From the NCBI GenBank assembly GCA_001789205.1, contig MFYT01000109.1:1-64000 (forward strand): DNA of 64,000 bases. Reading direction: 5' to 3'. The translations under genes and the position numbers were made by a program. Positions 1 through 64,000 of the stretch are shown piece by piece. The notes beneath the pieces are model-generated. The model was given only the letters and a program-made list of their open reading frames with translations, had not been told where the DNA came from and ran no database searches. Numbering within the stretch: position 1 is the first letter of the stretch; the number at the start of each line of letters is the position of its first letter. This DNA comes from Candidatus Raymondbacteria bacterium RIFOXYA2_FULL_49_16. Lineage in GTDB: Bacteria; Fibrobacterota; OXYB2-FULL-49-7; XYB2-FULL-49-35.

Positions 1-3000
1 GCCCTGGCTGCGTGAATTGCCCCAGATATCGATTGATGGTGCGTATGATCCATTTGCCCAATCAACCGCTTTATCAGCTCCGGCAGGACGAAGAAAGTTG
101 GTGTCCGTTATGGTGGTGCTCAGGAAGGTTGAGGCGGAAGAGTCGCAGATACTTTTGGTGTAGTAGGTGGCTGCCTGGCCCTGGAACATATGGGCAGTGG
201 GGGAGGTCTCGTAAACCGTGTTGTACACAGTATAGGGGCCAACCGCATATCCGGCAGTACCGTAAAAGACCGTGTCATTGCCGCTGGATATCAGGTTGTT
301 GGCAATGGTGATATTGGCCATGACACCGCTACCGCTCGCATCGTCGCTGATACTGATAAATTTATTGCTGCAATCGTATGCGGTATTGTTAACGACATAG
401 TAGAGAGAATCGCGGCTGCCTGCGTTATACCCATCGTTTTCACCAAAAACCATAGGCCGGTAACACTTATTGAAGATATTGTTGCGCACAAAAAGGCCCT
501 TGTTGCTGCCCTCATGGTATTTAACGTAAATAGCGCTATTGTTTGTACCTCCGGTAGTGCCCGACATGTCGAATATATTCCTTTCCACCCAGATGCTGTC
601 AAAATGGTTGGGCGCACCGGAATACGAGGGCTTTACACAGTAGATTATTTTATTCAATTGACCGCCGCCGTCGCCGGTAATCGCCAGCCGCAATCCGCGG
701 ACAGATGTATAACTTGGGACGGTGAAAAGGGCTGTAACGCCTGCCCCATTGGTAACAACTTTGGTAAGCAAAGGCATTTCCGATGGTTTCGCGGCCCAGC
801 GCTGCGGTTCAAAAATGAGATTGTTGGCATAAGTAGCATGGATATTGGACGCGCTGATACCCGCAGTACTGGCCCACGAATATGTCCCTGGTCCGATTTT
901 GACCGTGACCATACCGGAAAGGTCTGAAACCTTGCTGATGTGTGCAACAGTGGTATCTATGGTTTTGAAGGGATGCAGAGAATCATTACACTCGTTGCAC
1001 AAATTATCATACCCACTCGCTGAATCAACCCATATAGTGCCGGAAGTGTATGGTGTATTAGTACATGCGGTGATCTCGTCAGCGCCGATCTCCCAGCCAT
1101 TACCAAGCGGCCGGGTGGCACCCTCAATGTCCAAAGTGAACATGCTGCTGAGATTCGCACCGCGGTCACGGGCAATACTGGCTGCGCCAAGGCGCAAATC
1201 GCGCGTGGCCGCGGCAGTATCAACAAAGGCAATCTGCGCGTAAGTGATGTTGCGGTAATTTTTTGTCGGAGCCACTGAAAAGGACGTGTCGCTCACTATG
1301 TTGTTCGTGTCCGCGGCTGTGATAGCGCTGCCCGCATCGTCAATGACATCCGTGACATAGTTGCCCCAGATAATGTTGTTTACCACGGAAATATTATTAT
1401 TGCCTCCCTGAGCAAATCCAGTATCGCATTTTGTAATAGTATTGTTAAAGAAGCTGGTAGAACCACCCCAGGCCTGCCAACCACGTGCATACCCGTAGAT
1501 AAAATTGTTCGAAATTACAGCATTTGAACCGCCTGGATTGGTTATCGCTCCTTTAGCACCGCCGTCCCGGATAATGCAATATATGATAGTTAGATTGGTA
1601 CCATTGAGGTATATACCGTAATCGCCGCCTATATTGCGTATGTCCAACCAAAGGATATTCGTATATCCACTGCTAAGGTTCCATCCGGATCCGGCTCCGT
1701 TGACTACAACACCCGTATTTGCTTTTCCCGTATGCCGGTTTGCCGCGTTAGCCGTCACTGTTATGGTATGTGATGCGTCAGTAGTCCAGCCTGAGATATA
1801 CTGGGACGTGAATTCAGCCCCGTCCTTGTAAAACAGGGCAACTTCGCTCCAATTGTCCGTCACTATGTTCCGGTTCTGGTTCTCCCAGTTCGCAAAGGTT
1901 GAGTATTTGCGCAATATTGTATACGCCGCGCCCGCGTTAGTGGAATTGGCGTTCCGGACAAGAACCAGACGCGTCTCAGAGGTCACTGAATCAATAATGT
2001 ACCCTTTGCCGCAGGCAGCGATGTATATACTGTCGCCCTGGCCCCGGTTGTCGGTTGTCCACGCAGTACCTGATCCGATCACCACTTTTGAACCAGCTGT
2101 AGTAGAAATGGTTCCTGTGGTGTAATTCGCCCTGTTGCCGATTGATTCATACCGGTTGGGAACTGTGACATACACTTCCTTGTGCGACACGCTGGCCACA
2201 GAGCCGGTCTTCGGATACGTGGTGGAAACATCACCGGTTGACAAGCTCACGCGCATTGAATCATTGTGGCCAAGCGATGGAAAATCCGCCACAAGAATGT
2301 AGTTTGTCCCGGATGAAACAGTAAAGCCTGTGGAGAAAGAAATACGATTTGTTCCCCCTATGCTTACAACGCCCCCGCCGCCCACAGTTGTCTCTGTTAC
2401 ATCAACCACGCCGTCATTGTTCGCGTCAACATACAAAGAGCATCCCTGTACGTCAGATGACACAAGACCGTTGATACCTGAAAGCGCAAATGCAATGCTG
2501 GCTATCGAGGGAGTACCGCCAGAGGGCGTCAGTCTGAAGCGTAATATCCTAACATCAGCCTCCGCGCCGTTCTGTCCAAAAGCGTCGGAAACCTGGCCAG
2601 CATCATGGTCCGCAAGCGTCAATTGCGTGGGTGGGGAGGACGCCTGCTCGTCAAAACCAATGTCCGCCGTGCTGCCCGAACGGCTATCGCCATCAAAATC
2701 AAGAGAAGCTACATTTGCGTCACTCCCGGGACCTATGCCAGCGCCGTTGAGCAGCGAGCCTGCCCCAATATGCAAGTCTTCACTGCCCGATGTTGTAGAA
2801 GTAAATGATGCGTTCGCAATCGAAATGGTCTGGTTATTACTGCTGGTGCCTGCTGTCCCATCGTCTGACCCGTTGTAAACAAAATTTATTGTCGTATTAC
2901 TGTAGTCAACGCCGCTAAATACATAATCCGGTCCTGTGCCCGTGTTTGCCGCATAATTGTTCTTAACAAGCGGCAAATATGATGAACTGGTGCTATTGTT

Positions 3001-5235
3001 CACGGTAATACGTATTGCTCCTCCAGAAGACGTATAGCTTCCATATACAGTATTGTTATAAATCTTACTCTGCCTCGCTGCGGTTGTTTGATAGTTCCCA
3101 TCATAGTATAGGCCCCAGAGCAAAGTGCTGGAACCGCTGACTAAAATATTATCGTGAATGGAGCAAGCATAGTGGTCTGTGGTTGATACGTTCCCATTAT
3201 AAATTAGATTTCCATAGTTTCCGCCACTTTGCTGGTAGAGTAAATTATATGCGAACTCACAGTTGTTCCCACAACCGGTGCCTGCGGTAGTGGAAGTCCC
3301 TATGCAACTTCCGTATGACCAGTTAGAGGATGTTCGTATTATCTTCAATCCAATTACTTTTGTATAATTAGCGCCAATATCAATATTCCGCGCATAACCC
3401 CCGGAAAAACTGCTTAGCAGCGTGTAACCCCCTCCGTTTATCACGCCATTATGCCTCTGGTTCTGATTGCACTCCGTTGATGTATTTGTTGGCGTAAAAA
3501 TGGTAATATAATACGATGCGCTGGTGGTCCAGGTGGAACTCAGCGTATCCATTGAAGCGTCGTTTCCATCCGCATAACAGGAGATATATAGCTTAGTTTT
3601 CGCAGTGGTCAGGGCCATTGTATTCAAATGGCTGGAATTCGCAGAACCCGGAGCAGAACCGCTAATGGCAGCATTGAGAGAATTAAACGCTCGTTTGATG
3701 GAGTTCACCGTTGCGCCCGATATGCCCGAGGGCGTCCAGCCCTTTTGGTCGGTCACCACCCATTCGGACATCGTGTTCTTCTTCTTGATATACAGGGTGT
3801 AGTTCGTGTTGAATGTGATCATGTCCCCCACGCCAATATTGCCTGTCTGGGCAATGGAGAACGTGGCAGTGCCGCTGGTGACCGATATGGTCGGGCTGCC
3901 TGTCTTGAAATCCGACGCGCTCGTGCCAACTGAATAATACAGCGTACAGGGGTCTGCGGCAGCGGTCAGGGAATAGAGAAACTTATCAGCGCCGATGTCC
4001 CATGCCCCAACTGTTCTTGTTTCTCCATCAATGTCTGTATTGAATGGGTAATTTGCATCTGCGTGTAAATCTGCTCCAGCGGTTATTGCGTCAGTATCCG
4101 TTCCATACAGATGGAAGTCCTTGTTGGCCGAATCAACAAAAATGAGCGTTTTATTTGTTTTTGCGTTTGTGCCAGTAGCGGTCGCGTCTTTTGACAAATT
4201 ATTTGTCGAACCCGCTTTGGATGTTAAAGTATAATCTGTCGTATTGCCATACGAAATATTATTTGAATAATATGCGTCAGCATCTTGTTGTATGCCAGTG
4301 GCGCATCCATACACAGTGTTATTGTATACACAAGGAAAATAAGTTCCAAAAGCCTGGTCAAGTTTCATTCCATACGAACCGGAATAATCAAAACCATAAA
4401 TAATATTATTTATCACCATAACATCTGATGCTGTTCCGGTCCAGACTATGCCGTATCTTATTCCCGTGGCCCCTGATCCGCGAATAATATTTCCATTTAC
4501 AATCTGGCCCCTGCCAGAGTACGGGGCATTTGAAAAAATTCCATTGGAATTTACAGCGTCTATCTGCAGGCCTTCTATGCGCGTATAGCTTCGAACGGCC
4601 AACTGGCCGTTTACCATGTATTTTGTGGCCGACCACTTCCCGCTATGCCTTTGCGACGCATTAACTTCATTCACCGTGTCATATGGTGTGTATAAACGGA
4701 GATAATTGGATGACCCTCCCTGGATCCAGCTGAGAGTGGGGGCTGTGGCGTCGGGGCCTGTATCGTAATAGCAGGCGATATCCAGCTGATAGTTGCCGGC
4801 AATCAAATCCTGGGTGTTTAGATGCGTCGCATTGCTGACGCCGACAAAAGGGCCGCTGTCCCAATAGGGAAACGCCCCTCCGAGGCCGCTGAAAGCATGC
4901 GCGATCGAATTCACGGTTTGCCCGGTTACGTCTGGCGGCGTTGCTCCGGTCGCTGTAATTACCCTCCATTGGGTCGTGGAAATTTTTGAAGAAATATAAG
5001 CGATACTCGAAGCATTGTATGTTACCTGGTCCCCAACGCCCATGTTTGTAGCTGTTTGCGCAACTGAAAAAGTGGCTATTCCGCCGGATAGGGTAATTGT
5101 CGGAGAACCTGTTTTATGGTCCGTGGTGTTCTGGCCAACGCTGTAACAGATTTTGGTCTGAGAAAACCCCAGTGAATACAAAAAAAGAATGGTGCCAGTT
5201 ACAAGAACAAAGTTACTCATTGCGGTCTTTGACAT
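1..5235 (-). CDS. Giant secreted modular parallel beta-helix protein (3' end outside window)
   Basis: An open frame of 1745 codons runs from ATG at 5235 to the left edge with no stop, so the gene is partial. AGGGAGA at 5244-5250 is a good ribosome site. The N-terminus is a signal peptide (hydrophobic stretch at about residues 8-22, then FSQT). Asn-rich turns of the type NNIIYG, NNTVYG and VVNNIIWGN recur, as in right-handed parallel beta-helix (pectate-lyase-like) proteins. Choice-of-anchor-Q-like endings (W-D/E-I-G-A-D) occur near residues 413, 858 (variant DIGFDE) and 1382. A box YSVG..........KTGSP followed by GVGD occurs at about residues 31 and 433, so modules of ~400-520 residues are repeated. 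A Ca-loop-like DANNDGVVD lies near residue 930. It is probably a cell-surface or secreted polysaccharide-binding or adhesive protein; substrate and anchoring are unknown. No catalytic lyase residues could be identified. Confidence 0.88.
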   Translation of the reverse strand, partial: MSKTAMSNFVLVTGTILFLYSLGFSQTKICYSVGQNTTDHKTGSPTITLSGGIATFSVAQTATNMGVGDQVTYNASSIAYISSKISTTQWRVITATGATPPDVTGQTVNSIAHAFSGLGGAFPYWDSGPFVGVSNATHLNTQDLIAGNYQLDIACYYDTGPDATAPTLSWIQGGSSNYLRLYTPYDTVNEVNASQRHSGKWSATKYMVNGQLAVRSYTRIEGLQIDAVNSNGIFSNAPYSGRGQIVNGNIIRGSGATGIRYGIVWTGTASDVMVINNIIYGFDYSGSYGMKLDQAFGTYFPCVYNNTVYGCATGIQQDADAYYSNNISYGNTTDYTLTSKAGSTNNLSKDATATGTNAKTNKTLIFVDSANKDFHLYGTDTDAITAGADLHADANYPFNTDIDGETRTVGAWDIGADKFLYSLTAAADPCTLYYSVGTSASDFKTGSPTISVTSGTATFSIAQTGNIGVGDMITFNTNYTLYIKKKNTMSEWVVTDQKGWTPSGISGATVNSIKRAFNSLNAAISGSAPGSANSSHLNTMALTTAKTKLYISCYADGNDASMDTLSSTWTTSASYYITIFTPTNTSTECNQNQRHNGVINGGGYTLLSSFSGGYARNIDIGANYTKVIGLKIIRTSSNWSYGSCIGTSTTAGTGCGNNCEFAYNLLYQQSGGNYGNLIYNGNVSTTDHYACSIHDNILVSGSSTLLWGLYYDGNYQTTAARQSKIYNNTVYGSYTSSGGAIRITVNNSTSSSYLPLVKNNYAANTGTGPDYVFSGVDYSNTTINFVYNGSDDGTAGTSSNNQTISIANASFTSTTSGSEDLHIGAGSLLNGAGIGPGSDANVASLDFDGDSRSGSTADIGFDEQASSPPTQLTLADHDAGQVSDAFGQNGAEADVRILRFRLTPSGGTPSIASIAFALSGINGLVSSDVQGCSLYVDANNDGVVDVTETTVGGGGVVSIGGTNRISFSTGFTVSSGTNYILVADFPSLGHNDSMRVSLSTGDVSTTYPKTGSVASVSHKEVYVTVPNRYESIGNRANYTTGTISTTAGSKVVIGSGTAWTTDNRGQGDSIYIAACGKGYIIDSVTSETRLVLVRNANSTNAGAAYTILRKYSTFANWENQNRNIVTDNWSEVALFYKDGAEFTSQYISGWTTDASHTITVTANAANRHTGKANTGVVVNGAGSGWNLSSGYTNILWLDIRNIGGDYGIYLNGTNLTIIYCIIRDGGAKGAITNPGGSNAVISNNFIYGYARGWQAWGGSTSFFNNTITKCDTGFAQGGNNNISVVNNIIWGNYVTDVIDDAGSAITAADTNNIVSDTSFSVAPTKNYRNITYAQIAFVDTAAATRDLRLGAASIARDRGANLSSMFTLDIEGATRPLGNGWEIGADEITACTNTPYTSGTIWVDSASGYDNLCNECNDSLHPFKTIDTTVAHISKVSDLSGMVTVKIGPGTYSWASTAGISASNIHATYANNLIFEPQRWAAKPSEMPLLTKVVTNGAGVTALFTVPSYTSVRGLRLAITGDGGGQLNKIIYCVKPSYSGAPNHFDSIWVERNIFDMSGTTGGTNNSAIYVKYHEGSNKGLFVRNNIFNKCYRPMVFGENDGYNAGSRDSLYYVVNNTAYDCSNKFISISDDASGSGVMANITIANNLISSGNDTVFYGTAGYAVGPYTVYNTVYETSPTAHMFQGQAATYYTKSICDSSASTFLSTTITDTNFLRPAGADKAVDWANGSYAPSIDIWGNSRSQG

Positions 5236-5269
5236 AATCAGCGTCTCCCTATAATTTTCAAATATCTTT

Positions 5270-5297
5270 CATATATAAAATAAACTAAAAACGTCAA
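5270..5297 (-). promoter_or_regulatory. Predicted sigma70-like promoter of the beta-helix gene
   Basis: On the minus strand TTGACG (5292-5297) and TATATG (5270-5275) are separated by 16 bases. This gives a leader of about 28 bases that contains the AGGGAGA ribosome site. AT-richness makes chance matches possible. Confidence 0.45.
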
Positions 5298-5507
5298 AAA
5301 CATCTAAACTATTTATTCTCAAATTAACTATTATAAACGATATTATTATTTTATTCTATTTAACTACTTTATATGTATTTTACATGTAATTCTGGTATAA
5401 TTTTAGATGTATATTCAATAGAAAAGGTTTATTTTATATGTTTGATGGTTTTTCAAAGATTAATCGCTTAAAATATGTGAACTATTCACGCTTTTTCTTC
5501 AACTAAT

Positions 5508-5536
5508 TTTACATATTAAAATAATAGCAATATAAA
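5508..5536 (+). promoter_or_regulatory. Predicted sigma70-like promoter of the VWA giant gene
   Basis: TTTACA (5508-5513) and TATAAA (5531-5536) are separated by 17 bases. The leader would be about 80 bases, ending in AAGGAG just before the ATG at 5623. Other weak matches exist in this AT-rich stretch. Confidence 0.45.
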
Positions 5537-5622
5537 TAAATATATTATATATTTTTAGCGTAAGGCGAACAGAAGTAAGATGATATGTATAAAACCATTA
5601 AAATAAATTTAAGGAGCGCCCA

Positions 5623-8600
5623 ATGAATAAAATTTTAACAATTTCATTCATTGCACTGTTTTCTGTGTTGGGATTCACCCAGACCACGGATACCATCCCT
5701 CAAATCTGGGTTCAACGTTTGGTTACGCCAGACTCCATTTTTTATGAAGGCGCTCCTTCCGGATCTCATTCAACCGTAAATCTCCGCGCATGGGCCAGCA
5801 ATGACTCAATCACCCAGGGCCTTCCTCTCGATGTTATCCTATTAACCGACAACAGTGGTTCCATGGGCACTCGTAATCCCGGCACTCGTGACTGGATACC
5901 CCCAGTCTCACGCATCCAGGGGGCGTATAACGCATGCGTCAATTTTGTTGACAGCACACTGAACATTCATGATAGCGTGGCCCATATGCGTTTCTGCGCA
6001 AAGGTCGACACTCCCCAACCTTACACTAACAACTTTGCGCTTGCAAAAGCAAAAATGGACACAAATATCAACGGCAAACAAACCGTTGGCGGTATCGTAT
6101 ACGAGGGTACCGCTTCCTATACAGGCATCCTTGAAGCAGTACGCTATATGGGGAAAAACGCCAAACCGGGTCGATTGAATGTGTTAATTGCGCTCACCGA
6201 TGGTGAAGATAACGCATCAGGTAGCTACGGGTGGTACTGGACCTTGAACAGAGACCGCGGTTATATTCTACCGAATCTTGGCACAACCAAGACAAGGGCC
6301 GTTGATTCTGTTGTAAAAATCATCGATTCACTGACTGCTTCCGGAATTAATTTTAAAATATTCACCATCAACCTGATGACTTACAGCGACACTACTTATC
6401 TAAAAAGAATCGCACGGCAAGGACATGGTACATGGTCTTATTCAAATTCAGGAGCAGACCTCGACGCCATTTTCTATGAAATTGGCCAAAGCATTTCCGA
6501 CATTGCCGCTGTCAGCCTGATGCCCGGCACGCCAATGATCATTGACGTTCTTGGCCCCGATATCCATTATGTTCCCGGCTCATTTGTGGCCACTACAGGT
6601 ATGGGTTACCAGGTACCCACCTTTCAAGTCGACACAGTGAGTGGGTTTACCAGGCTAAAATTTTTAATCGACACAGTCCGTGTGGGCAAATTCATTGACC
6701 TTAAATACGAGATTACCGCGGCATTGTATACGCCGGACGTAGCCACTGCAAAACAGATGCGGACCAACAACGCCTCAGGCAACAACCCCACCTACTATTC
6801 GCTGGTCCAATATGTTGATGCAAACGATTCAATTGTCACCAGGCCTGTACCCCGGAACTATGTATATGTTAAAAGCGAGATCGGCGGAGTATACCTCTCC
6901 ACGACCGGCGCAGGTGTTCCGGTTACCCCCATGCCATCAACCATTGCGCAAACCTATACCTTTGCCACGCCAGCAACCTATCCCAATACCTTGCTTTATG
7001 CCATAAGAACCGATATTGCCACAGATACCATCGCAAATGTCCTGGTTCCCGCAACATGGTATTTTTATCCCAACCCAACCTGGACAGCCACCACACTCAA
7101 TGGTGTCATTACTAACAACAGAACAGTCGGTGTTACGGTCGCCTACGATAACCATGATACCGCATCTCTCCGTATACGCTATATGTTCAACAACCAGACC
7201 TATGGCGACACCGTACTTTTCTCTTTTACCGACATCTCAGCGCCAGAACAAGTTATCTCAACCCAGATAGAACGCGATACCGCAAGCCATACACAAATAA
7301 CCTCCAGATTTGTTGTCAGGGGCGATACTGCCTATCTGCGGACTTTTTCGTACACAGTATTTGCCCGCGGCCTCACCAACCGGAGTTCCAACATGCCCAT
7401 TAGCGCAACCTGGAGCAAATCCGGCTTTGCTAACTTCGGGCTGCCAACAATAACCGGTGTTGCAACACAAAAAACATTCAGCCTCACTGATATTGCCCAT
7501 GTGAATTTTACGCAGAACGATTCAGGGACAATTCGCATCGACTACAATGGATATACTTCCCAATTCCAGCTTGTTATATACGATACCACTGATTATGATA
7601 CAACAGACAGGGTCGTTTTATACAACAATACATACAGTTTCAATAAAACCACTATCGAAACCAACTATCCTGTGTACACGTCAAACGATGTCTATACCGT
7701 AAACGCCGGTGACTCAATCACCTTCTGGCCCATGTTTTTCGACAACAACAGGAGCATAAACAAATACCTGAGCACAGGGACTGTTTCCTGGACCCTTAAT
7801 GGCAGTTTTGCGGCCAACAGAGCTTATTTCGGCATCAGAGGTTTTACGCCAGGTTCGCAAGACCTCATTATTGCCTCATATACCAATGAATGGGGCGTTC
7901 TCCTGCGCGACACGGTCCGTGTTGGCTGGAACAATGAACCGCACCGCTATATGTCAATTGAATCCCAACCCGGCGTGCCCTACAGCAATGTAACCAATTT
8001 TGTCACCGATACCCTGGTCATTTTAAACACACAGACAGACACGGTCGGCGGTCTCTATGCCGTGGTGCGCGACGGATTAGGATATTGCGTGTCCGACTGC
8101 AACAATGATTACGAAAGCTGGACCGATGCGGGACCTGGCGCAAGTTATATCACTGTTCCGGGAGTAATCACCAGCACTGGCTGGATCTACAAGACCAGCA
8201 ACCCAGCGGCTGCAACAACCGCCATGGTCATTGCCATTGGCCAAGCCAGCTATGGCCTGGGCAACCAGCGCGACACGGTCTTTGTCCGTATCGCGGCCTA
8301 TTCGTACGACAAACTTGACATATGCGCTGCCGCGCCAATCCAGGGTTTCAGTATTGGCGACACCATTCCACGCAATACAGTCATAAGTCTTGCTGCATGC
8401 GAACTTACCGGTAGTTTTCAGGCAAGGGCGCGCCATGATGCCACTCTCTGGGACATTGTGACTGTTTCCTGGACTGTGAAAAACGGAACTGCCCTGAGCA
8501 ATACCTTTCCCCTGTCAGCTCCCAGTATAACCCTTGATCCTGTTGCAGGGACCGCGCGCGACACCCTCTTTGCCACCTATGCTGGCGCAACCACGTTGCG

Positions 8601-11600
8601 CGACACCATGCTCTTTTCCGCGGCGCCAGCCTATTTCATTGGCATCCAGCTCGATTCCACAAAAACAATCACCTCAAATCTCCAGGAAATAACCGTTAGA
8701 GGAAATTTGACCCAGTTGCGCAATACCATGTTTTGGCTCTATGCCATGGGTAATTATAATTGCACAGCAGCCCCTCGAAGCCCGGCTGCCGCAACATGGA
8801 ACACGACTCTCTCGCAGACATGGTTCTCTAGCATGATCAATCAGACCAACGTTTGCTCAGTTTTTGTCAATTTTAACAACATGCCAAACACGCAGGGCAG
8901 CCACAGCGCCAGCGGTCAAATCAGCATCTCCTACACCACTACTCTCGGCAATGTGACTGACAACATCCTGTTCAATATTATCGACACCACTGACTATGAC
9001 ACGCTCGAATACCTCATTGTCGATACCTCTGCCAGCGCCATTGTCACCTTCTCGGAATTTATGGGAAAAAATATCCCCCTGCTCCAATATTCAGCCCCAG
9101 CCGGCTCAACCATTCCCCTGTATGCCACGCTCTACGACCTTAACAACGCCGCAGTCGGTTTGTTCCCCAAACGCATTGGCGCTGACCAGGCCATCTGGCA
9201 AATCCGCCACAGCGCAACCGGTCAGTCAGAGCAGGTAAACGCCACAACATACAATCTTACCAGCACAGGCGCTGGCACAAAAGACACCATTGTGGTTTCG
9301 TATCCAGCCCCCACTGCAACGTTTACCCAGCCAATCAAACCCACTGGCCGCATGACACAGACCATTATTGTTTCCTGGACTGCGGGCACTGGCAGGTTCC
9401 TGCGCATAGTGGACGCGCCAACAACAGGCGCCAGCGACATCACCAGCATATCAATGCAGGCTGGTACCGATACCGTGCATGTCTACGCCATTGTGGTGGA
9501 CCAGTTCAACAACCGCATTGCCAATGGCCCTGTGCAATGGAGTTCCTCCAACGCCACATACATCACCGTGCCAACAAGCACAACCTACGATGGTAAAATT
9601 GTGAAGGCCAGCCAACCCTCAGCACCCATAACAGTCAGTGTGGTTGCGACCCTTCCGGCAAACACCAACCTGGGAAACAACTACTATTCAGGCTCTGTCG
9701 CTCTCTACGATACAGTCACAATCACTATTGGTAATTTTACTTTCGATAGTTTGCGGATCGTTACCTACAACAATCCATACGATTTCACAACCACTGAGAA
9801 CAAAACCATTAGCGGCGATGGCGCAATTGTAAGTTTCTTTGACCTCTTGCTCATGCGTACCTGCGCCCAAAGCGCCACTTTTAAGGCTCAAATCCACAGT
9901 ACCAACCCTGCCATGGGCGTCAATGGCTGGGTTTCCGACCAGGTAGTGACATGGGTCAACAAAACAGATACGTCGCGTAACGCTGTATCGTACACAGTTT
10001 CACCGGTGACCCAGGTCAACCTCGATACCATCAGGGCTATTTCAGGTTTGCTCCATGCTGACATCCATTTTAAGACAACCGCGCCAAACATTGTCAGTGT
10101 CCAGCTTCTGCCCCACCCCGCAAACGGCCGTATCGTGGTTTCCGGCGATTCAGCGTCAATTCGCGACACGTCCATTACCTTTACCGTGACGGGTACCGAC
10201 GAGTGCGGAAACAGCGCGGGCGTCAATGCCGCATGGAATTCGCTCGGATTTACCCGGATCGTTTGGGCAAACAGCTTTGCAACACAGCTGGGGCTCACTG
10301 CGCAATCAACCAAAATAATTAATTTTCTCGACATGCCCAGCGACACCACTCCCCAAAGCGACAGCGGTTACATCGCCATTACCTATACCGACCCTGTATC
10401 AAACATAACCTATACCGACTCAATCAAACTGATAATCCGCGATAATACCGATTACGATACTGTCGATAAAGTGGTCATTGTTCCTGATTCCATGTACCGT
10501 ACCGCGAACAATAAAGACGACTTGTATGCGCAATATTCCAATGTCAACTACACGCAGTTCTCCGGCGATTCCATCAGGTTCTCGGCCCTGCTCTTTGACA
10601 TCAACGCCAACCCAAAATTCCTGGCCAACTACGAAGTAGGGTACAACAATGCGCACGCCTTCTGGTATCTCAACGGCAAGCCATGGGATAATCCCGCCAC
10701 CACGGTTGATTCGGTCTTTGTCTATGGACGTACCGTGCCCGGCGCGGACACCATCGTGGTGCTCTACGGCAATACGCCAGCCACTGCAATCATCCGCGAT
10801 ACTGTTATCATCACCTGGACCGCGGGTCACCAACGCGTGCTCTACATTGAAAGCGCGCCAGGAACCGCGGGTTCCAATACACCCCAACTGGCAAGCACCA
10901 TGGTCTTTACCACGGTCGATAACGGTCGTTCAGACACGGTTTATGCGGTAATACGTGACGAATTCAACAACTTTGTCACCAACGATCCGCTTGAACGGTG
11001 GACCTATGCCTCGGGTGAAGACGACTATTTCGTCTTTCTCAGGTATCCCACAGGCCAGGTCACCAATCTGGGCGTGGTCACCAAGCTCGATTCAAACCCC
11101 CCAGCTACACGAAGCTACCATCTTATTGCAAACATCGTGGCCGGAACGCCGGTCAAGGGCGTCACTCTTTCCAAGACCATTGCCGACACCATTGCCATTG
11201 ATCTTGCCAACTACTCCTTTGTCGAATTGGGCATCTTTGCCGCCTCAAACAACATTATCAGCACCACGGGCGTGGCCTATCCAGTGGGTGCCAGGATCCC
11301 GCAAACCACGGTGCTCACCATGACTTCTTTCGAAGACACAATACGCGTGGAAACGAAAAAGAGGCGTAATGATCTTCCCGCTTCTGACGCCAATGCCTGG
11401 CTAACCCAAAGTGTGTCCTGGAGGCTCTCTGTGCCCGGCGTTGTTTCCAGCGCCCTTTTCCCGGCAACCGTGGCCTCGCGCGCAACCCTTGCGGCCATTG
11501 GCGCTGTCACACTCGACACCCTCGTAGGCACCTCCACAGGCGATGGCCTGAGCGCACGCATTCTATTCACCATTGAAGAGGCCTGGATAGATAGTTTCAT

Positions 11601-14055
11601 AATCATCTACAATCCCGCCGCGGTCATCGCGGGCAGCGGTTTCCCCTTTACCATCATTGCCCTTGATAAAAACGGCGACACCATCACCGATCCATCGCGT
11701 CTTCCCACTGGATTCAACCTCTCGTCGCTCAATTTAATCGTCCATTACAACAACCTCGATACCACTGTGCTGCACGGCGGCACCACCTTTATCTCCGACC
11801 CCTTTACCAATGGAGTGTCCAATAATACGGTGGTTACCTATAGTGCCGGCGCCAATCAGGTGATCATTGAAATACCCTATCCTTACAACGGCGGCATTGC
11901 GATATTCATTGACACGTTCAATATCACCACACGGCCCGGCGAGCCGGATTCCTTGGTGGTCATTAACTATGGCGACTCCACTCCGGTCACCATTGATACG
12001 CTCTCGTCGTTCAACGATGACAATTCCACGCGTACCTTTATCGTACGGCTCTTTGACGAATGGGGCAACCTGATTACCGACAAAACCGTCTATGCGGGCG
12101 TGGACTGGAGTACCCAAGGCGATGGCATCTCATTCGATAAAATCCAGGCAGCCGCTGATCTTATGCAGTACAATGCCTCGGACGACACAGGCATGGGCGG
12201 CATGGGGACCATCAACGCTTTCTATGTACAAAACGACGGCGATTCCCTGAAATATTCTTTCACTATTGTCGTCATTCCGCTGGTGCGCATTCTCGACATC
12301 TCCACGCACGAATGGGTCGGTGACACCACGACCGCGCTGGGCACCGCGGAAATCGAGTCGGTCATTGTTAACGTGTTGCGCCGCGACCTCGATTATCTGA
12401 AACTGCTCATCACCGAAGACTCGCTCGAATATCTCTACGTTAAAAAGCTCAGGGAATTCGGTTACAACGACAAGCGGGATGGATACCTTGACTATCTAGA
12501 CATCACATTATCGCGTCCCTTCACTTTGAAGGAGAAATATGTCTCCGCTATCAAGTTCAAGGCTGAAGTAGACGGATTGCAGGATTCCGTGATATGGAAA
12601 ACCGAGGACTCCATCACCATCAGCGAAACTGAGACCATTGCACGTAAAATACGGCTCCAGGCGCTCGACATGCCCGGCAGCGTTGAACATACGAAATACC
12701 GGCTCTGGCTGCTCCCCAATTCCGTCAACACCAAAGGCGCGTCGCCGCTCGAGACCGGTTTGCTGCCTATTGTCGCCTTTAACAACGACGCTGTCTACGA
12801 GGACGGCAATCTTGCCGGCACCCGCTTCCCCATGCTCATCGGCAGCGGCGCCCCTCTATACGCCACGCCCGACAGTCTCATCACCGATTCAGCTCCGCCC
12901 GTTATCTGGAATTTCAAGCTCCAGAACCACACCTGCGACCTCGATAACCCGGAAAACACAGCCACGATATTCTTCTCAGAACCTGTACAAACCAGTAGTA
13001 TCCCCTCCATTGCTTCGTCCGTTATCGCCTTTGCCTTGGTGAATGGCGACAGCACCGACAGTCTTTTCATGAGAACGCTGATTAAAAATGGATATAGGAC
13101 CACGGTCAACGATGTGGACCATAGCATTGTTTCCTGGGACTACCGCGGCGAGACCGTCAAAACCTTTGCGTATCAGGTCGTCATTGATACGTCCGCAAAC
13201 AGGTTCTTCAAGGCGAACCTTACCAAAATCCGCTTCTCAATAAATCCCTCCGCTGGCCAGGTACTCGATATGTGGGGCAACAAAGCCATGGCTTCCAACA
13301 ATCTGGCGGTCACTCTGGTCAACGATGCGGCCTACAACGCGAAAATCTGCAATCTGACCGGAAACACGGTCGTGGACCGCATGACTGCCATGTCACTAAG
13401 CTGGACCTCGGTCAAAGGCGATGATGGCAGGTATGTGGATGTGCCGGCATTCCCTTTCTTCGGATTTACGGTGAATCTCGACCTCATTACCAACAGCGGT
13501 AACATGAACAATGTGGTCGGCCAATTTACCTTGGGCAACCGGACATACATCATCTGCGATTTCGATACACTCGAGGCCTTTGTCCAGACCGATGTCTCAA
13601 TCTACGATCTGTTCGGTAACACGGTGGCCACCCCAAAAACAAACAAGCTGCTGCACGGGGATTTCACCATACAAGATATCCGGATCGGTACGGGCATCGA
13701 CTCCATACAGCCCAAACTCCCGACAATGTCGCTTCAGGAAATCGAGAGATACTACCGGATATACCCGAGCGACAATCGGGGCGATCCTGACACATTGCGT
13801 CCCATATACCCGGAAACATTCACTCTTGGCTACGAGTTCCTCAAGGAAACAAGCGGACCCCGTACGATAACATCCTTTAGGCTGCCGGTCTGGAACTGTC
13901 TCAATGCAAAAGGCCGTCTTGTGGCGCCCGGCGGTTATATCGCGGTACAATCGATCAGGATAGCCAAGGAACTGACTGAGGCGGTAAAGAAGTTCATTGT
14001 AACGAGCGGTGAAAAGCGTGGGACACGGACCTTTGACAATCTTCCGGTCCCCTGA
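5623..14055 (+). CDS. Giant secreted VWA-domain surface protein with long tandem repeats (2810 aa)
   Basis: The start ATG follows AAGGAG and opens a signal peptide (MNKILTISFIALFSVLGFTQ). Residues ~68-300 form a von Willebrand A domain with MIDAS residues D76-x-S78-x-S80 (DNSGS), a Thr in GTASYTG and Asp in LTDGEDN. The bulk is Thr/Asp/Asn-rich beta-sandwich-like sequence. A unit of about 480 residues is repeated three times; the mark D-[TN]-TDYDT falls at residues 654, 1121 and 1607, and each copy later carries a W[TN].G/N...R.. .IE/D..P stretch and VV.D.FNN. Near residues 2280-2300 an EF-hand-like DKRDGYLDYLDI is seen. No T9SS domain, LPXTG or transmembrane anchor is visible at the C-terminus (ends DNLPVP). 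The likely role is metal-dependent adhesion or matrix formation at the surface; the export route is unknown. The gene is monocistronic, convergent with the AraC-type gene three bases away. Confidence 0.9.
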   Translation: MNKILTISFIALFSVLGFTQTTDTIPQIWVQRLVTPDSIFYEGAPSGSHSTVNLRAWASNDSITQGLPLDVILLTDNSGSMGTRNPGTRDWIPPVSRIQGAYNACVNFVDSTLNIHDSVAHMRFCAKVDTPQPYTNNFALAKAKMDTNINGKQTVGGIVYEGTASYTGILEAVRYMGKNAKPGRLNVLIALTDGEDNASGSYGWYWTLNRDRGYILPNLGTTKTRAVDSVVKIIDSLTASGINFKIFTINLMTYSDTTYLKRIARQGHGTWSYSNSGADLDAIFYEIGQSISDIAAVSLMPGTPMIIDVLGPDIHYVPGSFVATTGMGYQVPTFQVDTVSGFTRLKFLIDTVRVGKFIDLKYEITAALYTPDVATAKQMRTNNASGNNPTYYSLVQYVDANDSIVTRPVPRNYVYVKSEIGGVYLSTTGAGVPVTPMPSTIAQTYTFATPATYPNTLLYAIRTDIATDTIANVLVPATWYFYPNPTWTATTLNGVITNNRTVGVTVAYDNHDTASLRIRYMFNNQTYGDTVLFSFTDISAPEQVISTQIERDTASHTQITSRFVVRGDTAYLRTFSYTVFARGLTNRSSNMPISATWSKSGFANFGLPTITGVATQKTFSLTDIAHVNFTQNDSGTIRIDYNGYTSQFQLVIYDTTDYDTTDRVVLYNNTYSFNKTTIETNYPVYTSNDVYTVNAGDSITFWPMFFDNNRSINKYLSTGTVSWTLNGSFAANRAYFGIRGFTPGSQDLIIASYTNEWGVLLRDTVRVGWNNEPHRYMSIESQPGVPYSNVTNFVTDTLVILNTQTDTVGGLYAVVRDGLGYCVSDCNNDYESWTDAGPGASYITVPGVITSTGWIYKTSNPAAATTAMVIAIGQASYGLGNQRDTVFVRIAAYSYDKLDICAAAPIQGFSIGDTIPRNTVISLAACELTGSFQARARHDATLWDIVTVSWTVKNGTALSNTFPLSAPSITLDPVAGTARDTLFATYAGATTLRDTMLFSAAPAYFIGIQLDSTKTITSNLQEITVRGNLTQLRNTMFWLYAMGNYNCTAAPRSPAAATWNTTLSQTWFSSMINQTNVCSVFVNFNNMPNTQGSHSASGQISISYTTTLGNVTDNILFNIIDTTDYDTLEYLIVDTSASAIVTFSEFMGKNIPLLQYSAPAGSTIPLYATLYDLNNAAVGLFPKRIGADQAIWQIRHSATGQSEQVNATTYNLTSTGAGTKDTIVVSYPAPTATFTQPIKPTGRMTQTIIVSWTAGTGRFLRIVDAPTTGASDITSISMQAGTDTVHVYAIVVDQFNNRIANGPVQWSSSNATYITVPTSTTYDGKIVKASQPSAPITVSVVATLPANTNLGNNYYSGSVALYDTVTITIGNFTFDSLRIVTYNNPYDFTTTENKTISGDGAIVSFFDLLLMRTCAQSATFKAQIHSTNPAMGVNGWVSDQVVTWVNKTDTSRNAVSYTVSPVTQVNLDTIRAISGLLHADIHFKTTAPNIVSVQLLPHPANGRIVVSGDSASIRDTSITFTVTGTDECGNSAGVNAAWNSLGFTRIVWANSFATQLGLTAQSTKIINFLDMPSDTTPQSDSGYIAITYTDPVSNITYTDSIKLIIRDNTDYDTVDKVVIVPDSMYRTANNKDDLYAQYSNVNYTQFSGDSIRFSALLFDINANPKFLANYEVGYNNAHAFWYLNGKPWDNPATTVDSVFVYGRTVPGADTIVVLYGNTPATAIIRDTVIITWTAGHQRVLYIESAPGTAGSNTPQLASTMVFTTVDNGRSDTVYAVIRDEFNNFVTNDPLERWTYASGEDDYFVFLRYPTGQVTNLGVVTKLDSNPPATRSYHLIANIVAGTPVKGVTLSKTIADTIAIDLANYSFVELGIFAASNNIISTTGVAYPVGARIPQTTVLTMTSFEDTIRVETKKRRNDLPASDANAWLTQSVSWRLSVPGVVSSALFPATVASRATLAAIGAVTLDTLVGTSTGDGLSARILFTIEEAWIDSFIIIYNPAAVIAGSGFPFTIIALDKNGDTITDPSRLPTGFNLSSLNLIVHYNNLDTTVLHGGTTFISDPFTNGVSNNTVVTYSAGANQVIIEIPYPYNGGIAIFIDTFNITTRPGEPDSLVVINYGDSTPVTIDTLSSFNDDNSTRTFIVRLFDEWGNLITDKTVYAGVDWSTQGDGISFDKIQAAADLMQYNASDDTGMGGMGTINAFYVQNDGDSLKYSFTIVVIPLVRILDISTHEWVGDTTTALGTAEIESVIVNVLRRDLDYLKLLITEDSLEYLYVKKLREFGYNDKRDGYLDYLDITLSRPFTLKEKYVSAIKFKAEVDGLQDSVIWKTEDSITISETETIARKIRLQALDMPGSVEHTKYRLWLLPNSVNTKGASPLETGLLPIVAFNNDAVYEDGNLAGTRFPMLIGSGAPLYATPDSLITDSAPPVIWNFKLQNHTCDLDNPENTATIFFSEPVQTSSIPSIASSVIAFALVNGDSTDSLFMRTLIKNGYRTTVNDVDHSIVSWDYRGETVKTFAYQVVIDTSANRFFKANLTKIRFSINPSAGQVLDMWGNKAMASNNLAVTLVNDAAYNAKICNLTGNTVVDRMTAMSLSWTSVKGDDGRYVDVPAFPFFGFTVNLDLITNSGNMNNVVGQFTLGNRTYIICDFDTLEAFVQTDVSIYDLFGNTVATPKTNKLLHGDFTIQDIRIGTGIDSIQPKLPTMSLQEIERYYRIYPSDNRGDPDTLRPIYPETFTLGYEFLKETSGPRTITSFRLPVWNCLNAKGRLVAPGGYIAVQSIRIAKELTEAVKKFIVTSGEKRGTRTFDNLPVP

Positions 14056-14058
14056 TCA

Positions 14059-14559
14059 TCATAGGGCATCTCTCTGCCTGTCGCGATACTGGCTTGGAGT
14101 TAGCCCTTTGATTTTCTCAAAAGCGCGTATAAAATCATGCTGATCTGAAAAACCAGCTTTGCGGCCGATCTCAGTGACCGGCGTAACGGTCTTTTCCAGC
14201 ATGTCCGAAGCCTTTTCTACCCTGATTTCCTGCAAATGCTGTGACATCGACTTGCCTTTCACACGTCTATAGACAATATGCAATCTCTGCCTGCCCAACT
14301 GGATCTTGTCCGCGACCGAATTACCATTGAGGCCGCTGTCGCTATAATTATCAAGAAGCAGTTTTTCAGCTTCTTGGACCATCCGTTTCCATGATTCAGG
14401 AAATTCAGCCGCCGCATGGCGCTCCTTTTTGTTCCGCCTGATAAGTATGGCAAACAACAGACAAAGGACAAAGGCGGCAAAAACCGCGGCCTTTATTTCC
14501 CCGCCCTTTTCATTTGATAGTCCAGAAAGAGCGCCTATGATGTTAATCGCGTAGATCAT
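14059..14559 (-). CDS. Membrane-tethered AraC-family transcription regulator
   Basis: This 166-residue protein has one N-terminal transmembrane helix (about residues 22-40, AAVFAAFVLCLLFAILI) and a C-terminal AraC-type double helix-turn-helix (about residues 65-160). Diagnostic features are the second HTH, VTEIGRKAGFSDQHDFIRAF, and the family ending KGLTPSQYR. AraC proteins bind DNA as activators or repressors. Here no sugar-binding or receiver domain is present, so only the membrane segment could sense anything. Short membrane-AraC proteins of this kind often lack a recognised ligand. Its stop is 3 bases from the stop of the VWA giant on the other strand, and its start abuts the MBL-fold gene, with which it may be co-transcribed. 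The target is unknown; the giant surface genes are plausible only by proximity. Confidence 0.8.
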   Translation of the reverse strand: MIYAINIIGALSGLSNEKGGEIKAAVFAAFVLCLLFAILIRRNKKERHAAAEFPESWKRMVQEAEKLLLDNYSDSGLNGNSVADKIQLGRQRLHIVYRRVKGKSMSQHLQEIRVEKASDMLEKTVTPVTEIGRKAGFSDQHDFIRAFEKIKGLTPSQYRDRQRDAL

Positions 14560-14565
14560 TGCTTA

Positions 14566-15186
14566 TCATATCGATGAAATAAAGGCGTTGTCATATTTCT
14601 GGGTCCCAATATCAGTGACAGGTCCATGGCCAGGAAGCACAACCAGGCGTTCATCAAGCGCGCACAGCCGTTGTAACGAACCGCAAAGCAGGTTAAAAGA
14701 ACCTCCGGGAAGGTCGTACCTGCCCACGCTTCCCTGAAACAGGACATCACCGGTAACAACCAAATCGTCCGCGACAAGGGAAATGGAACAGTGTGAATGG
14801 CCGGGCGTATGCATCACTTTCATTGTTTCGTTTCCAAGGGAAAGAGTATCGCCTTCGTCTATTTTTTTATAGTCTGTGATCAGTTCATTGGGCTCAAACC
14901 CCAGCAAAAAACATGAATCGCGATAAAACTCCCGCAATTCTTCAGCGGCCGCGTGCATGCGCACCGGAACGTTGAATTGGCGTGCAAAGAGGGCGGCGGC
15001 ATGCACATGGTCCGCATGGGAGTGCGTAGCAACGATTGACCGGACTTCCAGACCTTCTGTTTCTATGAATTGCGTCATGCCCCGGCAAACCTGAACAGGA
15101 TCAACAATGCAGGCGGTTTTTTCCTTGGTATAGAGAACATACGAATTTGTCTCTATAGGGCCAAGCTCGAACATCCTGTATCTCAT
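14566..15186 (-). CDS. MBL-fold metallo-hydrolase (glyoxalase II-like)
   Basis: The metal-binding set of the metallo-beta-lactamase fold is complete: THSHADH, the His of HTPGHSHCS, the Asp of VTGDVLF and the His of LPGHGPVT. The size (~206 residues) and the N-terminal pattern ETNSYVL fit the short glyoxalase II-like group, which hydrolyse thioesters such as S-lactoylglutathione; the true substrate is not known. I start it at MRYRMFELG (15186) because the longer reading from 15231 would overlap the divergent acetyltransferase gene. TATTTT sits six bases before this ATG and no Shine-Dalgarno is present, which hints at a leaderless mRNA, although the -35 match is poor. It is followed within 7 bases by the AraC-type gene. 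Confidence 0.85.
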   Translation of the reverse strand: MRYRMFELGPIETNSYVLYTKEKTACIVDPVQVCRGMTQFIETEGLEVRSIVATHSHADHVHAAALFARQFNVPVRMHAAAEELREFYRDSCFLLGFEPNELITDYKKIDEGDTLSLGNETMKVMHTPGHSHCSISLVADDLVVTGDVLFQGSVGRYDLPGGSFNLLCGSLQRLCALDERLVVLPGHGPVTDIGTQKYDNAFISSI

Positions 15187-15215
15187 ATCATTAAAATAGT
15201 TATCTTTAGTGCGAC

Positions 15216-16226
15216 ATGGAAGCCTATACAACGCATAATCTTGCGACTGAATTAAAAAAAATCAGCCTCCAGGGAAATGTAGCGGGTATCCATTCACGGC
15301 TTTCCGCCATTGGCGAAATTGATCCCTCCCCGGTTTCCGAAAACGAGGCGCGCAAGGGCATGCGTCCCTTTGTGAAAACAGTGATCAATGCCTTTGTCGA
15401 GGCCCTTGGCCCCGAAGGCACTCTGTTTGTTCCTTCCCATTCGAACAACACCGAACTTGACGCCTGGTGGTATTACCACGGGCACAACAAACAAATGCCG
15501 CCGAACAACGGCTTTTATCATCCGGAGATAAGCCCGTCAAACGTAGGCGCTTTTACGCAGGGTGTTATTGCGCACAATCAGGGCATCCGGAGCCTCCATC
15601 CAACCCATTCAACCGCTGCCATTGGCAAAGAAGCTCGGTATCTGACAAACGGACATGGACCCGATTCTCAGCCCGTAGGCATCCAGAACGCCTTTTCCAA
15701 GGCCATTGGTCTAGATGGGACCATCATATTCATTGGCGCTGTGTTCAACTCAAACACCATGTTTCACGCCTATGAGACCCTCTTTTTGCCGGCATTAGCG
15801 CCCTATTTCCCGGCAGTCGCCATGGTTGAGCAGCAAGGAGAAAGAAGACTCTTTGCGCAAACATGGCACCCCTCATTACACCGCGAATTTTATGATAACA
15901 AACGCGAGGAATCAAAATCCATACGAGCATTGTTCGAATCGGGGCTTATGCACGAATCTTCCCTTGGCAATGCGCCCCTTTTCTATTATAACGCCAAGGA
16001 AATGGCCCGCTATTTTCTGGAACGCATGATCAGGGAACCCGACATCCTTTTCTGTACCAATGGCGCCCGTTGCGGAAGAAGAAAAAGCTGCCTCAACATC
16101 ATTTTCAGTATGAAAAAGCTTTTTGCGAACAAGGATGGTTCGTGGGACACAGAGAAAATCCGGTCCCAGGTCCCGCAAGAAGTACTGCGACTTCTTGAGC
16201 CGGGCATGCAAAAAACCGTCTTTTAG
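15216..16226 (+). CDS. AAC(3)-family (antibiotic N-acetyltransferase fold) protein
   Basis: The 336-residue sequence matches the AAC(3)/Antibiotic_NAT family: early GNVAGIHSRLSAIG, the GPEGTLFVPSHS strand, SPSNVGAFTQ, and the RSLHPTHSTAAIG box, which holds the family's active-site His. Members transfer acetyl from acetyl-CoA to the 3-amino group of 2-deoxystreptamine aminoglycosides, but many chromosomal members act on other amines. A C-terminal region (~ residues 270-300) with CTNGARCGRRKSC contains three Cys, which is unusual for the family and could bind a metal. The gene stands alone, divergent from the MBL-fold gene; the next gene's ECF promoter begins directly after its stop. Whether it confers aminoglycoside resistance cannot be told from sequence. 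Confidence 0.82.
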   Translation: MEAYTTHNLATELKKISLQGNVAGIHSRLSAIGEIDPSPVSENEARKGMRPFVKTVINAFVEALGPEGTLFVPSHSNNTELDAWWYYHGHNKQMPPNNGFYHPEISPSNVGAFTQGVIAHNQGIRSLHPTHSTAAIGKEARYLTNGHGPDSQPVGIQNAFSKAIGLDGTIIFIGAVFNSNTMFHAYETLFLPALAPYFPAVAMVEQQGERRLFAQTWHPSLHREFYDNKREESKSIRALFESGLMHESSLGNAPLFYYNAKEMARYFLERMIREPDILFCTNGARCGRRKSCLNIIFSMKKLFANKDGSWDTEKIRSQVPQEVLRLLEPGMQKTVF

Positions 16227-16254
16227 GGAACTTTTCCACCCCCTGTCCCGTTTT
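16227..16254 (+). promoter_or_regulatory. ECF-type (RpoE/SigW-like) promoter
   Basis: GGAAC (16227-16231, in GGAACTTTT) and CGTTTT (16249-16254) are separated by 17 bases. This is the GGAAC...CGT/GTT pattern typical of ECF sigma promoters. It begins on the base after the acetyltransferase stop and precedes the ECF sigma gene, so autoregulation is likely. Confidence 0.65.
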
Positions 16255-16271
16255 ATATACAAGGAACAACT

Positions 16272-16757
16272 TTGAACCGGGAATTTGAAGCCATATACGA
16301 ATCGCTCAAAGATGGTGTATTTACAATGGCTTATCGGTATCTTGGCGACAAGCAGGCAGCTTTCGATGTTTCGCAGGACGTGTTTATCAAGGTCTACGAA
16401 AATCTCGGAAAGCTGCCCAAGGGAAACGAGCAAAAGGCCTATATTCTAAGGATGACTATGAACCGATCTATCGACATGCTGCGGAAAATGAAGCCCCTTC
16501 AACGCCTCCCCGAAGGCGCTGAAATCGGTGTTGCCGAAAACCGCGACACTGACGAAGCTGATGAGGTCGCGTTCCTTCTGTCAGATCTCAACCCTGACCA
16601 AAAGACCGCTATTATATTGAAAGAAATCATTGGCTGCTCGTACGAGGAGATCGCCCGCACCTGCGAAACCGACATCGGTACTGTGCGGTCACGGCTTTCA
16701 CGGGCAAAAGAGAAAATGAGGGAAACGTATTTGCAAGGGGAACGTCATGGACATTGA
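16272..16757 (+). CDS. ECF-subfamily RNA polymerase sigma factor
   Basis: The protein has 161 residues, with region 2 (YESLKDGVFTMAYRYLGDKQAAFDVSQDVFIKVYENL) and region 4 (LNPDQKTAIILKEIIGCSYEEIARTCETDIGTVRSRLSRAKEKM) separated by a short linker and no region 1 or 3. This is the RpoE/SigW plan. The start is TTG, preceded by AAGGA at a good distance. The gene overlaps the next one by 11 bases, the usual sigma/anti-sigma coupling. An ECF-like promoter lies directly upstream, which implies self-activation. Together with the Spy/CpxP-like gene and the efflux genes, it probably drives an envelope or metal-stress response (inference). Confidence 0.93.
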   Translation: MNREFEAIYESLKDGVFTMAYRYLGDKQAAFDVSQDVFIKVYENLGKLPKGNEQKAYILRMTMNRSIDMLRKMKPLQRLPEGAEIGVAENRDTDEADEVAFLLSDLNPDQKTAIILKEIIGCSYEEIARTCETDIGTVRSRLSRAKEKMRETYLQGERHGH

Positions 16758-17121
16758 CAAATCAATTGAAACGCTGCTTTCCGGTCAGGGCATTGTGCAT
16801 GCGCCCGCTGGCCTGCGGCAAAGCATTGAAGCCGGCCTGCGCCTCCGCAGGCAAAGACGCCGTTTGCTCTCCTATGCTTTGGCCATTGGCGCTATTGCCG
16901 CCGCCCTTCTCCTGGTCCTGGTTCCCCCAACATTGCGGGGAGGTCAAATGAGCGACGAACGCATTGCCGCGGTTGGCGAATACATCGATAACCTGTTTCT
17001 CGAAGTCACGGACACTGTTACGGCAAACGACACGTCATATTTTCTCTTCAGCACCTCTGGTTCCGAAGAGATAAACCTGTTCGACTACGAAAGCCAGTCA
17101 ACCCAGCTCATTTCCATGTAA
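16747..17121 (+). CDS. Small single-pass membrane protein, candidate anti-sigma factor
   Basis: This 124-residue protein starts inside the end of the sigma gene, with AAGGGG as ribosome site. It has a short basic N-terminal cytoplasmic part (RLRRQRRR), one transmembrane helix at about residues 41-60 (YALAIGAIAAALLLVLVP) and an acidic periplasmic tail of ~60 residues. It has no zinc-binding HxxxCxxC motif and no similarity I can recognise. The role as anti-sigma factor rests on its position, coupling and topology, as in CnrY or RseA. It could instead be a co-expressed accessory membrane protein. Confidence 0.7.
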   Translation: MDIDKSIETLLSGQGIVHAPAGLRQSIEAGLRLRRQRRRLLSYALAIGAIAAALLLVLVPPTLRGGQMSDERIAAVGEYIDNLFLEVTDTVTANDTSYFLFSTSGSEEINLFDYESQSTQLISM

Positions 17122-17146
17122 TCATTTATCCTAAAAAGGAGGTCAT

Positions 17147-17692
17147 ATGCGATTCCTGAAAACACTCCCCTTCGCGGCGCTCGTTGTCGCTGCTCTCGCC
17201 CTCTGCTCCCATGCTCAGCCAGGCCCGGGCAAGGGTCCCAATTCTGAAAAATCCATGAAAATGGACCATCGGGCCATGCTCAAGGAGGAAATCGGCCTTT
17301 CCGATGATCAGCTGAAAAAACTCGAAGCCATCAAAATTGAAACTGAAAAAACCGCTGAAAAATGCAAATATGACATAAAGACCGAAATGCTTACAGTCCA
17401 GGAGATGGCGATCAAAGGCACATTGACTAAGGTGAAGATAAAGGAAAGTCTGGGGAAAACCAGCGACGCAAAGGCGAAAATGCAGGCAGCGCGCCAGCAG
17501 GGCCTTCTCAAGGCGGTCGATGTATTCACCGACGACCAGATAAAAATCATGGCCGACAAAAAACTGCTCAATCGCATTTTTGATAATGACCACGAGCAAG
17601 GCATGGGTAAAGGCCGCATGGGAAGAGGCGGTCGTGACGAATGCCCCCTGATGAAAAAAGGCGCCGAATGCCCGAAAAAGAAGGGACAATAG
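17147..17692 (+). CDS. Spy/CpxP-like periplasmic protein (heavy-metal-sensor type)
   Basis: AAGGAGG precedes the ATG. A signal peptide (to about residue 23, ending CSHAQ) leads into an all-helical mature part with the family pattern LSDDQLKKLEAI, then VFTDDQIKIM, as in LTxxQ/Spy/CpxP/CnrX proteins. These are periplasmic chaperones or metal sensors. The tail is Gly/Arg/Met-rich (GKGRMGRGGR) and carries two Cys (DECPLMKKGAEC), which together with M/H residues near the N-terminus (KMDHRAML) might bind a metal. Its position after an ECF sigma and a membrane protein resembles the cnrYXH arrangement. An intrinsic terminator follows, so the efflux genes beyond probably rely on read-through or their own promoter. 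Confidence 0.8.
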   Translation: MRFLKTLPFAALVVAALALCSHAQPGPGKGPNSEKSMKMDHRAMLKEEIGLSDDQLKKLEAIKIETEKTAEKCKYDIKTEMLTVQEMAIKGTLTKVKIKESLGKTSDAKAKMQAARQQGLLKAVDVFTDDQIKIMADKKLLNRIFDNDHEQGMGKGRMGRGGRDECPLMKKGAECPKKKGQ

Positions 17693-17704
17693 ACTATGCA
17701 ATGA

Positions 17705-17742
17705 GGGCATGCCCTCCTCATGTTTCCGGCATGCCCTTTTTT
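17705..17742 (+). terminator. Intrinsic terminator after the sigma/Spy-like operon
   Basis: GGGCATGCC (17705-17713) and its perfect complement GGCATGCCC (17728-17736) form a 9-bp stem with a 14-base loop, followed by six T (17737-17742). Confidence 0.88.
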
Positions 17743-17783
17743 GTATATTTTTCAACAAATAAAATTCAACCGCACATAGATTT

Positions 17784-19235
17784 ATGAACTACATCTTCGC
17801 ATTCTTCATCCTGGCATTCTGCACAATGTCCTTTGGCATCACGGAACACGAGGCCGTGCTGATCGCTGTTGACAAAAATCCCAGCCTCAAAATAGAAAAA
17901 ATAAGCCTGCAAAAGGACAGCCTTCAGTTCCAATCCGTAAAAAGTGACGCAGGCTTCCAGGTGTTGGTCGCCGGGACCAATCTGGTTGAACTCCATCCCG
18001 CGACCCAAACATCGTACACCAGCGCCGCGGGAAAGGTCGAAAGCACGGAAAAAACTCTGGAAACGGCAATCACCGGAACAATCTCTCGCCAGATACCGGG
18101 AGGCGGTTCCCTGAGTGCGTCACTTTCAGGTAATTCTGATAAAAATTTCGATTCATCGGATGCCGCCTATACTACAACAGCCCGGGTCGCCCTCTCGCAG
18201 CCCCTGCTTAAAAATGCCTGGGGAAACAGCAACGTCGATTATGCCATCAAAGTTGGGCGCATCACCCTCTCCCTCTCAGCGGAACAGTTCCGGCAAAAAG
18301 TGCTTGATATTGTCTCAAATGTGCGGACCGCCTATTGGGACTGGGTCCTTGCCGCGCAAACCGCGGCCATCCGCTCAACCGAACTTGCATACGCGGCCAA
18401 CCAGCTCGATATGCAGCGCAACCGCTTCCGCGTGGGCGAAGGCACGGAAATGGACACTCTTTCCGCTGCGCTCGAACACCTTCGCGCCCAGGAAAACCTT
18501 ATGAATGCCGAATACGAGGAACGCAGTTCCCGCGAATCCCTGCTCCTCGAACTCAACGCAGGTCCCCTGCAACTCCAGACAGCGGAAGAACCTGAAATTA
18601 GGTTAGATCCTATTCCCAACACAGACTCCCTGTTCGCCATTGCGCGGGAAAACAGTTCGCAACTTCGCGTGCTCGATCTTACGCAGAATTCGCTCATGCT
18701 TCAGTACAAAAAAGAGACCAACAGCCTGCTTCCCGAGGTAAATATTGAGACTGGCCTCAATAATACCACATACGGAACAAGCTTTTTCAAGGATGATAAT
18801 GCCACATCGGCGCGTGAAAACATCTTTGATCCCTATATAGGCATACGCTTCTCGTACGATGTTCTCGCCCGTAAACGCAGGCATGCACGCGCCTCTGCTT
18901 CGCTCTCGCTGGCTTCCAACGATATAGATCGTGAACAGGAGATAAAACAACTACAAATTGATATCCGGAATTTTATCGATGCCTGGCACCAGGATTCGAC
19001 AAAAATGATCATACGAACCGCTGAGGTCGCAATTGCGGACAAAGGGTATCTGCAGGCCACTGAAGGTTTCAAACTTGGTACCATCGACAACCTTTCCCTC
19101 ATCAAGGCGAAAAACGACCTGATCACCGCGCGCCTTAACCTGCTTACCTCTCGAATAAACCTAAAAAAACTCGAGATCGCCGTGGACAAGGCAACGGGAA
19201 ATACGCTTCGGCGGTTCAATATAGCCACGCAGTAA
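17784..19235 (+). CDS. TolC-family outer-membrane efflux channel
   Basis: The 483-residue protein has a signal peptide (MNYIFAFFILAFCTMSFG) and the two-fold OEP repeat of TolC-type channels: long amphipathic helices (for example LDMQRNRFRVGEGTEMDTLSAALEH and the equivalent YLQATEGFKLGTIDNLSLIKAKNDL), each followed by beta segments. TolC trimers form the outer-membrane exit duct of tripartite pumps. It begins a run of five genes with a fusion protein, an ABC ATPase and two permeases, all on the same strand with small gaps or overlaps. The terminator upstream separates it from the sigma-factor genes. No strong promoter is seen in the short gap, so partial read-through is possible. Confidence 0.92.
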   Translation: MNYIFAFFILAFCTMSFGITEHEAVLIAVDKNPSLKIEKISLQKDSLQFQSVKSDAGFQVLVAGTNLVELHPATQTSYTSAAGKVESTEKTLETAITGTISRQIPGGGSLSASLSGNSDKNFDSSDAAYTTTARVALSQPLLKNAWGNSNVDYAIKVGRITLSLSAEQFRQKVLDIVSNVRTAYWDWVLAAQTAAIRSTELAYAANQLDMQRNRFRVGEGTEMDTLSAALEHLRAQENLMNAEYEERSSRESLLLELNAGPLQLQTAEEPEIRLDPIPNTDSLFAIARENSSQLRVLDLTQNSLMLQYKKETNSLLPEVNIETGLNNTTYGTSFFKDDNATSARENIFDPYIGIRFSYDVLARKRRHARASASLSLASNDIDREQEIKQLQIDIRNFIDAWHQDSTKMIIRTAEVAIADKGYLQATEGFKLGTIDNLSLIKAKNDLITARLNLLTSRINLKKLEIAVDKATGNTLRRFNIATQ

Positions 19236-19257
19236 AAAACCAGAAAGGCCTATTCCT

Positions 19258-20484
19258 ATGAATATCCGCGTTTACCTCTTACTCGGCGCGTCACTACTGC
19301 TCTCAGCGTGCGGTTCTGATAAAACGCAGGAAAATCTGGTACGTAAGGAGGTTGTATCCCGTGTCGACCTGCGCGACGTCATCGCGCAGACAGGCGAAGT
19401 AAATCCTGTTGTTAAAGTTGAACTCAAATCCGAGGCCAGCGGAAAAATTGATACAGTATATGTAAAAGAAGGGGTACGGCTTAAAAAAGGCGAGCGCATC
19501 CTGAAAATTGATCCCACCCAATTGATCACCAAGAAACAAAAGCTCGATTTGTCCCTCGAAAAGGCCAGACTCAACGTCACTCTTGCCAAACGTGATTATG
19601 ATAATGCCCAGGAGCTCTTTAAAACAGGCAGCATTGCCCAAAAAAAGCTCGATGATCTGAAGAACCAGTACGAACTTGCCGAGATCGATGTAAAAGACCT
19701 CACCCTCGAATTGGACGATATCCTCTACCAGCTTTCAAAGAGTCTCATTGTCTCCCCAATGGACGGCGTGCTCATTTCCCTTGATGTTGAGGAGGGCGAG
19801 ATAGCGGTGTCAGCCACGTCGGGCTTTTCGGGCGGCACCACCATCGGGACCGTGGCGGACATTTCCAAGCTCGAAGTCATCACCCAGATCGGTGAAGTTG
19901 ACTACGCAAAAATCCATCTTGGCCAGCGCGTGCGCATCAGCCTCGAGTCGGACTCCAAGGCGCAGAGCATAGGCACCGTGTCCCTGGTCTCGCTTGCGGC
20001 AAAAAAAGAATCGGGCAGCACCATCAGTAATTTCGAAGTGCGCGTTGCCATCGATTCCCTTATCCCCGGCCTTATTCCTGGAGTAAACGTCAATTCTGAT
20101 TTTATCGCCCTGGAGAAGAAACACGTGCTCGGTGTTCCTTACACCATGGTCGAAAAACAAAAACGCGGCGACAATGATATCTTTTTTGTGCAACGGCCCG
20201 CGGGAAGCAAGGTCGCGCTACCACAAGGTTTTGATAAAGGACCTGATCAAGGGCAACAAAAGCCGGGCGGGCGGGCGGGCGGCAGACGCGGCATGGGCGA
20301 TAAAATGGACAAACGGATGACAAAGGTACGCGAAGAACGTACAGCAGCCATAGCCAAACTCAACCTGGTAAAACAGCGCATCACAATCGGCGAGACCGAT
20401 TACAAATATTACGAAGTACTCGATGGACTTGCCGAGGGTGACACTGTTGTCAAAATCATTGGCGGAGAATCTACCGAAAGATAG
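19258..20484 (+). CDS. Periplasmic adaptor (MacA/HlyD-type membrane fusion lipoprotein)
   Basis: The 408-residue protein starts with a lipoprotein signal (LLLSAC, Cys18). It has the biotinyl-lipoyl half-motifs (about residues 55-85 and 163-200), a coiled-coil hairpin (about residues 95-160) and a beta-barrel domain (about 203-290). The family links the inner-membrane transporter with TolC. An unusual low-complexity insert at about residues 318-366, rich in Gly, Arg, Met, Gln and Lys (PGGRAGGRRGMGDKMDKRM), interrupts the membrane-proximal domain; its Gly/Arg/Met character resembles the tail of the Spy-like protein upstream. The gap to the ABC ATPase gene is only 5 bases. Confidence 0.9.
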   Translation: MNIRVYLLLGASLLLSACGSDKTQENLVRKEVVSRVDLRDVIAQTGEVNPVVKVELKSEASGKIDTVYVKEGVRLKKGERILKIDPTQLITKKQKLDLSLEKARLNVTLAKRDYDNAQELFKTGSIAQKKLDDLKNQYELAEIDVKDLTLELDDILYQLSKSLIVSPMDGVLISLDVEEGEIAVSATSGFSGGTTIGTVADISKLEVITQIGEVDYAKIHLGQRVRISLESDSKAQSIGTVSLVSLAAKKESGSTISNFEVRVAIDSLIPGLIPGVNVNSDFIALEKKHVLGVPYTMVEKQKRGDNDIFFVQRPAGSKVALPQGFDKGPDQGQQKPGGRAGGRRGMGDKMDKRMTKVREERTAAIAKLNLVKQRITIGETDYKYYEVLDGLAEGDTVVKIIGGESTER

Positions 20485-20489
20485 GCGCT

Positions 20490-21170
20490 ATGGACATTGC
20501 CACGGTCCTGGAGACAAAAGACCTCTGCAAATCATACTATCTGGGTAACGATGCAATCCAGGTGCTTTTCGATGTCAACCTTTGCGTCCGCAAGGGAGAT
20601 TTTTCCGCAATCATGGGTCCATCGGGAAGCGGCAAATCCACCCTGCTCAACATCCTGGGTTGCCTCGACACACCCACATCGGGCGAATATCTCCTGAACG
20701 GCCTGCCGGTCAAGACCCTGAGCCAGTCGCGTCTTGCCGATATCCGCAACCGGGAAATCGGTTTTGTCTTCCAGAATTTTAACCTGCTGCCAAAACTCGA
20801 CGTATTCAGCAACGTTGAACTGCCGCTCATTTATGGAAATGTGTCCAAAAAGGAACGTCACGCGCTGGTCGAGGAATCGCTCAAAAGCCTGGGGCTCTGG
20901 GAACGCAGGCACCACAGGCCCAACGAAATATCAGGCGGCCAAAAACAGCGCGCGGCCATTGCGCGCGCTCTGGTCAAAAAACCCTGCATCATTCTTGCGG
21001 ATGAACCCACAGGCAACCTCGATTCCGTTACCACGCACGAGATACTCGAACTGTTCAAGGAATTGAACGCGCGGGGAAACACCATTCTCGTCATAACCCA
21101 CGAAAGTGAAGTCGCGGGAACAACAAATAAAGTGTTCCATATCAGGGACGGACGCCTGTATCATGACTGA
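20490..21170 (+). CDS. ABC transporter ATP-binding protein (MacB/LolD type)
   Basis: All nucleotide-binding motifs are present: Walker A GPSGSGKST, Q-loop FVFQNFNLLPKL, signature ISGGQKQRAAIARAL, Walker B CIILADEPTGNLD and a switch His in VITHE. At 226 residues it is a free-standing ATPase of the MacB/LolD/FtsE group, which powers mechanotransmission rather than direct membrane crossing. It overlaps the first permease gene by 8 bases. The ATPase is not fused to a permease as in E. coli MacB. Confidence 0.95.
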   Translation: MDIATVLETKDLCKSYYLGNDAIQVLFDVNLCVRKGDFSAIMGPSGSGKSTLLNILGCLDTPTSGEYLLNGLPVKTLSQSRLADIRNREIGFVFQNFNLLPKLDVFSNVELPLIYGNVSKKERHALVEESLKSLGLWERRHHRPNEISGGQKQRAAIARALVKKPCIILADEPTGNLDSVTTHEILELFKELNARGNTILVITHESEVAGTTNKVFHIRDGRLYHD

Positions 21171-22398
21171 CGTGCGAGCGCGTCTCGTAAATTTATTTTT
21201 CGTCAACGGCCAGCTCTGCCTTATAGAAGTGTTCAGTAACAAGCTCCGCTCCTTCATCAGTTCATTCGGCATCTTCCTGGGCGTGGCGTCGCTGCTTATT
21301 CTGCTCTCTTTTATGCACGCTCTGCGAAAAAACGTCACCGACAGCATTGTGGCCATGGGCGGGCTCGATATTATAACCATTACCAAACTCGCGCCTGAGA
21401 CAAACGCGGAGGCGCTCGCGTTCAGGCGCTCGCCGGGCCTCAAACTCACCCAGGCAGAGGCATTGCAGCGGGAGATACCAGAGATCACCATGGTACTGCC
21501 CGAGGCGTCATCGGGCCATGCCGAGCTTTCAGTACCAGGCAAGGAAGCCCGTGCCAACCCTGTTGCCGTGAGTCTTCCCTACTCGGACGTGTTCAATTAC
21601 CAGATCGGATCGGGCCGCGCGTTTGTCCAGGACGATTTTGATCAGGCGGCAAAGGTATGCGTCATAGGCAGCCGCATACAAGAGAGACTCTTTCCCGGCG
21701 TACCGAACCCGGTGGGCAAATCCCTGCTATTCAACGGCATGTCGTTCAAGGTCGTCGGCCTTATTTACACCGAAGACCGGTGGGACTGGCGCTCGCGTAC
21801 CATGCTCTATCCCTACCCAACATACGAGCGGTATGTGGGAGGCCAGGACAATGTATTGGGCAGCATCAAAATAAAAGTAAAAACAATCAGCCGTTTGGCC
21901 CAAACAAAGGCGGAAATGACCTCACGGCTCATTAGCATGCACCGCGGTGTCGAGGACTTTGATGTTGTGCTCAACGAGGACAAAATCAAGGAAATGGAGG
22001 ACACGCAGCGCGCGCTGAATATCCTTATCGTGGTGATCGCTGTGCTCTCACTTTTCATCGGCGGGATAAGCATTATGAACATCATGTTCGCCACCATTGG
22101 CGACCGCGTACGCGAGATCGGCCTGCGCAAAGCGCTCGGTGCTCACAAAAGCGATCTCTTTGTCCAATTCCTCATCGAATCCGTTCTACTGTGCTTTGTG
22201 GGTGCAATGCCGGGCATGGTGTTCGGGTCAATTCCCACCTTTTTGCCCACGGAACTGCTCCCCATGACTCCTACCCTCGCCGCGGCCGATTACCTGCTCA
22301 GCATCGGGTTCACCATCTTTGTCGGTATTGGCGCTGGCGTGTTTCCCGCGTGGAAGGCCGCCAACATGCGGCCCATAGAGGCGCTCCAATATGCCTAA
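21163..22398 (+). CDS. MacB-type ABC permease, subunit 1
   Basis: I place the start at ATG 21163 (MTDVRARLVNLFF), which overlaps the ATPase stop by 8 bases. The longer reading from 21106 would lie well inside the ATPase gene. The 411-residue protein has one N-terminal transmembrane helix (SSFGIFLGVASLLILLSF), a large periplasmic MacB_PCD domain, and three C-terminal helices with the FtsX signature (IVVIAVLSLFIGGISIMNIMFATIGDRVREIGLRKALGA). With the next gene it probably forms a heterodimeric MacB-like transporter for a peptide, lipid or toxic compound. The substrate is unknown. Confidence 0.92.
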   Translation: MTDVRARLVNLFFVNGQLCLIEVFSNKLRSFISSFGIFLGVASLLILLSFMHALRKNVTDSIVAMGGLDIITITKLAPETNAEALAFRRSPGLKLTQAEALQREIPEITMVLPEASSGHAELSVPGKEARANPVAVSLPYSDVFNYQIGSGRAFVQDDFDQAAKVCVIGSRIQERLFPGVPNPVGKSLLFNGMSFKVVGLIYTEDRWDWRSRTMLYPYPTYERYVGGQDNVLGSIKIKVKTISRLAQTKAEMTSRLISMHRGVEDFDVVLNEDKIKEMEDTQRALNILIVVIAVLSLFIGGISIMNIMFATIGDRVREIGLRKALGAHKSDLFVQFLIESVLLCFVGAMPGMVFGSIPTFLPTELLPMTPTLAAADYLLSIGFTIFVGIGAGVFPAWKAANMRPIEALQYA

Positions 22399-23698
22399 GA
22401 CACGGATGGCGCGCTACGCGGCGGCAGCGCTTACCTTTGCCCGATGGAGCTATGTTGGCGTGCATACGGGCTTCATTGAAATGCGTTCCCATGTGCTCCG
22501 GTCAATCCTTTCCGCCATAGGCATTCTCTTCGGCGTTTTCGTCATGGTCGCCATGCTCTCTCTCATTGGCGGACTCAACACCTTCCTGAACAAACGCATG
22601 GGTGAATGGATGGGTTCGGTTTTTATTGAAAAGATCAATGAGCCCCCAAAGGAAAAGCTGGCCGAATTCAGCCGATCGCGCGGTCTCACCTTCAGCGACG
22701 GCATTTTCCTGCAGGATAGCGTTCCCTCAGTGCGCACCGTATACAAATCCATTGAAAGGTTCGACCAATTGTTGACCATTGGAGGCCAAACACGCGCGCA
22801 CTTCATGGGCGTCGATTCCCAGACTCTGGCAAAACAATTCACCATGGATATTGAACTTGATATCAAAGAAGGCCGCATGCTCGATGCGTCGGATTTTTCC
22901 GACGGCAGCCTGGTCTGCATGGTTTCGTCGTTTATCGCTGAGGATATTACGCGAAAATTGGAAACCAGCGGAAAGACCGCTGGTGATATCATCGGCAGCA
23001 GTATTTATTTTAAAAACCAGCGTTTCAGAATTATAGGGGTCTTTGGTCCCAAAAAGGCGGATGTGAAACGGTGGTGGATGCGGAACAACGTGTATGTTCC
23101 CCTGGTGGCCATGCAGAAATATGTGTCGGGCTACAATCCCGATCCGGGCCACCTCTGGCTGCAGGTGGACGATCCTCTGCTTATGGACAAGCAGCTCGAC
23201 GATGTGGTTTCGAACCTCATTGCCCGGCACCGCGGCGTCGAAGACTTTGAATACCGCAAACCCGACAACCTGAAGGAATTTATCAGCATGATGGGCAACG
23301 TGAGCCTCATCATGGGCATCATTGCCGCGATTTCATTGCTTGCCGGCGGCTTGGGCATAATGAACGTGATGCTCTCGAGCATTTCAGAGCGCATCAGGGA
23401 AATTGGCATCAGAAAGGCATTGGGCGCAAGCACCGTGCAGATTTTCGTCCAGTTTATAGCTGAAACCAGTACTCTCTGCTTTATCGGCGGAACAATCGGT
23501 GCGCTTTTTGGCTGCGTTCCCATGCTGATAGGCGACGCCATTGAGAAAGCGACCGGCGGGGTCATAAATCCCACGCTCCTGCCCCAATACATCCTGGCCA
23601 TGGTGGTGGTGATCGCCTCCATGGGCGTGATCTTTGGCCTCTACCCCGCGGTCAAAGCCTCACGCATGAATCCCATCGATGCCCTGAGATACGAATAA
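22391..23698 (+). CDS. MacB-type ABC permease, subunit 2
   Basis: This 435-residue paralogue of the preceding permease overlaps it by 8 bases. It shows the same plan: helix 1 near residues 37-60 (SAIGILFGVFVMVAMLSLIG), a MacB_PCD periplasmic domain, and the FtsX block GGLGIMNVMLSSISERIREIGIRKALGA before the last helices. Two distinct permeases with one ATPase imply a heterodimer. It is the last gene of the efflux run; no intrinsic terminator is clear after it, and the following gene has its own promoter. Confidence 0.92.
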   Translation: MPKTRMARYAAAALTFARWSYVGVHTGFIEMRSHVLRSILSAIGILFGVFVMVAMLSLIGGLNTFLNKRMGEWMGSVFIEKINEPPKEKLAEFSRSRGLTFSDGIFLQDSVPSVRTVYKSIERFDQLLTIGGQTRAHFMGVDSQTLAKQFTMDIELDIKEGRMLDASDFSDGSLVCMVSSFIAEDITRKLETSGKTAGDIIGSSIYFKNQRFRIIGVFGPKKADVKRWWMRNNVYVPLVAMQKYVSGYNPDPGHLWLQVDDPLLMDKQLDDVVSNLIARHRGVEDFEYRKPDNLKEFISMMGNVSLIMGIIAAISLLAGGLGIMNVMLSSISERIREIGIRKALGASTVQIFVQFIAETSTLCFIGGTIGALFGCVPMLIGDAIEKATGGVINPTLLPQYILAMVVVIASMGVIFGLYPAVKASRMNPIDALRYE

Positions 23699-23773
23699 TC
23701 CCTGCTGAGATTGCGGGTTCTGCGGCGATTAACGCGGGTTCCCAAAACATCCGGGAATCTAAAATCTTCCTTA

Positions 23774-23802
23774 TTGACTTCAAACCTTCACTGAGATATA
23801 TT
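23774..23802 (+). promoter_or_regulatory. Sigma70-like promoter for the SGNH/GH20 genes
   Basis: TTGACT (23774-23779) and TATATT (23797-23802) are separated by 17 bases, about 40 bases before the start codon at 23842. The AAGGGGGG ribosome site lies between them and the ATG. Confidence 0.7.
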
Positions 23803-23841
23803 ACTAAAGAATACAGGCATAACAAAACAAAGGGGGGAAAC

Positions 23842-25926
23842 ATGGTTTTTTTCAAGAAGCGATTTATCGTCATTGTATGCCTTTTTAGTCTCATTGGGTC
23901 AACCATAGCCTATACCATTCCCGTCATCGACGCTCAGCTTAAAGCCAACCTTCGCAGCATTAAGAAGCGCGGCGGGCTGATCGGACGCATTGTCGGCAAA
24001 ATGGGCCAGTGGGGCGACTCCATAACAAACTCAATGGCATACCTGGGAAGCCTGGCAGGGTATGGATGCAGCGGGAATACAACGTGCGAAACCTACCAGC
24101 CAATTCTTATCTGGATGAAGGCCTGCGAGACCTCACCGGGCAGCGGCATTGTCGGCGGCGGATGCAGTTCTCCCCTTGCCGAAAAAGGCGGCGGTCACTG
24201 CTGTGAATCAGGATGGACAATCGAATCAGGTCTCAATGTAATAGCCCGTGTTATAGAGCAGGACAATCCATCCTGGTCTCTTACTATGTACGGCACCAAC
24301 GATATAAACGGCAACAACTGGGACGACGCCCGGGGTGAAACATACAAGCGCCGCCTTAAATATTTCCTCCTGGCAAGCGCTGAAGCGGGCATTCCGCCCG
24401 CCGTAAGCACCATTCCTCCGCGCATGGATGGCTGCAATGTTTCAAACGACTATACGCCAAGCGTCACCATCTGTAATAATAAAATTACCGCGGCGGCAAA
24501 TGAGTTGAAAATTCCCCTGGTTGATTTTCATTATGCGTGCGTGGAACACCACCCGTCCGACTGGTGCGGCGGTACTACCGGCACACTGGGCGATGACGGC
24601 GTGCATCCCTCCTGGCACAGCAATACCACGAATTTCGATCCCCCGGCCATTTATAACGATGGATACGCCATACGGGGCAAGCTGACCCTCGATTATGCCC
24701 AAAGACTCAAGGCGATTGTGTTCGATAATAATGCGCCGGACGGTCTGGATCTTCCCATTATCGACGTTTCTTCATCCACACATCTTTGGGGTCAATACAC
24801 GAACAACAGTTCTGTCAGCTTTTCCTGGACACTCGATGGCGGTTCAACGCCAACGGGCTACAGCTACGTATTTGACCAGGTCGACACAACAATGCCCGAC
24901 CAAACCAGCGAGGGAACAGGCGTCTCCGCGACAGAGACAGCGACATCATCCGGCGATTGGTATTTCCACATCCGCGCTAACAGCGCACTCGGTTGGGGCC
25001 CGGTGACCCATTACCTTGTCAGGATCCTGCCTGCTGACCAGATGGTCCTGCAGGAAGGCATGAACGGTTATTCCGGTACAGCGGATGCGTCAATTTATGG
25101 TGAAACCAGCCATGGTTCCGACGCCATTATGCGGAAATACAATAGCGGCGGGTCTGGAGACCGTCAGCTCTACAGGTTCAGTCTTGCACCGGCTGTAGGC
25201 CTTGCAGTAACAGGCGCGCAGCTGCAGATCTTTACCGACAGTCCTGCAAACGGCGATTCGGTTGCGCTCTACAAACTGACCGCAAGCTGGGGAGAGGGTT
25301 ACAGCGTATGGAACCAGCAGAAAGGCGTGAGTTGGACTTACCGTTTTGCCGATAGCACGCAGGCATGGACAACTGCCGGCGGCGATTTTGAGCATTCACC
25401 CATAGGCGCAACCGCGCTGCCAACAGACAGACAACCGACGTGGGTTTCATTCGACATAACCTCGACCGTCCAGGGCTGGCTCGCCGATACATCAACGAAC
25501 CACGGCGTAATCATAATCGGATACGGAGCATGGTTGTCAACTAGTTTTTTCTCGCGGGAGTTTCCTCTCAAGAGCCTGCGTCCCAAGCTGCTGCTCACCC
25601 ATACCGGCAGCGGCGTCCAAGAGAACATGGCAATGGCGCAGGGTATCGCCCTTGGCCAGCCCTATCCTAATCCGGGCAATCCAGGCGTGGTCATTCCGGT
25701 TACTCTTGCGCCCTCAGCGCGAGTCCAGGTCTCTGTGTATTCAGTGAAAGGCGAACTGCTTAAGAAGGTCTCACTCGCAAACACAAGCGCTTCTCCCCGT
25801 CGCGAAATACTGCGCTGGGACGCAATTGACATGACAGGCAGCAAGGTCTCCTCGGGCCTGTATCTGGCCCGGATGAAAACGGATGACGGCACGGTGGTGA
25901 TAAAAAGATTCGTGATCACGCAATAA
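23842..25926 (+). CDS. Secreted SGNH hydrolase with DNRLRE and T9SS type A sorting domains
   Basis: The 694-residue protein has a signal peptide (KKRFIVIVCLFSLIGSTIA). Residues ~45-295 form an SGNH/GDSL hydrolase domain: block I GQWGDS with Ser60, GTND near residue 153, and DDGVH with Asp252 and His255 as the other catalytic residues. An Ig/fibronectin-like stretch follows (~305-390), then a DNRLRE-type beta domain (~400-590, with YRFSL and the SVWNQQ region). The C-terminal ~80 residues are a FlgD-like T9SS type A sorting domain (YPNPGNP ... VSSGLYLARM ... KRFVITQ). It is probably an esterase acting on acetylated or esterified polysaccharide outside the cell. The TAA stop shares a base with the ATG of the GH20 gene, so the two are translationally coupled. 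Confidence 0.88.
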   Translation: MVFFKKRFIVIVCLFSLIGSTIAYTIPVIDAQLKANLRSIKKRGGLIGRIVGKMGQWGDSITNSMAYLGSLAGYGCSGNTTCETYQPILIWMKACETSPGSGIVGGGCSSPLAEKGGGHCCESGWTIESGLNVIARVIEQDNPSWSLTMYGTNDINGNNWDDARGETYKRRLKYFLLASAEAGIPPAVSTIPPRMDGCNVSNDYTPSVTICNNKITAAANELKIPLVDFHYACVEHHPSDWCGGTTGTLGDDGVHPSWHSNTTNFDPPAIYNDGYAIRGKLTLDYAQRLKAIVFDNNAPDGLDLPIIDVSSSTHLWGQYTNNSSVSFSWTLDGGSTPTGYSYVFDQVDTTMPDQTSEGTGVSATETATSSGDWYFHIRANSALGWGPVTHYLVRILPADQMVLQEGMNGYSGTADASIYGETSHGSDAIMRKYNSGGSGDRQLYRFSLAPAVGLAVTGAQLQIFTDSPANGDSVALYKLTASWGEGYSVWNQQKGVSWTYRFADSTQAWTTAGGDFEHSPIGATALPTDRQPTWVSFDITSTVQGWLADTSTNHGVIIIGYGAWLSTSFFSREFPLKSLRPKLLLTHTGSGVQENMAMAQGIALGQPYPNPGNPGVVIPVTLAPSARVQVSVYSVKGELLKKVSLANTSASPRREILRWDAIDMTGSKVSSGLYLARMKTDDGTVVIKRFVITQ

Positions 25927-27575
25927 TGAAAGAAAAAAACCAAATATCCGGCCACGGACTCGGTATCATGAAATATGCAATCATGATACTGGGATTCATG
26001 ACTTTAGGATCAGCGGAAAAGGTAGGTCTCATAGACCGCATTCATCTGGTCCCGCAGCCGCAAAAAATCGTCTACGCGATAAAAAACATCGCTTTTCCAA
26101 CTCGTATATCTATTATCGGTATCGATTCTTCGGTTGCGGGACAGAAGGCCCTGGCGCAGACACTTGCGGGAATCCTTGGCAGAATGGAAGGGATAGTATA
26201 CGCGTTTCAAAATGCCTATCCATATACAATCACCTTTAAGAAGGAAAAATCCATAAAACATTTGGAAGGATATTCGCTGGTTTCCGAAGAAAACGGGATC
26301 GCGATCCGGTACAGCACGGACGCAGGGGCTTATTACGCTGCCCAAACCCTTTATCAGCTCCTGGCATATTCCTATTCCGGCGTAAATGTTCTTGCCTTCA
26401 ACCAGGAACCCGCTGAAGAAGGCGCGCCAACAAAGAAATATTTTCCTTTGCTGACCATCGAAGACTCGCCAGCCTACGCTGTCCGCTCGGTCATGATCGA
26501 CATGGGTCGCGCGCCCTTTTCCATTCCCCTGATAAAACGTGTTATACGGATAATGGCGCACCTGAAGCTCAACACCCTGCACCTTCATTTATTCGACGAC
26601 CAACTCATGGGTTTTAAATTCAAAAATCTTCCTCTCGGCTCTGAAAACCCCGCAGCCATTACCGCGGGACAACTCAAGGAAATCGTTTCTTATGCCCGCT
26701 CATACCACGTTTCGGTCATGCCGGAGATTGAATCTTGGGGACATGTAGCGAGCATTATCTATCACTATCCCAAACTTCTCGGAGCGCCGGGCATGTACGG
26801 CGGTTCGTCATTTGCCATTGGCGAAAAGACCTTTGATCTGCTTGGAAAAATCTATGACGAGATAATCCCTTGCCTTGAGGAAACGACCGCAATCCATGTT
26901 GGACTTGATGAGGCGGTCTGGACCCTTGCTCCTGGTGAGGAGAACAAAGGGCTTACGCCAACCGTCATGGTGAAACGTATCTACGACATTCTCATGACCC
27001 TGGGCGCAAAACATAAGAAACAGATTATTATGCACCTGTGGGCGGACCATGGCGGCAGGCCTTTGCCAAAAGAGATAGGAAAGAAAGTGGTCATTGAGCC
27101 GTGGAAATACCGCCAGACCGATGAGCCGAAAATAATCGCCGCATTGCAACAATACGGCGGCAAGGACAAAACGCCGCTCATGATGGGAGCCGGCGCAAGT
27201 TCGGTCCACTACAATGGTACGTACGAGGCCACGCGCTTTTGGTGCCGCGAAGGACTCAAATATCCGAACGTATTGGGAGTCACGATCTGCATATGGGAGA
27301 CCAATGATATTGCGGGAAAACTTATAACCATGTACGGAGGCGCCTGCGCCGCGTGGTCGCCGAACACCCTTGAGCGCACAGACGATGATCCTATTGGAGA
27401 GAGAGCGCGAAACATGGCGGACCGGGAGATGCGCAAGTGGCAGATCATTTTCCCTGACGCGAACCCTGACCAAATCAACGCTGATCGGGGGCCTGAGGCG
27501 TACCAAGGCAGATATGTTTGGCCACCTCGCGCAGGTGTTCCTGTGGCGCCTACCGCGCTGCCAACGCCCCAATAG
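25926..27575 (+). CDS. Glycoside hydrolase family 20 beta-N-acetylhexosaminidase-like protein
   Basis: This protein has 549 residues. A hydrophobic N-terminal segment (MKYAIMILGFMTLGSA) suggests export. A GH20b alpha/beta domain (~35-165) precedes the (beta/alpha)8 domain. The catalytic pair Asp328-Glu329 of HVGLDEA is the GH20 signature, in which Asp positions the substrate N-acetyl group and Glu is the acid/base. GH20 enzymes release terminal GlcNAc or GalNAc from chitin fragments, glycans or glycolipids. Unlike the SGNH protein before it, it has no T9SS domain, so it may stay in the periplasm. A NahK-like kinase and nucleotidyltransferase lie a few genes away, which fits use of the released amino sugar. 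Confidence 0.88.
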   Translation: MKEKNQISGHGLGIMKYAIMILGFMTLGSAEKVGLIDRIHLVPQPQKIVYAIKNIAFPTRISIIGIDSSVAGQKALAQTLAGILGRMEGIVYAFQNAYPYTITFKKEKSIKHLEGYSLVSEENGIAIRYSTDAGAYYAAQTLYQLLAYSYSGVNVLAFNQEPAEEGAPTKKYFPLLTIEDSPAYAVRSVMIDMGRAPFSIPLIKRVIRIMAHLKLNTLHLHLFDDQLMGFKFKNLPLGSENPAAITAGQLKEIVSYARSYHVSVMPEIESWGHVASIIYHYPKLLGAPGMYGGSSFAIGEKTFDLLGKIYDEIIPCLEETTAIHVGLDEAVWTLAPGEENKGLTPTVMVKRIYDILMTLGAKHKKQIIMHLWADHGGRPLPKEIGKKVVIEPWKYRQTDEPKIIAALQQYGGKDKTPLMMGAGASSVHYNGTYEATRFWCREGLKYPNVLGVTICIWETNDIAGKLITMYGGACAAWSPNTLERTDDDPIGERARNMADREMRKWQIIFPDANPDQINADRGPEAYQGRYVWPPRAGVPVAPTALPTPQ

Positions 27576-27582
27576 ATCCACC

Positions 27583-27825
27583 TTACTTGAGCAGAATGAT
27601 CCTTCTGCTCTGTTCAACGCCGCAGCACTGAAACTGGCAGATATATAGTCCGGATGCAACTCTTGCGCCATTCTGATCCACGCCATACCAGGTAACCGTA
27701 TGTTGTCCTGAACGGAGCGGCTTATCGACGAGGGGCTGGATCAACTTGCCTTGGATATTGTAGATGGATATTATAACAGCTCGAAAGACCTTTTTATTGT
27801 CAACATAGAGCAGTTGAGCGGAAAT
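27583..27825 (-). pseudogene. Relic of a T9SS/FlgD-like C-terminal sorting domain
   Basis: On the minus strand 80 codons are open and end in TAA at 27583. The reading contains ISIYNIQGKLIQPL, SGQHTVTWYGVDQNGARVAS and GLYICQF, ending in RRIILLK. This is the pattern of a complete type A sorting domain (V.IYN..G..V, G.H...W.G.D..G..V.SG.Y). There is no start codon or signal peptide; an in-frame TAA lies directly upstream at 27826-27828. It sits between the convergent GH20 and lipocalin genes, out of frame with the lipocalin. It is best explained as the remaining 3' end of a deleted secreted-protein gene. Confidence 0.72.
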
Positions 27826-27847
27826 TTATCCCCTGCCAATGTTATAA

Positions 27848-28372
27848 TTATTCCCCGGAAGAATTTTGCGGGGTAAAGTACAAGTTCTCCGTGGCAAACC
27901 CCAGATTTTTCGCCTTTTCGATCAGCGCTGTCCTTATACTCTCTTCAAGTACCGGGGTTCGTGACAGTATCCAGAGATAGTTTTTTGAACTCGCAACCAT
28001 TGCGTAGGTGTAGCGCTCGTCAAGCTCAACAATTACATAATCGCCATAAAAGGGGCCAAAAAATGAAACACGAAAATATCCCTCTCCCGCTGCTCCGGCA
28101 ACAACCGCTTTGCCCACGGCTGTTTTGATTTTCCCGTCCTTGATCCCTTTGTTCACGACCTTAACCAACCCATTTTCCATGAGCGAATAGTACGCTGTCA
28201 CGCTGACCAGGCCATTTTCAAAAGAGGCGGGAAGCCGCGCTATCTCATACCATGTTCCCAGATACCGGTTTAGGTCAAACGAGGTTATCGGCTGGAATTC
28301 CGGTGTCTTCTGTCTGCACGACATGCATATGAAAGGCAGAAAAACTAAACACAAGAGGCGGCACATTCGCAT
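27848..28372 (-). CDS. blc: Bacterial lipocalin (Blc-like outer-membrane lipoprotein)
   Basis: The 174-residue protein has a lipoprotein signal (FLPFICMSC, Cys19) and the lipocalin block 1 LNRYLGTWYEIARLP. The other family blocks are recognisable (YVIVELDERYTYAMV and the ILSRTP stretch). Bacterial lipocalins are outer-membrane lipoproteins that bind lysophospholipids or other hydrophobic molecules and help maintain or repair the envelope. Its start lies 7 bases from the end of the LOG-family gene, so the two are likely co-transcribed with the epimerase gene upstream. The gene name rests on family resemblance. Confidence 0.9.
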   Translation of the reverse strand: MRMCRLLCLVFLPFICMSCRQKTPEFQPITSFDLNRYLGTWYEIARLPASFENGLVSVTAYYSLMENGLVKVVNKGIKDGKIKTAVGKAVVAGAAGEGYFRVSFFGPFYGDYVIVELDERYTYAMVASSKNYLWILSRTPVLEESIRTALIEKAKNLGFATENLYFTPQNSSGE

Positions 28373-28378
28373 AATCGC

Positions 28379-29152
28379 TTACAGGTAATGCTTTGAGATC
28401 CGTGTGGTAACATATGCGAATGCTTCATCAACGCTATCTGTGACCAAAAATAAGTCAAGATCTTCTTTGCTGATAACGCCATAGTGCACAAGCGCCTTAA
28501 AATTAAAAATCTCCTCCCAGAATGTCTTGCCAAAGAGCACTATGGGGACCCGTTTGTTCAGTTTCCTGGTCTGGATCAGGGTGAGTAGTTCGAATATCTC
28601 GTCAAATGTGCCAAAACCGCCGGGGAACGCTATAAGCGCCTTGGCAAAATAGAGAAACCAGAATTTGCGGATAAAAAAGTAGTGGAACTCAAAGCTCAAG
28701 CCAGGCGTGACATTGGGGTTAGGATGCTGCTCAAAAGGCAGGCTGATATTGAGCCCTATGGATTTTCCCTTGCCAAGCGTAGCGCCACGATTGGCCGCGC
28801 CCATCATGCCCGGTCCGCCGCCGGTGCAGATGGCAAAACGCTTCGCAGGGTCCTCGATCCGATTCGACCACTGGGCTATCTTCTTCGCGAGCAACACGCA
28901 CTTCTCATTCGCCTCGGCAATAACCATGCCTTTTTCCCGCTTTTCACCGGGTAACAGCTTTTTCTTCGAATACTGGGCCCTGGGAAGGGAGCGCGCTGAT
29001 CCAAAAAAAACAATCGTATTGTTTACGAAATGGTCTTTGAAGCGCTCAGCAGGCTCCATGAACTCGGACAAGATCCGGAGCATGCGTCCGGCATGACCAT
29101 GGAGGAATTCCTGGTTGTCGTAGGCCTTAACAGGAGGTTTTATTTTTTTCAT
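28379..29152 (-). CDS. LOG-family protein (TIGR00730-like Rossmann fold)
   Basis: The 257-residue protein carries both LOG-family marks: GGGPGMMGAANRGA and PGGFGTFDEIFELLTLIQT (the PGGxGTxxE motif). LOG enzymes cleave nucleoside 5'-monophosphates to base and ribose 5-phosphate, including cytokinin riboside monophosphates in plants and some bacteria; the physiological role in most bacteria is unclear. The N-terminal 60 residues form an extra helical extension compared with the shortest family members. It overlaps the epimerase gene upstream by 26 bases, so the pair is tightly coupled. Confidence 0.88.
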   Translation of the reverse strand: MKKIKPPVKAYDNQEFLHGHAGRMLRILSEFMEPAERFKDHFVNNTIVFFGSARSLPRAQYSKKKLLPGEKREKGMVIAEANEKCVLLAKKIAQWSNRIEDPAKRFAICTGGGPGMMGAANRGATLGKGKSIGLNISLPFEQHPNPNVTPGLSFEFHYFFIRKFWFLYFAKALIAFPGGFGTFDEIFELLTLIQTRKLNKRVPIVLFGKTFWEEIFNFKALVHYGVISKEDLDLFLVTDSVDEAFAYVTTRISKHYL

Positions 29153-30068
29153 ACGCTACCAGCACCTTTAATCCTTCCGTAATGGATGTTGATGGATTGT
29201 ATCCGAGCACAGCGCGTGCCCGTGATATGTCAGCAAACGAATGCTTGATATCGCCTGCGCGCGCCTCCCTGAACTGTGGCTTTAACTCTCGGCCTTCTAT
29301 TTCGCCAAGGATCCGAAGAAGATCGAGCAGATTTGTCTGTGAACTGGAGGCAATGTTGAAAACCTCCCCCTTCCCTGCTTTGACGCACCGCATGGCAAGC
29401 AGATTTGCGGCCACAATGTCCTTAACAAATACAAAATCGCGGGACTGCAGACCATCACCAAAGATGGTCGGGGTTTTTCCCGCGATAACCATATTCACGA
29501 ACCGGGAGATGACTCCTGAATACATGGACGAGGGGTCTTGCCGTGTGCCATAGACATTAAAATACCTGAGCGTTACCGTCTCCAATCCATAGAGTGAAGC
29601 GAATATCTTCATATAATATTCATCAACGGTCTTTGCCAGCGCATAGGGAGATTCGGGTTCGGGCTTCATTTCCTCGCGCTTAGGAAGCGTGGGCTCGTTT
29701 CCGTATATAGCCGCAGAACTTGCCATAACCGCCCGTTTTATCTTGTTCTCGCGTGCAGCGCTCAATACGTTGAGCGTACCCGTGATATTGATGGCATTGT
29801 TATCAAAAGGCCGTTCAACGGAATCAAAAACCGAAACAAGGGCTGCTTCGTGAAACACATAGTCCATGCCCTTCATTTCTTCCTTGAGCCGGTCAAAATC
29901 ACATATATCAGCCTGGATAAAAGAGACCCTTGATTTGAGATGATCAATGTTTTTTAAATGGCCTGAGGCGAGATTGTCGTAAATTTTGACCTGATGCCCT
30001 TCGCTGACCAGTTCCTCTGCAATATGAGAACCAATAAACCCGCAACCACCGGTAATAAAATAGTTCAT
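29127..30068 (-). CDS. NAD-dependent sugar-nucleotide epimerase (GalE/WbpP-like SDR)
   Basis: The 313-residue extended SDR has the NAD-binding motif GGCGFIGS at the N-terminus, DI/D contacts (ADICD), the active-site stretch ASSAAIYG and the catalytic YALAK (Tyr-xxx-Lys). The length and YDNLASGH near residue 35 fit UDP-glucose/UDP-GlcNAc 4-epimerases. It probably interconverts UDP-Glc/UDP-Gal or UDP-GlcNAc/UDP-GalNAc. The next two genes upstream encode a NahK-like kinase and a sugar-phosphate nucleotidyltransferase, giving a kinase, nucleotidyltransferase and epimerase series as in amino-sugar salvage. The 77-bp gap to the kinase gene contains a strong hairpin. Confidence 0.88.
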   Translation of the reverse strand: MNYFITGGCGFIGSHIAEELVSEGHQVKIYDNLASGHLKNIDHLKSRVSFIQADICDFDRLKEEMKGMDYVFHEAALVSVFDSVERPFDNNAINITGTLNVLSAARENKIKRAVMASSAAIYGNEPTLPKREEMKPEPESPYALAKTVDEYYMKIFASLYGLETVTLRYFNVYGTRQDPSSMYSGVISRFVNMVIAGKTPTIFGDGLQSRDFVFVKDIVAANLLAMRCVKAGKGEVFNIASSSQTNLLDLLRILGEIEGRELKPQFREARAGDIKHSFADISRARAVLGYNPSTSITEGLKVLVAYEKNKTSC

Positions 30069-30094
30069 ACTATGTTTTTCTCTTGTATTGTGTT

Positions 30095-30116
30095 GCCCCC
30101 CTTAACAAGGGGGGGC
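30095..30116. repeat. GC-rich perfect inverted repeat between epimerase and kinase genes
   Basis: GCCCCCCTT (30095-30103), a 3-base loop, then AAGGGGGGGC (30107-30116) can form an 8-9 bp hairpin on either strand. No T-run follows in the direction of transcription, so it is not a standard terminator. It may be an mRNA processing or attenuation element, or a short dispersed repeat. Confidence 0.6.
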
Positions 30117-30145
30117 GGGCCAGTGTCAATGTTCTTTTGGGGGGA

Positions 30146-31258
30146 TCATTTGAATTTCTCCACAATCTCTTCCATCTTCCCCATCTTCTCTTCCATATCA
30201 GCGACCATCTTCAGCTGCGTCCTGCAACGGTCAATATTATGCTCCGGATGTTTGATTTTAAAATACGTATCGCCCTCGATATAATCGGTAAGAAAACGCA
30301 TGCCGCACTCAAAGGTTAAAAGTTTTGCCGAGAATGCCAGGTACTCCAATTCCACGGGTGTAAGAAAACCGCGCACCGCATCAAGGTATCCTGCGGCAAG
30401 ACGGTCAAAAAGGCCAAGATCAACGCCTACCTTTGACAGGTCTTTTTCATCTTCAGCGGCGGTGCTTGCGCCAATACGCACTGAATCGCCGAAATCGTAG
30501 AGCACCAGACCGGGCATAACTGTATCCAGATCAATCACGCAGATACCCTCACCCGTTACATCGTCGATCATCACATTATTGAACTTTGTGTCGTTGTGCG
30601 TTATCCGTTCCGGGATTTTCCCATCGCGTAAAAGACCGCAGAGGATTTTCGCGTCTTTTTCACGCGCCAGGACAAACGCAACCTCGGTTTTCACGGATTG
30701 CGCACGATTTTTCGCGTCTTTGGCAAGTGCGTTGGTGAAATTCACGAACCGCTTTTCAGTATTGTGAAAATCAGGAAGAACATCGAAAAGGCGGTCGCCG
30801 GGCAAATCCGCTATCCTGCGCTGGAAAAAACCGAATGCCCTTGAAGCGTTGTAGATGTGCCTGCCGTCCAAAACAATATCATAGGTCTTTGCCTTATCTA
30901 TGAAAAGATAGGCCCGCCAATAATGACCCTCGGGGGACACAAAAAAAGAACGGTTATCGTGTGACAAGACCACGTTGAGCGTTTCGCGCAGCGGGTCGCC
31001 GCCTTGGGCGACAATCTGCTTTTTCAAGTGGCTGGTGACCCTCTGGATGTTTTCCATCACCTTTTCAGGGGTTTTGAAAATATTGGTGTTTATGCGCTGG
31101 AAAATATATTTCAGTTCAGTAGTGCCAGACATGAATGAGGCAAGGAAGGTGTCGTGTATGTGTCCATTGCCGTATGGGATCGCTTCCGTAAAACAGCCGT
31201 CAATGGCGAAATTCGCTGAAATCGCCTTGAGATCAAAAATGCGGGTGGGCACGCTCAT
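30146..31258 (-). CDS. N-acetylhexosamine 1-kinase-like phosphotransferase (NahK family)
   Basis: The 370-residue protein has the aminoglycoside-phosphotransferase fold with catalytic THNDTKFNNV (H-x-D-x4-N) and the metal-binding Asp of VIDLDTVMPG. The N-terminal pattern YGNGHIHDTF and C-terminal GDTYFKI are typical of the NahK group rather than of antibiotic kinases. NahK phosphorylates GlcNAc or GalNAc at C1. Its 3'-side neighbour is an epimerase. The nucleotidyltransferase gene upstream overlaps it by 4 bases (ATGA). The context supports salvage of GlcNAc/GalNAc to UDP sugars. Exact sugar specificity cannot be read from the sequence. Confidence 0.83.
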   Translation of the reverse strand: MSVPTRIFDLKAISANFAIDGCFTEAIPYGNGHIHDTFLASFMSGTTELKYIFQRINTNIFKTPEKVMENIQRVTSHLKKQIVAQGGDPLRETLNVVLSHDNRSFFVSPEGHYWRAYLFIDKAKTYDIVLDGRHIYNASRAFGFFQRRIADLPGDRLFDVLPDFHNTEKRFVNFTNALAKDAKNRAQSVKTEVAFVLAREKDAKILCGLLRDGKIPERITHNDTKFNNVMIDDVTGEGICVIDLDTVMPGLVLYDFGDSVRIGASTAAEDEKDLSKVGVDLGLFDRLAAGYLDAVRGFLTPVELEYLAFSAKLLTFECGMRFLTDYIEGDTYFKIKHPEHNIDRCRTQLKMVADMEEKMGKMEEIVEKFK

Positions 31259-32178
31259 GACCGCTCCCAGATATTTTTAGGATACACACCCGATGCGACA
31301 AACTGCGCCATGGCCGCTTTGACCAAAACATGGTCTTGTTTGTAGGTGACTCCATACCACTTATCGGGGCAGGGCAATATTTTGACCCGCGCTTTCCCGG
31401 CCTGTACCAGCGCATCGACCACTGTGGGCAGAAAAAACTCGGCCTTTGGTTTGCCAAAATTTTCCGCATAAAAATCTTTGAACCCTTTTTCCAACGCTTC
31501 GAAGAGACTTGGAGTGAAGCCCCACATGTTCATTGAAACAATACTCTCCGGAGAAAGCTCGATCCAGCGTTCACCATCCTCGGTATACTTGACCGCAGCG
31601 TCGATCTTCTCGATCCTTGTGCGTTCGTGTATGTCCTTAAGGTATCCCTGTTCGTTTGCCGTGCAAACCCCGCGCGCCACATATCCGTGGTCGGAAAGCG
31701 TGTTTTTAAGCACAAAACCCACCATGGAATAATCAAATACACCATCTGCGTCAGCCGCGGTATTCAGATAATCGCCCAAAACCTTGAAAGAGTGCGATCC
31801 GTAATAATCATCAGCGTTAATTACAGCGAATGGTATTGAGACGCAGTGTTTACTGGTTAGGACAGCATGGCCAGTACCCCAGGGTTTCTGCCGGTCTTTT
31901 GGTACTGTTACGCCAGGGGGCAACAGGGAATCGAGTTCCTGAAAAACATAATCCACATCGGTTTTCTTCTCGATTTTTTTCCCCACAATGTCCCGGAAAT
32001 CAGCCTCGAACGATTTTCGGATGATGAATACTATCTTAGAAAAACCAGCCTTAAGAGCATCGTAGACTGAATAGTCGATTATTAATTCTCCAGAAGGGCC
32101 TACAGGATCCATCTGTTTGAGACCTCCATATCTGTTGCCAATGCCTGCGGCCATGATAACCAGCGTTGGTTTTGCCAT
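31255..32178 (-). CDS. Sugar-phosphate nucleotidyltransferase (partner of NahK-like kinase)
   Basis: The 307-residue protein opens with the nucleotidyltransferase motif MAAGIGNRYGGLKQMDPVGP (the G-x-G-x-R...K pattern). It continues with WGTGHAVL and NADDYYG (nucleotide/metal contacts). It belongs to the NTP_transferase family. The closest group in memory is the one found next to NahK in Bacteroidota, thought to convert hexosamine-1-phosphate to a UDP sugar. It heads the run nucleotidyltransferase-kinase-epimerase-LOG-lipocalin. The ribosome site GGGAGA lies 5 bases from the ATG, and a good promoter is visible at 32212-32241. Confidence 0.87.
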   Translation of the reverse strand: MAKPTLVIMAAGIGNRYGGLKQMDPVGPSGELIIDYSVYDALKAGFSKIVFIIRKSFEADFRDIVGKKIEKKTDVDYVFQELDSLLPPGVTVPKDRQKPWGTGHAVLTSKHCVSIPFAVINADDYYGSHSFKVLGDYLNTAADADGVFDYSMVGFVLKNTLSDHGYVARGVCTANEQGYLKDIHERTRIEKIDAAVKYTEDGERWIELSPESIVSMNMWGFTPSLFEALEKGFKDFYAENFGKPKAEFFLPTVVDALVQAGKARVKILPCPDKWYGVTYKQDHVLVKAAMAQFVASGVYPKNIWERS

Positions 32179-32211
32179 ACATCTCCCTAAAAATAAGCGA
32201 AAATCTATGAA

Positions 32212-32241
32212 AGTATAATTTTATAACCCGTTATTTTTCAA
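32212..32241 (-). promoter_or_regulatory. Sigma70-like promoter of the amino-sugar salvage run
   Basis: On the minus strand TTGAAA (32236-32241) and TATACT (32212-32217) lie 18 bases apart, about 34 bases upstream of the nucleotidyltransferase ATG. Confidence 0.65.
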
Positions 32242-32288
32242 TTCTTTTCAGGAGATTAAAAGCTCAGTTGGCAAGGAGGGAACCAATA

Positions 32289-32930
32289 TCAGGGGACGTC
32301 CGGGCCTGAACAATTCCCTACCAAATCACGTATCACCTCTTCCGGCTCTTCTGACGAATTCACCAGCCTTACTGAACAAAAATTCCTCGCCCCTGCTTGT
32401 AGTACATCAGCCAGGTTATTCCGGTCAATAGCGCCCAGGACAACAGCGGGAACCGTTGTCAGCGAAAGCATCTTCCTCATGCCCTCAATGCCAATAGCCG
32501 GGTCAGGGTTTTTCTTTGTGGGAGTTGGATACACAGGCCCTATGCCGACATATGAAGGCCCAAGCCTGCAGGCAGCTTCTGTCTGGGCCGGGGTATGGGT
32601 CGACAAGCCAATGATCTTGCCGTGACCCACAATTGCCAACGCTTCAGGGAACGCCATATCACCCTGTCCCAGATGCACGCCATCAGCATCAACGTTGCGG
32701 GCAATTTCCGGGTGGTCATTGACAATAAAAAGGCTCTTTGTTCCAGCAGTGATCTTCCGGATCTCCTCTGCTGTGCGCTCAACCTCATCCAAAGACGCGT
32801 CTTTCATGCGCAGCTGGATAAATGGCACTTCAAGATCGACCATTACCTGGGCAAGATATGCATATCCCCGTACCGGGTTGGTCAGAATACCGTAAAATCC
32901 AAAACAATCAGGCACTTTCAGGCACGCCAT
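32289..32930 (-). CDS. thiE: Thiamine-phosphate synthase
   Basis: The 213-residue TIM-barrel protein shows the ThiE motifs: IQLRMKD near the N-terminus, FIVNDHPEIA, DGVHLGQGDM, IGLSTHT and YVGIGPVYPTPTKK (phosphate-binding loop). ThiE joins HMP-pyrophosphate with thiazole phosphate to give thiamine phosphate. It is the last gene of a seven-gene minus-strand run, one base after the AEC transporter gene. No other thiamine genes and no TPP riboswitch are visible in the window, so it is placed in an otherwise unrelated operon. Confidence 0.93.
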   Translation of the reverse strand: MACLKVPDCFGFYGILTNPVRGYAYLAQVMVDLEVPFIQLRMKDASLDEVERTAEEIRKITAGTKSLFIVNDHPEIARNVDADGVHLGQGDMAFPEALAIVGHGKIIGLSTHTPAQTEAACRLGPSYVGIGPVYPTPTKKNPDPAIGIEGMRKMLSLTTVPAVVLGAIDRNNLADVLQAGARNFCSVRLVNSSEEPEEVIRDLVGNCSGPDVP

Positions 32931-32931
32931 A

Positions 32932-33876
32932 TTAAATAAGACCCGTTGATTTGAGAATAAAAACGCCTAAAGCAATAGTGACAACCGAAAAAAGTGTTGT
33001 AAAAACGACAATATCTGCGGCAAGAACAGCGTCGCTCTCCATGGCCTTAGCCATGATAAAACTTGAAATGGCCGTGGGACAGGCAAAAAGAAGGAAAAGC
33101 ACCGCAAGGTCTTCACCGGCAAACCCCATTTTATACGCCGCAAAGGTGAAAATCAACGGTGTTACCACCAGTTTTATGGCAGTGGCCCCCGCAGCAGCGA
33201 GCGCACGCGCTTTCAATGAAGTGAAATTGAGCGATCCGCCAATACCCACAAGCGCGAGCGGCAGGGTAAGCGAAGCCAGGTAGTTAATGGTTTTTGCCGC
33301 AGTGCCGGGTATGGGTATCTTAAAATAGGAAAAAGGAAGCGCTACTATCACTGAAAGAATCAGCGGGTTGGTAAAAATTCCCTTGAGTATCTGCCCAGAC
33401 CCTGCTTTCTTCTCAGTGTTGCCCGTGACTGTCAGGAGTATGACCGCGATGACGTTATACAAGGGCATGACAAAGGCCAGCAACAGAGCGGCCTTTGCAA
33501 GGGCATGCTGGCCTAAAAGATTGACCACAAGAGCAAACCCGACTATGGCGTAGTTGCTTCTAAACGATCCCTGCACAAAGGCCCCTCTGCTTGCGCCGCG
33601 GGCGCCAAACAGGCCCGAAACACCCCACGCCAGGCCGGTGATGCACAATGTCTGGAAAAAAGCGAACAAAATTGCATGGGCGTTGAAGGACCGGGTAAAA
33701 TCAGTGCGTGAAATTTCGAGAAAACTAAGCGAAGGCAGGGCGATCATGAAAACCATTGAGCTGGAGACCGCGATGAAATTCTCGTTGATAAAATTGCGCC
33801 GCTTCAAAAATATGCCCAAATAAATGATTATAAATACCGGGGCGACAACTTTAAATGAAAAGAGAAGATTTTCCAC
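32932..33876 (-). CDS. AEC-family transporter (auxin efflux carrier-like permease)
   Basis: The 314-residue protein is almost entirely membrane helices: about ten segments in two five-helix halves with a short soluble loop near the middle (TGNTEKKAGSG). The opening (FKVVAPVFIIIYLGIFLKR) and the second-half pattern PLALVGIGGSL match the AEC/membrane transport family. Members move organic acids, for example malate or malonate, or amino acids out of or into the cell. The substrate is unknown. It is sandwiched between the methyltransferase gene (3 bases) and thiE (1 base). A thiamine-precursor role is conceivable but only by position. Confidence 0.88.
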   Translation of the reverse strand: MENLLFSFKVVAPVFIIIYLGIFLKRRNFINENFIAVSSSMVFMIALPSLSFLEISRTDFTRSFNAHAILFAFFQTLCITGLAWGVSGLFGARGASRGAFVQGSFRSNYAIVGFALVVNLLGQHALAKAALLLAFVMPLYNVIAVILLTVTGNTEKKAGSGQILKGIFTNPLILSVIVALPFSYFKIPIPGTAAKTINYLASLTLPLALVGIGGSLNFTSLKARALAAAGATAIKLVVTPLIFTFAAYKMGFAGEDLAVLFLLFACPTAISSFIMAKAMESDAVLAADIVVFTTLFSVVTIALGVFILKSTGLI

Positions 33877-33879
33877 GCG

Positions 33880-34425
33880 TTATTCCTTTGCACCCGTGTG
33901 CTGCCACTGACGCAGTATCTCAAACAAGACAACGGCAAAGGCGCAGACCACATTTAGGCTGTTCTTGAATCCCCGAAGCGGAATCGAGACAATCGTATCG
34001 CACACAGCCAGCACCTCTGGTGAAACGCCCAACGCCTCATTACCGACAACCAGGCATACGGGCTTTGGGAAGACAAAATCAGTATACGGGCACGCGCCTT
34101 CAACAGTCTCAAGTGCAATCACAGGAACGCCCTGTGCGCGGACAGCGCAAACCGCCTCTGAAGTGTCCTTGAAATACTGGCTGGCGACAAAACGATCGGT
34201 ACCCACGGCGGTTTTAATCAGTTTCTTGTGAGGCGGACTGGCGGTATATCCGCATGGTATCACTTTTTCAATGCAACCCGCGTCCGCTGTCCTAAAAATT
34301 GATCCCACGTTGTACGCGGACCTGAGATTGTCGAGAATGACCTGCACAGGGTTTTTCGGCAGTGCTTGGTACTCTTCGAATGAAAGGGGGGAGTCGAAGG
34401 AACGAATGGTGAACTGCGTTTCCAT
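33880..34425 (-). CDS. SpoU/TrmH-family RNA 2'-O-methyltransferase
   Basis: The three SPOUT motifs are clear in 181 residues: motif 1 LDNLRSAYNVGSIFRTADA (Asn and Arg catalytic), motif 2 CLVVGNEALGV, and motif 3 IPLRGFKNSLNVVCAFAVVLFE. These enzymes use SAM to methylate ribose 2'-OH in tRNA or rRNA through a trefoil-knot fold. The protein lacks the long N-terminal substrate-binding domain of TrmH/RlmB, so it is the short version with unclear target. It follows the DUF58 gene without any gap. Confidence 0.9.
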   Translation of the reverse strand: METQFTIRSFDSPLSFEEYQALPKNPVQVILDNLRSAYNVGSIFRTADAGCIEKVIPCGYTASPPHKKLIKTAVGTDRFVASQYFKDTSEAVCAVRAQGVPVIALETVEGACPYTDFVFPKPVCLVVGNEALGVSPEVLAVCDTIVSIPLRGFKNSLNVVCAFAVVLFEILRQWQHTGAKE

Positions 34426-35301
34426 TTAACGCATGCGCTCCCGCTTTTTAAAAAAGCGGATAAGCGGTTCGACATAGTCCTGACCTGTGGTAAGAGCGAC
34501 CGATTCAACGCCCGACTGTCTGAAAAGCCTGGTGCGTTCCTCTGTCCTGCGCGCGGTCCGGGCCGCGAACTCGTCCATAAAACCGCGGAACGAAGTATCG
34601 ACCAGGATCTCTTCGCCTGTTTCCGCGTCCGTGAGTTCCACAAGACCGACTGGTGGAATGGCGTGTTCGCGGGGATCGGTGATAGTGACAGCAATGCAGT
34701 CATGCTTCTGACCCGTGACTCGCAGGGGTTGGGAAAACGACGACGCAAAAAAATCAGAGATTAGAAAAACCACGCCCCGTTTTTTGAGGATACGGTTGAG
34801 ATACGCAAGCGCACCAGCAATATCCGTACCTGTATGGCGGGGCCTGAAATAGAGCAGTTCACGAATCACGCGTAGCACATGATTACGGCCTTTTTTCGGG
34901 GGAATAAACTTTTCTATCTGAGAGGAAAAAATAATAAGACCGACTTTGTCATTGTTTTTGATGGCTGAAAATGCCAGAACAGCGGCCAATTCAACACCCA
35001 CCTCCCCCTTCATACGGTTGATGGTGCCGAATTCGCCGCTACCGCTCGCGTCCACCACCAGCATCACGGTGAGTTCGCGCTCTTCCTTGAATATTTTCAC
35101 AAAGGGCCGCCCCATGCGCGCGGTAACGTTCCAGTCAATGGTGCGGATTTCATCGCCGGGAATGTACTCGCGCACTTCGGAGAACTCCATGCCCCGGCCC
35201 TTGAAGGCGCTGTGATATTCGCCTGAAAGCATATCGTTCACGATCCGGCGTGTACGGATCTCGATCTGCTTTACCTTTTTTAGTATTTCTGCGGGAATCA
35301 T
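34426..35301 (-). CDS. DUF58 domain protein
   Basis: This 291-residue protein has the DUF58 signature RTIDWNVTARMGRPFVKIFKEER, followed by a VWA-like core with a degenerate MIDAS VVDASGSGEFG. DUF58 proteins nearly always neighbour a MoxR AAA+ ATPase and are thought to act together in protein maturation or stress. Here the moxR gene lies two genes upstream, with a TPR membrane protein between. It overlaps the TPR gene by 4 bases and the methyltransferase gene follows immediately. Unlike typical moxR loci, no separate VWA (BatA/BatB-like) gene is nearby. Confidence 0.9.
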   Translation of the reverse strand: MIPAEILKKVKQIEIRTRRIVNDMLSGEYHSAFKGRGMEFSEVREYIPGDEIRTIDWNVTARMGRPFVKIFKEERELTVMLVVDASGSGEFGTINRMKGEVGVELAAVLAFSAIKNNDKVGLIIFSSQIEKFIPPKKGRNHVLRVIRELLYFRPRHTGTDIAGALAYLNRILKKRGVVFLISDFFASSFSQPLRVTGQKHDCIAVTITDPREHAIPPVGLVELTDAETGEEILVDTSFRGFMDEFAARTARRTEERTRLFRQSGVESVALTTGQDYVEPLIRFFKKRERMR

Positions 35302-36254
35302 CGGTTTTCTTTGAGTACCATGGCAAGATGCTTTCGCTCAGCGGTCAGGCGTCGCACATTGCGCAAGCCCCAGAGTAGGTTGATAAGAAGAAGCCCTATC
35401 GCGATGCCAAAATAGACTCTTTTTTTCGCCGCCATAGCGTCGGATGCGGACAAATTGTTCAGCAGGCCCTTTTCGCGCGCATCCGATTTCTGAGTCAGTT
35501 GTTCAATGGTTTCACGATCAGGTTTACCCGTGACCGGAAGGTCGTTGTCCGCCTGGAAGTCCTTGATAAGGGTCAACGCGTTTTTGTCATTATAATTAAG
35601 TATCTTTAATCTGCTGATAATGTCCAGCTTTATAAACCTGAGCTGTTTGCGCGCCTCCTCGCGGAGATCAAAACCACCCACCTCAGACTGTCCGTTCGGA
35701 TAGAACTCGACAATATCACGATAGAGTTCAATGGCCTTATCATAGGAGTGATCGGTCTGGTATACAACTGCAATATAAAAAAGCGCATCATCAGCGACCT
35801 CGCTCTTGGGAAAATCGCGGATAATAATTTCGTATAACGCTCTCATTTCCTTAAAATCATTAAGTTTCCGTGTGCACATGCCCTGCCAGAAAAGGTAGAG
35901 GGGATTCTTTTCCCCAATCCACGCCTTTTGGAAATAGGTGAGCGCCTCGGCATAGTCCTCGTTATTGTAAAATTTCTTTCCCGTTTCAAAATAAGACTCA
36001 GAAGTGACCTTCTTGGTTTTCACGTGCTCACGGACAGTGATGGTGGTTTCCACGACCACCTTTTCCTGGACCGGCGCTTTGGGAGCGAAATCTTTCTGCG
36101 GAGGCGGCGCTTTGCCCTCCTCGACCCAAATGACGCCCTGCTGCTGGTCAAATTTGAGCACCTTTTTCGCTCCTGCCTGCGTGGTTGCAAGCGCGCAAAC
36201 GATACCCAAACCGAGCAGCGCAATACGGCTAAAATTGTATGGAGAACGGAACAT
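35298..36254 (-). CDS. TPR-containing exported protein with C-terminal membrane helix
   Basis: I choose the ATG at 36254 (MFRSPYNFSRI) because GAGGGAAAG lies eight bases upstream; an in-frame ATG at 36272 would add six residues. A signal peptide ends near TQAGA. Residues ~90-205 hold about three TPR-like helices (YFETGKKFYNNEDYAEALTYFQKAW, ADDALFYIAVVYQTDHSYDKAIELY). A peptidoglycan-binding-1-like stretch follows (DFQADNDLPVTGKPDRETIEQL), then a transmembrane helix near the C-terminus (YFGIAIGLLLINLLWGL). Position between moxR and DUF58 suggests a BatC/BatE-type partner of the MoxR system. The biochemical role is unknown. Confidence 0.82.
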   Translation of the reverse strand: MFRSPYNFSRIALLGLGIVCALATTQAGAKKVLKFDQQQGVIWVEEGKAPPPQKDFAPKAPVQEKVVVETTITVREHVKTKKVTSESYFETGKKFYNNEDYAEALTYFQKAWIGEKNPLYLFWQGMCTRKLNDFKEMRALYEIIIRDFPKSEVADDALFYIAVVYQTDHSYDKAIELYRDIVEFYPNGQSEVGGFDLREEARKQLRFIKLDIISRLKILNYNDKNALTLIKDFQADNDLPVTGKPDRETIEQLTQKSDAREKGLLNNLSASDAMAAKKRVYFGIAIGLLLINLLWGLRNVRRLTAERKHLAMVLKENR

Positions 36255-36274
36255 GACTTTCCCTCTTGCCAATT

Positions 36275-37267
36275 TTATGGAACTTCGACCGCGTCGAAGA
36301 CCCGTTTGATGATTTCGTCAGCGCTCATTTCCTCGGCCTCCGCCTCGTAGGTGAGAATGATGCGGTGGCGAAGGATGTCGAAACCCACGGATTTTACGTC
36401 CTCCGGGGTGACAAAGCCGCGTCTCTTGACAAAAGCGTGCGCCTTCGCGGCCATGGTGAGGTATATGGAAGCGCGCGGCGATGCGCCGTATTCAATAAGG
36501 CCTTTCACCTCTTTGACACCCGCTCCCGCGGGATCGCGCGTGGCAAAAACAAGGCTAACAATGTATTGCTTAATCTTTTCATCGATATAAACGGTTTCAA
36601 CCAGTTTTCGCGCTTCGAGTATCTCCTTGGGACCGATTATTTTGCCCACGTTAAAATTGGTCTCCACAGCCATACGGTTGATTATTTGAAGTTCTTCCTC
36701 ACGCGATGGATAATCGACAAAGAGCTTCAGCATAAAACGGTCGATCTGCGCCTCGGGTAGAGGATAGGTTCCCTCCTGTTCAATGGGATTCTGCGTTGCA
36801 AGAACAAGGAAGGGTTCGTCGAGCCGGTAGGTCGCATCGCCTATGGTGACCTGATGCTCCTGCATGACCTCGAGCAGGGCGCTCTGTACCTTTGATGGCG
36901 CGCGGTTTATTTCATCGGCAAGGATGATATTGCTGAAAATGGGGCCTTTGCGCGGTACAAAATCACCCTGTTTCTGGTTGTAAATCATAGTGCCGATAAG
37001 GTCGGCGGGCAGCAAGTCGGGAGTAAACTGGATGCGCTTGAAACCAGTATCAAGGACCTTTGCAAGGGTGTTCACCGTCATGGTCTTTGCCAGACCCGGC
37101 ACGCCCTCGAGTAAAACATGCCCGCGTGTAAGCAAACCGATAAGCAGCCGCTCGACCATATAGCGCTGCCCTACAATGACTTTGCCCATTTCAGCATAAA
37201 TGAGATCTACAAAAGCGCTCGCCTCTTTGATTTTCTCGTTGATCTCCATGATGTTCTTCTCCATCAC
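36275..37267 (-). CDS. MoxR-family AAA+ ATPase
   Basis: The 330-residue ATPase has Walker A GVPGLAKT, the Walker B ILADEINRAPSKVQSALLEVMQE block, sensor 1 LATQNPIEQEGTYPLPEAQ and the arginine-finger region QIDRFMLK. These define MoxR, which acts as a chaperone-like ATPase with DUF58/VWA partners. The next ATGs (MEKN, MEIN) are also possible starts. It overlaps the dsbD stop by 4 bases and precedes the TPR gene, so the three probably act together in envelope protein maturation or stress (inference from family context). Confidence 0.93.
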   Translation of the reverse strand: MMEKNIMEINEKIKEASAFVDLIYAEMGKVIVGQRYMVERLLIGLLTRGHVLLEGVPGLAKTMTVNTLAKVLDTGFKRIQFTPDLLPADLIGTMIYNQKQGDFVPRKGPIFSNIILADEINRAPSKVQSALLEVMQEHQVTIGDATYRLDEPFLVLATQNPIEQEGTYPLPEAQIDRFMLKLFVDYPSREEELQIINRMAVETNFNVGKIIGPKEILEARKLVETVYIDEKIKQYIVSLVFATRDPAGAGVKEVKGLIEYGASPRASIYLTMAAKAHAFVKRRGFVTPEDVKSVGFDILRHRIILTYEAEAEEMSADEIIKRVFDAVEVP

Positions 37268-38934
37268 CTGCCTCCTGATAAGCTGTTTAGCAGCTCGATA
37301 AACCGGTCGCGGGGAATAAATTCCGTGACCCTGTTGGTCTCCAAGCCTTGACTGTTAAAAAATAATATGGTAGGCACCCCTACCACAGCATATTTCTTTA
37401 TATAGCTGTTTGCCGCGCCGTCAGCTGCATTGGTAACATCCACTGAGAAAAACACATAGGGAGAGAGCGCTGCCTGTACAGTGGAATCGGTGAGTACCTG
37501 TTCCTCGAACTTACGGCAGGGCGCGCACCAGTCGGCCCTGAAATCTATTACAAACGGTTTGCCCTGTTCTGTAAGCTCCTGCAGCCGTTCACCCGTGGGA
37601 AGACCATAGGTACGGTGCGCGGACACATGACCGACATGCGGCGGTGCGATAAGAATTGTGCTGTAAAAATACACAAATATCATAATAAGTGCAGCGCCAA
37701 ACAATCTTTGGAAACGCCTGAATCGTAAAAAACGTTCGCCCGCTGATTTTTCCACGAATCCAAGATATACGGCTGCTGCAAGAAGCAGGATTCCGGCACA
37801 TACGGTAACCACGACTGCTGGCGCAACAGGTTTCAGATAGTACAAGGCCATGCCAAGAAGGAGAAAACCAAAAAACTTTTTTACCCAGACCATCCAGCCG
37901 CCTGACCCCGGGAGGCTTTTTATAGATCCGGAGAAAAGCGCGAGAACAAAGTAGGGAGCGCCAAGACCTGTTGCCAGAGTGAAAAAATAGAGAAAACCCA
38001 AAAATGGATCTTTCTTCTCAGCCACATGAATGAGCAGTCCCGCGGTTACCGGTCCCACACAGGGCGCTGCGATAACACCTACGACAAGGCCCATTATCAA
38101 GGCTCCTGCATATCCCTGTTTTCCAATCCCGAACCGCATAAGAAATAAGGGGGCACGCAACTCGTACAACCCGAACATAGAAAAGGAAAGAAGGAAAAAG
38201 ATACCCGCAACACCCCAGATAACGGTAGGGTGCTGCAGTGCTGAACCCATGATTTTTCCCGACAAGGCTGCCGCCGTACCCAATGCTGAATAGGTAAGGG
38301 CAATACCCAGTACATAGAGGGCCGCGAGCAGAGAGATGGCCCGTTTTTTTCCCTCAGCCTGGGTGCTGAAAAAACTGATGGTTATAGGAATGACCGGATA
38401 CACGCAGGGTGTGAGATTAAGTGCAATTCCCCCGATAAACAGGAAGAAAAGTACATAGAGCATGCCATGCCCGCTGAACCAATCGTCCGTAGAGGACGCA
38501 GCAGGTTTCGGCACTGGCAAAGACACCTCTTCGATTGCCGGCGGCAAGCATTGCATGCTGTCGCACGCCTGATAGCGCAGCATGGCAGTGAGCGTATCGC
38601 CATGCCCCGGCAATAGAAGCACTTTGGCCCCAAAGGTCACGGTACCGTCGTAGAGTAGGTCGGTAAAACCGAAAAAAGTCTTTTCCTCGCCTTTTGGATA
38701 ATCGACAGACAACACCCGAACAAACGCGCTTTCTGCGAATGTCAGGACAGTAGGTATCAGAAATGCCTGTCTGAGGGAATGGGCATAGGTATGCCATCCA
38801 GGTTCGACCTTGGCCTGAAAGAGCGCGGTAACAGTATCACCAGTACGCAAACCGCCCTGGACAGCTGTAAACGTGAGTACTTCTGAACCCTGCGAACAGG
38901 TAAAAATAACCAAGGCAAACAGCAATTTTTTCAT
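37264..38934 (-). CDS. dsbD: Thiol:disulfide interchange protein DsbD
   Basis: All three DsbD domains are present in 556 residues. After the signal peptide, an N-terminal DsbD-alpha domain carries the Cys pair of YQACDSMQC. The eight-helix transmembrane domain has the redox Cys in TPCVYP and APCVGP. The C-terminal thioredoxin domain has DWCAPC. DsbD moves electrons from cytoplasmic thioredoxin to periplasmic disulfide isomerases and cytochrome maturation. trxB is encoded elsewhere in this window. It heads the seven-gene run to thiE. The leader is only about ten bases and lacks a Shine-Dalgarno; the promoter overlaps the T-run of the terminator upstream. Confidence 0.94.
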   Translation of the reverse strand: MKKLLFALVIFTCSQGSEVLTFTAVQGGLRTGDTVTALFQAKVEPGWHTYAHSLRQAFLIPTVLTFAESAFVRVLSVDYPKGEEKTFFGFTDLLYDGTVTFGAKVLLLPGHGDTLTAMLRYQACDSMQCLPPAIEEVSLPVPKPAASSTDDWFSGHGMLYVLFFLFIGGIALNLTPCVYPVIPITISFFSTQAEGKKRAISLLAALYVLGIALTYSALGTAAALSGKIMGSALQHPTVIWGVAGIFFLLSFSMFGLYELRAPLFLMRFGIGKQGYAGALIMGLVVGVIAAPCVGPVTAGLLIHVAEKKDPFLGFLYFFTLATGLGAPYFVLALFSGSIKSLPGSGGWMVWVKKFFGFLLLGMALYYLKPVAPAVVVTVCAGILLLAAAVYLGFVEKSAGERFLRFRRFQRLFGAALIMIFVYFYSTILIAPPHVGHVSAHRTYGLPTGERLQELTEQGKPFVIDFRADWCAPCRKFEEQVLTDSTVQAALSPYVFFSVDVTNAADGAANSYIKKYAVVGVPTILFFNSQGLETNRVTEFIPRDRFIELLNSLSGGR

Positions 38935-38951
38935 CGGGAAAAATATATTAA

Positions 38952-38981
38952 ATTATAGCATCATCTGAAAACATCTGTAAA
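38952..38981 (-). promoter_or_regulatory. Sigma70-like promoter of the dsbD run
   Basis: On the minus strand TTTACA (38976-38981) and TATAAT (38952-38957) are separated by 18 bases. The -35 box overlaps the T-run of the terminator of the preceding lipoprotein gene. Confidence 0.65.
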
Positions 38982-39013
38982 AAAAAACCGGTCTCTCTCC
39001 TAAGAAAGACCGG
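38979..39013 (-). terminator. Intrinsic terminator of the Ig-like lipoprotein gene
   Basis: On the minus strand CCGGTCT (39013-39007) pairs with AGACCGG (38994-38988). Further T/A and T/G pairing reaches into the short loop, and a run of nine T follows (38987-38979). Confidence 0.85.
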
Positions 39014-39043
39014 CGTACCATTTCCTGCCTCCGCGCACGAATG

Positions 39044-39916
39044 TTACATACCTGGATAGGTAGCAGAGACTAAACGACAATAGGCCAAACCGCTCGTTTG
39101 CGCCGAGATGACCGCCAGGCGGACAAACCCCTGGGAAGGCGCCAGAAAATATTCCTTTATATTGGCCTGGAGTGTTGCCGAATTCGACATGACAATCTTA
39201 ACGCAATTCCGGTATGAAACGCTGTTGAACGTGGTATCTCCGATGAAAACCACTGAAGCGTTGGTCTGGCTGACAATCTCCGGGACATAATGAGAACGAA
39301 AGACCGTATCAGATAACGTAACGACCCCAACGCCTGATTCATCTTTTGAATAAAAAAGTCCGGTTACTGTATCTTTTCCCAATACAATTGTATCAGCAAC
39401 ACTGTCGATTTTGTTATCAAAGATAAACCGGTAAAACTGGTATCTAAACGACTTCCAGTTTGAATCAACTACAATTGATGTCTGGCGTCCGAGAAAGTCG
39501 AAAACCCAGTTACTGGCCGAATCAACAGGCAGATAATTTGTTTTGTAATAAATATTGAGCGAACGGGTGGCCTGATTACCATCATTGTCTTTCGCCTTTA
39601 CGGTAATCACATTAGCACCGGAAACCAGACCGATCGTTCTTTCCCAGGTGCCATCACTTGCGTGAATATCGGCGGGAAAAGAATTGCCGTCGAGAACAAG
39701 TGTGACACCCTCAAGACCGCTTCCAATGTCAGAGGCTGTGCCGTTAAGGGCGATAGTGTCCACATAAACCGTATCAGAAACATTGTTCATGTCAACGGTA
39801 AGAGTAGGATTAGTCACATCCTGCTCTTCTTCATCTTTCGCGGGATTTACCGTGCATGCAGAAAAAATAAACGCCATACTTACCAGCACAGAAATTACGA
39901 TTCTTCCCTTTTTCAT
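39044..39916 (-). CDS. Lipoprotein with an Ig-like domain
   Basis: The 290-residue protein has a lipoprotein signal (SMAFIFSAC, Cys21) and a strong ribosome site (AAAGGAGGG). Residues ~35-125 form a bacterial Ig-like domain of the type that carries DIGSGLEGVTLVLDG and VITVKAKDNDGNQATRSL. The remaining ~165 residues (SNWVFDFLGRQTS onward) are beta-rich with no recognised family; similar stretches occur in FCB lipoproteins of unknown role. A promoter-like TTGTCT ... TATTTT with 17-base spacing lies in the AT-rich upstream gap, and an intrinsic terminator follows the gene, so it is a single-gene unit. Confidence 0.85.
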   Translation of the reverse strand: MKKGRIVISVLVSMAFIFSACTVNPAKDEEEQDVTNPTLTVDMNNVSDTVYVDTIALNGTASDIGSGLEGVTLVLDGNSFPADIHASDGTWERTIGLVSGANVITVKAKDNDGNQATRSLNIYYKTNYLPVDSASNWVFDFLGRQTSIVVDSNWKSFRYQFYRFIFDNKIDSVADTIVLGKDTVTGLFYSKDESGVGVVTLSDTVFRSHYVPEIVSQTNASVVFIGDTTFNSVSYRNCVKIVMSNSATLQANIKEYFLAPSQGFVRLAVISAQTSGLAYCRLVSATYPGM

Positions 39917-40024
39917 ATTTTTTCCCTCCTTTAACTAATTTTCAAAATTTCCATTTTATATCAAAATAATTAAATAAATAAATTCAGACAAGTATTTGTT
40001 TAGGAGAGAGTTAAATAAAAACTA

Positions 40025-40053
40025 TTGACATTCAATTTAAATAATTGTAGATA
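40025..40053 (+). promoter_or_regulatory. Strong sigma70-like promoter of the small Cys-rich gene
   Basis: A perfect TTGACA (40025-40030), a 17-base spacer and TAGATA (40048-40053) precede the ATG at 40096 by about 42 bases. Confidence 0.68.
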
Positions 40054-40095
40054 TACTATTAAGAGACTACTACATATTGTACCTGGGAGGGTCGT

Positions 40096-40314
40096 ATGGT
40101 TTGGGAAAAGACTGATTGTTATTCGTGCGCACAACTGGCAGGCTGTCCGGATAAAACCCGTTTTTACCTCAATTACTGCGGCAGCCAGAGAGCGGCAATG
40201 AAGGACAAACTCTTCCAAGCCCGCGAGGAGTGTCTGGCCCGGCGCGGGGTCCACTATATGCGGATCAGGATCAATTATTCTCAATCGAACAGGGATATGC
40301 TGGTCCCGGCCTAG
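40096..40314 (+). CDS. Small cysteine-rich protein of unknown function (72 aa)
   Basis: GGGAGGG lies six bases before the ATG and a strong promoter is upstream, so this short gene is probably real. The protein contains CYSCAQLAGC and, 16 residues later, YCGS: a CxxC plus two further Cys near the N-terminus, then a basic helical part (KDKLFQAREECLARRG). This could bind zinc or an iron-sulfur cluster, but I recognise no family. It is convergent with the dGTPase gene (5 bases between stops). Confidence 0.62.
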   Translation: MVWEKTDCYSCAQLAGCPDKTRFYLNYCGSQRAAMKDKLFQAREECLARRGVHYMRIRINYSQSNRDMLVPA

Positions 40315-40319
40315 GCACG

Positions 40320-41468
40320 CTACACCATGGCCCTTGGCATGAATAATTCGTTATAGCTTCTCAAGGCAAAAGCATCGGTCATGCCGGCAATATAATCAGT
40401 GACCATTTCGTAATCTTCGGCATTTTTATAATTCAGGTTTTTAATAAAATCAAAAAATATCCTGAGCGTAGGGGCCATGGTGACAAGTTTTTCCTTTTCC
40501 GCCTTTTCCCTGCCGCCATGAGTCCGGATAAGGATGTCGATACATTCGTTAAACAGGCTCGCGATAATGTTCGCAATTTTGTCGCCGTAGTTCTGGGTAT
40601 TGTAAATGGTCGTGTAATTATAATCGCGCAATTCTTTCATAAGAGCATACGCATTTGCCGAAAGCCGGATCGCATCGGCTCCCCTGTTCTGCAGAATAAT
40701 ATCTTCGACCATTTTACCTATGATTTTTCCGTTTGAATCGCCCAGTCCCTCTCTGATACTGGAAGGAATGTCGTCCCGTTTGATAAGCCTCGCTTCAATG
40801 GCGTCCTCAAGGTCCCGACCCAGATATGCGACTTTGTCGACCATGCGCACCAGGCAGCCTTCGAGTGTTGCCGGATATCCGCCGCGGTCCTTGATACTAT
40901 TCAAGCGGGTCAGGTCTTTTGAGCGGTCGGGTAAAATCTCGCGCTCAAACTTTTCCCCGCAATGCGAGATAATGCCATCGCGTACTTCGTAGGTCAGATT
41001 GAGGCCATTGCCATAATTGGTGAGATAATCGACAACGCGAAGGCCATGGACCTCGTGCATGAACGAGGCTTTTTTATTATATGATTTAAGGATCCTGTTG
41101 AGCGCGTGTTCGCCCGCATGGCCAAACGGGGCATGGCCCAAATCATGGGCCTTGGCAATTGCTGAAATAAGGTCGAGATTAAGACCCAGGCACTGACCAA
41201 TGACCATGGCAATGGACGACACGTGCAGCACATGCTCCATGCGTGTGCATATATGGTCGTTGTTGGGCGACATGAAAACCTGGGTTTTATGCTTGAGACG
41301 CCTGAAAGGCGGTGAATGAATGATCCTGTTTTCGTCCCTGGCAAAATCGAGTCTGAAAGGGTCGTGCTCCATGCGGCGCACCCGTCCCCTGCTCTGGTCG
41401 CTGCGCATGGCAAAAGGACTCAGCCGTTCCTCGGCCTTCAGGAGAATGGTACGGAATTCCTTAAGCAT
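40320..41468 (-). CDS. dgt: dGTPase-like deoxynucleoside triphosphate triphosphohydrolase
   Basis: The protein of 382 residues (start taken at MLKEFRTILLKAEERL) has the family opening (ARDENRIIHSPPFRRLKHKTQVF) and the HD metal site: the His of RMEHVLHVS, AKAHDLGHAPFGHAGE, and a later Asp in the VRMVDKVAYLGRDLED helix. Enzymes of this type hydrolyse dNTP to the deoxynucleoside and triphosphate and control dNTP pools. TATTTT lies six bases before the ATG with TTGATT 18 bases further up and no Shine-Dalgarno, so the mRNA is predicted to be leaderless. It diverges from recF over 60 bases. Confidence 0.9.
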   Translation of the reverse strand: MLKEFRTILLKAEERLSPFAMRSDQSRGRVRRMEHDPFRLDFARDENRIIHSPPFRRLKHKTQVFMSPNNDHICTRMEHVLHVSSIAMVIGQCLGLNLDLISAIAKAHDLGHAPFGHAGEHALNRILKSYNKKASFMHEVHGLRVVDYLTNYGNGLNLTYEVRDGIISHCGEKFEREILPDRSKDLTRLNSIKDRGGYPATLEGCLVRMVDKVAYLGRDLEDAIEARLIKRDDIPSSIREGLGDSNGKIIGKMVEDIILQNRGADAIRLSANAYALMKELRDYNYTTIYNTQNYGDKIANIIASLFNECIDILIRTHGGREKAEKEKLVTMAPTLRIFFDFIKNLNYKNAEDYEMVTDYIAGMTDAFALRSYNELFMPRAMV

Positions 41469-41474
41469 GGGATT

Positions 41475-41504
41475 AAAATAGCCAAATTTTATTGATATAA
41501 TCAA
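41475..41504 (-). promoter_or_regulatory. Predicted leaderless-type promoter of the dGTPase gene
   Basis: On the minus strand TTGATT (41499-41504), 18 bases, TATTTT (41475-41480), then six bases to the ATG at 41468. Transcription would begin at or next to the start codon. Confidence 0.6.
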
Positions 41505-41528
41505 CATGAGAAAAAGTTATTTTTATCC

Positions 41529-42623
41529 ATGGGCATGGCATATTTCACCGGTATTAATCTTGACGCGTTCCGCAACTTCACAAGAACGGCCGCGTCCTTC
41601 CATCCTGGGTGCAATGTCTTTTGCGGGAAAAACGGCGCGGGAAAAACCAATCTCCTCGAAGCGCTCTATTTCCTTTCCCTGGGCAAATCGCAAAGACACT
41701 CACCTCTGAAAGATCTGGTCATGCATTCCAAGACGCAGTTTTCCATCAAGGCGGAGTATTTCGCCTCGGGTGCCGCTCATGAGGCGGCCGCAACCTGTTC
41801 TGAAACAGAACGCTCGTTTTTTCTCGACAAAAACCGGCTGCCATCAGCGGCAGACCTTGTAGGGGTGCTTCCGGTAGTCAGTTTTGCCTCAGAAGACCTG
41901 CTGCTTGCCGCAGGCTTGCCGGCTGAGCGGCGGCGCTTTATGAATATCCTTTTATCCCAGTCTGATAAAATTTATTTTTTATGTATCCGACAATATAACA
42001 AGACGTTACAACAGAGAAACGCGTATTTGAAAAACAACGGATCAAATGCTCGATACCTGGCTGTTTTAAGGGACCTTTTAGTCGAACTGGGCGGGGAAAT
42101 CCGGTTTAAGCAGCAGGGGCTCATTGAAAATCTCATTCCGCAGGCGCGTGCGGCGCTGACGCGCATCAGCGGCGGTGAAAAACTTGACATAGAACATTCC
42201 GCCGCCGCCTTGGCCACAGCCGGAGAGCATCGGAAACGGATGGCGGAAGAATCGCTTCAATGTCAAGCCCGTGAAACCGCGCTGAAAAAAAGTCTGTTCG
42301 GTCCGCACCGGGACGACCTGCGCATTAGCATCAATGGCCGCGACGTGCGGCGTTTCGCTTCAGCCGGACAGATACGTTCGGTGTCGCTCGCTCTCAAGCT
42401 TGCCGGTGTCCGGTATCTCAGGGAAAAACAGGACAGCGGCGGCATTCTTCTGCTCGACGACATTTTCTCGGAACTCGACGATGAGCGAAGCGAACGGTTG
42501 CTCGAATGCGCCCTGCCTGAAAACCAAGTCTTTCTAGCGCTGCCAAAATGTCCCGCCTTTGCCCTTCCGCAAGACAGGGCCGAATTCAATATAGCAGCGG
42601 GCGCCATAAGGCCGCTTGTATGA
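41529..42623 (+). CDS. recF: DNA replication and repair protein RecF
   Basis: The 364-residue SMC-like ATPase has Walker A GKNGAGKTNLLEALYFLSLGKS at about residue 33, the FGPHRDDL block, the signature stretch FASAGQIRSVSLALKLA and Walker B ILLLDDIFSELDD. RecF loads RecA at gapped DNA with RecO and RecR. It is followed by a DUF721 gene (ATGA overlap) and gyrB, the common recF-gyrB arrangement, but dnaA and dnaN do not precede it; a divergent dGTPase gene does. No Shine-Dalgarno is seen before either ATG (41529, 41535). Confidence 0.94.
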   Translation: MGMAYFTGINLDAFRNFTRTAASFHPGCNVFCGKNGAGKTNLLEALYFLSLGKSQRHSPLKDLVMHSKTQFSIKAEYFASGAAHEAAATCSETERSFFLDKNRLPSAADLVGVLPVVSFASEDLLLAAGLPAERRRFMNILLSQSDKIYFLCIRQYNKTLQQRNAYLKNNGSNARYLAVLRDLLVELGGEIRFKQQGLIENLIPQARAALTRISGGEKLDIEHSAAALATAGEHRKRMAEESLQCQARETALKKSLFGPHRDDLRISINGRDVRRFASAGQIRSVSLALKLAGVRYLREKQDSGGILLLDDIFSELDDERSERLLECALPENQVFLALPKCPAFALPQDRAEFNIAAGAIRPLV

Positions 42624-42934
42624 AAATGACGCGGCCCAGGCGCAGGACAGCCGAACCGGTGCAGATAAAGGAGATTGTCGCTGACCTGCTCAGGGAAGCG
42701 GGATACGAGAACGCGGTCAAAGAACAGCAGGTGCTGACTGCCTGGAGCGAGATCGCGGGAGCCGAGATAGCGAAAAATTCACAACCAACGGAGATACGGA
42801 ACATGGTCTGTTTCATCAAGGTGAAAAATAGTGTCTGGCGGACCCAGCTTTCATTTTTCAGGGAGAGTCTGGTGGACAAAATCAACGCATATGCGGGGAA
42901 GAAAATCGTAACAAGCATCCATTTCAGCGCCTAG
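42620..42934 (+). CDS. DUF721 (DciA-like) protein
   Basis: I start it at ATG 42620, which overlaps the recF stop as ATGA, giving 104 residues. After a basic N-terminus (MKMTRPRRR), the DUF721 domain shows VLTAWSEIAGAEIAKNSQP, FIKVKNSVWRTQLSFF and the KKIV.SI end. DUF721 proteins are found between recF and gyrB in many bacteria and are related to DciA, which loads the replicative helicase where DnaC is absent. The location is the usual one for the family. The role as helicase loader is inferred. Confidence 0.87.
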   Translation: MKMTRPRRRTAEPVQIKEIVADLLREAGYENAVKEQQVLTAWSEIAGAEIAKNSQPTEIRNMVCFIKVKNSVWRTQLSFFRESLVDKINAYAGKKIVTSIHFSA

Positions 42935-42944
42935 CGCTGACTAA

Positions 42945-44897
<1,953 letters not shown>

Positions 44898-46268
44898 TCA
44901 GCGAAGCCGGCAATTTTCGATATACGAGGAACGCTGCACATCGATGGAAAGGTCAAACGCGTTGTTCTGCACAATGCTGCGAACATACCCTTGTCCACTG
45001 CCCAGGTTCCGATCAACAACACAGGCGCCTTCCGCGAGTTTTTTGCCGGTAGCGCTGTCGCGGCACGAAAAGGCAAGATAGATCCCGTTATACGCCCGCG
45101 AAACCGCCCCTGCAAACCGGTAGGTTCCCGACGCCCCTGTCCACGAGAGACCAGCATTGTCCCCTGAAAACAGGACAGAATCGCCTGCAACGCCATCACG
45201 GTACAACAAGGCATGTACGAATGTATTCCCCGCTGTTCCCGATGGTACGGTAATGGACAATGTGTCGCCAGTCGAATCAATGGCCACTGTTCGTGAATAT
45301 GCAAACGCGCGGGGGGCGATTCCTTCGACCCTGCCGTTGGACGAGAAAACATAGGTAAATGTCGTGTCGGTCAAAAATTCACCCCGCATCAGCGTATCCC
45401 CATCCTCAACCACTGAATAGCGGCTGCCAATCCATGTCTTGATGCTCGCATATCCCGCATACTGGTACAGACGCCGCACTGTGTCCATGACGGCAACGCC
45501 GGCGTTGTCACGCGAAAAATGGTAATATTCAGATATCTTCGTAAGGTATTCCTTCATACGCTCATCGTCGCTGCCAAGTCCCAGGGCCACAGCGCCCGCA
45601 CGGTTGAGATAATAAATTTTGTTCACCGACCCTGTATCGGGAAGCGTGTTTTCCTTGCTCCACATGCTCTGATTGTCGACCGCCGCAACAACCACGACGC
45701 TGTCGAACGCGCTTTCAACAGGATAATAGTAATACAGGTATTTAAACGCCTTGTAATACTCTGCATAAAACGAATGGGGCACGCTGAAATATCCATAGTG
45801 ATATATTTCAACGTGCGAGAGCGCGTCAAACTCCCTGAACGGCGCAGGATCGGCCGCCATGACAGTATAGGGTGAATCGTATGCGGCGACGACTTCAATG
45901 GTGTCGTAATAGGTTTCGAGATTGGCATGGCGGTTCCAGTACCAGGGATATAAGATGCCATACGAAACAGTATCGGCAATAAAAAAACTGCTCGTATCGT
46001 CAGGATTCCCAAAGTCAATAGCCTGGATAAACTGCAGGGTGAAGAAAGGCTGTACGATCGCTGAATCTGCGGCCGCCGTGTCCCTGCCCATGCATGCGGC
46101 AAACGCGCCAATGGCGCCGGACGAGGCAAAGCGGGCAAGGGCGACAGAAACCGAATCAATCTCAGGATTGGCGGAGGGTTTGACCGGTTGGTTCTGCGAA
46201 CATGAGCATATCAGCAGCGCTCCCACGGCCGTAAAAAAGCCCCGTTTGATTAGTCCTTGTAGTTCCAT
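44898..46268 (-). CDS. Lipoprotein of unknown function (456 aa)
   Basis: A lipoprotein signal (FFTAVGALLICSC) is followed by a linker and two parts. One is an Asp/Tyr-rich middle part (~80-290). The other is a beta-rich C-terminal part, ~330-450, with FSGDNAGLSWTGASG and SCRDSATGKKLAEG. I recognise no family. The gene overlaps the end of the foldase gene upstream by 19 bases, so it is the last member of that run and may be a client or partner of the PpiC/SurA-like proteins. The stop touches the gyrB stop on the other strand. Confidence 0.8.
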   Translation of the reverse strand: MELQGLIKRGFFTAVGALLICSCSQNQPVKPSANPEIDSVSVALARFASSGAIGAFAACMGRDTAAADSAIVQPFFTLQFIQAIDFGNPDDTSSFFIADTVSYGILYPWYWNRHANLETYYDTIEVVAAYDSPYTVMAADPAPFREFDALSHVEIYHYGYFSVPHSFYAEYYKAFKYLYYYYPVESAFDSVVVVAAVDNQSMWSKENTLPDTGSVNKIYYLNRAGAVALGLGSDDERMKEYLTKISEYYHFSRDNAGVAVMDTVRRLYQYAGYASIKTWIGSRYSVVEDGDTLMRGEFLTDTTFTYVFSSNGRVEGIAPRAFAYSRTVAIDSTGDTLSITVPSGTAGNTFVHALLYRDGVAGDSVLFSGDNAGLSWTGASGTYRFAGAVSRAYNGIYLAFSCRDSATGKKLAEGACVVDRNLGSGQGYVRSIVQNNAFDLSIDVQRSSYIENCRLR

Positions 46269-47308
46269 AGCACCGTCACATTTTCACCCGTACGAAGGGA
46301 TTTGAGTTGCTGGATCTTTTTCTCGGCAAGCAGCCGTTTTTTGATGTTGTCCTTGACCGATTCAATGGATCGCGAAACCAAGTACGGATCGGACAACGCT
46401 TTGATTATCTGGTATCCAAACATGGTTTTCACCGGTCCGGCGATTTGCCCCTTTTTAAGCGAAAAAACAACCGCGTCAAACTCCGGAATCATGTCTCCCT
46501 TGTTGAATTCGCCAAGGTCGCCTCCCTGTTTGGCCGTTGGCCCTTCAGAATATTTACGGGCGAGCGCCGCGAAATCAGCCCCTTTCTTTGCCTTTTCGGC
46601 AACATCCTCGGCCTTTTTCCGCACCAGGTCGCGTTCACTTTTGACCTTGGCAATAAGTGCCTCACCGGCAAGCGAAGAGTTCTTCCGCTTCACCAAGTTG
46701 TCGAAGGAGAGCATCTTCTGCTCGGGAATGTCGCGGTCAGGCGCGATAAAGAGAATATGCGCGGCCCGCATCTTCTCCGCCTGGAACTCAGACGCATGGG
46801 CGGAATAGTAGGCCTGCGTCTCGCTGTCCGGAACGGCTATATCTTCGAAAAGCTTGTCACGGGTCTTTTCCATCACCATGATGTCGCGGATATTTTTTCT
46901 GAATTCCTGAGCGGAAATCTTCTGCTCGGTAAGATAACGGCCAAAGGTTTCCTCGTCCATGATGCCATTCGTCTTCTTCAATAAGTCGATTTTGGTGTTC
47001 AATTCCTCGTCAGACACGGTTATGGCCAGTGCAGCCGCCTTTTTCAGGATAATGATCTTGTCGATGATGCCGTCGAGAAACTGGCGCCGCATGTCCTCGA
47101 GCGCCGCTCCTTGGGGCCGGACAAACGTGGTATCCACCTTGCGATAGACGGAAACATACCGGTCTATCATCTGTTCTATATCGCGGACATACACCTTTTC
47201 ACCAGCAACGGTAGCGGCTACCGGAGGCTCCTTTTTTGCGCACATGGAAACCATGCACGCGCACCATGCGGCCGCGGCAAGCAGGAATGACCGTGCCCTT
47301 GTATTCAT
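46250..47308 (-). CDS. SurA/PpiC-type peptidyl-prolyl isomerase (exported foldase), copy 1
   Basis: I start at ATG 47308 (MNTRARSFLL), which has AAAGGAAG upstream; the longer reading from 47353 lacks a ribosome site. A signal peptide with a possible lipobox (AAAAWCACMVSMCA) leads into a SurA N-terminal-like helical chaperone domain (DMRRQFLDGIIDKIIILKKA). A parvulin domain follows, split by a helical insert (AAHILFIAPDRDIPE ... AARKYSEGPTAKQGGDLGEFNKGDM ... FGYQIIKA). Such proteins assist outer-membrane and exported protein folding. A paralogue is encoded immediately upstream. Confidence 0.9.
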   Translation of the reverse strand: MNTRARSFLLAAAAWCACMVSMCAKKEPPVAATVAGEKVYVRDIEQMIDRYVSVYRKVDTTFVRPQGAALEDMRRQFLDGIIDKIIILKKAAALAITVSDEELNTKIDLLKKTNGIMDEETFGRYLTEQKISAQEFRKNIRDIMVMEKTRDKLFEDIAVPDSETQAYYSAHASEFQAEKMRAAHILFIAPDRDIPEQKMLSFDNLVKRKNSSLAGEALIAKVKSERDLVRKKAEDVAEKAKKGADFAALARKYSEGPTAKQGGDLGEFNKGDMIPEFDAVVFSLKKGQIAGPVKTMFGYQIIKALSDPYLVSRSIESVKDNIKKRLLAEKKIQQLKSLRTGENVTVLWNYKD

Positions 47309-47319
47309 AATGACTTCCT

Positions 47320-48375
47320 TTATTTGTTTATGGTATATCGTTTGACCTTCCATTTTTTCTCGAGCGACTCCATCTTCGACGCCTCAACACCCGCGCGCAG
47401 CTGCGCCTCAATAGCGGACGCGACTTCGTCGAGCGCCTGAATACGCGAGAGCGTATCGGAATGCGCCTTGATTATATGATAGCCGAATTCTGTGGTCACG
47501 ATGCCACTCACTTCACCGTTGCGCAGGGCAAAGGCCGCGGCCTCAAACGGCGCGGTCATGACCCCTTTTCGTACAGTACCCAACCGGCCGCCCTCTGCCG
47601 CTGTTCCGTCCTGCGAATACTTCCTGGCAAAAGCGGCAAAATCGCCGCCATTGAGCACTGAATCGCGGATAGCAACGAGTTTCGCCTTCCGCGCCTCGCA
47701 TTCACGCGCCACTGCCGCGTCCAGGGATTCAGGAGGAATGCCCGACCGTGCGCATTCAGTCCTAATACTGGTAAGGCCCCGGTCAGGCATGTCGCGGTCT
47801 GGAGCGTTGATGAGTATATGACTGATTGTAATCTCACAAATACGGTACTTTTCCCTGTCCCGCTCATAGGTGCGGGCCACCAGGGAGTCTGGGACAGTGA
47901 TTTCGCCGATGTACTCGGCGCGTATTTTCTCCGCGAGCAGTATGTCTCTGAGATGGGCGTTGTACTCGTCGAGAGTCCAGCCGTCCGCTGCCAAGGCATC
48001 GGCAAAGGCCTTTTCGTCATCGTTATAGATGCCTGAACAGATGATGAGAAAGCGTTCGCGAACTTCGCTATCAAAAACCAGGGTTTTCCGTTTCTGCGCC
48101 ATTTTCACAAATATCGCGGACACCACCATATCAGAAAGCGTGCTATTCCACACTGTCTCCCGCTCAATCGGGGAAAAAGTCTTGTCCGGTGAAAACCTGC
48201 GGATCTGCCGTTCATAACGGTTGACCGCGGTATCGACTTCAGCGCGGGTAACGTATCCCGCTTTGCTCTCAGCCAGCACACCGGGAGGCCGTTTCGAAAA
48301 AGCGCAGGCCGATGCCGCGATACCGCAGACCACGGCGCAGACGAGGGGGATGACCCCGAGATTATTCCTCTTCAT
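47320..48375 (-). CDS. SurA/PpiC-type peptidyl-prolyl isomerase lipoprotein, copy 2
   Basis: The start is taken at ATG 48375 (MKRNNLGVIPLV), overlapping the upstream regulator gene by 14 bases; the longer reading would lie further inside that gene. A lipoprotein-like signal ends at ASAC. The plan matches the neighbour: a SurA-like N-terminal domain, then a parvulin domain (HILINAPDRDMP ... FARKYSQDGTAAEGGRLGTVRKG ... FGYHIIKAHSD). The inserted helical segment between the two halves of the parvulin domain is shared with copy 1, so the pair arose by tandem duplication. Confidence 0.88.
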   Translation of the reverse strand: MKRNNLGVIPLVCAVVCGIAASACAFSKRPPGVLAESKAGYVTRAEVDTAVNRYERQIRRFSPDKTFSPIERETVWNSTLSDMVVSAIFVKMAQKRKTLVFDSEVRERFLIICSGIYNDDEKAFADALAADGWTLDEYNAHLRDILLAEKIRAEYIGEITVPDSLVARTYERDREKYRICEITISHILINAPDRDMPDRGLTSIRTECARSGIPPESLDAAVARECEARKAKLVAIRDSVLNGGDFAAFARKYSQDGTAAEGGRLGTVRKGVMTAPFEAAAFALRNGEVSGIVTTEFGYHIIKAHSDTLSRIQALDEVASAIEAQLRAGVEASKMESLEKKWKVKRYTINK

Positions 48376-49489
48376 CGTCGACAAAGGCAACCAGCCACTC
48401 CCGGGTAAGAAGGGCCTTTTCAAGTTTTTTTTCAGCATAAGCAATAGATATTTGTTTGTGCGACAAGTGTGTTGTCGCGGTTATTTTCTCGTCAACATCA
48501 ATGAGACCATTGTTCTTCAGTTCGTCCACATGGTCAAGGTTGATGTGGCGGCCCATACCGGCTTTTTCAAGGGCCACTTCGAGCACGGGCTTGGTGAGGG
48601 TGATATGCCCGGTGTTGCCACGCATTCCCCGCTCCCTGCCAGCGGCAAGCAGCAGCCGGGAAAAAGCGCACGCTTCCTCGCTCAGCGTTTCGCCGGGAAG
48701 GGTTTTCCCGTTGTAATGTGCGAGCAGATACTCGAAAAAAAGCTGGAGAATATCGTGTTTCTTGATCACTACCATGTCTCTGCCCTTGCTGCTCTTGCCA
48801 ATGACGATCAGTTCCTTGAGAATAAGTTCGGTGAGGATTTTATCGACATCGCCGCCAGAAATGCCGATAGCGTATAACGATTCTTCTTTGATGAGCTCGA
48901 GAGGAATGGCAATAGAGCCGGAACTTTCCGAGATATAGTTATCGGCCAGGAGAAGGATAAGATTGACCACCCCGCCCATATTGTCTGAAATCAGGTTCTC
49001 ACTGTTTTTGTACAGGGTATCGCGCAGCCGTTTGACTACCATTTCAATGACCGAGACCAGCCACGACGGTATTTTTGTATACGTGTCATCGAGAACAGTG
49101 CGATCAATGGCAAGTGCGGTGCAGTCTTCGATCACCTGCGCGGTCGCCGACCGGGGCATGGCAAGGAGCAGGGACATTTCACCCAATACGCTGCCAGGTC
49201 CCAGTATGGCAAGTTCAATGGTCTTTGCGCCTTCCTGTTTGAGCACTTTGACCTTGCCGGTTTTGATGATGAACATTTCCGTGGTAGTATCACCTTCGAT
49301 AAAAATGAGCGATCCGCGTTTGAAAGAACGCTGGTGCTTTGCCGCGGTAGCGCTTTGTGAATGGAGACCAGTGCCGGCTGGCTGGGCCGCCTGCCCGCCG
49401 CCCGCGGGAGGCTGCTGCGGCTGGGTCCGGATCAGCCCGGGACGGGCGCCGGTTTTAAGTTTACCCGAGGGGGTATCGAACCGCATCAT
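48362..49489 (-). CDS. Cyclic nucleotide-binding domain regulator, copy 2
   Basis: The 375-residue protein starts with a ~50-residue Gln/Pro/Ala-rich linker, then a cNMP-binding domain (~55-170) with the phosphate-cassette pattern GEMSLLLAMPRSATA (Glu and Arg retained, so ligand binding is possible). The remaining ~190 residues include two helical, winged-helix-like parts (for example ALEKAGMGRHINLDHVDELKNNGLI). It is not the standard Crp length of ~230. It overlaps copy 1 by 4 bases and the foldase gene downstream by 14. It may sense cAMP or c-di-nucleotides; DNA binding is likely but unproven. Confidence 0.83.
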   Translation of the reverse strand: MMRFDTPSGKLKTGARPGLIRTQPQQPPAGGGQAAQPAGTGLHSQSATAAKHQRSFKRGSLIFIEGDTTTEMFIIKTGKVKVLKQEGAKTIELAILGPGSVLGEMSLLLAMPRSATAQVIEDCTALAIDRTVLDDTYTKIPSWLVSVIEMVVKRLRDTLYKNSENLISDNMGGVVNLILLLADNYISESSGSIAIPLELIKEESLYAIGISGGDVDKILTELILKELIVIGKSSKGRDMVVIKKHDILQLFFEYLLAHYNGKTLPGETLSEEACAFSRLLLAAGRERGMRGNTGHITLTKPVLEVALEKAGMGRHINLDHVDELKNNGLIDVDEKITATTHLSHKQISIAYAEKKLEKALLTREWLVAFVDDEEE

Positions 49490-50490
49490 GGTTTTTTCTG
49501 CTCCCCTTCGGTCTCAAGCCTGAATTTCCCGATCCACGATTTCACCTTTTTGATCCTGTACAGACTGCGCCGGTCGTAGAGTATGCCTTCTTCGTCACCG
49601 TACATACCGGGCAGGGCGGCTGAAAGAATACCCTTTTTCTCAAATTCCTTGATGGCGCTACGGTTGGTCTTTTCATCGCCAAAATCAAGCGCGGAAAAAG
49701 GAAGAAAATATCCATCCGCGGTCTGCTTGCCGTGCTTCTGCGCCACATAGGCGATATTGCCGAGGAATTCGTGCTGTGGATCAGTGAGGTCAGCGCCCAT
49801 GATCTCCTTGCCCTGCGCCTTGAGCTTCCTGAATTCGACAAAAAGCTTGAGCGCTTCGGCATCGGCGACCGTGACCAGGGTATCGCCTTCGGTGTCCTTT
49901 TCAAGGACTGCCAGCGTTCGCTTCTGGAGGCTTTCAAGAGCCGCGCGCACCGCTTTGTTCGACATGCGCGTGGTAAACATGGAGAAATTGAGCAGATGAT
50001 TGAACGGCAGAAACACCTTGTCTTTGGCGCCTTTACCGTACCGTTGGAGCATAAGCGCCACCATGCTCGCTGCGGCGCACTCGCGGTCTCGGACCAGGGA
50101 CTTTCCCACACGCGTATTGGCGTCGCGCAGGCGCGAGGTAACGATCTTGACAATGGACCTGAGCCAAAGCGGCACCTTTTCCATGATAGAGTCGAACACA
50201 AGACGGTTGATGACCATGACCTTGGTCGGTTTGACCGCGCGGACCGTCGCGGAACGGGGCATATTGTCGAGTAGGGCCATCTCCCCGATCATGGCGCCGG
50301 TCCCCAGCTTTGCCAGCTGGATGGCACCCTCGTCCGTATTTTTCAGGACACACACCTCCCCTTCCTGGACCACGAACATCTCGTTGCCGCGTTCGCCTTC
50401 CTTGAAAAGGTCTTCGTTCACCTTATAGACTTTTTCCTGCCGTATTACCGGCCGCTGTCCTGTTTTAAGCGTCCCGCTGTCACCAAGCAT
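49486..50490 (-). CDS. Cyclic nucleotide-binding domain regulator, copy 1
   Basis: The 334-residue protein has a cNMP-binding domain at about residues 20-135 (DLFKEGERGNEMFVVQEGEVCVL ... GEMALLDNMPRSATV). A C-terminal half follows with two winged-helix-like segments (MSNKAVRAALESLQKRTLAVLE and NRSAIKEFEKKGILSAAL). It is a tandem paralogue of the next gene: the linker at the N-terminus (SGTLKTGQRPVI against SGKLKTGARPGL) and the cassette are nearly the same. It begins one base after trxB ends, so both are in the same run. Confidence 0.85.
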   Translation of the reverse strand: MLGDSGTLKTGQRPVIRQEKVYKVNEDLFKEGERGNEMFVVQEGEVCVLKNTDEGAIQLAKLGTGAMIGEMALLDNMPRSATVRAVKPTKVMVINRLVFDSIMEKVPLWLRSIVKIVTSRLRDANTRVGKSLVRDRECAAASMVALMLQRYGKGAKDKVFLPFNHLLNFSMFTTRMSNKAVRAALESLQKRTLAVLEKDTEGDTLVTVADAEALKLFVEFRKLKAQGKEIMGADLTDPQHEFLGNIAYVAQKHGKQTADGYFLPFSALDFGDEKTNRSAIKEFEKKGILSAALPGMYGDEEGILYDRRSLYRIKKVKSWIGKFRLETEGEQKKP

Positions 50491-51426
50491 TCATCCCTCG
50501 TGTGATTCAAGATACCGTTGCGCGTCGAGCGCTGCCATGCAGCCGCTTCCCGCAGCGGTAATCGCCTGCCGGTACCGGCTGTCTTGCACGTCACCGCAGG
50601 CGAACACACCCTCGGCGCTTGTTACCGTTGAGCTTGGTACGGTCACGATATATCCTGTCTCGTTCAATTTGATTTGTCCTTCGATAAACGCGGTGTTGGG
50701 TGTATGGCCAATGGCATAGAAGATGCCGTTTACCGGAATTTCCCGCGTTGCGCCGGAAACCACGTCCTTCAGGACCGCCCCCTCAACCTTCTGCGTCCCG
50801 AGCGCATCGACTAATACGGTGTTCCAGAGTAGCGTTATTTTCGGGTGTTCCATGGCGCGCTTCACCATGATCTGCGATGCCCGCAAAGCATCGCGGCGGT
50901 GGACAATATAGACCATGCTGGCAAAATTCGTAAGATAACTCGCCTCTTCGACGGCGGAATCGCCGCCACCCACAACAAGGAGTTCCTTGTTGCGGAAAAT
51001 AGGCAGTGCGCCGTCGCAGACCGCGCAGGCTGAAATGCCCCGGTTCCACAACCGCTCTTCCGCAGGCACATGCATGCGCTTGGCCACAGCGCCGGTGGCG
51101 ATAATGACCGCGTGCGCCTGCACTTCGGTGTCACCCTTGACCATGAGCGGGGCATGGGCGCAATCAATCGCCAGCACATCTTCAGGGACCATGCGTGCGC
51201 CGTATTTGACCGCTTGCTGTTTCATGCGTTCGACAAGCTCGGGACCTGTTATACCATCGGGAAATCCGGGAAAATTCTCCACTTCCGTGGTGGTAGTGAG
51301 TTGTCCGCCCGCGGAGCCGCCCGCCATGACACCCTCAAAGACAACAGGGTTCAGGTTTGCGCGGGCGCAATAGACTGCCGCGGTGAGTCCGGCCGGACCG
51401 CTTCCGATGATTACAACCTTTTCCAC
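50491..51426 (-). CDS. trxB: Thioredoxin reductase
   Basis: The FAD motif [14 protein letters not shown], the redox CAVCDGA, the NADPH motif [12 protein letters not shown] and the C-terminal [10 protein letters not shown] define TrxB. I prefer the GTG at 51426, which has AAGGAAC upstream and starts two residues before the FAD motif; an ATG at 51459 would add 11 residues and deepen the overlap with rfbB. TrxB reduces thioredoxin with NADPH and thus also feeds DsbD, encoded at 37264-38934. The gene lies between rfbB and the tandem cNMP regulators. Confidence 0.94.
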
Positions 51427-52400
51427 GAACTGTTCCTTTCCTTGAGCGGCCGCCACCATGCTTCATTTTCCCGGTACCACGCCACAGTCTCGGCGAGTCC
51501 ATTTTCAAAGGTGTATGCCGGTTTCCAGCCCAATCGCCCCATGATCTTGGAAGCGTCAATCGCGTACCTGAAATCGTGGCCGGGCCGGTCAACGACATAT
51601 TCGATATACGATTCGTCTTTGCCCATGAGACGCAGGATTTCCCGGGCGATGTCGATGTTTGTCCATTCGTTCAGGCCGCCGATGTTATATACCTCTCCCT
51701 CGCGTCCCTTTTGCAGAACCGTGAATATGGCGCTGCAATGGTCTCGCACATGCAGCCAGTCGCGTATATTTTCTCCCTTGCCATAGATGGGGATTCTTTT
51801 ATTTTCCATGAGATTGGTGATGAGCAATGGTATCAGTTTTTCCGGAAATTGCAGCGGGCCATAATTATTTGAACACCGGGTTATGGTCCCCGGAAATTTA
51901 AACGTATGGAAATACGATCTGACCAACATATCAGAGGCGGCCTTGCTTGCCGAGTAAGGGGAATTGGGCGCAAGAGGGGTTTGTTCGGTGAACAAACCGC
52001 CATTGCGTTCGAGCGAACCATACACCTCATCGGTTGACACATGAACAAAACGGGGGATCTTCTTTTTTCGCGCGGTTTCGAGCAGCAGATGAGTGCCTAA
52101 AACATTGGTCTGGGTAAAAATCAGTGGTCCAGTGATACTTTTATCCACATGGGATTCGGCGGCAAAGTGTACTACCGCCCCAATGCCGGTCATCGCGTTT
52201 TCAACCGTCTCCGGGTCGTTAATGGTACCTTGAATGAAAGTATATCTTTGATTGCCACTGATAGAAGACAGGTTTTCGGCATTACCCGCATAAGTAAGGG
52301 AATCTAAATTGACGATCTGTATATCTTTTTCTTTTTCAAGGACATGCAGAATAAAATTTGAACCGATAAATCCGCATCCACCAGTGACTAACAATCGCAT
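51411..52400 (-). CDS. rfbB: dTDP-glucose 4,6-dehydratase
   Basis: The start at ATG 52400 ([16 protein letters not shown]) fits AGGGG upstream; the longer reading to 52514 lacks homology. The 329-residue SDR has GGCGFIGS, the RfbB hallmarks [28 protein letters not shown] and YSASKAASD (Tyr-xxx-Lys). The enzyme converts dTDP-glucose to dTDP-4-keto-6-deoxyglucose for rhamnose or other deoxysugars of the cell surface. rfbA, rfbC and rfbD are not in the window. The 94-bp gap to panB contains promoter-like TTGCCT/TATCTT and TTTACT/TATTAC pairs. Confidence 0.94.
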
Positions 52401-52494
52401 TGACGCCCCTTGATCATGTAATATATTCTCATGAAAATGTAGTAAAAAGATACAGATAAATTCTAGAATAAGGCAAGGTAAATAGCCTGCCCAT

Positions 52495-53268
52495 TCAGCG
52501 GTAGCTTTCTTCATTTAAAGGATAGGCGCCTGAACGCACATCGCAGGCAAAAGTCGCACACCCGTCTATCATCTCTTTTTTTAGTCCTTTATAATGCCGG
52601 ACAAATTTCGGCTTGAATTTGGTGAAAATTCCCAGAAGATCGTTGAAGACTAAAACCTGGCCATCGCATTCCTTTCCAGCGCCAATGCCAATAGTAGGTA
52701 TGAAAAGCTCTTGGGTAATGGTTTTTGCAAGCGCCGCGGACATGCATTCAAGCACAATGGCAAAACACCCCGCGTCCTGTATCTGGCGCGTCTCTTCCCG
52801 CAATCGGGCGGCCTCGACACTGTCCTTTCCCCGGACTTTGTATTCCGTCGCGGTCTGCGGCAAGACCCCAGCATGCCCCATGACTGGAATTCCCGCGTTA
52901 ACAAGCGATTTGATGACAGGAACGTTACACCCTTCTATCTTGACCGCGGCGCAACCGGTGTCAATAAGCGTTTGCGCGTTCCGCATGGCGCTCTCCGGGG
53001 TATCGTATGTTTGAAAAGGCATGTCACACACGATAAAGGCCTGGGGCGCTCCCCGGACAACCGCCTTGAGGTGGTGTTCCATGTCAGCGAGCGTAACCTC
53101 GCGGGTGGTCTGGTACCCGAGAACCGTGACACCGAGCGAATCGCCCACCAGCACAATATCAGCGCTGGCCGCGTGGACCGCCTCGGCTGAAGCCGAATCG
53201 TAGGCCGTGATCATGACGATCTTTCGGGCCTTCTCTTTCTTTTCACGGAAGACAGCGGTGGAAATCAT
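52495..53268 (-). CDS. panB: 3-methyl-2-oxobutanoate hydroxymethyltransferase
   Basis: The 257-residue protein carries the PanB motifs MITAYDSASAEAVHAA, DIVLVGDSLG, DMPFQTY, AVKIEG and PVMGHAGVLPQ, and the FIPTIGIGAG stretch. PanB makes ketopantoate from 2-oxoisovalerate and methylene-THF, the first step to pantothenate and CoA. It overlaps the deoxynucleoside kinase gene by 4 bases. panC and panD are not nearby. A folate enzyme (folK) is encoded in the same run, which is reasonable because PanB uses a folate cofactor. Confidence 0.95.
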   Translation of the reverse strand: MISTAVFREKKEKARKIVMITAYDSASAEAVHAASADIVLVGDSLGVTVLGYQTTREVTLADMEHHLKAVVRGAPQAFIVCDMPFQTYDTPESAMRNAQTLIDTGCAAVKIEGCNVPVIKSLVNAGIPVMGHAGVLPQTATEYKVRGKDSVEAARLREETRQIQDAGCFAIVLECMSAALAKTITQELFIPTIGIGAGKECDGQVLVFNDLLGIFTKFKPKFVRHYKGLKKEMIDGCATFACDVRSGAYPLNEESYR

Positions 53269-53933
53269 TTCTTCACATGGGTAAGTGGCTTGAAATAACG
53301 CGTACCTTTGCCGCCCTTGTTCAACTCTTTAAGGATTTCATCAAACTCTTCGGCATTGCGCACAAAATCTATTTCCGTGGCATCAACAATGAGCACGGGC
53401 GCGTCAGTGTAATTGAAAAAGAAATGGTTATAGGCTTCGTTGACCGATTCGATATACTCGGGTTCGAGCGATGATTCGTAGGTCCGGTTGCGCTCCCTGA
53501 CATTTTTGAGCAGCCGCTTGCCGGTTGCCTGGAGATATATAATGAAATCGGGCTTGGGAATATGGGTCTCGAGGATCTCCGCGACGCGATCGTAGAGTGA
53601 AAACTCGTTTTCATTGAGGTTAAGGTTGGCGAAAATCCGGTCTTTTGCGAACATGTAGTCCGAAACCACGATCTGATGAAAAAGGTCTTTCTGGCCTATT
53701 TCTAGTTGCTGCCGGTATCGTGAGAGCAGAAAGAAAAGCTGCGTCTGGAACGCATAGCGGCCACGGTCATTGTAAAATTTCTGTATGAACGGGTTTTCCT
53801 CCACCTCCTCGAGAATAAGCTTGGCAGTAAGACGGGCTGCAAGCAGTGAGGCGAATGAGGTTTTTCCCGCTCCAATAGCCCCTTCAACGGCAAGATAATG
53901 GATCTGTTTGAGAAAATCGCCCTGCTGTTTCAT
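53265..53933 (-). CDS. Deoxynucleoside kinase (dAdo/dGuo kinase type)
   Basis: The 222-residue kinase shows the P-loop VEGAIGAGKTSF, the substrate motif LEEVEENPFIQKFY, the DRIF motif (equivalent of the DRS/ERS box) and a LID region (LKNVRERNRTYESSLEPEYIESV). These define the deoxyadenosine/deoxyguanosine kinase family, which salvages deoxynucleosides. It overlaps folK by 4 bases and panB by 4 bases. The arrangement folK, kinase, panB is a metabolic mixture but is tightly coupled. Together with the dGTPase it suggests active control of purine dNTP pools. Confidence 0.9.
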   Translation of the reverse strand: MKQQGDFLKQIHYLAVEGAIGAGKTSFASLLAARLTAKLILEEVEENPFIQKFYNDRGRYAFQTQLFFLLSRYRQQLEIGQKDLFHQIVVSDYMFAKDRIFANLNLNENEFSLYDRVAEILETHIPKPDFIIYLQATGKRLLKNVRERNRTYESSLEPEYIESVNEAYNHFFFNYTDAPVLIVDATEIDFVRNAEEFDEILKELNKGGKGTRYFKPLTHVKK

Positions 53934-54424
53934 AGTTCGCCGATCTCCTGGCTGCGTACGTGCGCGGGCGCGGCCTCAAGAAGCTCTGAAACGGTCTTTT
54001 GAAGGAGTGGGTGAAAAAGGTCGGGTTTGATGTCGTTCAGGGGTCTAAGCACGAAAAGACGGTTTGGCAATTCGGGGTGTGGAACGGTGAGATCGCCAGC
54101 TTTCAGGATATTTGAATCATAGATGAGGATATCAAGATCAATGAGGCGGGGAAGTTTCTCACCCTTTCCCGAAGTGCGCCCAAGGTCAGCCTCGATGCGC
54201 TGCAACGCGTGGAGAAGATCAGTTGGTTCGAGGTCGGTCATGACTTCAACAGCGCCATTAATGAATTTTCCAGGACCGCCGCCCTGGACTGGAGCGGATT
54301 CGTAGTTGCGGGATTTACGCAACACAGTACCTATTCCCCTCTCAAAAATCGCTGAAAGCGCGCTCTGGATATTAGCCAGCCGGTCACCCTGGTTTGAACC
54401 ATACCCAATATAGGCGATAGCCAT
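53930..54424 (-). CDS. folK: 2-amino-4-hydroxy-6-hydroxymethyldihydropteridine pyrophosphokinase
   Basis: The 164-residue protein has the HPPK signature GYGSNQGDRLANIQ at the N-terminus, GGGPGKFINGAVEV, and the LPRLIDLDILIYD block with the Asp metal ligands, then VPHPELPNRLFVLRPL. FolK transfers pyrophosphate from ATP to the pterin in folate synthesis. GGAGACC upstream is the ribosome site. It heads the run folK-kinase-panB. The other folate genes are not in this window. Confidence 0.95.
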   Translation of the reverse strand: MAIAYIGYGSNQGDRLANIQSALSAIFERGIGTVLRKSRNYESAPVQGGGPGKFINGAVEVMTDLEPTDLLHALQRIEADLGRTSGKGEKLPRLIDLDILIYDSNILKAGDLTVPHPELPNRLFVLRPLNDIKPDLFHPLLQKTVSELLEAAPAHVRSQEIGEL

Positions 54425-54500
54425 GAGCGAGGTCTCCTTCCAGAAATAAGATACCTTTTGGGCCAGGGTGAATTCAACATATCAAGATTCATTATTTTTA

Positions 54501-54529
54501 TTGCCAGATTAAATGTAGAATATTAGATT
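54501..54529 (+). promoter_or_regulatory. Sigma70-like promoter of the acidic-protein gene
   Basis: TTGCCA (54501-54506), 17 bases, TAGATT (54524-54529); the AAAGGAGG ribosome site (54549-54556) and ATG 54565 follow. Confidence 0.62.
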
Positions 54530-54564
54530 TCATAAATAAAGGACAGCGAAAGGAGGAAAAACAC

Positions 54565-54786
54565 ATGTCCGGTACCAATTACGAGAACGAAAAAAGTCCC
54601 TTCACCCCTTCGGGCGATCTGGAGGATGAAAGCAATCTAAACGAGATACTGATGGATCTTAACGAAGACGATGATGAAGACGGTGAAAACGACATCGCCG
54701 AAATCAGCGAGATCGAGGAGATCGACAGCGAATCCGATGATTTGGAAGAAGACGAACTCGACGAAGATGGCGAAGAATTTAATTGA
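54565..54786 (+). CDS. Very acidic small protein (73 aa)
   Basis: A strong promoter and a perfect AAAGGAGG ribosome site precede the ATG, so the gene is real. About 45% of residues are Asp or Glu (33 of 73, one Lys), in runs such as NEDDDEDGEND and EEIDSESDDLEEDELDEDGEE. The protein is probably disordered. It resembles in composition the acidic tail of the RNA polymerase delta subunit and other nucleic-acid mimics or ribosome-associated acidic proteins. No family can be assigned from this sequence. It is divergent from folK. Confidence 0.8.
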   Translation: MSGTNYENEKSPFTPSGDLEDESNLNEILMDLNEDDDEDGENDIAEISEIEEIDSESDDLEEDELDEDGEEFN

Positions 54787-54948
54787 CGCCCGTTTGCTGA
54801 AGGCGCTCTGATACGGGGGCATACGCAGACGCTATTAGGTATTTCTTGTTTTCTTCAGACAATCCTCCAGACAAAGTTGCAACGCAATTCAAGGCAACTG
54901 GCTAGGTCTTTGTGTTTATTGCAGTTATTGTAGTTTTTTTTTAATATG

Positions 54949-54977
54949 TTGACATTTCATTGAATTTAATATATTTT
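54949..54977 (+). promoter_or_regulatory. Strong promoter placing transcription at the ATG (leaderless)
   Basis: A perfect TTGACA (54949-54954), 17 bases, TATTTT (54972-54977), then six bases to the ATG at 54984. An upstream in-frame ATG (54960) lies inside the spacer and cannot be transcribed from here. Confidence 0.7.
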
Positions 54978-54983
54978 ATATAT

Positions 54984-55394
54984 ATGCGGGGTATTAATCG
55001 CTTAAGTTGTGAAATGAGGGGTTCACTCCTTTCCGTTGCGATTACTGGAGACCTTGAAACCGGCGATCTTATCAATTTTTCCTACAAAGTCATGCGTCAA
55101 CTGGATCGGATCCGCGCCCCGTTCTTTGCCTTGATCAATATTCATGAGGCAACACTTACTATTCTCGAAGGTCTTGAAGGAAAAATCAGCAAGCAGTTCA
55201 ATGATTTGGCACGTGAAAAAAAAACCATTGCCATTGCCTATGTACTTCCGCCGGAAATGTGCAAATTCTACCTAAAGAGAAAATGCCCTGAGAGCATCAG
55301 AGTATTTGAAGATTCGATCGCTGCCATGCATTGGCTCGAAAGCTTGGGCTTAACGACCGAAAAAAACGCCTCTTCCCTTGCCCAGTTTGCCTGA
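54984..55394 (+). CDS. Small protein of unknown function (SpoIIAA/STAS-like features)
   Basis: The start MRGINRLSCEMRG is chosen from the promoter position; the mRNA would begin at the ATG, as no Shine-Dalgarno is present. The 136-residue protein has beta-alpha alternation (LLSVAITGDLETGDLINFSYKVM, PFFALINIHEATLTI, KTIAIAYVLPPEMCKFYL, SIRVFEDSIAAMHWLESLGL) similar in outline to SpoIIAA-like/STAS proteins. The final part FEDSIAAMHWL is typical of that group. The phosphorylatable Ser of true anti-sigma antagonists is not evident. The role is unknown. Confidence 0.72.
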   Translation: MRGINRLSCEMRGSLLSVAITGDLETGDLINFSYKVMRQLDRIRAPFFALINIHEATLTILEGLEGKISKQFNDLAREKKTIAIAYVLPPEMCKFYLKRKCPESIRVFEDSIAAMHWLESLGLTTEKNASSLAQFA

Positions 55395-55510
55395 ACAACG
55401 CCGATACAATAACATCATGGACGAGGGTGCAGGGGCTTCAAAGCTTGGTACAAATTAACAATATCCTTAAAAATAAAACATACTATTCGATTGCTGGCCC
55501 ATTCCAATAC

Positions 55511-55540
55511 TTGCTAACCACCGTAAAAATGTATTATATA
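55511..55540 (+). promoter_or_regulatory. Sigma70-like promoter of the symporter operon
   Basis: TTGCTA (55511-55516), 18 bases, TATATA (55535-55540), about 40 bases before the ATG at 55582, with AAAAGGAG as ribosome site. Confidence 0.5.
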
Positions 55541-55581
55541 TCGAAAAACCATACTTAACTACATTTCCAAAAGGAGCGTTC

Positions 55582-56292
55582 ATGGGAGGTACACACAGTC
55601 ATGAAGTGAGTTTTTTTAAACCAACTTCAGAACACGGCAAGGCCAATAAAAAATTGATCATTGCGCTGGTGATTATCTGGATCGTCTGCGTTTTCGGATT
55701 TCAGGCCCTGCTTATTCTTTTCGCGAAACCAACACCCGAAGCAAACCTCATTTCTTTTGAAACAGCGTGGTCCGGCGCCGCCCAATCAGGAGCTACCGAA
55801 ACCGTGCAGAAAACCCTGGCGCGCACCTTTCTCGCCGTACTGGGAAAAAATATTGCTATTTCAGCGGATCACAAAAAGGTGTTGAAAGAATCACTTTCCG
55901 CAACAGTGCTCTCCCTTGTGCCAGCGGACCAAAAAGCGCCATTTCAGGAAACCCTTGCTCAAAATCCTTCGCTTGCGGTTACAACCGCAATTCAGGTCAT
56001 TGGCCTTTCGGGAACAGGATTCGATAAAATCATGGCCAACCTGCTCCCCTCTTCGCTTGTCCCGGTCGCTTCCGAGGAAATTTCAGCGGAAAACAAGACC
56101 GCGCTTCCCGCGATCATGAAGCTCTACTGCACGCACAATCAGTGCGGTCTCACCACCATGCGCTTTTTGGGTTTTCCTTTCCATTATTGGTATACTGCGC
56201 AGTTCCTTCTCATTCTCTTTGTGGGTCTCTGCTTGATATACGCGATCATGATCGGGCGGATAAACCGGAAGTTTAAATTCATCGAAGAATAA
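55582..56292 (+). CDS. DUF4212-like small subunit of a sodium:solute symporter with a large periplasmic insert
   Basis: The protein has 236 residues with two transmembrane helices: residues ~25-50 (IIALVIIWIVCVFGFQALLILF) and ~200-222 (YTAQFLLILFVGLCLIYAIMI). The end FGFPFHYWYTAQF ... RINRKFKF and the position directly before an SSS-family symporter match the DUF4212 small subunit, normally only about 80-100 residues. Here about 140 extra residues sit between the helices (LISFETAWSGAAQSG ... CTHNQCGLTTMRFL), mostly helical, with two Cys near the end. The insert would lie outside the membrane and could sense substrate. The family call is good, and the insert is novel to me. Confidence 0.78.
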   Translation: MGGTHSHEVSFFKPTSEHGKANKKLIIALVIIWIVCVFGFQALLILFAKPTPEANLISFETAWSGAAQSGATETVQKTLARTFLAVLGKNIAISADHKKVLKESLSATVLSLVPADQKAPFQETLAQNPSLAVTTAIQVIGLSGTGFDKIMANLLPSSLVPVASEEISAENKTALPAIMKLYCTHNQCGLTTMRFLGFPFHYWYTAQFLLILFVGLCLIYAIMIGRINRKFKFIEE

Positions 56293-56323
56293 GGCGACAA
56301 AACCACCAAATCAGGAGAAACAC

Positions 56324-58006
56324 ATGTCTCGCATTCTTAATATCTTCTGGGTATTCATTCTGGGCATCGCAGCATCAGCCGCCTTTGCCGATGCCGCGGC
56401 CAAGGCCACGCAGCTCGAAGGCGAATTCAAGCTAGGACCCGCAATCATCCTCATTATCATGCTCTGCACCTTTGTCATTGTGGGTCTGTTGAACCGGGCC
56501 AAAGACACATCGACCTACTGGGCTGCGGCGCGAAAAATATCGCCTGTTGGCGCAGGCATGGCCATTGCCTCGAACTGGATGAGCGCTGCCTCGTTTCTGG
56601 GCATGGCGGCCATCATGTACGGCTCCGGTTACCACGGTCTCTCGTACGTAGTGGGCTGGACCGGCGGTTATGTACTGCTGCTGGTCCTCATGGCGGGCCA
56701 GATACGGCGATATGGCAAATATACAGCCTCAGACTTCATCGGCGATCGTTATTATTCCCGGGGTCTCAGGGGCGTTGGCGCGGCTGTGGCCATTTTCATT
56801 TCGTTCAGCTATTGTGTCGGGCAATTCGCGGGTATAGGCCTCATGTTCAAATGGATCCTGGGTATAAACTATACCTGGTCCATTATCATTGGCGCCTCGG
56901 TCGTATTGTCCTATACGCTTATATCGGGCATGCTCGGTGTCACAAAAAACATGCAGATCCAATACGTGATCATCATCGTTTCGTTCATGTTACCGCTTTT
57001 TATTCTTATGCATAAATTCGGATACTTTATTATACCGCAGCTGGGTTATGGGCATTTGGTATCGGATATCGTCGATGGCCTTGACAAAGTCAAGGGTGTC
57101 ACGGCTATGGGGCACAATTTTGCCATTCTGCCCTCTCCTGAATTTGCCATGCCCTGGGATCCCTCCACAGGCATGAGCTCCTTCCAATGGATCGCCATCT
57201 GCTTTTCACTCATGATAGGCACCGCCGGCCTTCCCCACGTCATTCAGCGCTTCTACGTTGTGCCAAACGCAAACGACGCGCGCTGGTCAGTGGTCTGGGG
57301 CCTCTTTTTCATATGCCTGCTCTACTGGAGCGCGCCCATATATTCAGCATTCGGCAAAGTTCTTTCAGCAAGTCCCGAAGTCGGCGTACTCGCCAAGGAC
57401 GCGATTGTCGTCTATACGGCGCAGTTGGGTAATGTGTTTCCCCTCATTGTAGGCCTGCTTGCCGCAGGCGCGGTCTCAGCCGCCTTTTCAACAGTCGCGG
57501 GCCTGCTGGTTGCCGGCGCATCAGCCTTCTCGCACGATCTGTATTATAAAACAATCAACCCGGCCGCTTCGGAACGGACACAAATGCTCATCGCACGCGT
57601 CTGTACCATTCTCATGGCCGCTGCCGTGGCCCTTGTCGCGCTCATGAACCTGGGCCTCATTGCCCAGCTGGTTGCCGTGGCCTTTTCCCTTGCCGGTTGC
57701 ACCATTTTCCCACTGTTCCTGCTTGGTATCTGGTGGGGCGGATCGAACCGCGCGGGCGCATGGGCGGGCCTCCTTGCCGGTATCGGAGTTTCGCTGGTTG
57801 CGCTGATCTATTTCGTGGTTGGCAAATTCGGCGGTACGCTTCCGGCGCAAGCATTTGTCAATTACTATCTAAACGCGTGGTATTTCGCCTGGTTTGGGGC
57901 GCCGCTTGCCATCATCGTAAACATCGTTGTCTCAACCGCCACGGGCAAGGACACGCCGGAAAAGATTAAGGAATTCCTTTATCATACGGTGCACGGCAAC
58001 GAATAG
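56324..58006 (+). CDS. Sodium:solute symporter (SSS family) large subunit
   Basis: The 560-residue protein is mostly membrane helices (about 13). It has the SSS core sequence: STYWAAARKISPVGAGMAIASNWMSAASFLG, the FPLIVGLLAAGAVSAAFSTVAGLL sodium-site region, and VQYVIIIVSFMLP. It is of the acetate/VC_2705-like group that works with a DUF4212 small subunit (encoded just upstream). Substrates in this group include acetate and other short carboxylates; the substrate here is not known. An AGGAG site precedes the ATG and a large signalling gene follows in the same direction. Confidence 0.93.
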   Translation: MSRILNIFWVFILGIAASAAFADAAAKATQLEGEFKLGPAIILIIMLCTFVIVGLLNRAKDTSTYWAAARKISPVGAGMAIASNWMSAASFLGMAAIMYGSGYHGLSYVVGWTGGYVLLLVLMAGQIRRYGKYTASDFIGDRYYSRGLRGVGAAVAIFISFSYCVGQFAGIGLMFKWILGINYTWSIIIGASVVLSYTLISGMLGVTKNMQIQYVIIIVSFMLPLFILMHKFGYFIIPQLGYGHLVSDIVDGLDKVKGVTAMGHNFAILPSPEFAMPWDPSTGMSSFQWIAICFSLMIGTAGLPHVIQRFYVVPNANDARWSVVWGLFFICLLYWSAPIYSAFGKVLSASPEVGVLAKDAIVVYTAQLGNVFPLIVGLLAAGAVSAAFSTVAGLLVAGASAFSHDLYYKTINPAASERTQMLIARVCTILMAAAVALVALMNLGLIAQLVAVAFSLAGCTIFPLFLLGIWWGGSNRAGAWAGLLAGIGVSLVALIYFVVGKFGGTLPAQAFVNYYLNAWYFAWFGAPLAIIVNIVVSTATGKDTPEKIKEFLYHTVHGNE

Positions 58007-58027
58007 CTGCCACGTGTTTTCTAATTA

Positions 58028-60604
58028 ATGGTGGAAAGCCCCCTGGCTGAAACGCGGGGGCCTTCTAACAAAGTCATGGTTGCGGAGAAAAAACGCATCA
58101 CACGCATATCAAACGGTTTTTTCGGCCGCATGGCCCTTCCAACGCTGCTAACTATTTGTCTTTTTGTCGTTTCCATTTTCGCGGTCATTATTCCCGCCTT
58201 CAAGGCAAACATGCTCGACCGGAAACGGGAAACCATTCGGGAGCTTACGCGATCGACAGCCAGCGTATTGAAGGAGTTGGAAGGTGAACACCGTGCGGGC
58301 AGGCTGACCCTTGAGGAAGCGCAGGGCAACGCCATCCGTTGCATAGAATCCCTCCGATACGGCGACGAAGGCAAGGACTACTTCTGGATCACGGACATGC
58401 ATCCATTTATGATCATGCATCCGTACAGAAAAGATCTGAACAACACGGACCTCACTGGTTTCACGGACCCCCATGGAAAAAAACTCTTCGTTGAATTTGT
58501 CAACACCGTACGCAAAAGCCGCGCGGGATATGTCGAGTATATGTGGCAATGGAAAGACGACTCCGCGCGTATCGTTCCCAAACTCTCGTATGTGGAGGAA
58601 TTCGCCCCATGGAAATGGATCATAGGCACCGGCATCTACATCGAGGATGTGCGCGCTGAAATCAACCGGCTTACCACATGGCTTATAAGGATTTCCGGTG
58701 TCATTACACTGCTCATGGCAATTCTGCTGCTTATTATCATGCGTCAGGGCCTTTCCTCAGAACAGCGGCGCCGGCAAGCGGAAGAGCGGTTGCGCGAATC
58801 CAAAGAACGGTACCTGGCCCTGGTCGAAGCGAATACTGACGGTCTGATCCTGGCTATTGATGGGGTCTGTGCCTATGCAAATCGACGGGTTCTGGCCATG
58901 ACCGGCTATGGACCGGATGAAATCGTTTCCCAAAATCTGGATGCCCTGCTTTTTGCCAAGGAAAACGATACACCCTTCCCCATCAACGCCCCCTCACCTG
59001 CCGAGGCGCGTCTGAAGAAAAAAAAGGAAGGTTTTGTCGATATTGTCTGCACCGCGACCGACATCTCCTTTTCCGGAAAAAAAGGCAGGGCGCTTTTGAT
59101 ACGGGACATAAGCGTCGAACAGCATGCTGTGCAACGCCGGATGATCGAGGAACGGGAACAATTCATTGCGGAACTTCAAGCAGCCCAGCTTTTCCTCAGC
59201 CAACCGGTGAAAGATATCGCCGCTCCCGTACGCCATTGTCCCATGGCAACACCTGTGCGCGAGGCAGCGGAACTGATGTCGCAGGATCGGTCAGGCGCGG
59301 TCCTGGTCACCTCAACATCAAATGATTTTATCGGCATTGTGACTGACGCGGACCTCAGGGCCCGGTGTGTTGCCCGGAAAAAAGAGGCCACTATCCCGGT
59401 GTTTGAAATCATGAGTTCGCCCCTGGTCACTATTTCGGACAACGCGCTGGTCTACGAAGCAATGCTGCTTATGCAGCACCATGGAATAAACCATCTGGCT
59501 GTCAAAGACGCCCGTGGAAAAATCGTTCAAACCGTAAGCCACCGGGAGGTTTTACAGGTGCACCGGTATTCCTCAACCTTCCTTGTCCGGGAAATCAGCG
59601 CTGCCGAGACAGTGCAGGAGATGGCAGGCAACCGCGACCGCCTGCCCATGCTGATAAAGGCGCTTCTGGACAGCGGCGCCAATGCACGCACGCTCACACG
59701 TATCGTCTCCCAGGTCTCTGACACGGTTGTCCATAAAGTATTGGACCTTGCCATAGAGGAATTGGGCGTTCCTCCCTGCGCCTTCGCCTTTGTGGTCCTG
59801 GGCAGCGAGGGACGTGAGGAACAGACCCTTGCCACAGACCAGGACAATGCCATAATATACGAGGAAAATGCGACTGAGACCGCCCGGAGCTATTTCCTCA
59901 AACTCGGTGAAACAGTCTGCACCAGCCTTAACCGGGTGGGTTTCAATACATGTCCGGGAGAAATTATGGCGAGCAATCTAAAATGGTGCCAGCCCCTTTC
60001 TCAATGGAAGTCCTATTTTTCCCAATGGATCAATACGGCAAATCCGCAGGATCTCATAGATGTGAATGTTTTCTTTGATTTCAGATTTGTCTACGGCGAT
60101 ATCCGCCTGCCCGCGGGTCTGCACGAGCATATCGATAGTGAATGTGGCAATAAAGCGGCCTTTTTCATGCACCTTGCGAAAAACGCCCTGGCAATTAAGC
60201 CGCCCCTGGGCATATTCGGCGCTCTCCGTCTCGACTTAAAAGGGGAACATCCTGAAACCTTTGATATAAAAAAAGCAATGATGCCCCTGGTCGATTTCGC
60301 CCGTATCCAGTCGCTCAGAAAAAAAATCTCCCAGACCAATACACCCAACAGACTTGAAGAATTCACACGGGCTGGGGGTATTGATGATTCACGGCTGAAA
60401 GAGGTCTTACAGGCATACGATTTTCTCATGCATGTACGGTTTAAACACCAGATAGCCCTTATTGAGGCCCACGAGGCCCCGGATAACAACATCAGCCCAG
60501 CGGCCCTCACTGCCATCGAATTGGCCTTGCTGAAAAAAATATTCAGCCAGTTCGAGGACCTTCAGACAAAGCTCAGTTTTGAATTTACCGGAACAGCGGG
60601 ATAA
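58028..60604 (+). CDS. Multidomain sensor: Cache-PAS-CBS pair-DUF294 nucleotidyltransferase
   Basis: The 858-residue protein starts at ATG 58028 (another in-frame ATG at 58076). Order: transmembrane helix (~37-58); periplasmic sCache-type sensor (~60-205, with DYFWITDMHPFMIMHP and WKWIIGTGIY); second helix (~213-240); PAS domain (~260-370); a CBS pair (~400-525, VREAAELMSQDRSGAVLVTS and VYEAMLLMQHHGINHLAV). Then comes a DUF294-type nucleotidyltransferase with VLGSEGREEQTLATDQDNAI and a DUF294 C-terminal domain (to ~850). In Proteobacteria CBS-DUF294 proteins accompany DUF4212/SSS symporters; here the regulator is fused to an extracytoplasmic sensor. It may regulate symport in response to a ligand. 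Confidence 0.88.
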   Translation: MVESPLAETRGPSNKVMVAEKKRITRISNGFFGRMALPTLLTICLFVVSIFAVIIPAFKANMLDRKRETIRELTRSTASVLKELEGEHRAGRLTLEEAQGNAIRCIESLRYGDEGKDYFWITDMHPFMIMHPYRKDLNNTDLTGFTDPHGKKLFVEFVNTVRKSRAGYVEYMWQWKDDSARIVPKLSYVEEFAPWKWIIGTGIYIEDVRAEINRLTTWLIRISGVITLLMAILLLIIMRQGLSSEQRRRQAEERLRESKERYLALVEANTDGLILAIDGVCAYANRRVLAMTGYGPDEIVSQNLDALLFAKENDTPFPINAPSPAEARLKKKKEGFVDIVCTATDISFSGKKGRALLIRDISVEQHAVQRRMIEEREQFIAELQAAQLFLSQPVKDIAAPVRHCPMATPVREAAELMSQDRSGAVLVTSTSNDFIGIVTDADLRARCVARKKEATIPVFEIMSSPLVTISDNALVYEAMLLMQHHGINHLAVKDARGKIVQTVSHREVLQVHRYSSTFLVREISAAETVQEMAGNRDRLPMLIKALLDSGANARTLTRIVSQVSDTVVHKVLDLAIEELGVPPCAFAFVVLGSEGREEQTLATDQDNAIIYEENATETARSYFLKLGETVCTSLNRVGFNTCPGEIMASNLKWCQPLSQWKSYFSQWINTANPQDLIDVNVFFDFRFVYGDIRLPAGLHEHIDSECGNKAAFFMHLAKNALAIKPPLGIFGALRLDLKGEHPETFDIKKAMMPLVDFARIQSLRKKISQTNTPNRLEEFTRAGGIDDSRLKEVLQAYDFLMHVRFKHQIALIEAHEAPDNNISPAALTAIELALLKKIFSQFEDLQTKLSFEFTGTAG

Positions 60605-60836
60605 AAGCAGAGTCTCAAAGTACCCAACCTCTCTGAAAATACCCATAAAGCATTGTAAGACAACAAATAAGGCAAATAAAATGCCAATTGTAATAATTGT
60701 AGAAAAATGTGATATATATCATAGAACAAAGAGTTTTATTTTATTATTTTATTTAAATACTTTTTATAATGAATTTGCCAGTAAAACTTGAAACAATTGG
60801 GGAAATAACAGGGAGACAGACATCGTATCTGATTTA
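60605..60836. other. AT-rich gap upstream of the small membrane protein
   Basis: This 232-bp stretch has no convincing ORF. It contains the CRP-like palindrome at 60708-60723 and a purine-rich GGGAGA at about 60811-60816 before the next gene. No terminator for the upstream 858-aa gene is obvious. Confidence 0.5.
60708..60723. promoter_or_regulatory. CRP/FNR-like palindrome
   Basis: TGTGA-TATATA-TCATA resembles the CRP box TGTGA-N6-TCACA. Its core TGATATATATCA (60710-60721) is a perfect 12-bp palindrome. The window encodes two cyclic nucleotide-binding regulators that might use such a site, but a simple AT-rich palindrome can occur by chance. Confidence 0.35.
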
Positions 60837-61388
60837 TTGGCAGCTCCTTACTGCATGGTCTTCTCCAACAAGCCCGATTGGTATTTAATCTTTGTCGAGC
60901 CTGAACAATTCCTCCAGCTAACCCTGTTTCTGAAAAACCATGGCTATGAACGGAAAAAAGACATAAAATATGATGGCTATTCAAAAAATTTCTACCGATT
61001 TGAAAAAAAGACCGTGCATCAAGATAAATCAATGCTCATCAGGGTAAATATTTTTTTCTCCATTCCCGAACTTCTCCGAATACAGAACAATGAAGACTAT
61101 AAAAAAATCGCTGATAGCAATACATTTAAAATTGAAACCATCCCACCCAGGCAACTACAGGCCAAGTCCATACTAAAGAGGCGCATACGATATTCCCTGT
61201 TAAAACAAAGGATCGCCAAAACATTCTGGGTTCTTGGTCTTGTTGGGGTATGTGCAGTACTGGGTAAAGCTGTGTGCATGGCACTCAGCAACGATGCCCC
61301 AATAAATGAGAACCTGATAATCATTGAAAAACTTGATCATCTGGAGAGAATGGTCAAAGACCTCTCCAAATCTGAAAATAAACCTTGA
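60837..61388 (+). CDS. Single-pass membrane protein of unknown function (183 aa)
   Basis: The start is uncertain: TTG at 60837 or ATG at 60855 (MVFSNKPDWYLIFV). GGGAGA is about 20 bases upstream of the TTG, not ideal. Residues ~8-105 are soluble with Arg/Lys/Phe-rich sequence (YERKKDIKYDGYSKNFYRF). A basic stretch (ILKRRIRYSLLKQRIAK) precedes one helix (TFWVLGLVGVCAVLGKAVCMA) and a short acidic coil tail (IIIEKLDHLERMVKDLSKSE). I recognise no domain. The stop overlaps the TTG start of the next gene (TTGA), so both are made together. Confidence 0.68.
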   Translation: MAAPYCMVFSNKPDWYLIFVEPEQFLQLTLFLKNHGYERKKDIKYDGYSKNFYRFEKKTVHQDKSMLIRVNIFFSIPELLRIQNNEDYKKIADSNTFKIETIPPRQLQAKSILKRRIRYSLLKQRIAKTFWVLGLVGVCAVLGKAVCMALSNDAPINENLIIIEKLDHLERMVKDLSKSENKP

Positions 61389-62959
61389 AAACCAGAGAAA
61401 ACACCCTCTACCTGCTGCTTACTGTTCTCTTTTTGCTTGTGGCAGTCCCAAACATATACGCTAAACTGTATATCTGGAGCGGCCACTATAGCCCTGTATG
61501 GGACGACCCCATGAATTGGAGCACGCCCGATGACGGGACTTGTCCCAATACCATAGCTGATACTGCTGTCTTCGATTCTTTGTCCAAGGGACCCTGCGAA
61601 CTCAAACGCGATATCAGCCTGCAGAACCTGGAATGCCGTCCTGGTTTCGAATATTCCCTGGATTTGTCGTTCCGTACACTGATGATCGCGGGAAACGCCG
61701 ACTTTTCCATGGGAACCCTCATTGCTGATGACGCAAATATAATCTTTGAGGGACCTGCAAAAAATGTGCAGGTTTTTAAAACCAATCCAAACGCGCGATT
61801 CAACAGTATAACAGTTATTGGTCAAAGCACAGTGCAGATTGCTGGCGAAATGTTTGAATGCGGTGAATTGACCCTTTTCTCCGGGGCCTGGAGATGGAGC
61901 ACTGGCCAGAACATTATTTCCCGGGGCATGACGATAAGCGACAGCGCTGGAATGATCTTTGATGATAATGTGACCGTGAACATCACATCGGGCAACGCGG
62001 ATCTCAGGGGATTGAACAATCTGACGCTTGGCACAGGAGACACACTCTGTTTTTCCGCACCGGCCGACACCCAGGTGTTTATTCCAAGAACAGGCTTGCT
62101 GTTTCCCAATATAAAGAAAATGAACGCTGGCGTGGTACTGGTCTCAGGCGGCGCTTTAAAGGCCGGTGCGCTCATCCTTATTGACGGAACCTGGCAATGG
62201 GGAGAACAAGGGATCGATACGGTCCTTTTAATAAAAAAGAATGAGAAATCAACCATGATTTTTGACAGTAATACAGTGCAGTTAACCGGAGGTGAGATCG
62301 GATTCCTGGGGTGGACGAGTGTAAACGCCCAGACCATGCCTTCGGGATTCCAGCGTACGACTCAACAAACCCAAGCCAAACGAGATGATTTGCGATATGG
62401 CATAACAGGCCAGTCGTGGTTTACTTGGCTGCCGGATACCGTGGTCATCAGGGAAAGGAACTTGGCGTTGGAATTGGGTATAAACCTCTTTTTCCCCTCC
62501 CCTGCGTTATTCACCACTGATACTGTCGACAACCTTGGATACACCATGGGGATACTGTTTCCCATATATATTCAACATGCGCTTTGCTGGTACAGTGTCA
62601 GGGCCATTATGCATGGTTCGGCCGCTCCCTGGGAAAAAGGGAGGGTCTATCTTACCGGGATTAACGAGCTTCTCGTGGGCAAGGCGGTATATATCAAAAA
62701 AATGCCGTTCGAACTTTCACCTTTTGCGGGTCTTGGGTTTGACAATGGGATTGTGATAAGCAACTCTTCCCAGGAGGGTTTCAAAGGCCATCAGGTGCAC
62801 TACTTTCTCTATGCCTCTCTCGGCGCTTTTATGCGGCGGAATGCCACAGTATTGAGGCGGGACCTTGTTGAGGGGCTAAAAATCAGCTTTTCCAGCGCGC
62901 TAATACCCAATGAAGACACTAAAGTACGCCTCAGCATATCATTGGTGATCGGTTATTAA
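61385..62959 (+). CDS. Secreted passenger-plus-barrel-like protein (524 aa)
   Basis: TTG overlaps the preceding stop as TTGA. A signal peptide ([17 protein letters not shown]) is followed by W-S-G....[10 protein letters not shown], the opening of autotransporter-associated beta-strand/G8-like passenger regions. Short beta repeats rich in Gly/Thr/Asp follow (~80-330), such as GTWQWGEQG and GAWRWSTGQ. The last ~170 residues ([15 protein letters not shown] ... [11 protein letters not shown]) look like outer-membrane beta strands ending in an aromatic residue. It could be a small autotransporter-like or barrel protein of the outer membrane. The function is unknown. Confidence 0.75.
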
Positions 62960-62976
62960 ACGGCGGGATAAAAAAA

Positions 62977-63050
62977 TCGGGGCGAGTGGATTTGAACCAC
63001 CGGCCACTTGGTCCCGAACCAAGTACGCTACCAGGCTGCGCTACGCCCCG
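62977..63050 (-). tRNA. tRNA-Pro (anticodon CGG)
   Basis: The minus strand folds into a cloverleaf: acceptor CGGGGCG/CGCCCCG, anticodon stem CTTGG/CCAAG with loop TTCGGGA (anticodon CGG, reads CCG), T-loop TTCAAAT, discriminator A. CCA is not encoded. Seven T follow the 3' end. It lies next to a toxin-antitoxin pair. Confidence 0.97.
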
Positions 63051-63061
63051 AATGAACGAAT

Positions 63062-63091
63062 AAGATAAAACAAATCAACGGATTGAAACAA
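63062..63091 (-). promoter_or_regulatory. Promoter-like boxes of the tRNA-Pro gene
   Basis: On the minus strand TTGTTT (63086-63091), 18 bases, TATCTT (63062-63067), about 12 bases before the tRNA 5' end. Confidence 0.45.
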
Positions 63092-63173
63092 GGCTTCTCT
63101 CTGAAAAAAGGGTTCTCGTGTCTGCCATCATTTTAACGTATCTTGTTTAATTTCGATGGACTTTTATTGGCAA

Positions 63174-63192
63174 TGGACACCTGGTGGACACC
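63174..63192. repeat. Short direct repeat TGGACACC
   Basis: TGGACACC occurs at 63174-63181 and 63185-63192 with three bases (TGG) between. It lies between the tRNA gene and the toxin-antitoxin genes and could be a recombination or regulator site; it is short enough to be chance. Confidence 0.4.
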
Positions 63193-63390
63193 TTAAAAAA
63201 TGTTAAGCATGATGGAAAAAGCAAGCGCACGGGGCCTTTTAGGAGCTTTAGCAGGCTGGGGCTGGGAATTTTGTATACGGACGGCCTTATCTTCAATCCC
63301 TGGCCTATCCCTGTACGCAGACAGAGCAGGTGAAGGCAGGGTGCGGCTTCACCTGCGCGCCTATAGTTCAACACATGGCGCAGAAAAGAC

Positions 63391-63419
63391 TTGATTATTA
63401 CCTTTAATAGTTATATATT
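63391..63419 (+). promoter_or_regulatory. Promoter of the toxin gene, leaderless geometry
   Basis: TTGATT (63391-63396), 17 bases, TATATT (63414-63419), then six bases to the ATG at 63426. No Shine-Dalgarno is present. The mRNA would begin at the start codon. Confidence 0.65.
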
Positions 63420-63425
63420 ACTTTT

Positions 63426-63692
63426 ATGGGATATAGTGTAACGGTCAAGCGGAAATTGGATAGGGAACTATTAAGGCTTCCACCTGGCGTTAAAAAGTTG
63501 CTTTTCTTGCTGGTCGAGGACTTAAAGGCGGACGGACCATATCAACCGGCATGGCCCAATTATTCCCCCCTTGGCAGCGGGAAATACCATTGCCATTTGA
63601 GCCATAAGTATGTGGCTTGCTGGATTTGGCAAAAAGGAACCATAGAAATCGAGGTGTACTATGCTGGCAGTCGTGAAAACGCCCCATATTGA
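63426..63692 (+). CDS. RelE/HigB-type toxin
   Basis: The 88-residue protein matches the RelE/ParE superfamily toxin pattern: MGYSVTVKRKLDRELLRLP, LGSGKYHCHLSHKYVACW, and the C-terminal IEIEVYYAGSRENAPY that is common in a widespread group of TA toxins. Such toxins cleave mRNA at the ribosome or inhibit gyrase. The toxin-first order is the HigBA arrangement. The antitoxin gene begins 32 bases before its stop. A leaderless mRNA is predicted, which would keep its translation weak or special. Confidence 0.88.
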   Translation: MGYSVTVKRKLDRELLRLPPGVKKLLFLLVEDLKADGPYQPAWPNYSPLGSGKYHCHLSHKYVACWIWQKGTIEIEVYYAGSRENAPY

Positions 63693-64000
63693 GATTTCCC
63701 TTAATGGCGCGGGTGCAAAAGAGGCGGTGTCCTGGCTTTCCAAGAAATTTGATGTTGAAGTGATCTCCCCGGACGCGCCCGAAAGTGAAACCGTGAACAT
63801 TGATGACACGGAGTTCTGGACCGAGATGCAGCGTAACCGTGTTGGAAACCTGCTTGAAGCGGCGCGCCTGAAGGCCGGGTTCACCCAGGAACAGGCTGCA
63901 AAGACTATGGGGGTCAAGCAGAACATGATAAGCGATTACGAGAATGGACGGCGGCGGCTGTCCCAGCGCATGGCGCAGCGGTTCGCGGATGCGCTGGGGG
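63661..64000 (+). CDS. Xre-family antitoxin with N-terminal extension (partial, cut by window end)
   Basis: The frame starts at ATG 63661 inside the toxin gene and is open to the right edge (113 codons). It has an N-terminal part (KTPHIEISLNGAGAKEAV) and, at about residues 65-113, an HTH-Xre domain with AARLKAGFTQEQAAKTMGVKQ and ISDYENGRRRLS. Together with the toxin it forms a HigBA-like type II system, in which the antitoxin binds and represses its own operon and neutralises the toxin. Confidence 0.88.
   Translation, partial: MLAVVKTPHIEISLNGAGAKEAVSWLSKKFDVEVISPDAPESETVNIDDTEFWTEMQRNRVGNLLEAARLKAGFTQEQAAKTMGVKQNMISDYENGRRRLSQRMAQRFADALG

What the first reader, a model, noticed from the sequence alone, without database searches (positions are those of the whole stretch)
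1..5235. Giant beta-helix protein with repeated choice-of-anchor-Q modules, cut by the window edge
The frame has 1745 codons without a stop and is thus easy to overlook. The ends of its modules (W-D/E-I-G-A-D) fall at residues ~413, 858 and 1382, and a YSVG...KTGSP...GVGD box starts at ~31 and ~433. This implies a repeated ~400-520-residue module, each with its own helix and cap. The complete protein may be well over 2000 residues. A DANNDGVVD loop hints at a calcium site. Its ligand and anchoring are unknown.
Basis: partly seen in the sequence, partly recalled or inferred. Interest (0 to 1): 0.55.

Follow-up and report, generated by a model that had tools for sequence, protein, structure and literature searches.

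The report
Secreted giant built from phage-tail modules
A very long, probably secreted bacterial protein is a chain of beta-helix modules whose closest relatives found outside its own genome lie in phage tail genes, and its genome holds a family of such genes that appear to swap pieces with each other.

Summary
In detail: 1,745 stop-free codons on the minus strand, starting at 5235 with a signal-peptide-like start. The cut at window base 1 is the contig's own end, so the C-terminus is not recoverable. The real anatomy is A-A-X-B-D. A and B are capped beta-helix modules, X has an EF-hand-like loop, D is a further helix-like module. Both A modules are predicted to be pectate-lyase/tailspike-type helices.

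The modules are of phage-tail type. Cap B matches the N-terminal part of tail-fibre families (best E 9.6e-12). A-module tandems lie in IMG/VR phage tail regions, in one just after baseplate genes. Window A1 shares 67% of cap residues with a phage A module. In trees A1 groups with phage modules; bacterial monophyly is rejected (AU p 0.0008; 0.022 without the longest branches). Cap A occurs 17 times in this genome and once, weakly, in 166 others of its phylum.

Paralogues include C25 peptidases and FlgD-type C-termini; some genes share recombination-like tracts. Function, probably glycan binding at the surface, is inferred. Direction of transfer is unproven.

The parts
1..5235 (-). open reading frame of the giant protein, 1,745 codons, 3' end cut by the contig end
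5158..5235 (-). residues 1-26, signal-peptide-like N-terminus (MSKTAMSNFVLVTGTILFLYSLGFSQ)
   Evidence: read directly from the sequence; no signal-peptide program was run
3982..5157 (-). module A1 (residues 27-418): cap A + right-handed beta-helix + closing DIDGxTR...WDIGAD motif; groups with phage modules
4870..5154 (-). cap A of A1 (residues 28-122), 64 of 95 residues identical to the cap in phage locus L064
2641..3981 (-). module A2 (residues 419-865): second capped beta-helix
3664..3945 (-). cap A of A2 (about residues 431-524)
2164..2640 (-). domain X (residues 866-1024), found in 10 of the 15 sequences of the giant-gene set (11 copies) and in none of the 8 viral proteins searched
2392..2427 (-). 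EF-hand-like 12-residue loop DANNDGVVDVTE (residues 937-948) in X
1066..2163 (-). module B (residues 1025-1390): cap B + helix + WEIGAD tail; contains the weak choice-of-anchor-Q match
1825..2154 (-). cap B (residues 1028-1137), related to N-terminal domains of phage tail fibres
1..1065 (-). module D (residues 1391-1745 and beyond): helix-like module (partial match to the A profile at 1501-1744) with no cap A or cap B match, cut by the contig end
980..1182 (.). recombination-like tract with paralogue C106: exact runs 980-1026, 1028-1132 and 1134-1182
3298..3367 (.). 70-base exact run shared with paralogue C53
248..312 (.). 65-base exact run shared with paralogue C53
1..39 (.). 39-base exact run with paralogue C106 at the contig end

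Best explanation
It is a secreted giant protein made of tandem capped right-handed beta-helix modules of phage-tail type. In phages such modules sit in tail genes, and the phage proteins seen start without a signal peptide (by eye). Here the same unit (first strand, inserted cap, helix, closing DIDGxTR-WDIGAD tail) is joined behind a signal peptide, next to an X domain with an EF-hand-like loop and, in paralogues, to C25 peptidase domains and FlgD_ig-type C-terminal domains. Most likely the protein is exported by Sec and then to the cell surface, or released, perhaps by the T9SS of which the genome shows markers. The helix faces probably bind extracellular or surface polysaccharide, as tailspike and polysaccharide-lyase helices do. 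Module exchange between paralogous genes renews the binding repertoire. Shown: module anatomy, beta-helix fold of A1-A2 (prediction), homology to phage tail proteins, phylogenetic mixing of A1 with phage modules, family expansion in this genome, recombination-like tracts, SprA_N and Por-tail domains in the genome. Inferred: export of this protein and its route, calcium binding, glycan binding, and acquisition from phages rather than the reverse.
For: Fold: AlphaFold2 of residues 27-865, mean pLDDT 72.4, pTM 0.53, about 92 over model residues 1-90, which hold the first cap. VIA-align: Pel9A Z 18.4 (3.1 A, 236 residues) for A1; for A2 a pectin methylesterase Z 17.6 (3.8 A, 249), Geobacillus virus E2 ORF18 Z 16.6 (3.4 A, 237) and Kp32gp38 Z 15.8 (6.3 A, 259). 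The top row (Z 18.7) and a cyanophage tailspike (Z 15.9) have rmsd of 18.2 and 16.2 A because they span both modules. Phage tail: cap B of the window matches 14 PHROG families, best E 9.6e-12; 7 are named tail proteins and 7 have no known function; 12 of 14 matches lie in the first 84 profile positions. All 10 cap B copies scanned match phrog_1980 'tail fiber protein'. In the PDB its profile finds phage distal tail protein gp20 (E 4e-4, residues 2-71) and F2-pyocin side fibre (E 0.0086, residues 4-87). A and B modules are full-length homologues (hhalign probability 99.9, E 2.8e-37). A modules occur in 10 IMG/VR records, 8 after setting aside two look-alike pairs; 7 of these 8 proteins carry 2-5 cap A copies. 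In L113 the order is tape measure, baseplate hub, two wedge subunits, then the A-module ORF. The L064 record carries portal, terminase and collagen-like tail-fibre matches. Trees: A1 and one paralogue group with three phage modules (100/99 and 100/98); one clade of bacterial modules rejected. Distribution: cap A 17 copies here, 1 weak hit in 166 other genomes of the phylum. Surface context: SprA_N, 150 Por-tail matches among 150 of 456 candidates scored, C25 domains in three giants, and in C57 a Pfam 'pectate lyase-like adhesive domain' over its cut-off.
Against: No binding, secretion or expression data. The gene's own C-terminus is missing. Of six paralogues with complete ends, three (C57, C69, C90) have a FlgD_ig domain just over its cut-off, but every sorting-domain match there (Por_Secre_tail, CHU_C) is below cut-off, and none of the 150 listed Por-tail places is one of these ends; three (C96, C23, C75) stop at the helix tail (C75 was not scanned with Pfam). 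Direction of transfer rests on a midpoint root, and bacteria outside the phylum were not effectively sampled (both genome-contig scans found nothing). The phages collection had no tblastn match to the B, A1 or L064 queries. Cap A on its own has no PHROG or PDB match, and the cap A to cap B comparison alone is weak (probability 2.8); the link rests on the full-module comparison. Terminase_6N was not found in the L064 record, though PHROG terminase families match there. AU p rises to 0.022 when long branches are left out. Recombination tracts could in part be assembly chimeras, and seven of 11 tested comparisons show none.
Confidence: 0.6

Rival explanations
1. An ordinary large surface adhesin made of common bacterial beta-helix repeats; phages took modules from bacteria like this one for their tails.
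For: T9SS markers are present.
Against: The caps are nearly absent from the other 166 phylum genomes (1 for cap A, 4 for cap B), yet cap B matches several tail-fibre families. Phage A modules are more diverse, surround the bacterial ones in the midpoint-rooted tree, and modules at like positions group across phages.
Confidence: 0.25
2. A secreted polysaccharide-degrading enzyme: each helix is a lyase or esterase active on plant or microbial glycans.
For: The best structural matches are alginate and pectate lyases and pectin methylesterases. An N-x-x-Q-x-H-x-G motif is nearly invariant in A modules, with RHxG in A1, A2 and B of the window.
Against: The only Pfam family reported for the window protein at E up to 1 is DDE_Tnp_IS240 at 0.061, below its cut-off. 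A shared fold shows no activity, and no catalytic residues were mapped. The motif lies before the long run of coils and may be structural.
Confidence: 0.15
3. A decaying prophage or phage remnant.
For: Phage-tail homology of the caps.
Against: Signal-peptide-like start and intact 1,745-codon frame; the ten window ORFs scanned with Pfam give bacterial families such as gyrase B, a sigma factor, an efflux protein and an ABC transporter, and no phage family; paralogues with intact long frames and peptidase domains.
Confidence: 0.03

Closest known systems
Phage tail fibres and tailspikes (PHROG tail-fibre families phrog_1980, phrog_1591, phrog_28473; F2-pyocin side fibre 25ve; distal tail protein gp20 23gd)
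   Same: N-terminal cap B domain; right-handed beta-helix; A-module tandems in tail gene regions of IMG/VR phages
   Different: Here behind a signal-peptide-like start in a bacterial chromosome, several caps per chain, joined to X and, in paralogues, to C25 peptidase or FlgD_ig domains; no phage family among ten window ORFs scanned
Choice-of-anchor Q domain (NF041518)
   Same: The closing motif region of module B matches weakly (E 2.7e-4)
   Different: Below the curated cut-off (21.1 against 25 bits); only one stretch, in B, is reported
Polysaccharide lyases PL6 / pectate lyases / pectin methylesterases
   Same: Parallel beta-helix fold
   Different: 6-15% identity in the structural alignments quoted; extra inserted cap; no such family hit
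T9SS cargo proteins (TIGR04183, CHU_C; C25 gingipain family)
   Same: Paralogues C57, C69, C90 end in FlgD_ig domains with sub-threshold sorting-domain matches; C23, C75, C65 carry Peptidase_C25
   Different: The window protein's end is missing, no sorting-domain match on a paralogue reaches its cut-off, and no peptidase domain is in the part seen

Membership tests
Right-handed parallel beta-helix proteins | Predicted structure of single modules forms a parallel beta-helix like solved members | tested here: met
   for A1 and A2 (VIA Z about 15-18). Not established for B and D by structure: the X+B model is unusable (pLDDT 33.5)
Phage tail fibre / tailspike family | Sequence homology to tail-fibre N-terminal domains | tested here: met
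   Cap B against PHROGs E 9.6e-12, 10 of 10 copies scanned; PDB profile hits. Cap A alone: no hit
Phage tail fibre / tailspike family | Encoded in a tail gene cluster as a virion part | tested here: not met
   Ten window ORFs scanned give bacterial families and no phage family; the protein starts with a signal-peptide-like stretch. The left flank is missing. Met for the phage relatives L064 and L113
Choice-of-anchor Q (NF041518) | Score over the curated cut-off of 25 bits | tested here: not met
   21.1 bits
T9SS cargo | C-terminal sorting domain on this protein | not testable with these tools
   3' end lost at the contig end
T9SS cargo | Genome shows T9SS markers | tested here: met
   SprA_N E 7.2e-23; 150 Por-tail matches among 150 of 456 candidates scored. 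Other T9SS parts were not searched
Polysaccharide lyase / esterase | Enzyme family profile match | tested here: not met
   No such family at E up to 1
Polysaccharide lyase / esterase | Catalytic residues in place | not tested
   No residue-level superposition was made

The most novel reading that the evidence does not exclude
A bacterium has taken over whole phage-tail modules (strand, cap, helix and tail) at least twice, put them behind signal peptides, and keeps a genome-wide, recombining repertoire of some 35 cap A and cap B modules in giant secreted proteins. This would be a glycan-recognition system in which bacterium and phage draw on one shared module pool, for adhesion, self-recognition, or masking or decoying the receptors that phages use.
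Probability: 0.35. Interest if true: 0.75.

Novelty: new variant of a known kind. Interest (0 to 1): 0.58.

Why it matters
Exchange of binding modules is documented for phage tailspikes (listing and abstract start of PMC10408124) and for contractile injection systems (passages of PMC12923769). A large secreted bacterial protein family built from complete phage-tail modules, with peptidase and FlgD_ig domains attached and recombination among its genes, would show that tail recognition modules also feed the bacterial surface proteome. It gives a testable system: the same module in phage and in bacterium can be expressed and compared on one glycan panel. It may also explain why many of these genes lie at contig ends and carry almost no family annotation.

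Tried and rejected
Whole-protein Pfam and NCBIfam scans gave almost nothing; the PHROG scan of the whole protein gave one weak hit, whereas cap B scanned alone gave 14 families. Both genome-contig scans found no relative, so bacteria of other phyla remain unsampled. tblastn of the B module, the A1 module and the L064 protein against phages, and of the A1 module against plasmids, found nothing. A tail-sheath search of seven viral records was empty. Terminase_6N was found in three of seven, two over the cut-off. PHROG scans of eight other ORFs beside the A-module genes gave one weak tail hit. A cap B scan of viral contigs found nothing, and single-protein scans returned only the query's own record. 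The scan with A8 gave known records again. Cap B's PDB search to E 1 also listed six other chains at 0.088-0.56, five of them antibody or nanobody chains, which I take as chance. Base composition: A1 has the lowest GC3 of the five modules (0.454 against 0.521-0.552) and phage genes are lower still (0.149-0.305, five genes); I count this as weak. Recombination tests, run on 11 hand-picked comparisons, were significant for four (C106, C53 twice, C69n) and not for seven. A first, stricter calcium-loop pattern matched 1 of 11 X domains; the broader EF-like pattern, written after seeing them, matched 11 of 11, with 0.055 expected in shuffles. The X+B structure model was unusable.

Papers: nine searches. 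'choice-of-anchor Q' is in no held paper. None of the listings showed this module family or such a bacterial giant protein; I saw listings and abstract starts, plus passages of PMC12923769. T9SS in the Fibrobacteres-Bacteroidetes-Chlorobi group: abstract start of PMC11205867. The phylum name Fibrobacterota is my inference from relatives and T9SS; no call named it.

Rows dropped: L066 and L067 (look-alikes of L065 and L068 by their ORFs) were not in the trees; three B-type rows were removed from the 47 extracted (44 used), and five more long viral rows in the second tree (39 used); modules not covering cap and helix start (such as C90 and the second module of L113) were not extracted for the trees. 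C75 and C83 were not scanned with Pfam.

Full report
OBSERVATION. The frame at window 1-5235 is real: minus strand, ATG at 5235, 1,745 codons without a stop, open at the 3' end. A random sequence of the same composition would do this with a chance of about 1e-38. The window is contig C109:1-64000 of a 5.43-Mb genome in 112 contigs, so the left edge is the contig's own end. The first 39 bases are identical to paralogue C106, so the assembly probably broke at a repeat and the C-terminus cannot be recovered here. The start reads like a signal peptide (MSKTAMSNFVLVTGTILFLYSLGFSQ; by eye, no program). Ten other ORFs of the window, scanned with Pfam, give bacterial families (gyrase B, a RecF/SMC-type ATPase, a sigma factor, an AraC-type regulator, an efflux protein, an ABC transporter and others) and no phage family.

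ANATOMY. Self-comparison with 14 paralogous sequences and profile searches give: A1 27-418, A2 419-865, X 866-1024, B 1025-1390, D 1391 onward. Each A and B module begins with a short YSVG or YxSIG strand, continues with an 80-100-residue cap, then the helix, and closes with D-[IF]-[DE]-G-x-x-R (three of three, at 401, 846 and 1369) and WxIGAD or IGFDE. A and B modules are homologous along their whole length, caps included (hhalign probability 99.9, E 2.8e-37); the caps compared alone are not convincing (probability 2.8). An earlier, stricter pattern fitted 1 of 11.

FOLD. AlphaFold2 of residues 27-865 with 10 viral rows gave mean pLDDT 72.4 and pTM 0.53; model residues 1-90, which hold the first cap, average about 92, and the second helix is much poorer. 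Foldseek and VIA-align put both modules with parallel beta-helices: Pel9A Z 18.4 (3.1 A over 236 residues) for A1, pectin methylesterase Z 17.6 (3.8 A over 249), Geobacillus virus E2 ORF18 Z 16.6 (3.4 A over 237) and Kp32gp38 Z 15.8 (6.3 A over 259) for A2. Foldseek's own E-values are modest (best 3.7e-4, PL6 alginate lyase). Among viral predictions the first named rows are a tailspike and 'right handed beta helix' phage proteins, with low TM-scores. Many VIA alignments start at model residues 1-5 or 403-405, before the caps, which suggests that the cap is an insertion between the first strand and the helix; this is an inference from ranges. The X+B model from a single sequence was useless (pLDDT 33.5).

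PHAGE-TAIL RELATIONSHIP. Cap B of the window alone matches 14 PHROG families, the best at E 9.6e-12; 7 are named tail proteins (5 of them tail fibres) and 7 have no known function; 12 of 14 matches lie in the first 84 profile positions. All 10 cap B copies scanned match phrog_24607, phrog_12714, phrog_1980 and phrog_1591. Its profile also finds, in the PDB, phage distal tail protein gp20 (E 4e-4) and the F2-pyocin side fibre (E 0.0086), both at the chain's start. Cap A has no PHROG or PDB match, but whole A modules occur in IMG/VR phages: nine loci from one scan and L113 from another, ten records, eight after setting aside two look-alike pairs. Of these eight proteins seven carry 2-5 cap A copies and one, cut by its contig end, carries one. 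In L113 the A-module ORF is the next ORF of 100 or more codons after tape measure, baseplate hub and two baseplate wedge genes, where tail-fibre genes often lie (recalled), and it aligns colinearly with window residues 28-577 (34% over 591 columns). The L064 record has PHROG terminase, portal, head-protease and collagen-like tail-fibre matches, though Pfam Terminase_6N did not find it (3 of 7 records). Its 817-residue A-A protein aligns with A1 at 43% over the module: 64 of 95 cap residues and 110 of 284 of the rest identical. Window A1 against A2 gives only 45 of 94 and 100 of 276.

PHYLOGENY AND DISTRIBUTION. In a tree of 16 bacterial and 28 viral A modules, A1 and paralogue C89_905 group with L064 (two modules) and L113 at 100/99, apart from the other 14 bacterial modules; holding the bacterial modules together is rejected (AU p 0.0008). 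Without five long viral rows the grouping stays (100/98) and p is 0.022. Viral modules are more diverse, and modules at like positions in several phages group together, so the tandem is old in phages. Within the phylum, cap A has 17 matches in this genome and one weak one (E 1.6e-4) in the other 166 genomes; cap B has 18 matches here, one of them weak, and one in each of four others (E 5.9e-16 to 8.3e-4). Phage-to-bacterium transfer is the simpler reading, not a proven one: the root is a midpoint, and other phyla were not sampled.

THE FAMILY. The whole-protein search found 47 matches in the own genome on 15 contigs, the window's included, many at contig ends. Three members carry Peptidase_C25 (C23, C75, C65), C57 a sub-threshold C13-like match and a Pectate_lyase_5 'adhesive domain' over its cut-off, C96 CHB_HEX_C_1 and Fn3_assoc repeats. 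C57, C69 and C90 end in FlgD_ig domains just over cut-off; the Por_Secre_tail and CHU_C matches there are below cut-off, and none of the 150 listed TIGR04183 places is one of these ends. C96, C23 and C75 stop at the helix tail. The genome has SprA_N and 150 Por-tail matches among 150 of 456 candidates scored. DNA identity between paralogues is patchy: in a stretch of 25 same-residue codons (1352-1378) codons are 100% identical to C106 against 48% overall (p 0.0002), with exact runs of 105, 49 and 47 bases; two C53 comparisons (p 0.0002 and 0.0032) and C69n (p 0.011) behave alike; seven of the 11 hand-picked comparisons are not significant. This looks like gene conversion or module exchange, though assembly error cannot be excluded.

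MECHANISM. I read the protein as an exported chain of tail-type beta-helices, most probably a polysaccharide-binding surface or released protein, with the repertoire renewed by exchange among paralogues. Homology, predicted fold, family expansion and tracts are shown; export and its route, calcium binding, glycan binding and the direction of transfer are inferred. Enzymatic activity is the main functional rival; bacterial origin of the modules is the main evolutionary rival.

NOVELTY. Transfer of binding domains into the tail fibres of contractile injection systems is in print (passages of PMC12923769), as is tailspike modularity (listing, PMC10408124). My nine paper searches showed no description of this module family or of such bacterial giants. 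I rate it a new variant of a known kind. In checking I lowered the T9SS wording, because no sorting-domain match on a giant reaches its cut-off; the route was already inferred, so the odds stay.

Noticed in passing
window 5623-14055 (+): Divergent neighbour of 2,810 codons, also with a signal-peptide-like start and a VWA-like 'LLTDNSGSMG' motif seen by eye; Pfam gives only a sub-threshold Big_1 match. About 390 A+T-rich bases lie between the two genes.
   Followed up: partly
window 15216-16226 (+) and 14566-15231 (-): An aminoglycoside 3-N-acetyltransferase family protein (Antibiotic_NAT, E 2.7e-35) beside a metallo-beta-lactamase-fold protein; family labels only.
   Followed up: no
L046 (contig C69) about 1072-1174: One A module is split over two frames (profile columns 13-367 in one, 422-443 in the next): a frameshift in the gene or in the assembly.
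   Followed up: partly
L045, L047, L050 (contigs C65, C73, C81), contig ends: Three different giant genes end their contigs inside a cap B module: C73 and C81 are 92% identical over 196 bases, C65 and C81 91% over 167. Their GC is 0.38-0.42; the other giants have 0.46-0.53 except C57 at 0.41.
   Followed up: partly
L042 residues 951-1335, contig C75:17871-19043, L045 residues 22-385: C25 (gingipain-family) peptidase domains inside or at the start of module-bearing giants.
   Followed up: partly
L051 end and L046 start (contigs C83, C69): 67 identical bases at the two contig ends, probably neighbouring contigs of one gene.
   Followed up: no
L061 6040-8628, L062 5531-6433, L063 5575-6477: Viral ORFs whose match to the B module covers the cap only; in L061 it lies at the ORF's start.
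   Followed up: partly
G056:C58:60125-60454 (L101): Best cap B relative outside this genome in the phylum (E 5.9e-16), in a 1,241-codon frame.
   Followed up: no

Follow-up and report, generated by a model that had tools for sequence, protein, structure and literature searches.

An enlarged DUF4212 symporter subunit and a Cache-linked DUF294 regulator in a gene neighbourhood found across many phyla

Introduction

What is the function of a sodium/solute symporter locus in which the small subunit carries a large additional domain and the adjoining gene joins an extracytoplasmic sensor to a predicted nucleotidyltransferase? Such a locus is present in a 64,000-nucleotide stretch of DNA from Candidatus Raymondbacteria bacterium RIFOXYA2_FULL_49_16 (contig MFYT01000109.1, positions 1 to 64,000), hereafter called the window. 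The original prediction regarded it as a single module that senses a solute outside the cell, transports it and signals inside by nucleotidylation. An orphan riboswitch candidate has been described upstream of the widespread DUF4212/VC_2705 symporters, whose substrate was given as unknown (PMC6429828). A cAMP-CBS-nucleotidyltransferase, Pflu5625, belongs together with the acetate symporter ActP to the CrbS/R acetate regulon, and no target of it is known (PMC5715377).

Results

The locus comprises three genes:

55582..56292, + strand: enlarged DUF4212 (TIGR03647) symporter small subunit, 236 aa (open reading frame; Pfam/NCBIfam; 77 long homologues; RBS-like aaaggag upstream)
56324..58006, + strand: VC_2705-family sodium/solute symporter large subunit, 560 aa (TIGR03648)
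58028..60604, + strand: membrane-anchored sCache_2-PAS-CBS-CBS-DUF294-DUF294_C regulator, 858 aa (open reading frame; Pfam)

The small gaps between the genes (31 bases, then 21 bases) and their common strand indicate an operon, which the three genes apparently form. RBS-like sequences precede the small-subunit gene and the symporter gene. No clear RBS was found upstream of the first ATG of the regulator gene, which may actually begin at the internal Met17. A scan of the operon for promoters and terminators did not rise above chance level. The operon leader matched no Rfam family, and the TIGR03647 RNA motif linked to known VC_2705/DUF4212 systems, which possibly lies outside Rfam, was not found in it. 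Upstream of the operon, a 144-aa open reading frame (54960-55394) appears STAS/SpoIIAA-like by eye and has no significant family match. Two further regions of the window deserve mention: positions 61385-62959 encode a secreted-looking 524-aa protein that neither Pfam nor NCBIfam matched, immediately following a 183-aa open reading frame with a membrane segment visible by eye, and positions 5623-14055 form a single 2810-aa open reading frame, with a sub-threshold Ig-like (Big_1) match only, whose product is probably a giant surface protein.

The small subunit adjoins the large subunit and scores above the cut-offs of DUF4212 (57.2 bits, cut-off 30) and TIGR03647 (46.9 bits, cut-off 26.05). The match falls into two stretches that are split by an insert between the two helices of the family, for which the model has 77-79 positions. 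An insert of about 140 residues had been predicted; it is indeed present, but measures about 130 residues (about 54-182). Because of this insert the protein departs from the compact two-helix form of DUF4212/TIGR03647, and we class it as an enlarged variant. Its parts are as follows:

55630..55722, + strand: transmembrane helix 1, residues 17-47 (AlphaFold2 model; first half of DUF4212)
55741..56127, + strand: inserted all-helical domain, residues about 54-182, predicted periplasmic (AlphaFold2; side deduced from the protein ends, see below)
56188..56271, + strand: transmembrane helix 2, residues 203-230, after the invariant FPFHY motif (AlphaFold2; conservation)

The AlphaFold2 model, based on 71 aligned sequences (mean pLDDT 92.7, pTM 0.82), places about seven helices in a bundle that spans residues 54-182. 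Since both the N- and C-terminal ends of the small subunit are basic, we infer that this domain lies on the periplasmic side of the membrane. Its fold found no match by Foldseek among 350,542 PDB chains (best E 2.5, probability 0.03), and a profile search for a known fold returned nothing either (best E 0.12). Over its full length the protein has, among others, K89, M179, H185, T191 and FPFHY as invariant positions. Within the insert, K89 and M179 are invariant and W63, V86 and G88 nearly so, while identity to the window copy is about 20-46% across relatives and the length varies. A pair of cysteines, C183 and C188, had been pointed out. Both are present in the window protein, but Cys occupies the C183 column in only 5 of 78 sequences and the C188 column holds mostly Ser, Asn or Gly; a functional Cys pair was therefore rejected as not conserved. 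When the insert profile was run on 396 genomes, it matched four long-subunit genomes and, marginally (8.6e-4), a 132-aa open reading frame in genome G400 that adjoins an ATP-synthase-beta-like open reading frame (by eye) away from any symporter. Clear matches being confined to long subunits in this set, use of the insert as a domain elsewhere was also rejected. In L138 (6395-7633), a DUF4212 protein apparently has some 320 additional residues ahead of the domain, as read from a 413-aa open frame.

Related loci were collected by a symporter scan of species-representative genomes, which gave 80 loci at 69-82% identity. Three of these are cut by contig ends and lie outside the following count. 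In all 77 loci where the contig covers the upstream gene, that gene encodes the enlarged subunit, mostly with 217-258 aa, so that this part of the original prediction stands; L040 is the sole spanning locus with a strongly reduced insert. These loci come from Ignavibacteria, Bacteroidota, KSB1, Cloacimonadota, Planctomycetota, Verrucomicrobiota and others. The long-subunit arrangement is thus not peculiar to the window genome, but a variant that occurs across many phyla. That it reflects a misassembly or a fusion of two genes was rejected and is improbable to the point of being negligible, given that independent assemblies contain 77 homologues in this length class and that the whole protein is modelled with confidence.

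Ordinary DUF4212 loci, with a compact subunit, belong to a separate and distant symporter clade. A broad draw of 248 genomes, surveyed in two runs on nearly the same genomes, contained DUF4212 genes that nearly always are short and match the 79-position model without interruption. The same was true of a second draw of 145 genomes, the one exception being the centre genome, present there as a second copy. Ordinary subunits mostly have about 80-150 aa. The symporters of 38 ordinary loci are only 31-42% identical to the window symporter, and the long and ordinary sets fall on opposite sides of a branch with support 100 in a symporter tree made by a quick method, for which the long set was picked by similarity to the window, so that intermediates may exist outside it. 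The nearest relatives of the window operon on this tree are from KSB1 and Melioribacteraceae. Among the 168 genomes searched in the window's own phylum, no other one showed the enlarged subunit or the full fused regulator, and the operon was therefore probably acquired horizontally.

The window symporter scores 500.4 bits with TIGR03648 (cut-off 320.75) and 165 bits with the ActP acetate symporter model TIGR02711 (cut-off 1099). Its Ser389-Thr390 align with the SS pair of vSGLT, which we take to be the Na2 (sodium) site. Ser or Thr occupies this pair in 82/82 long loci and in 37 of 38 short ones, the remaining one having a gap. The system resembles known VC_2705/DUF4212 pairs in its small-large gene order, in scores above the cut-offs, in the two helices of the small subunit and in the Na2 Ser/Thr, and differs from them by the periplasmic helical domain. 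Enlarged symporters of about 630-770 aa were noticed in DUF4212- or DUF485-linked loci L127, L128, L130, L180 and L182. Family matches are split in all three of those tested (L127, L180, L182), which, with the enlarged size, suggests an insertion within the symporter itself.

The regulator has the following domains:

58214..58669, + strand: sCache_2 sensor, residues 63-214, with pocket residues Y118, W120, H131, F154, Y171, W173 and K185 (Pfam; PDB 4k08, 5g4y/5g4z)
58805..58960, + strand: PAS domain (weak), residues about 260-311 (PF00989 exactly at cut-off; above the TIGR00229 cut-off)
59225..59557, + strand: CBS pair (Pfam, two stretches; boundary of the first repeat approximate)
59639..60049, + strand: DUF294 nucleotidyltransferase, residues 538-674, with intact GSEGREEQTLATDQDN motif (Pfam, 164.8 bits)
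60158..60586, + strand: DUF294_C helical substrate-binding domain, residues 711-853 (Pfam, 130.9 bits)

The fusion to an sCache sensor and a PAS domain is as it had been predicted, the PAS match being weak. No cNMP-binding domain was matched by Pfam in this protein. The GS...DxD catalytic motif (GSEGREEQTLATDQDN) is present together with DUF294_C, which belongs to a KNTase_C/HEPN-related clan (PMC3710099), and the DxD is intact in 45 of 46 aligned regulators. Among the sequence relatives found for DUF294 there was no solved structure. Signalling by nucleotidylation is a prediction from the intact catalytic motif.

The best PDB matches of the Cache domain are the sensor domains of the sCache_2 chemoreceptors Adeh_3718 (4k08, acetate bound; E 3e-36) and PscD (5g4y/5g4z, propionate bound; E 3e-31). 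In PscD the ligand is contacted by Y90, W92, H103, F126, Y143, W145 and K156 (PMC5062169). The seven equivalent residues are kept in the window protein and identical in 46/46 aligned sequences and in 9 further regulators. They are also found in L003, a Cache protein of unrelated type; the pocket is therefore common in this Cache subfamily and fixes the class of ligand rather than the ligand. The domain is thus a predicted C2/C3-carboxylate sensor, in agreement with the earlier guess of acetate or propionate at the level of the class. Whereas the output of PscD and Adeh_3718 is a chemotaxis signalling domain, that of the window regulator is a predicted nucleotidyltransferase.

The predicted recurrence of this fusion beside symporter genes was borne out. 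A Cache-DUF294 fusion lies nearby in 28 of 36 fully covered long loci, and one more has a bare DUF294 protein. Six long-subunit genomes yielded no regulator match when searched with a single protein, though these MAGs may be incomplete. A DUF294 protein is near only a few ordinary DUF4212 loci, and none of these proteins has a Cache domain. Of those examined, three (L116, L128, L154) are cNMP-CBS-DUF294 proteins and one is without recognised input domain; the domain composition thus indicates that the input domain of the regulator is exchanged, cyclic-nucleotide input on one side and Cache plus PAS on the other. The window regulator shares with the Pflu5625 type the CBS pair, DUF294, DUF294_C and the association with an acetate-type symporter, and has a membrane-anchored sCache_2 and PAS in place of the cyclic-nucleotide domain.

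An independent set of loci was obtained by running the fused-regulator profile on the 396 genomes, the loci being picked by the regulator and not by the symporter. The full or nearly full fusion was found in 12 genomes, whereas the other 88 matching genomes hold DUF294 forms without Cache. These 12 include all four genomes in which the insert domain is clearly present. In each of the other eight (L175-L182), the regulator adjoins a symporter whose small subunit is short, and Pfam confirmed this subunit as DUF485 in the six tested; the five symporters tested scored best with ActP or MctC, below the cut-offs. A metallophosphoesterase is found beside the regulator in 7/8 and a DcaP-like porin in 3/8 of these loci. 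These symporters are akin to ActP-YjcH (DUF485), which like the window system is an SSS symporter with a small two-helix subunit, but which differs in symporter subfamily and in small-subunit family (no BLAST similarity to the DUF4212 subunit). As the loci were chosen by the regulator, there is good evidence that the fused regulator belongs with short-carboxylate symporters, and likewise that, as a cassette, it is independent of the enlarged DUF4212 subunit. The notion of a single module holds in so far as subunit and regulator are usually linked, but the two are separable: the regulator also occurs with ActP/MctC and DUF485, and some long loci have no linked regulator.

Other genes recur near long-subunit loci, namely those for a porin (38), a TPR membrane protein (46), a metallophosphoesterase (21) and a TIM-barrel protein (13). 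The porin (L012:5972-7201 and 37 further loci) is a confident barrel in structure prediction. The member tested with Pfam had no match, and NCBIfam gave none of significance. Its best match in both sequence (4e-5) and fold (6e-15) is DcaP (6eus). DcaP porins serve carboxylic acids and are needed for growth on di-/tricarboxylic acids in Acinetobacter (PMC12338516). The window genome itself yielded no relative of this porin. The membrane-anchored TPR protein (L062:9620-10396 and 45 further loci) is conserved and directly follows the symporter in Bacteroidales-type loci.

Discussion

We consider it fairly probable that the operon encodes a C2/C3-carboxylate uptake unit with a nucleotidyltransferase regulator whose sensor has been swapped. 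The two-subunit sodium-coupled system would import short monocarboxylates such as acetate, propionate or similar acids. An external C2/C3 acid would bind the periplasmic Cache domain of the regulator, the CBS pair may add the energy state of the cell through adenine nucleotides, and DUF294 would pass a nucleotide on to a target, for which the symporter and an acetate-activation enzyme are the likeliest candidates. This transfer would match uptake, or the metabolism that follows it, to supply. Points against this reading are the lack of an AcsA above the curated cut-off in the window genome, which makes its use of acetate uncertain, the missing porin relative in that genome, and the six long-subunit genomes without a regulator match.

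The regulator might instead leave the symporter untouched and act on something central to the cell, such as an acyl-CoA enzyme or a transcription route; the two would then be neighbours only because both answer to the same acids. We regard this as less likely than not. The regulator pairs with unrelated small subunits (DUF4212-long, DUF485) and different symporters, so that a conserved contact between regulator and transporter is not required. Unlinked copies of the regulator exist, a metallophosphoesterase often accompanies it, and the cAMP-CBS version of P. fluorescens is simply co-regulated with ActP (PMC5715377). However, conservation of the neighbourhood is very tight across phyla, in the long loci as in the independent set (8/8).

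As for the small subunit, its two DUF4212 helices would pack on the symporter, and the helical periplasmic domain would sit over or beside the outer face of the latter. Most likely this domain would capture substrate, or contact the sensor or an outer-membrane channel. It is unlikely, though worth weighing, that it is a passive structural addition for folding or stability in an otherwise ordinary DUF4212 symporter. Such a part might well show the divergence, the scarcity of invariant residues, the variable length and the reduction in L040 that were observed; against this, the domain is kept in all spanning relatives across phyla, with the invariant and near-invariant residues given above. The more elaborate proposal that the insert is a docking or substrate-handling domain, joining the symporter with either the Cache sensor or the neighbouring outer-membrane channel in one envelope-spanning complex for sensing, uptake and nucleotidylation, must be called improbable.

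More improbable still is a transceptor, with the enlarged subunit as sensor part and signalling rather than uptake as the main function. There is a precedent in CrbS, where a symporter domain is used within an acetate-sensing kinase (PMC5715377), and the insert is a conserved extracytoplasmic domain. The Na2-site Ser/Thr is nevertheless kept in every long locus, a dedicated separate Cache sensor is already encoded, and the frequent neighbour porin fits uptake.

The combination of a long-subunit symporter with a Cache-fused regulator is real and widespread, and it is apparently undescribed. The part of the literature that was covered contained no mention of DUF4212, brought DUF294 and a symporter together only for nitrogen metabolism in Bacilli, and held nothing that combines Cache, nucleotidyltransferase, CBS and symporter; coverage being partial, this absence is weak evidence of novelty.

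Under the uptake reading that we favour, the neighbourhood evidence gives this branch of DUF4212/VC_2705 symporters a testable substrate class, the C2/C3 carboxylates. The regulator would represent an unusual type of signalling, in which an outside sensor is joined to a predicted nucleotidyltransferase output and not to a kinase, a cyclase or a chemotaxis domain, and the small subunit carries a predicted domain that matched no fold in the PDB although it has been retained in many phyla.
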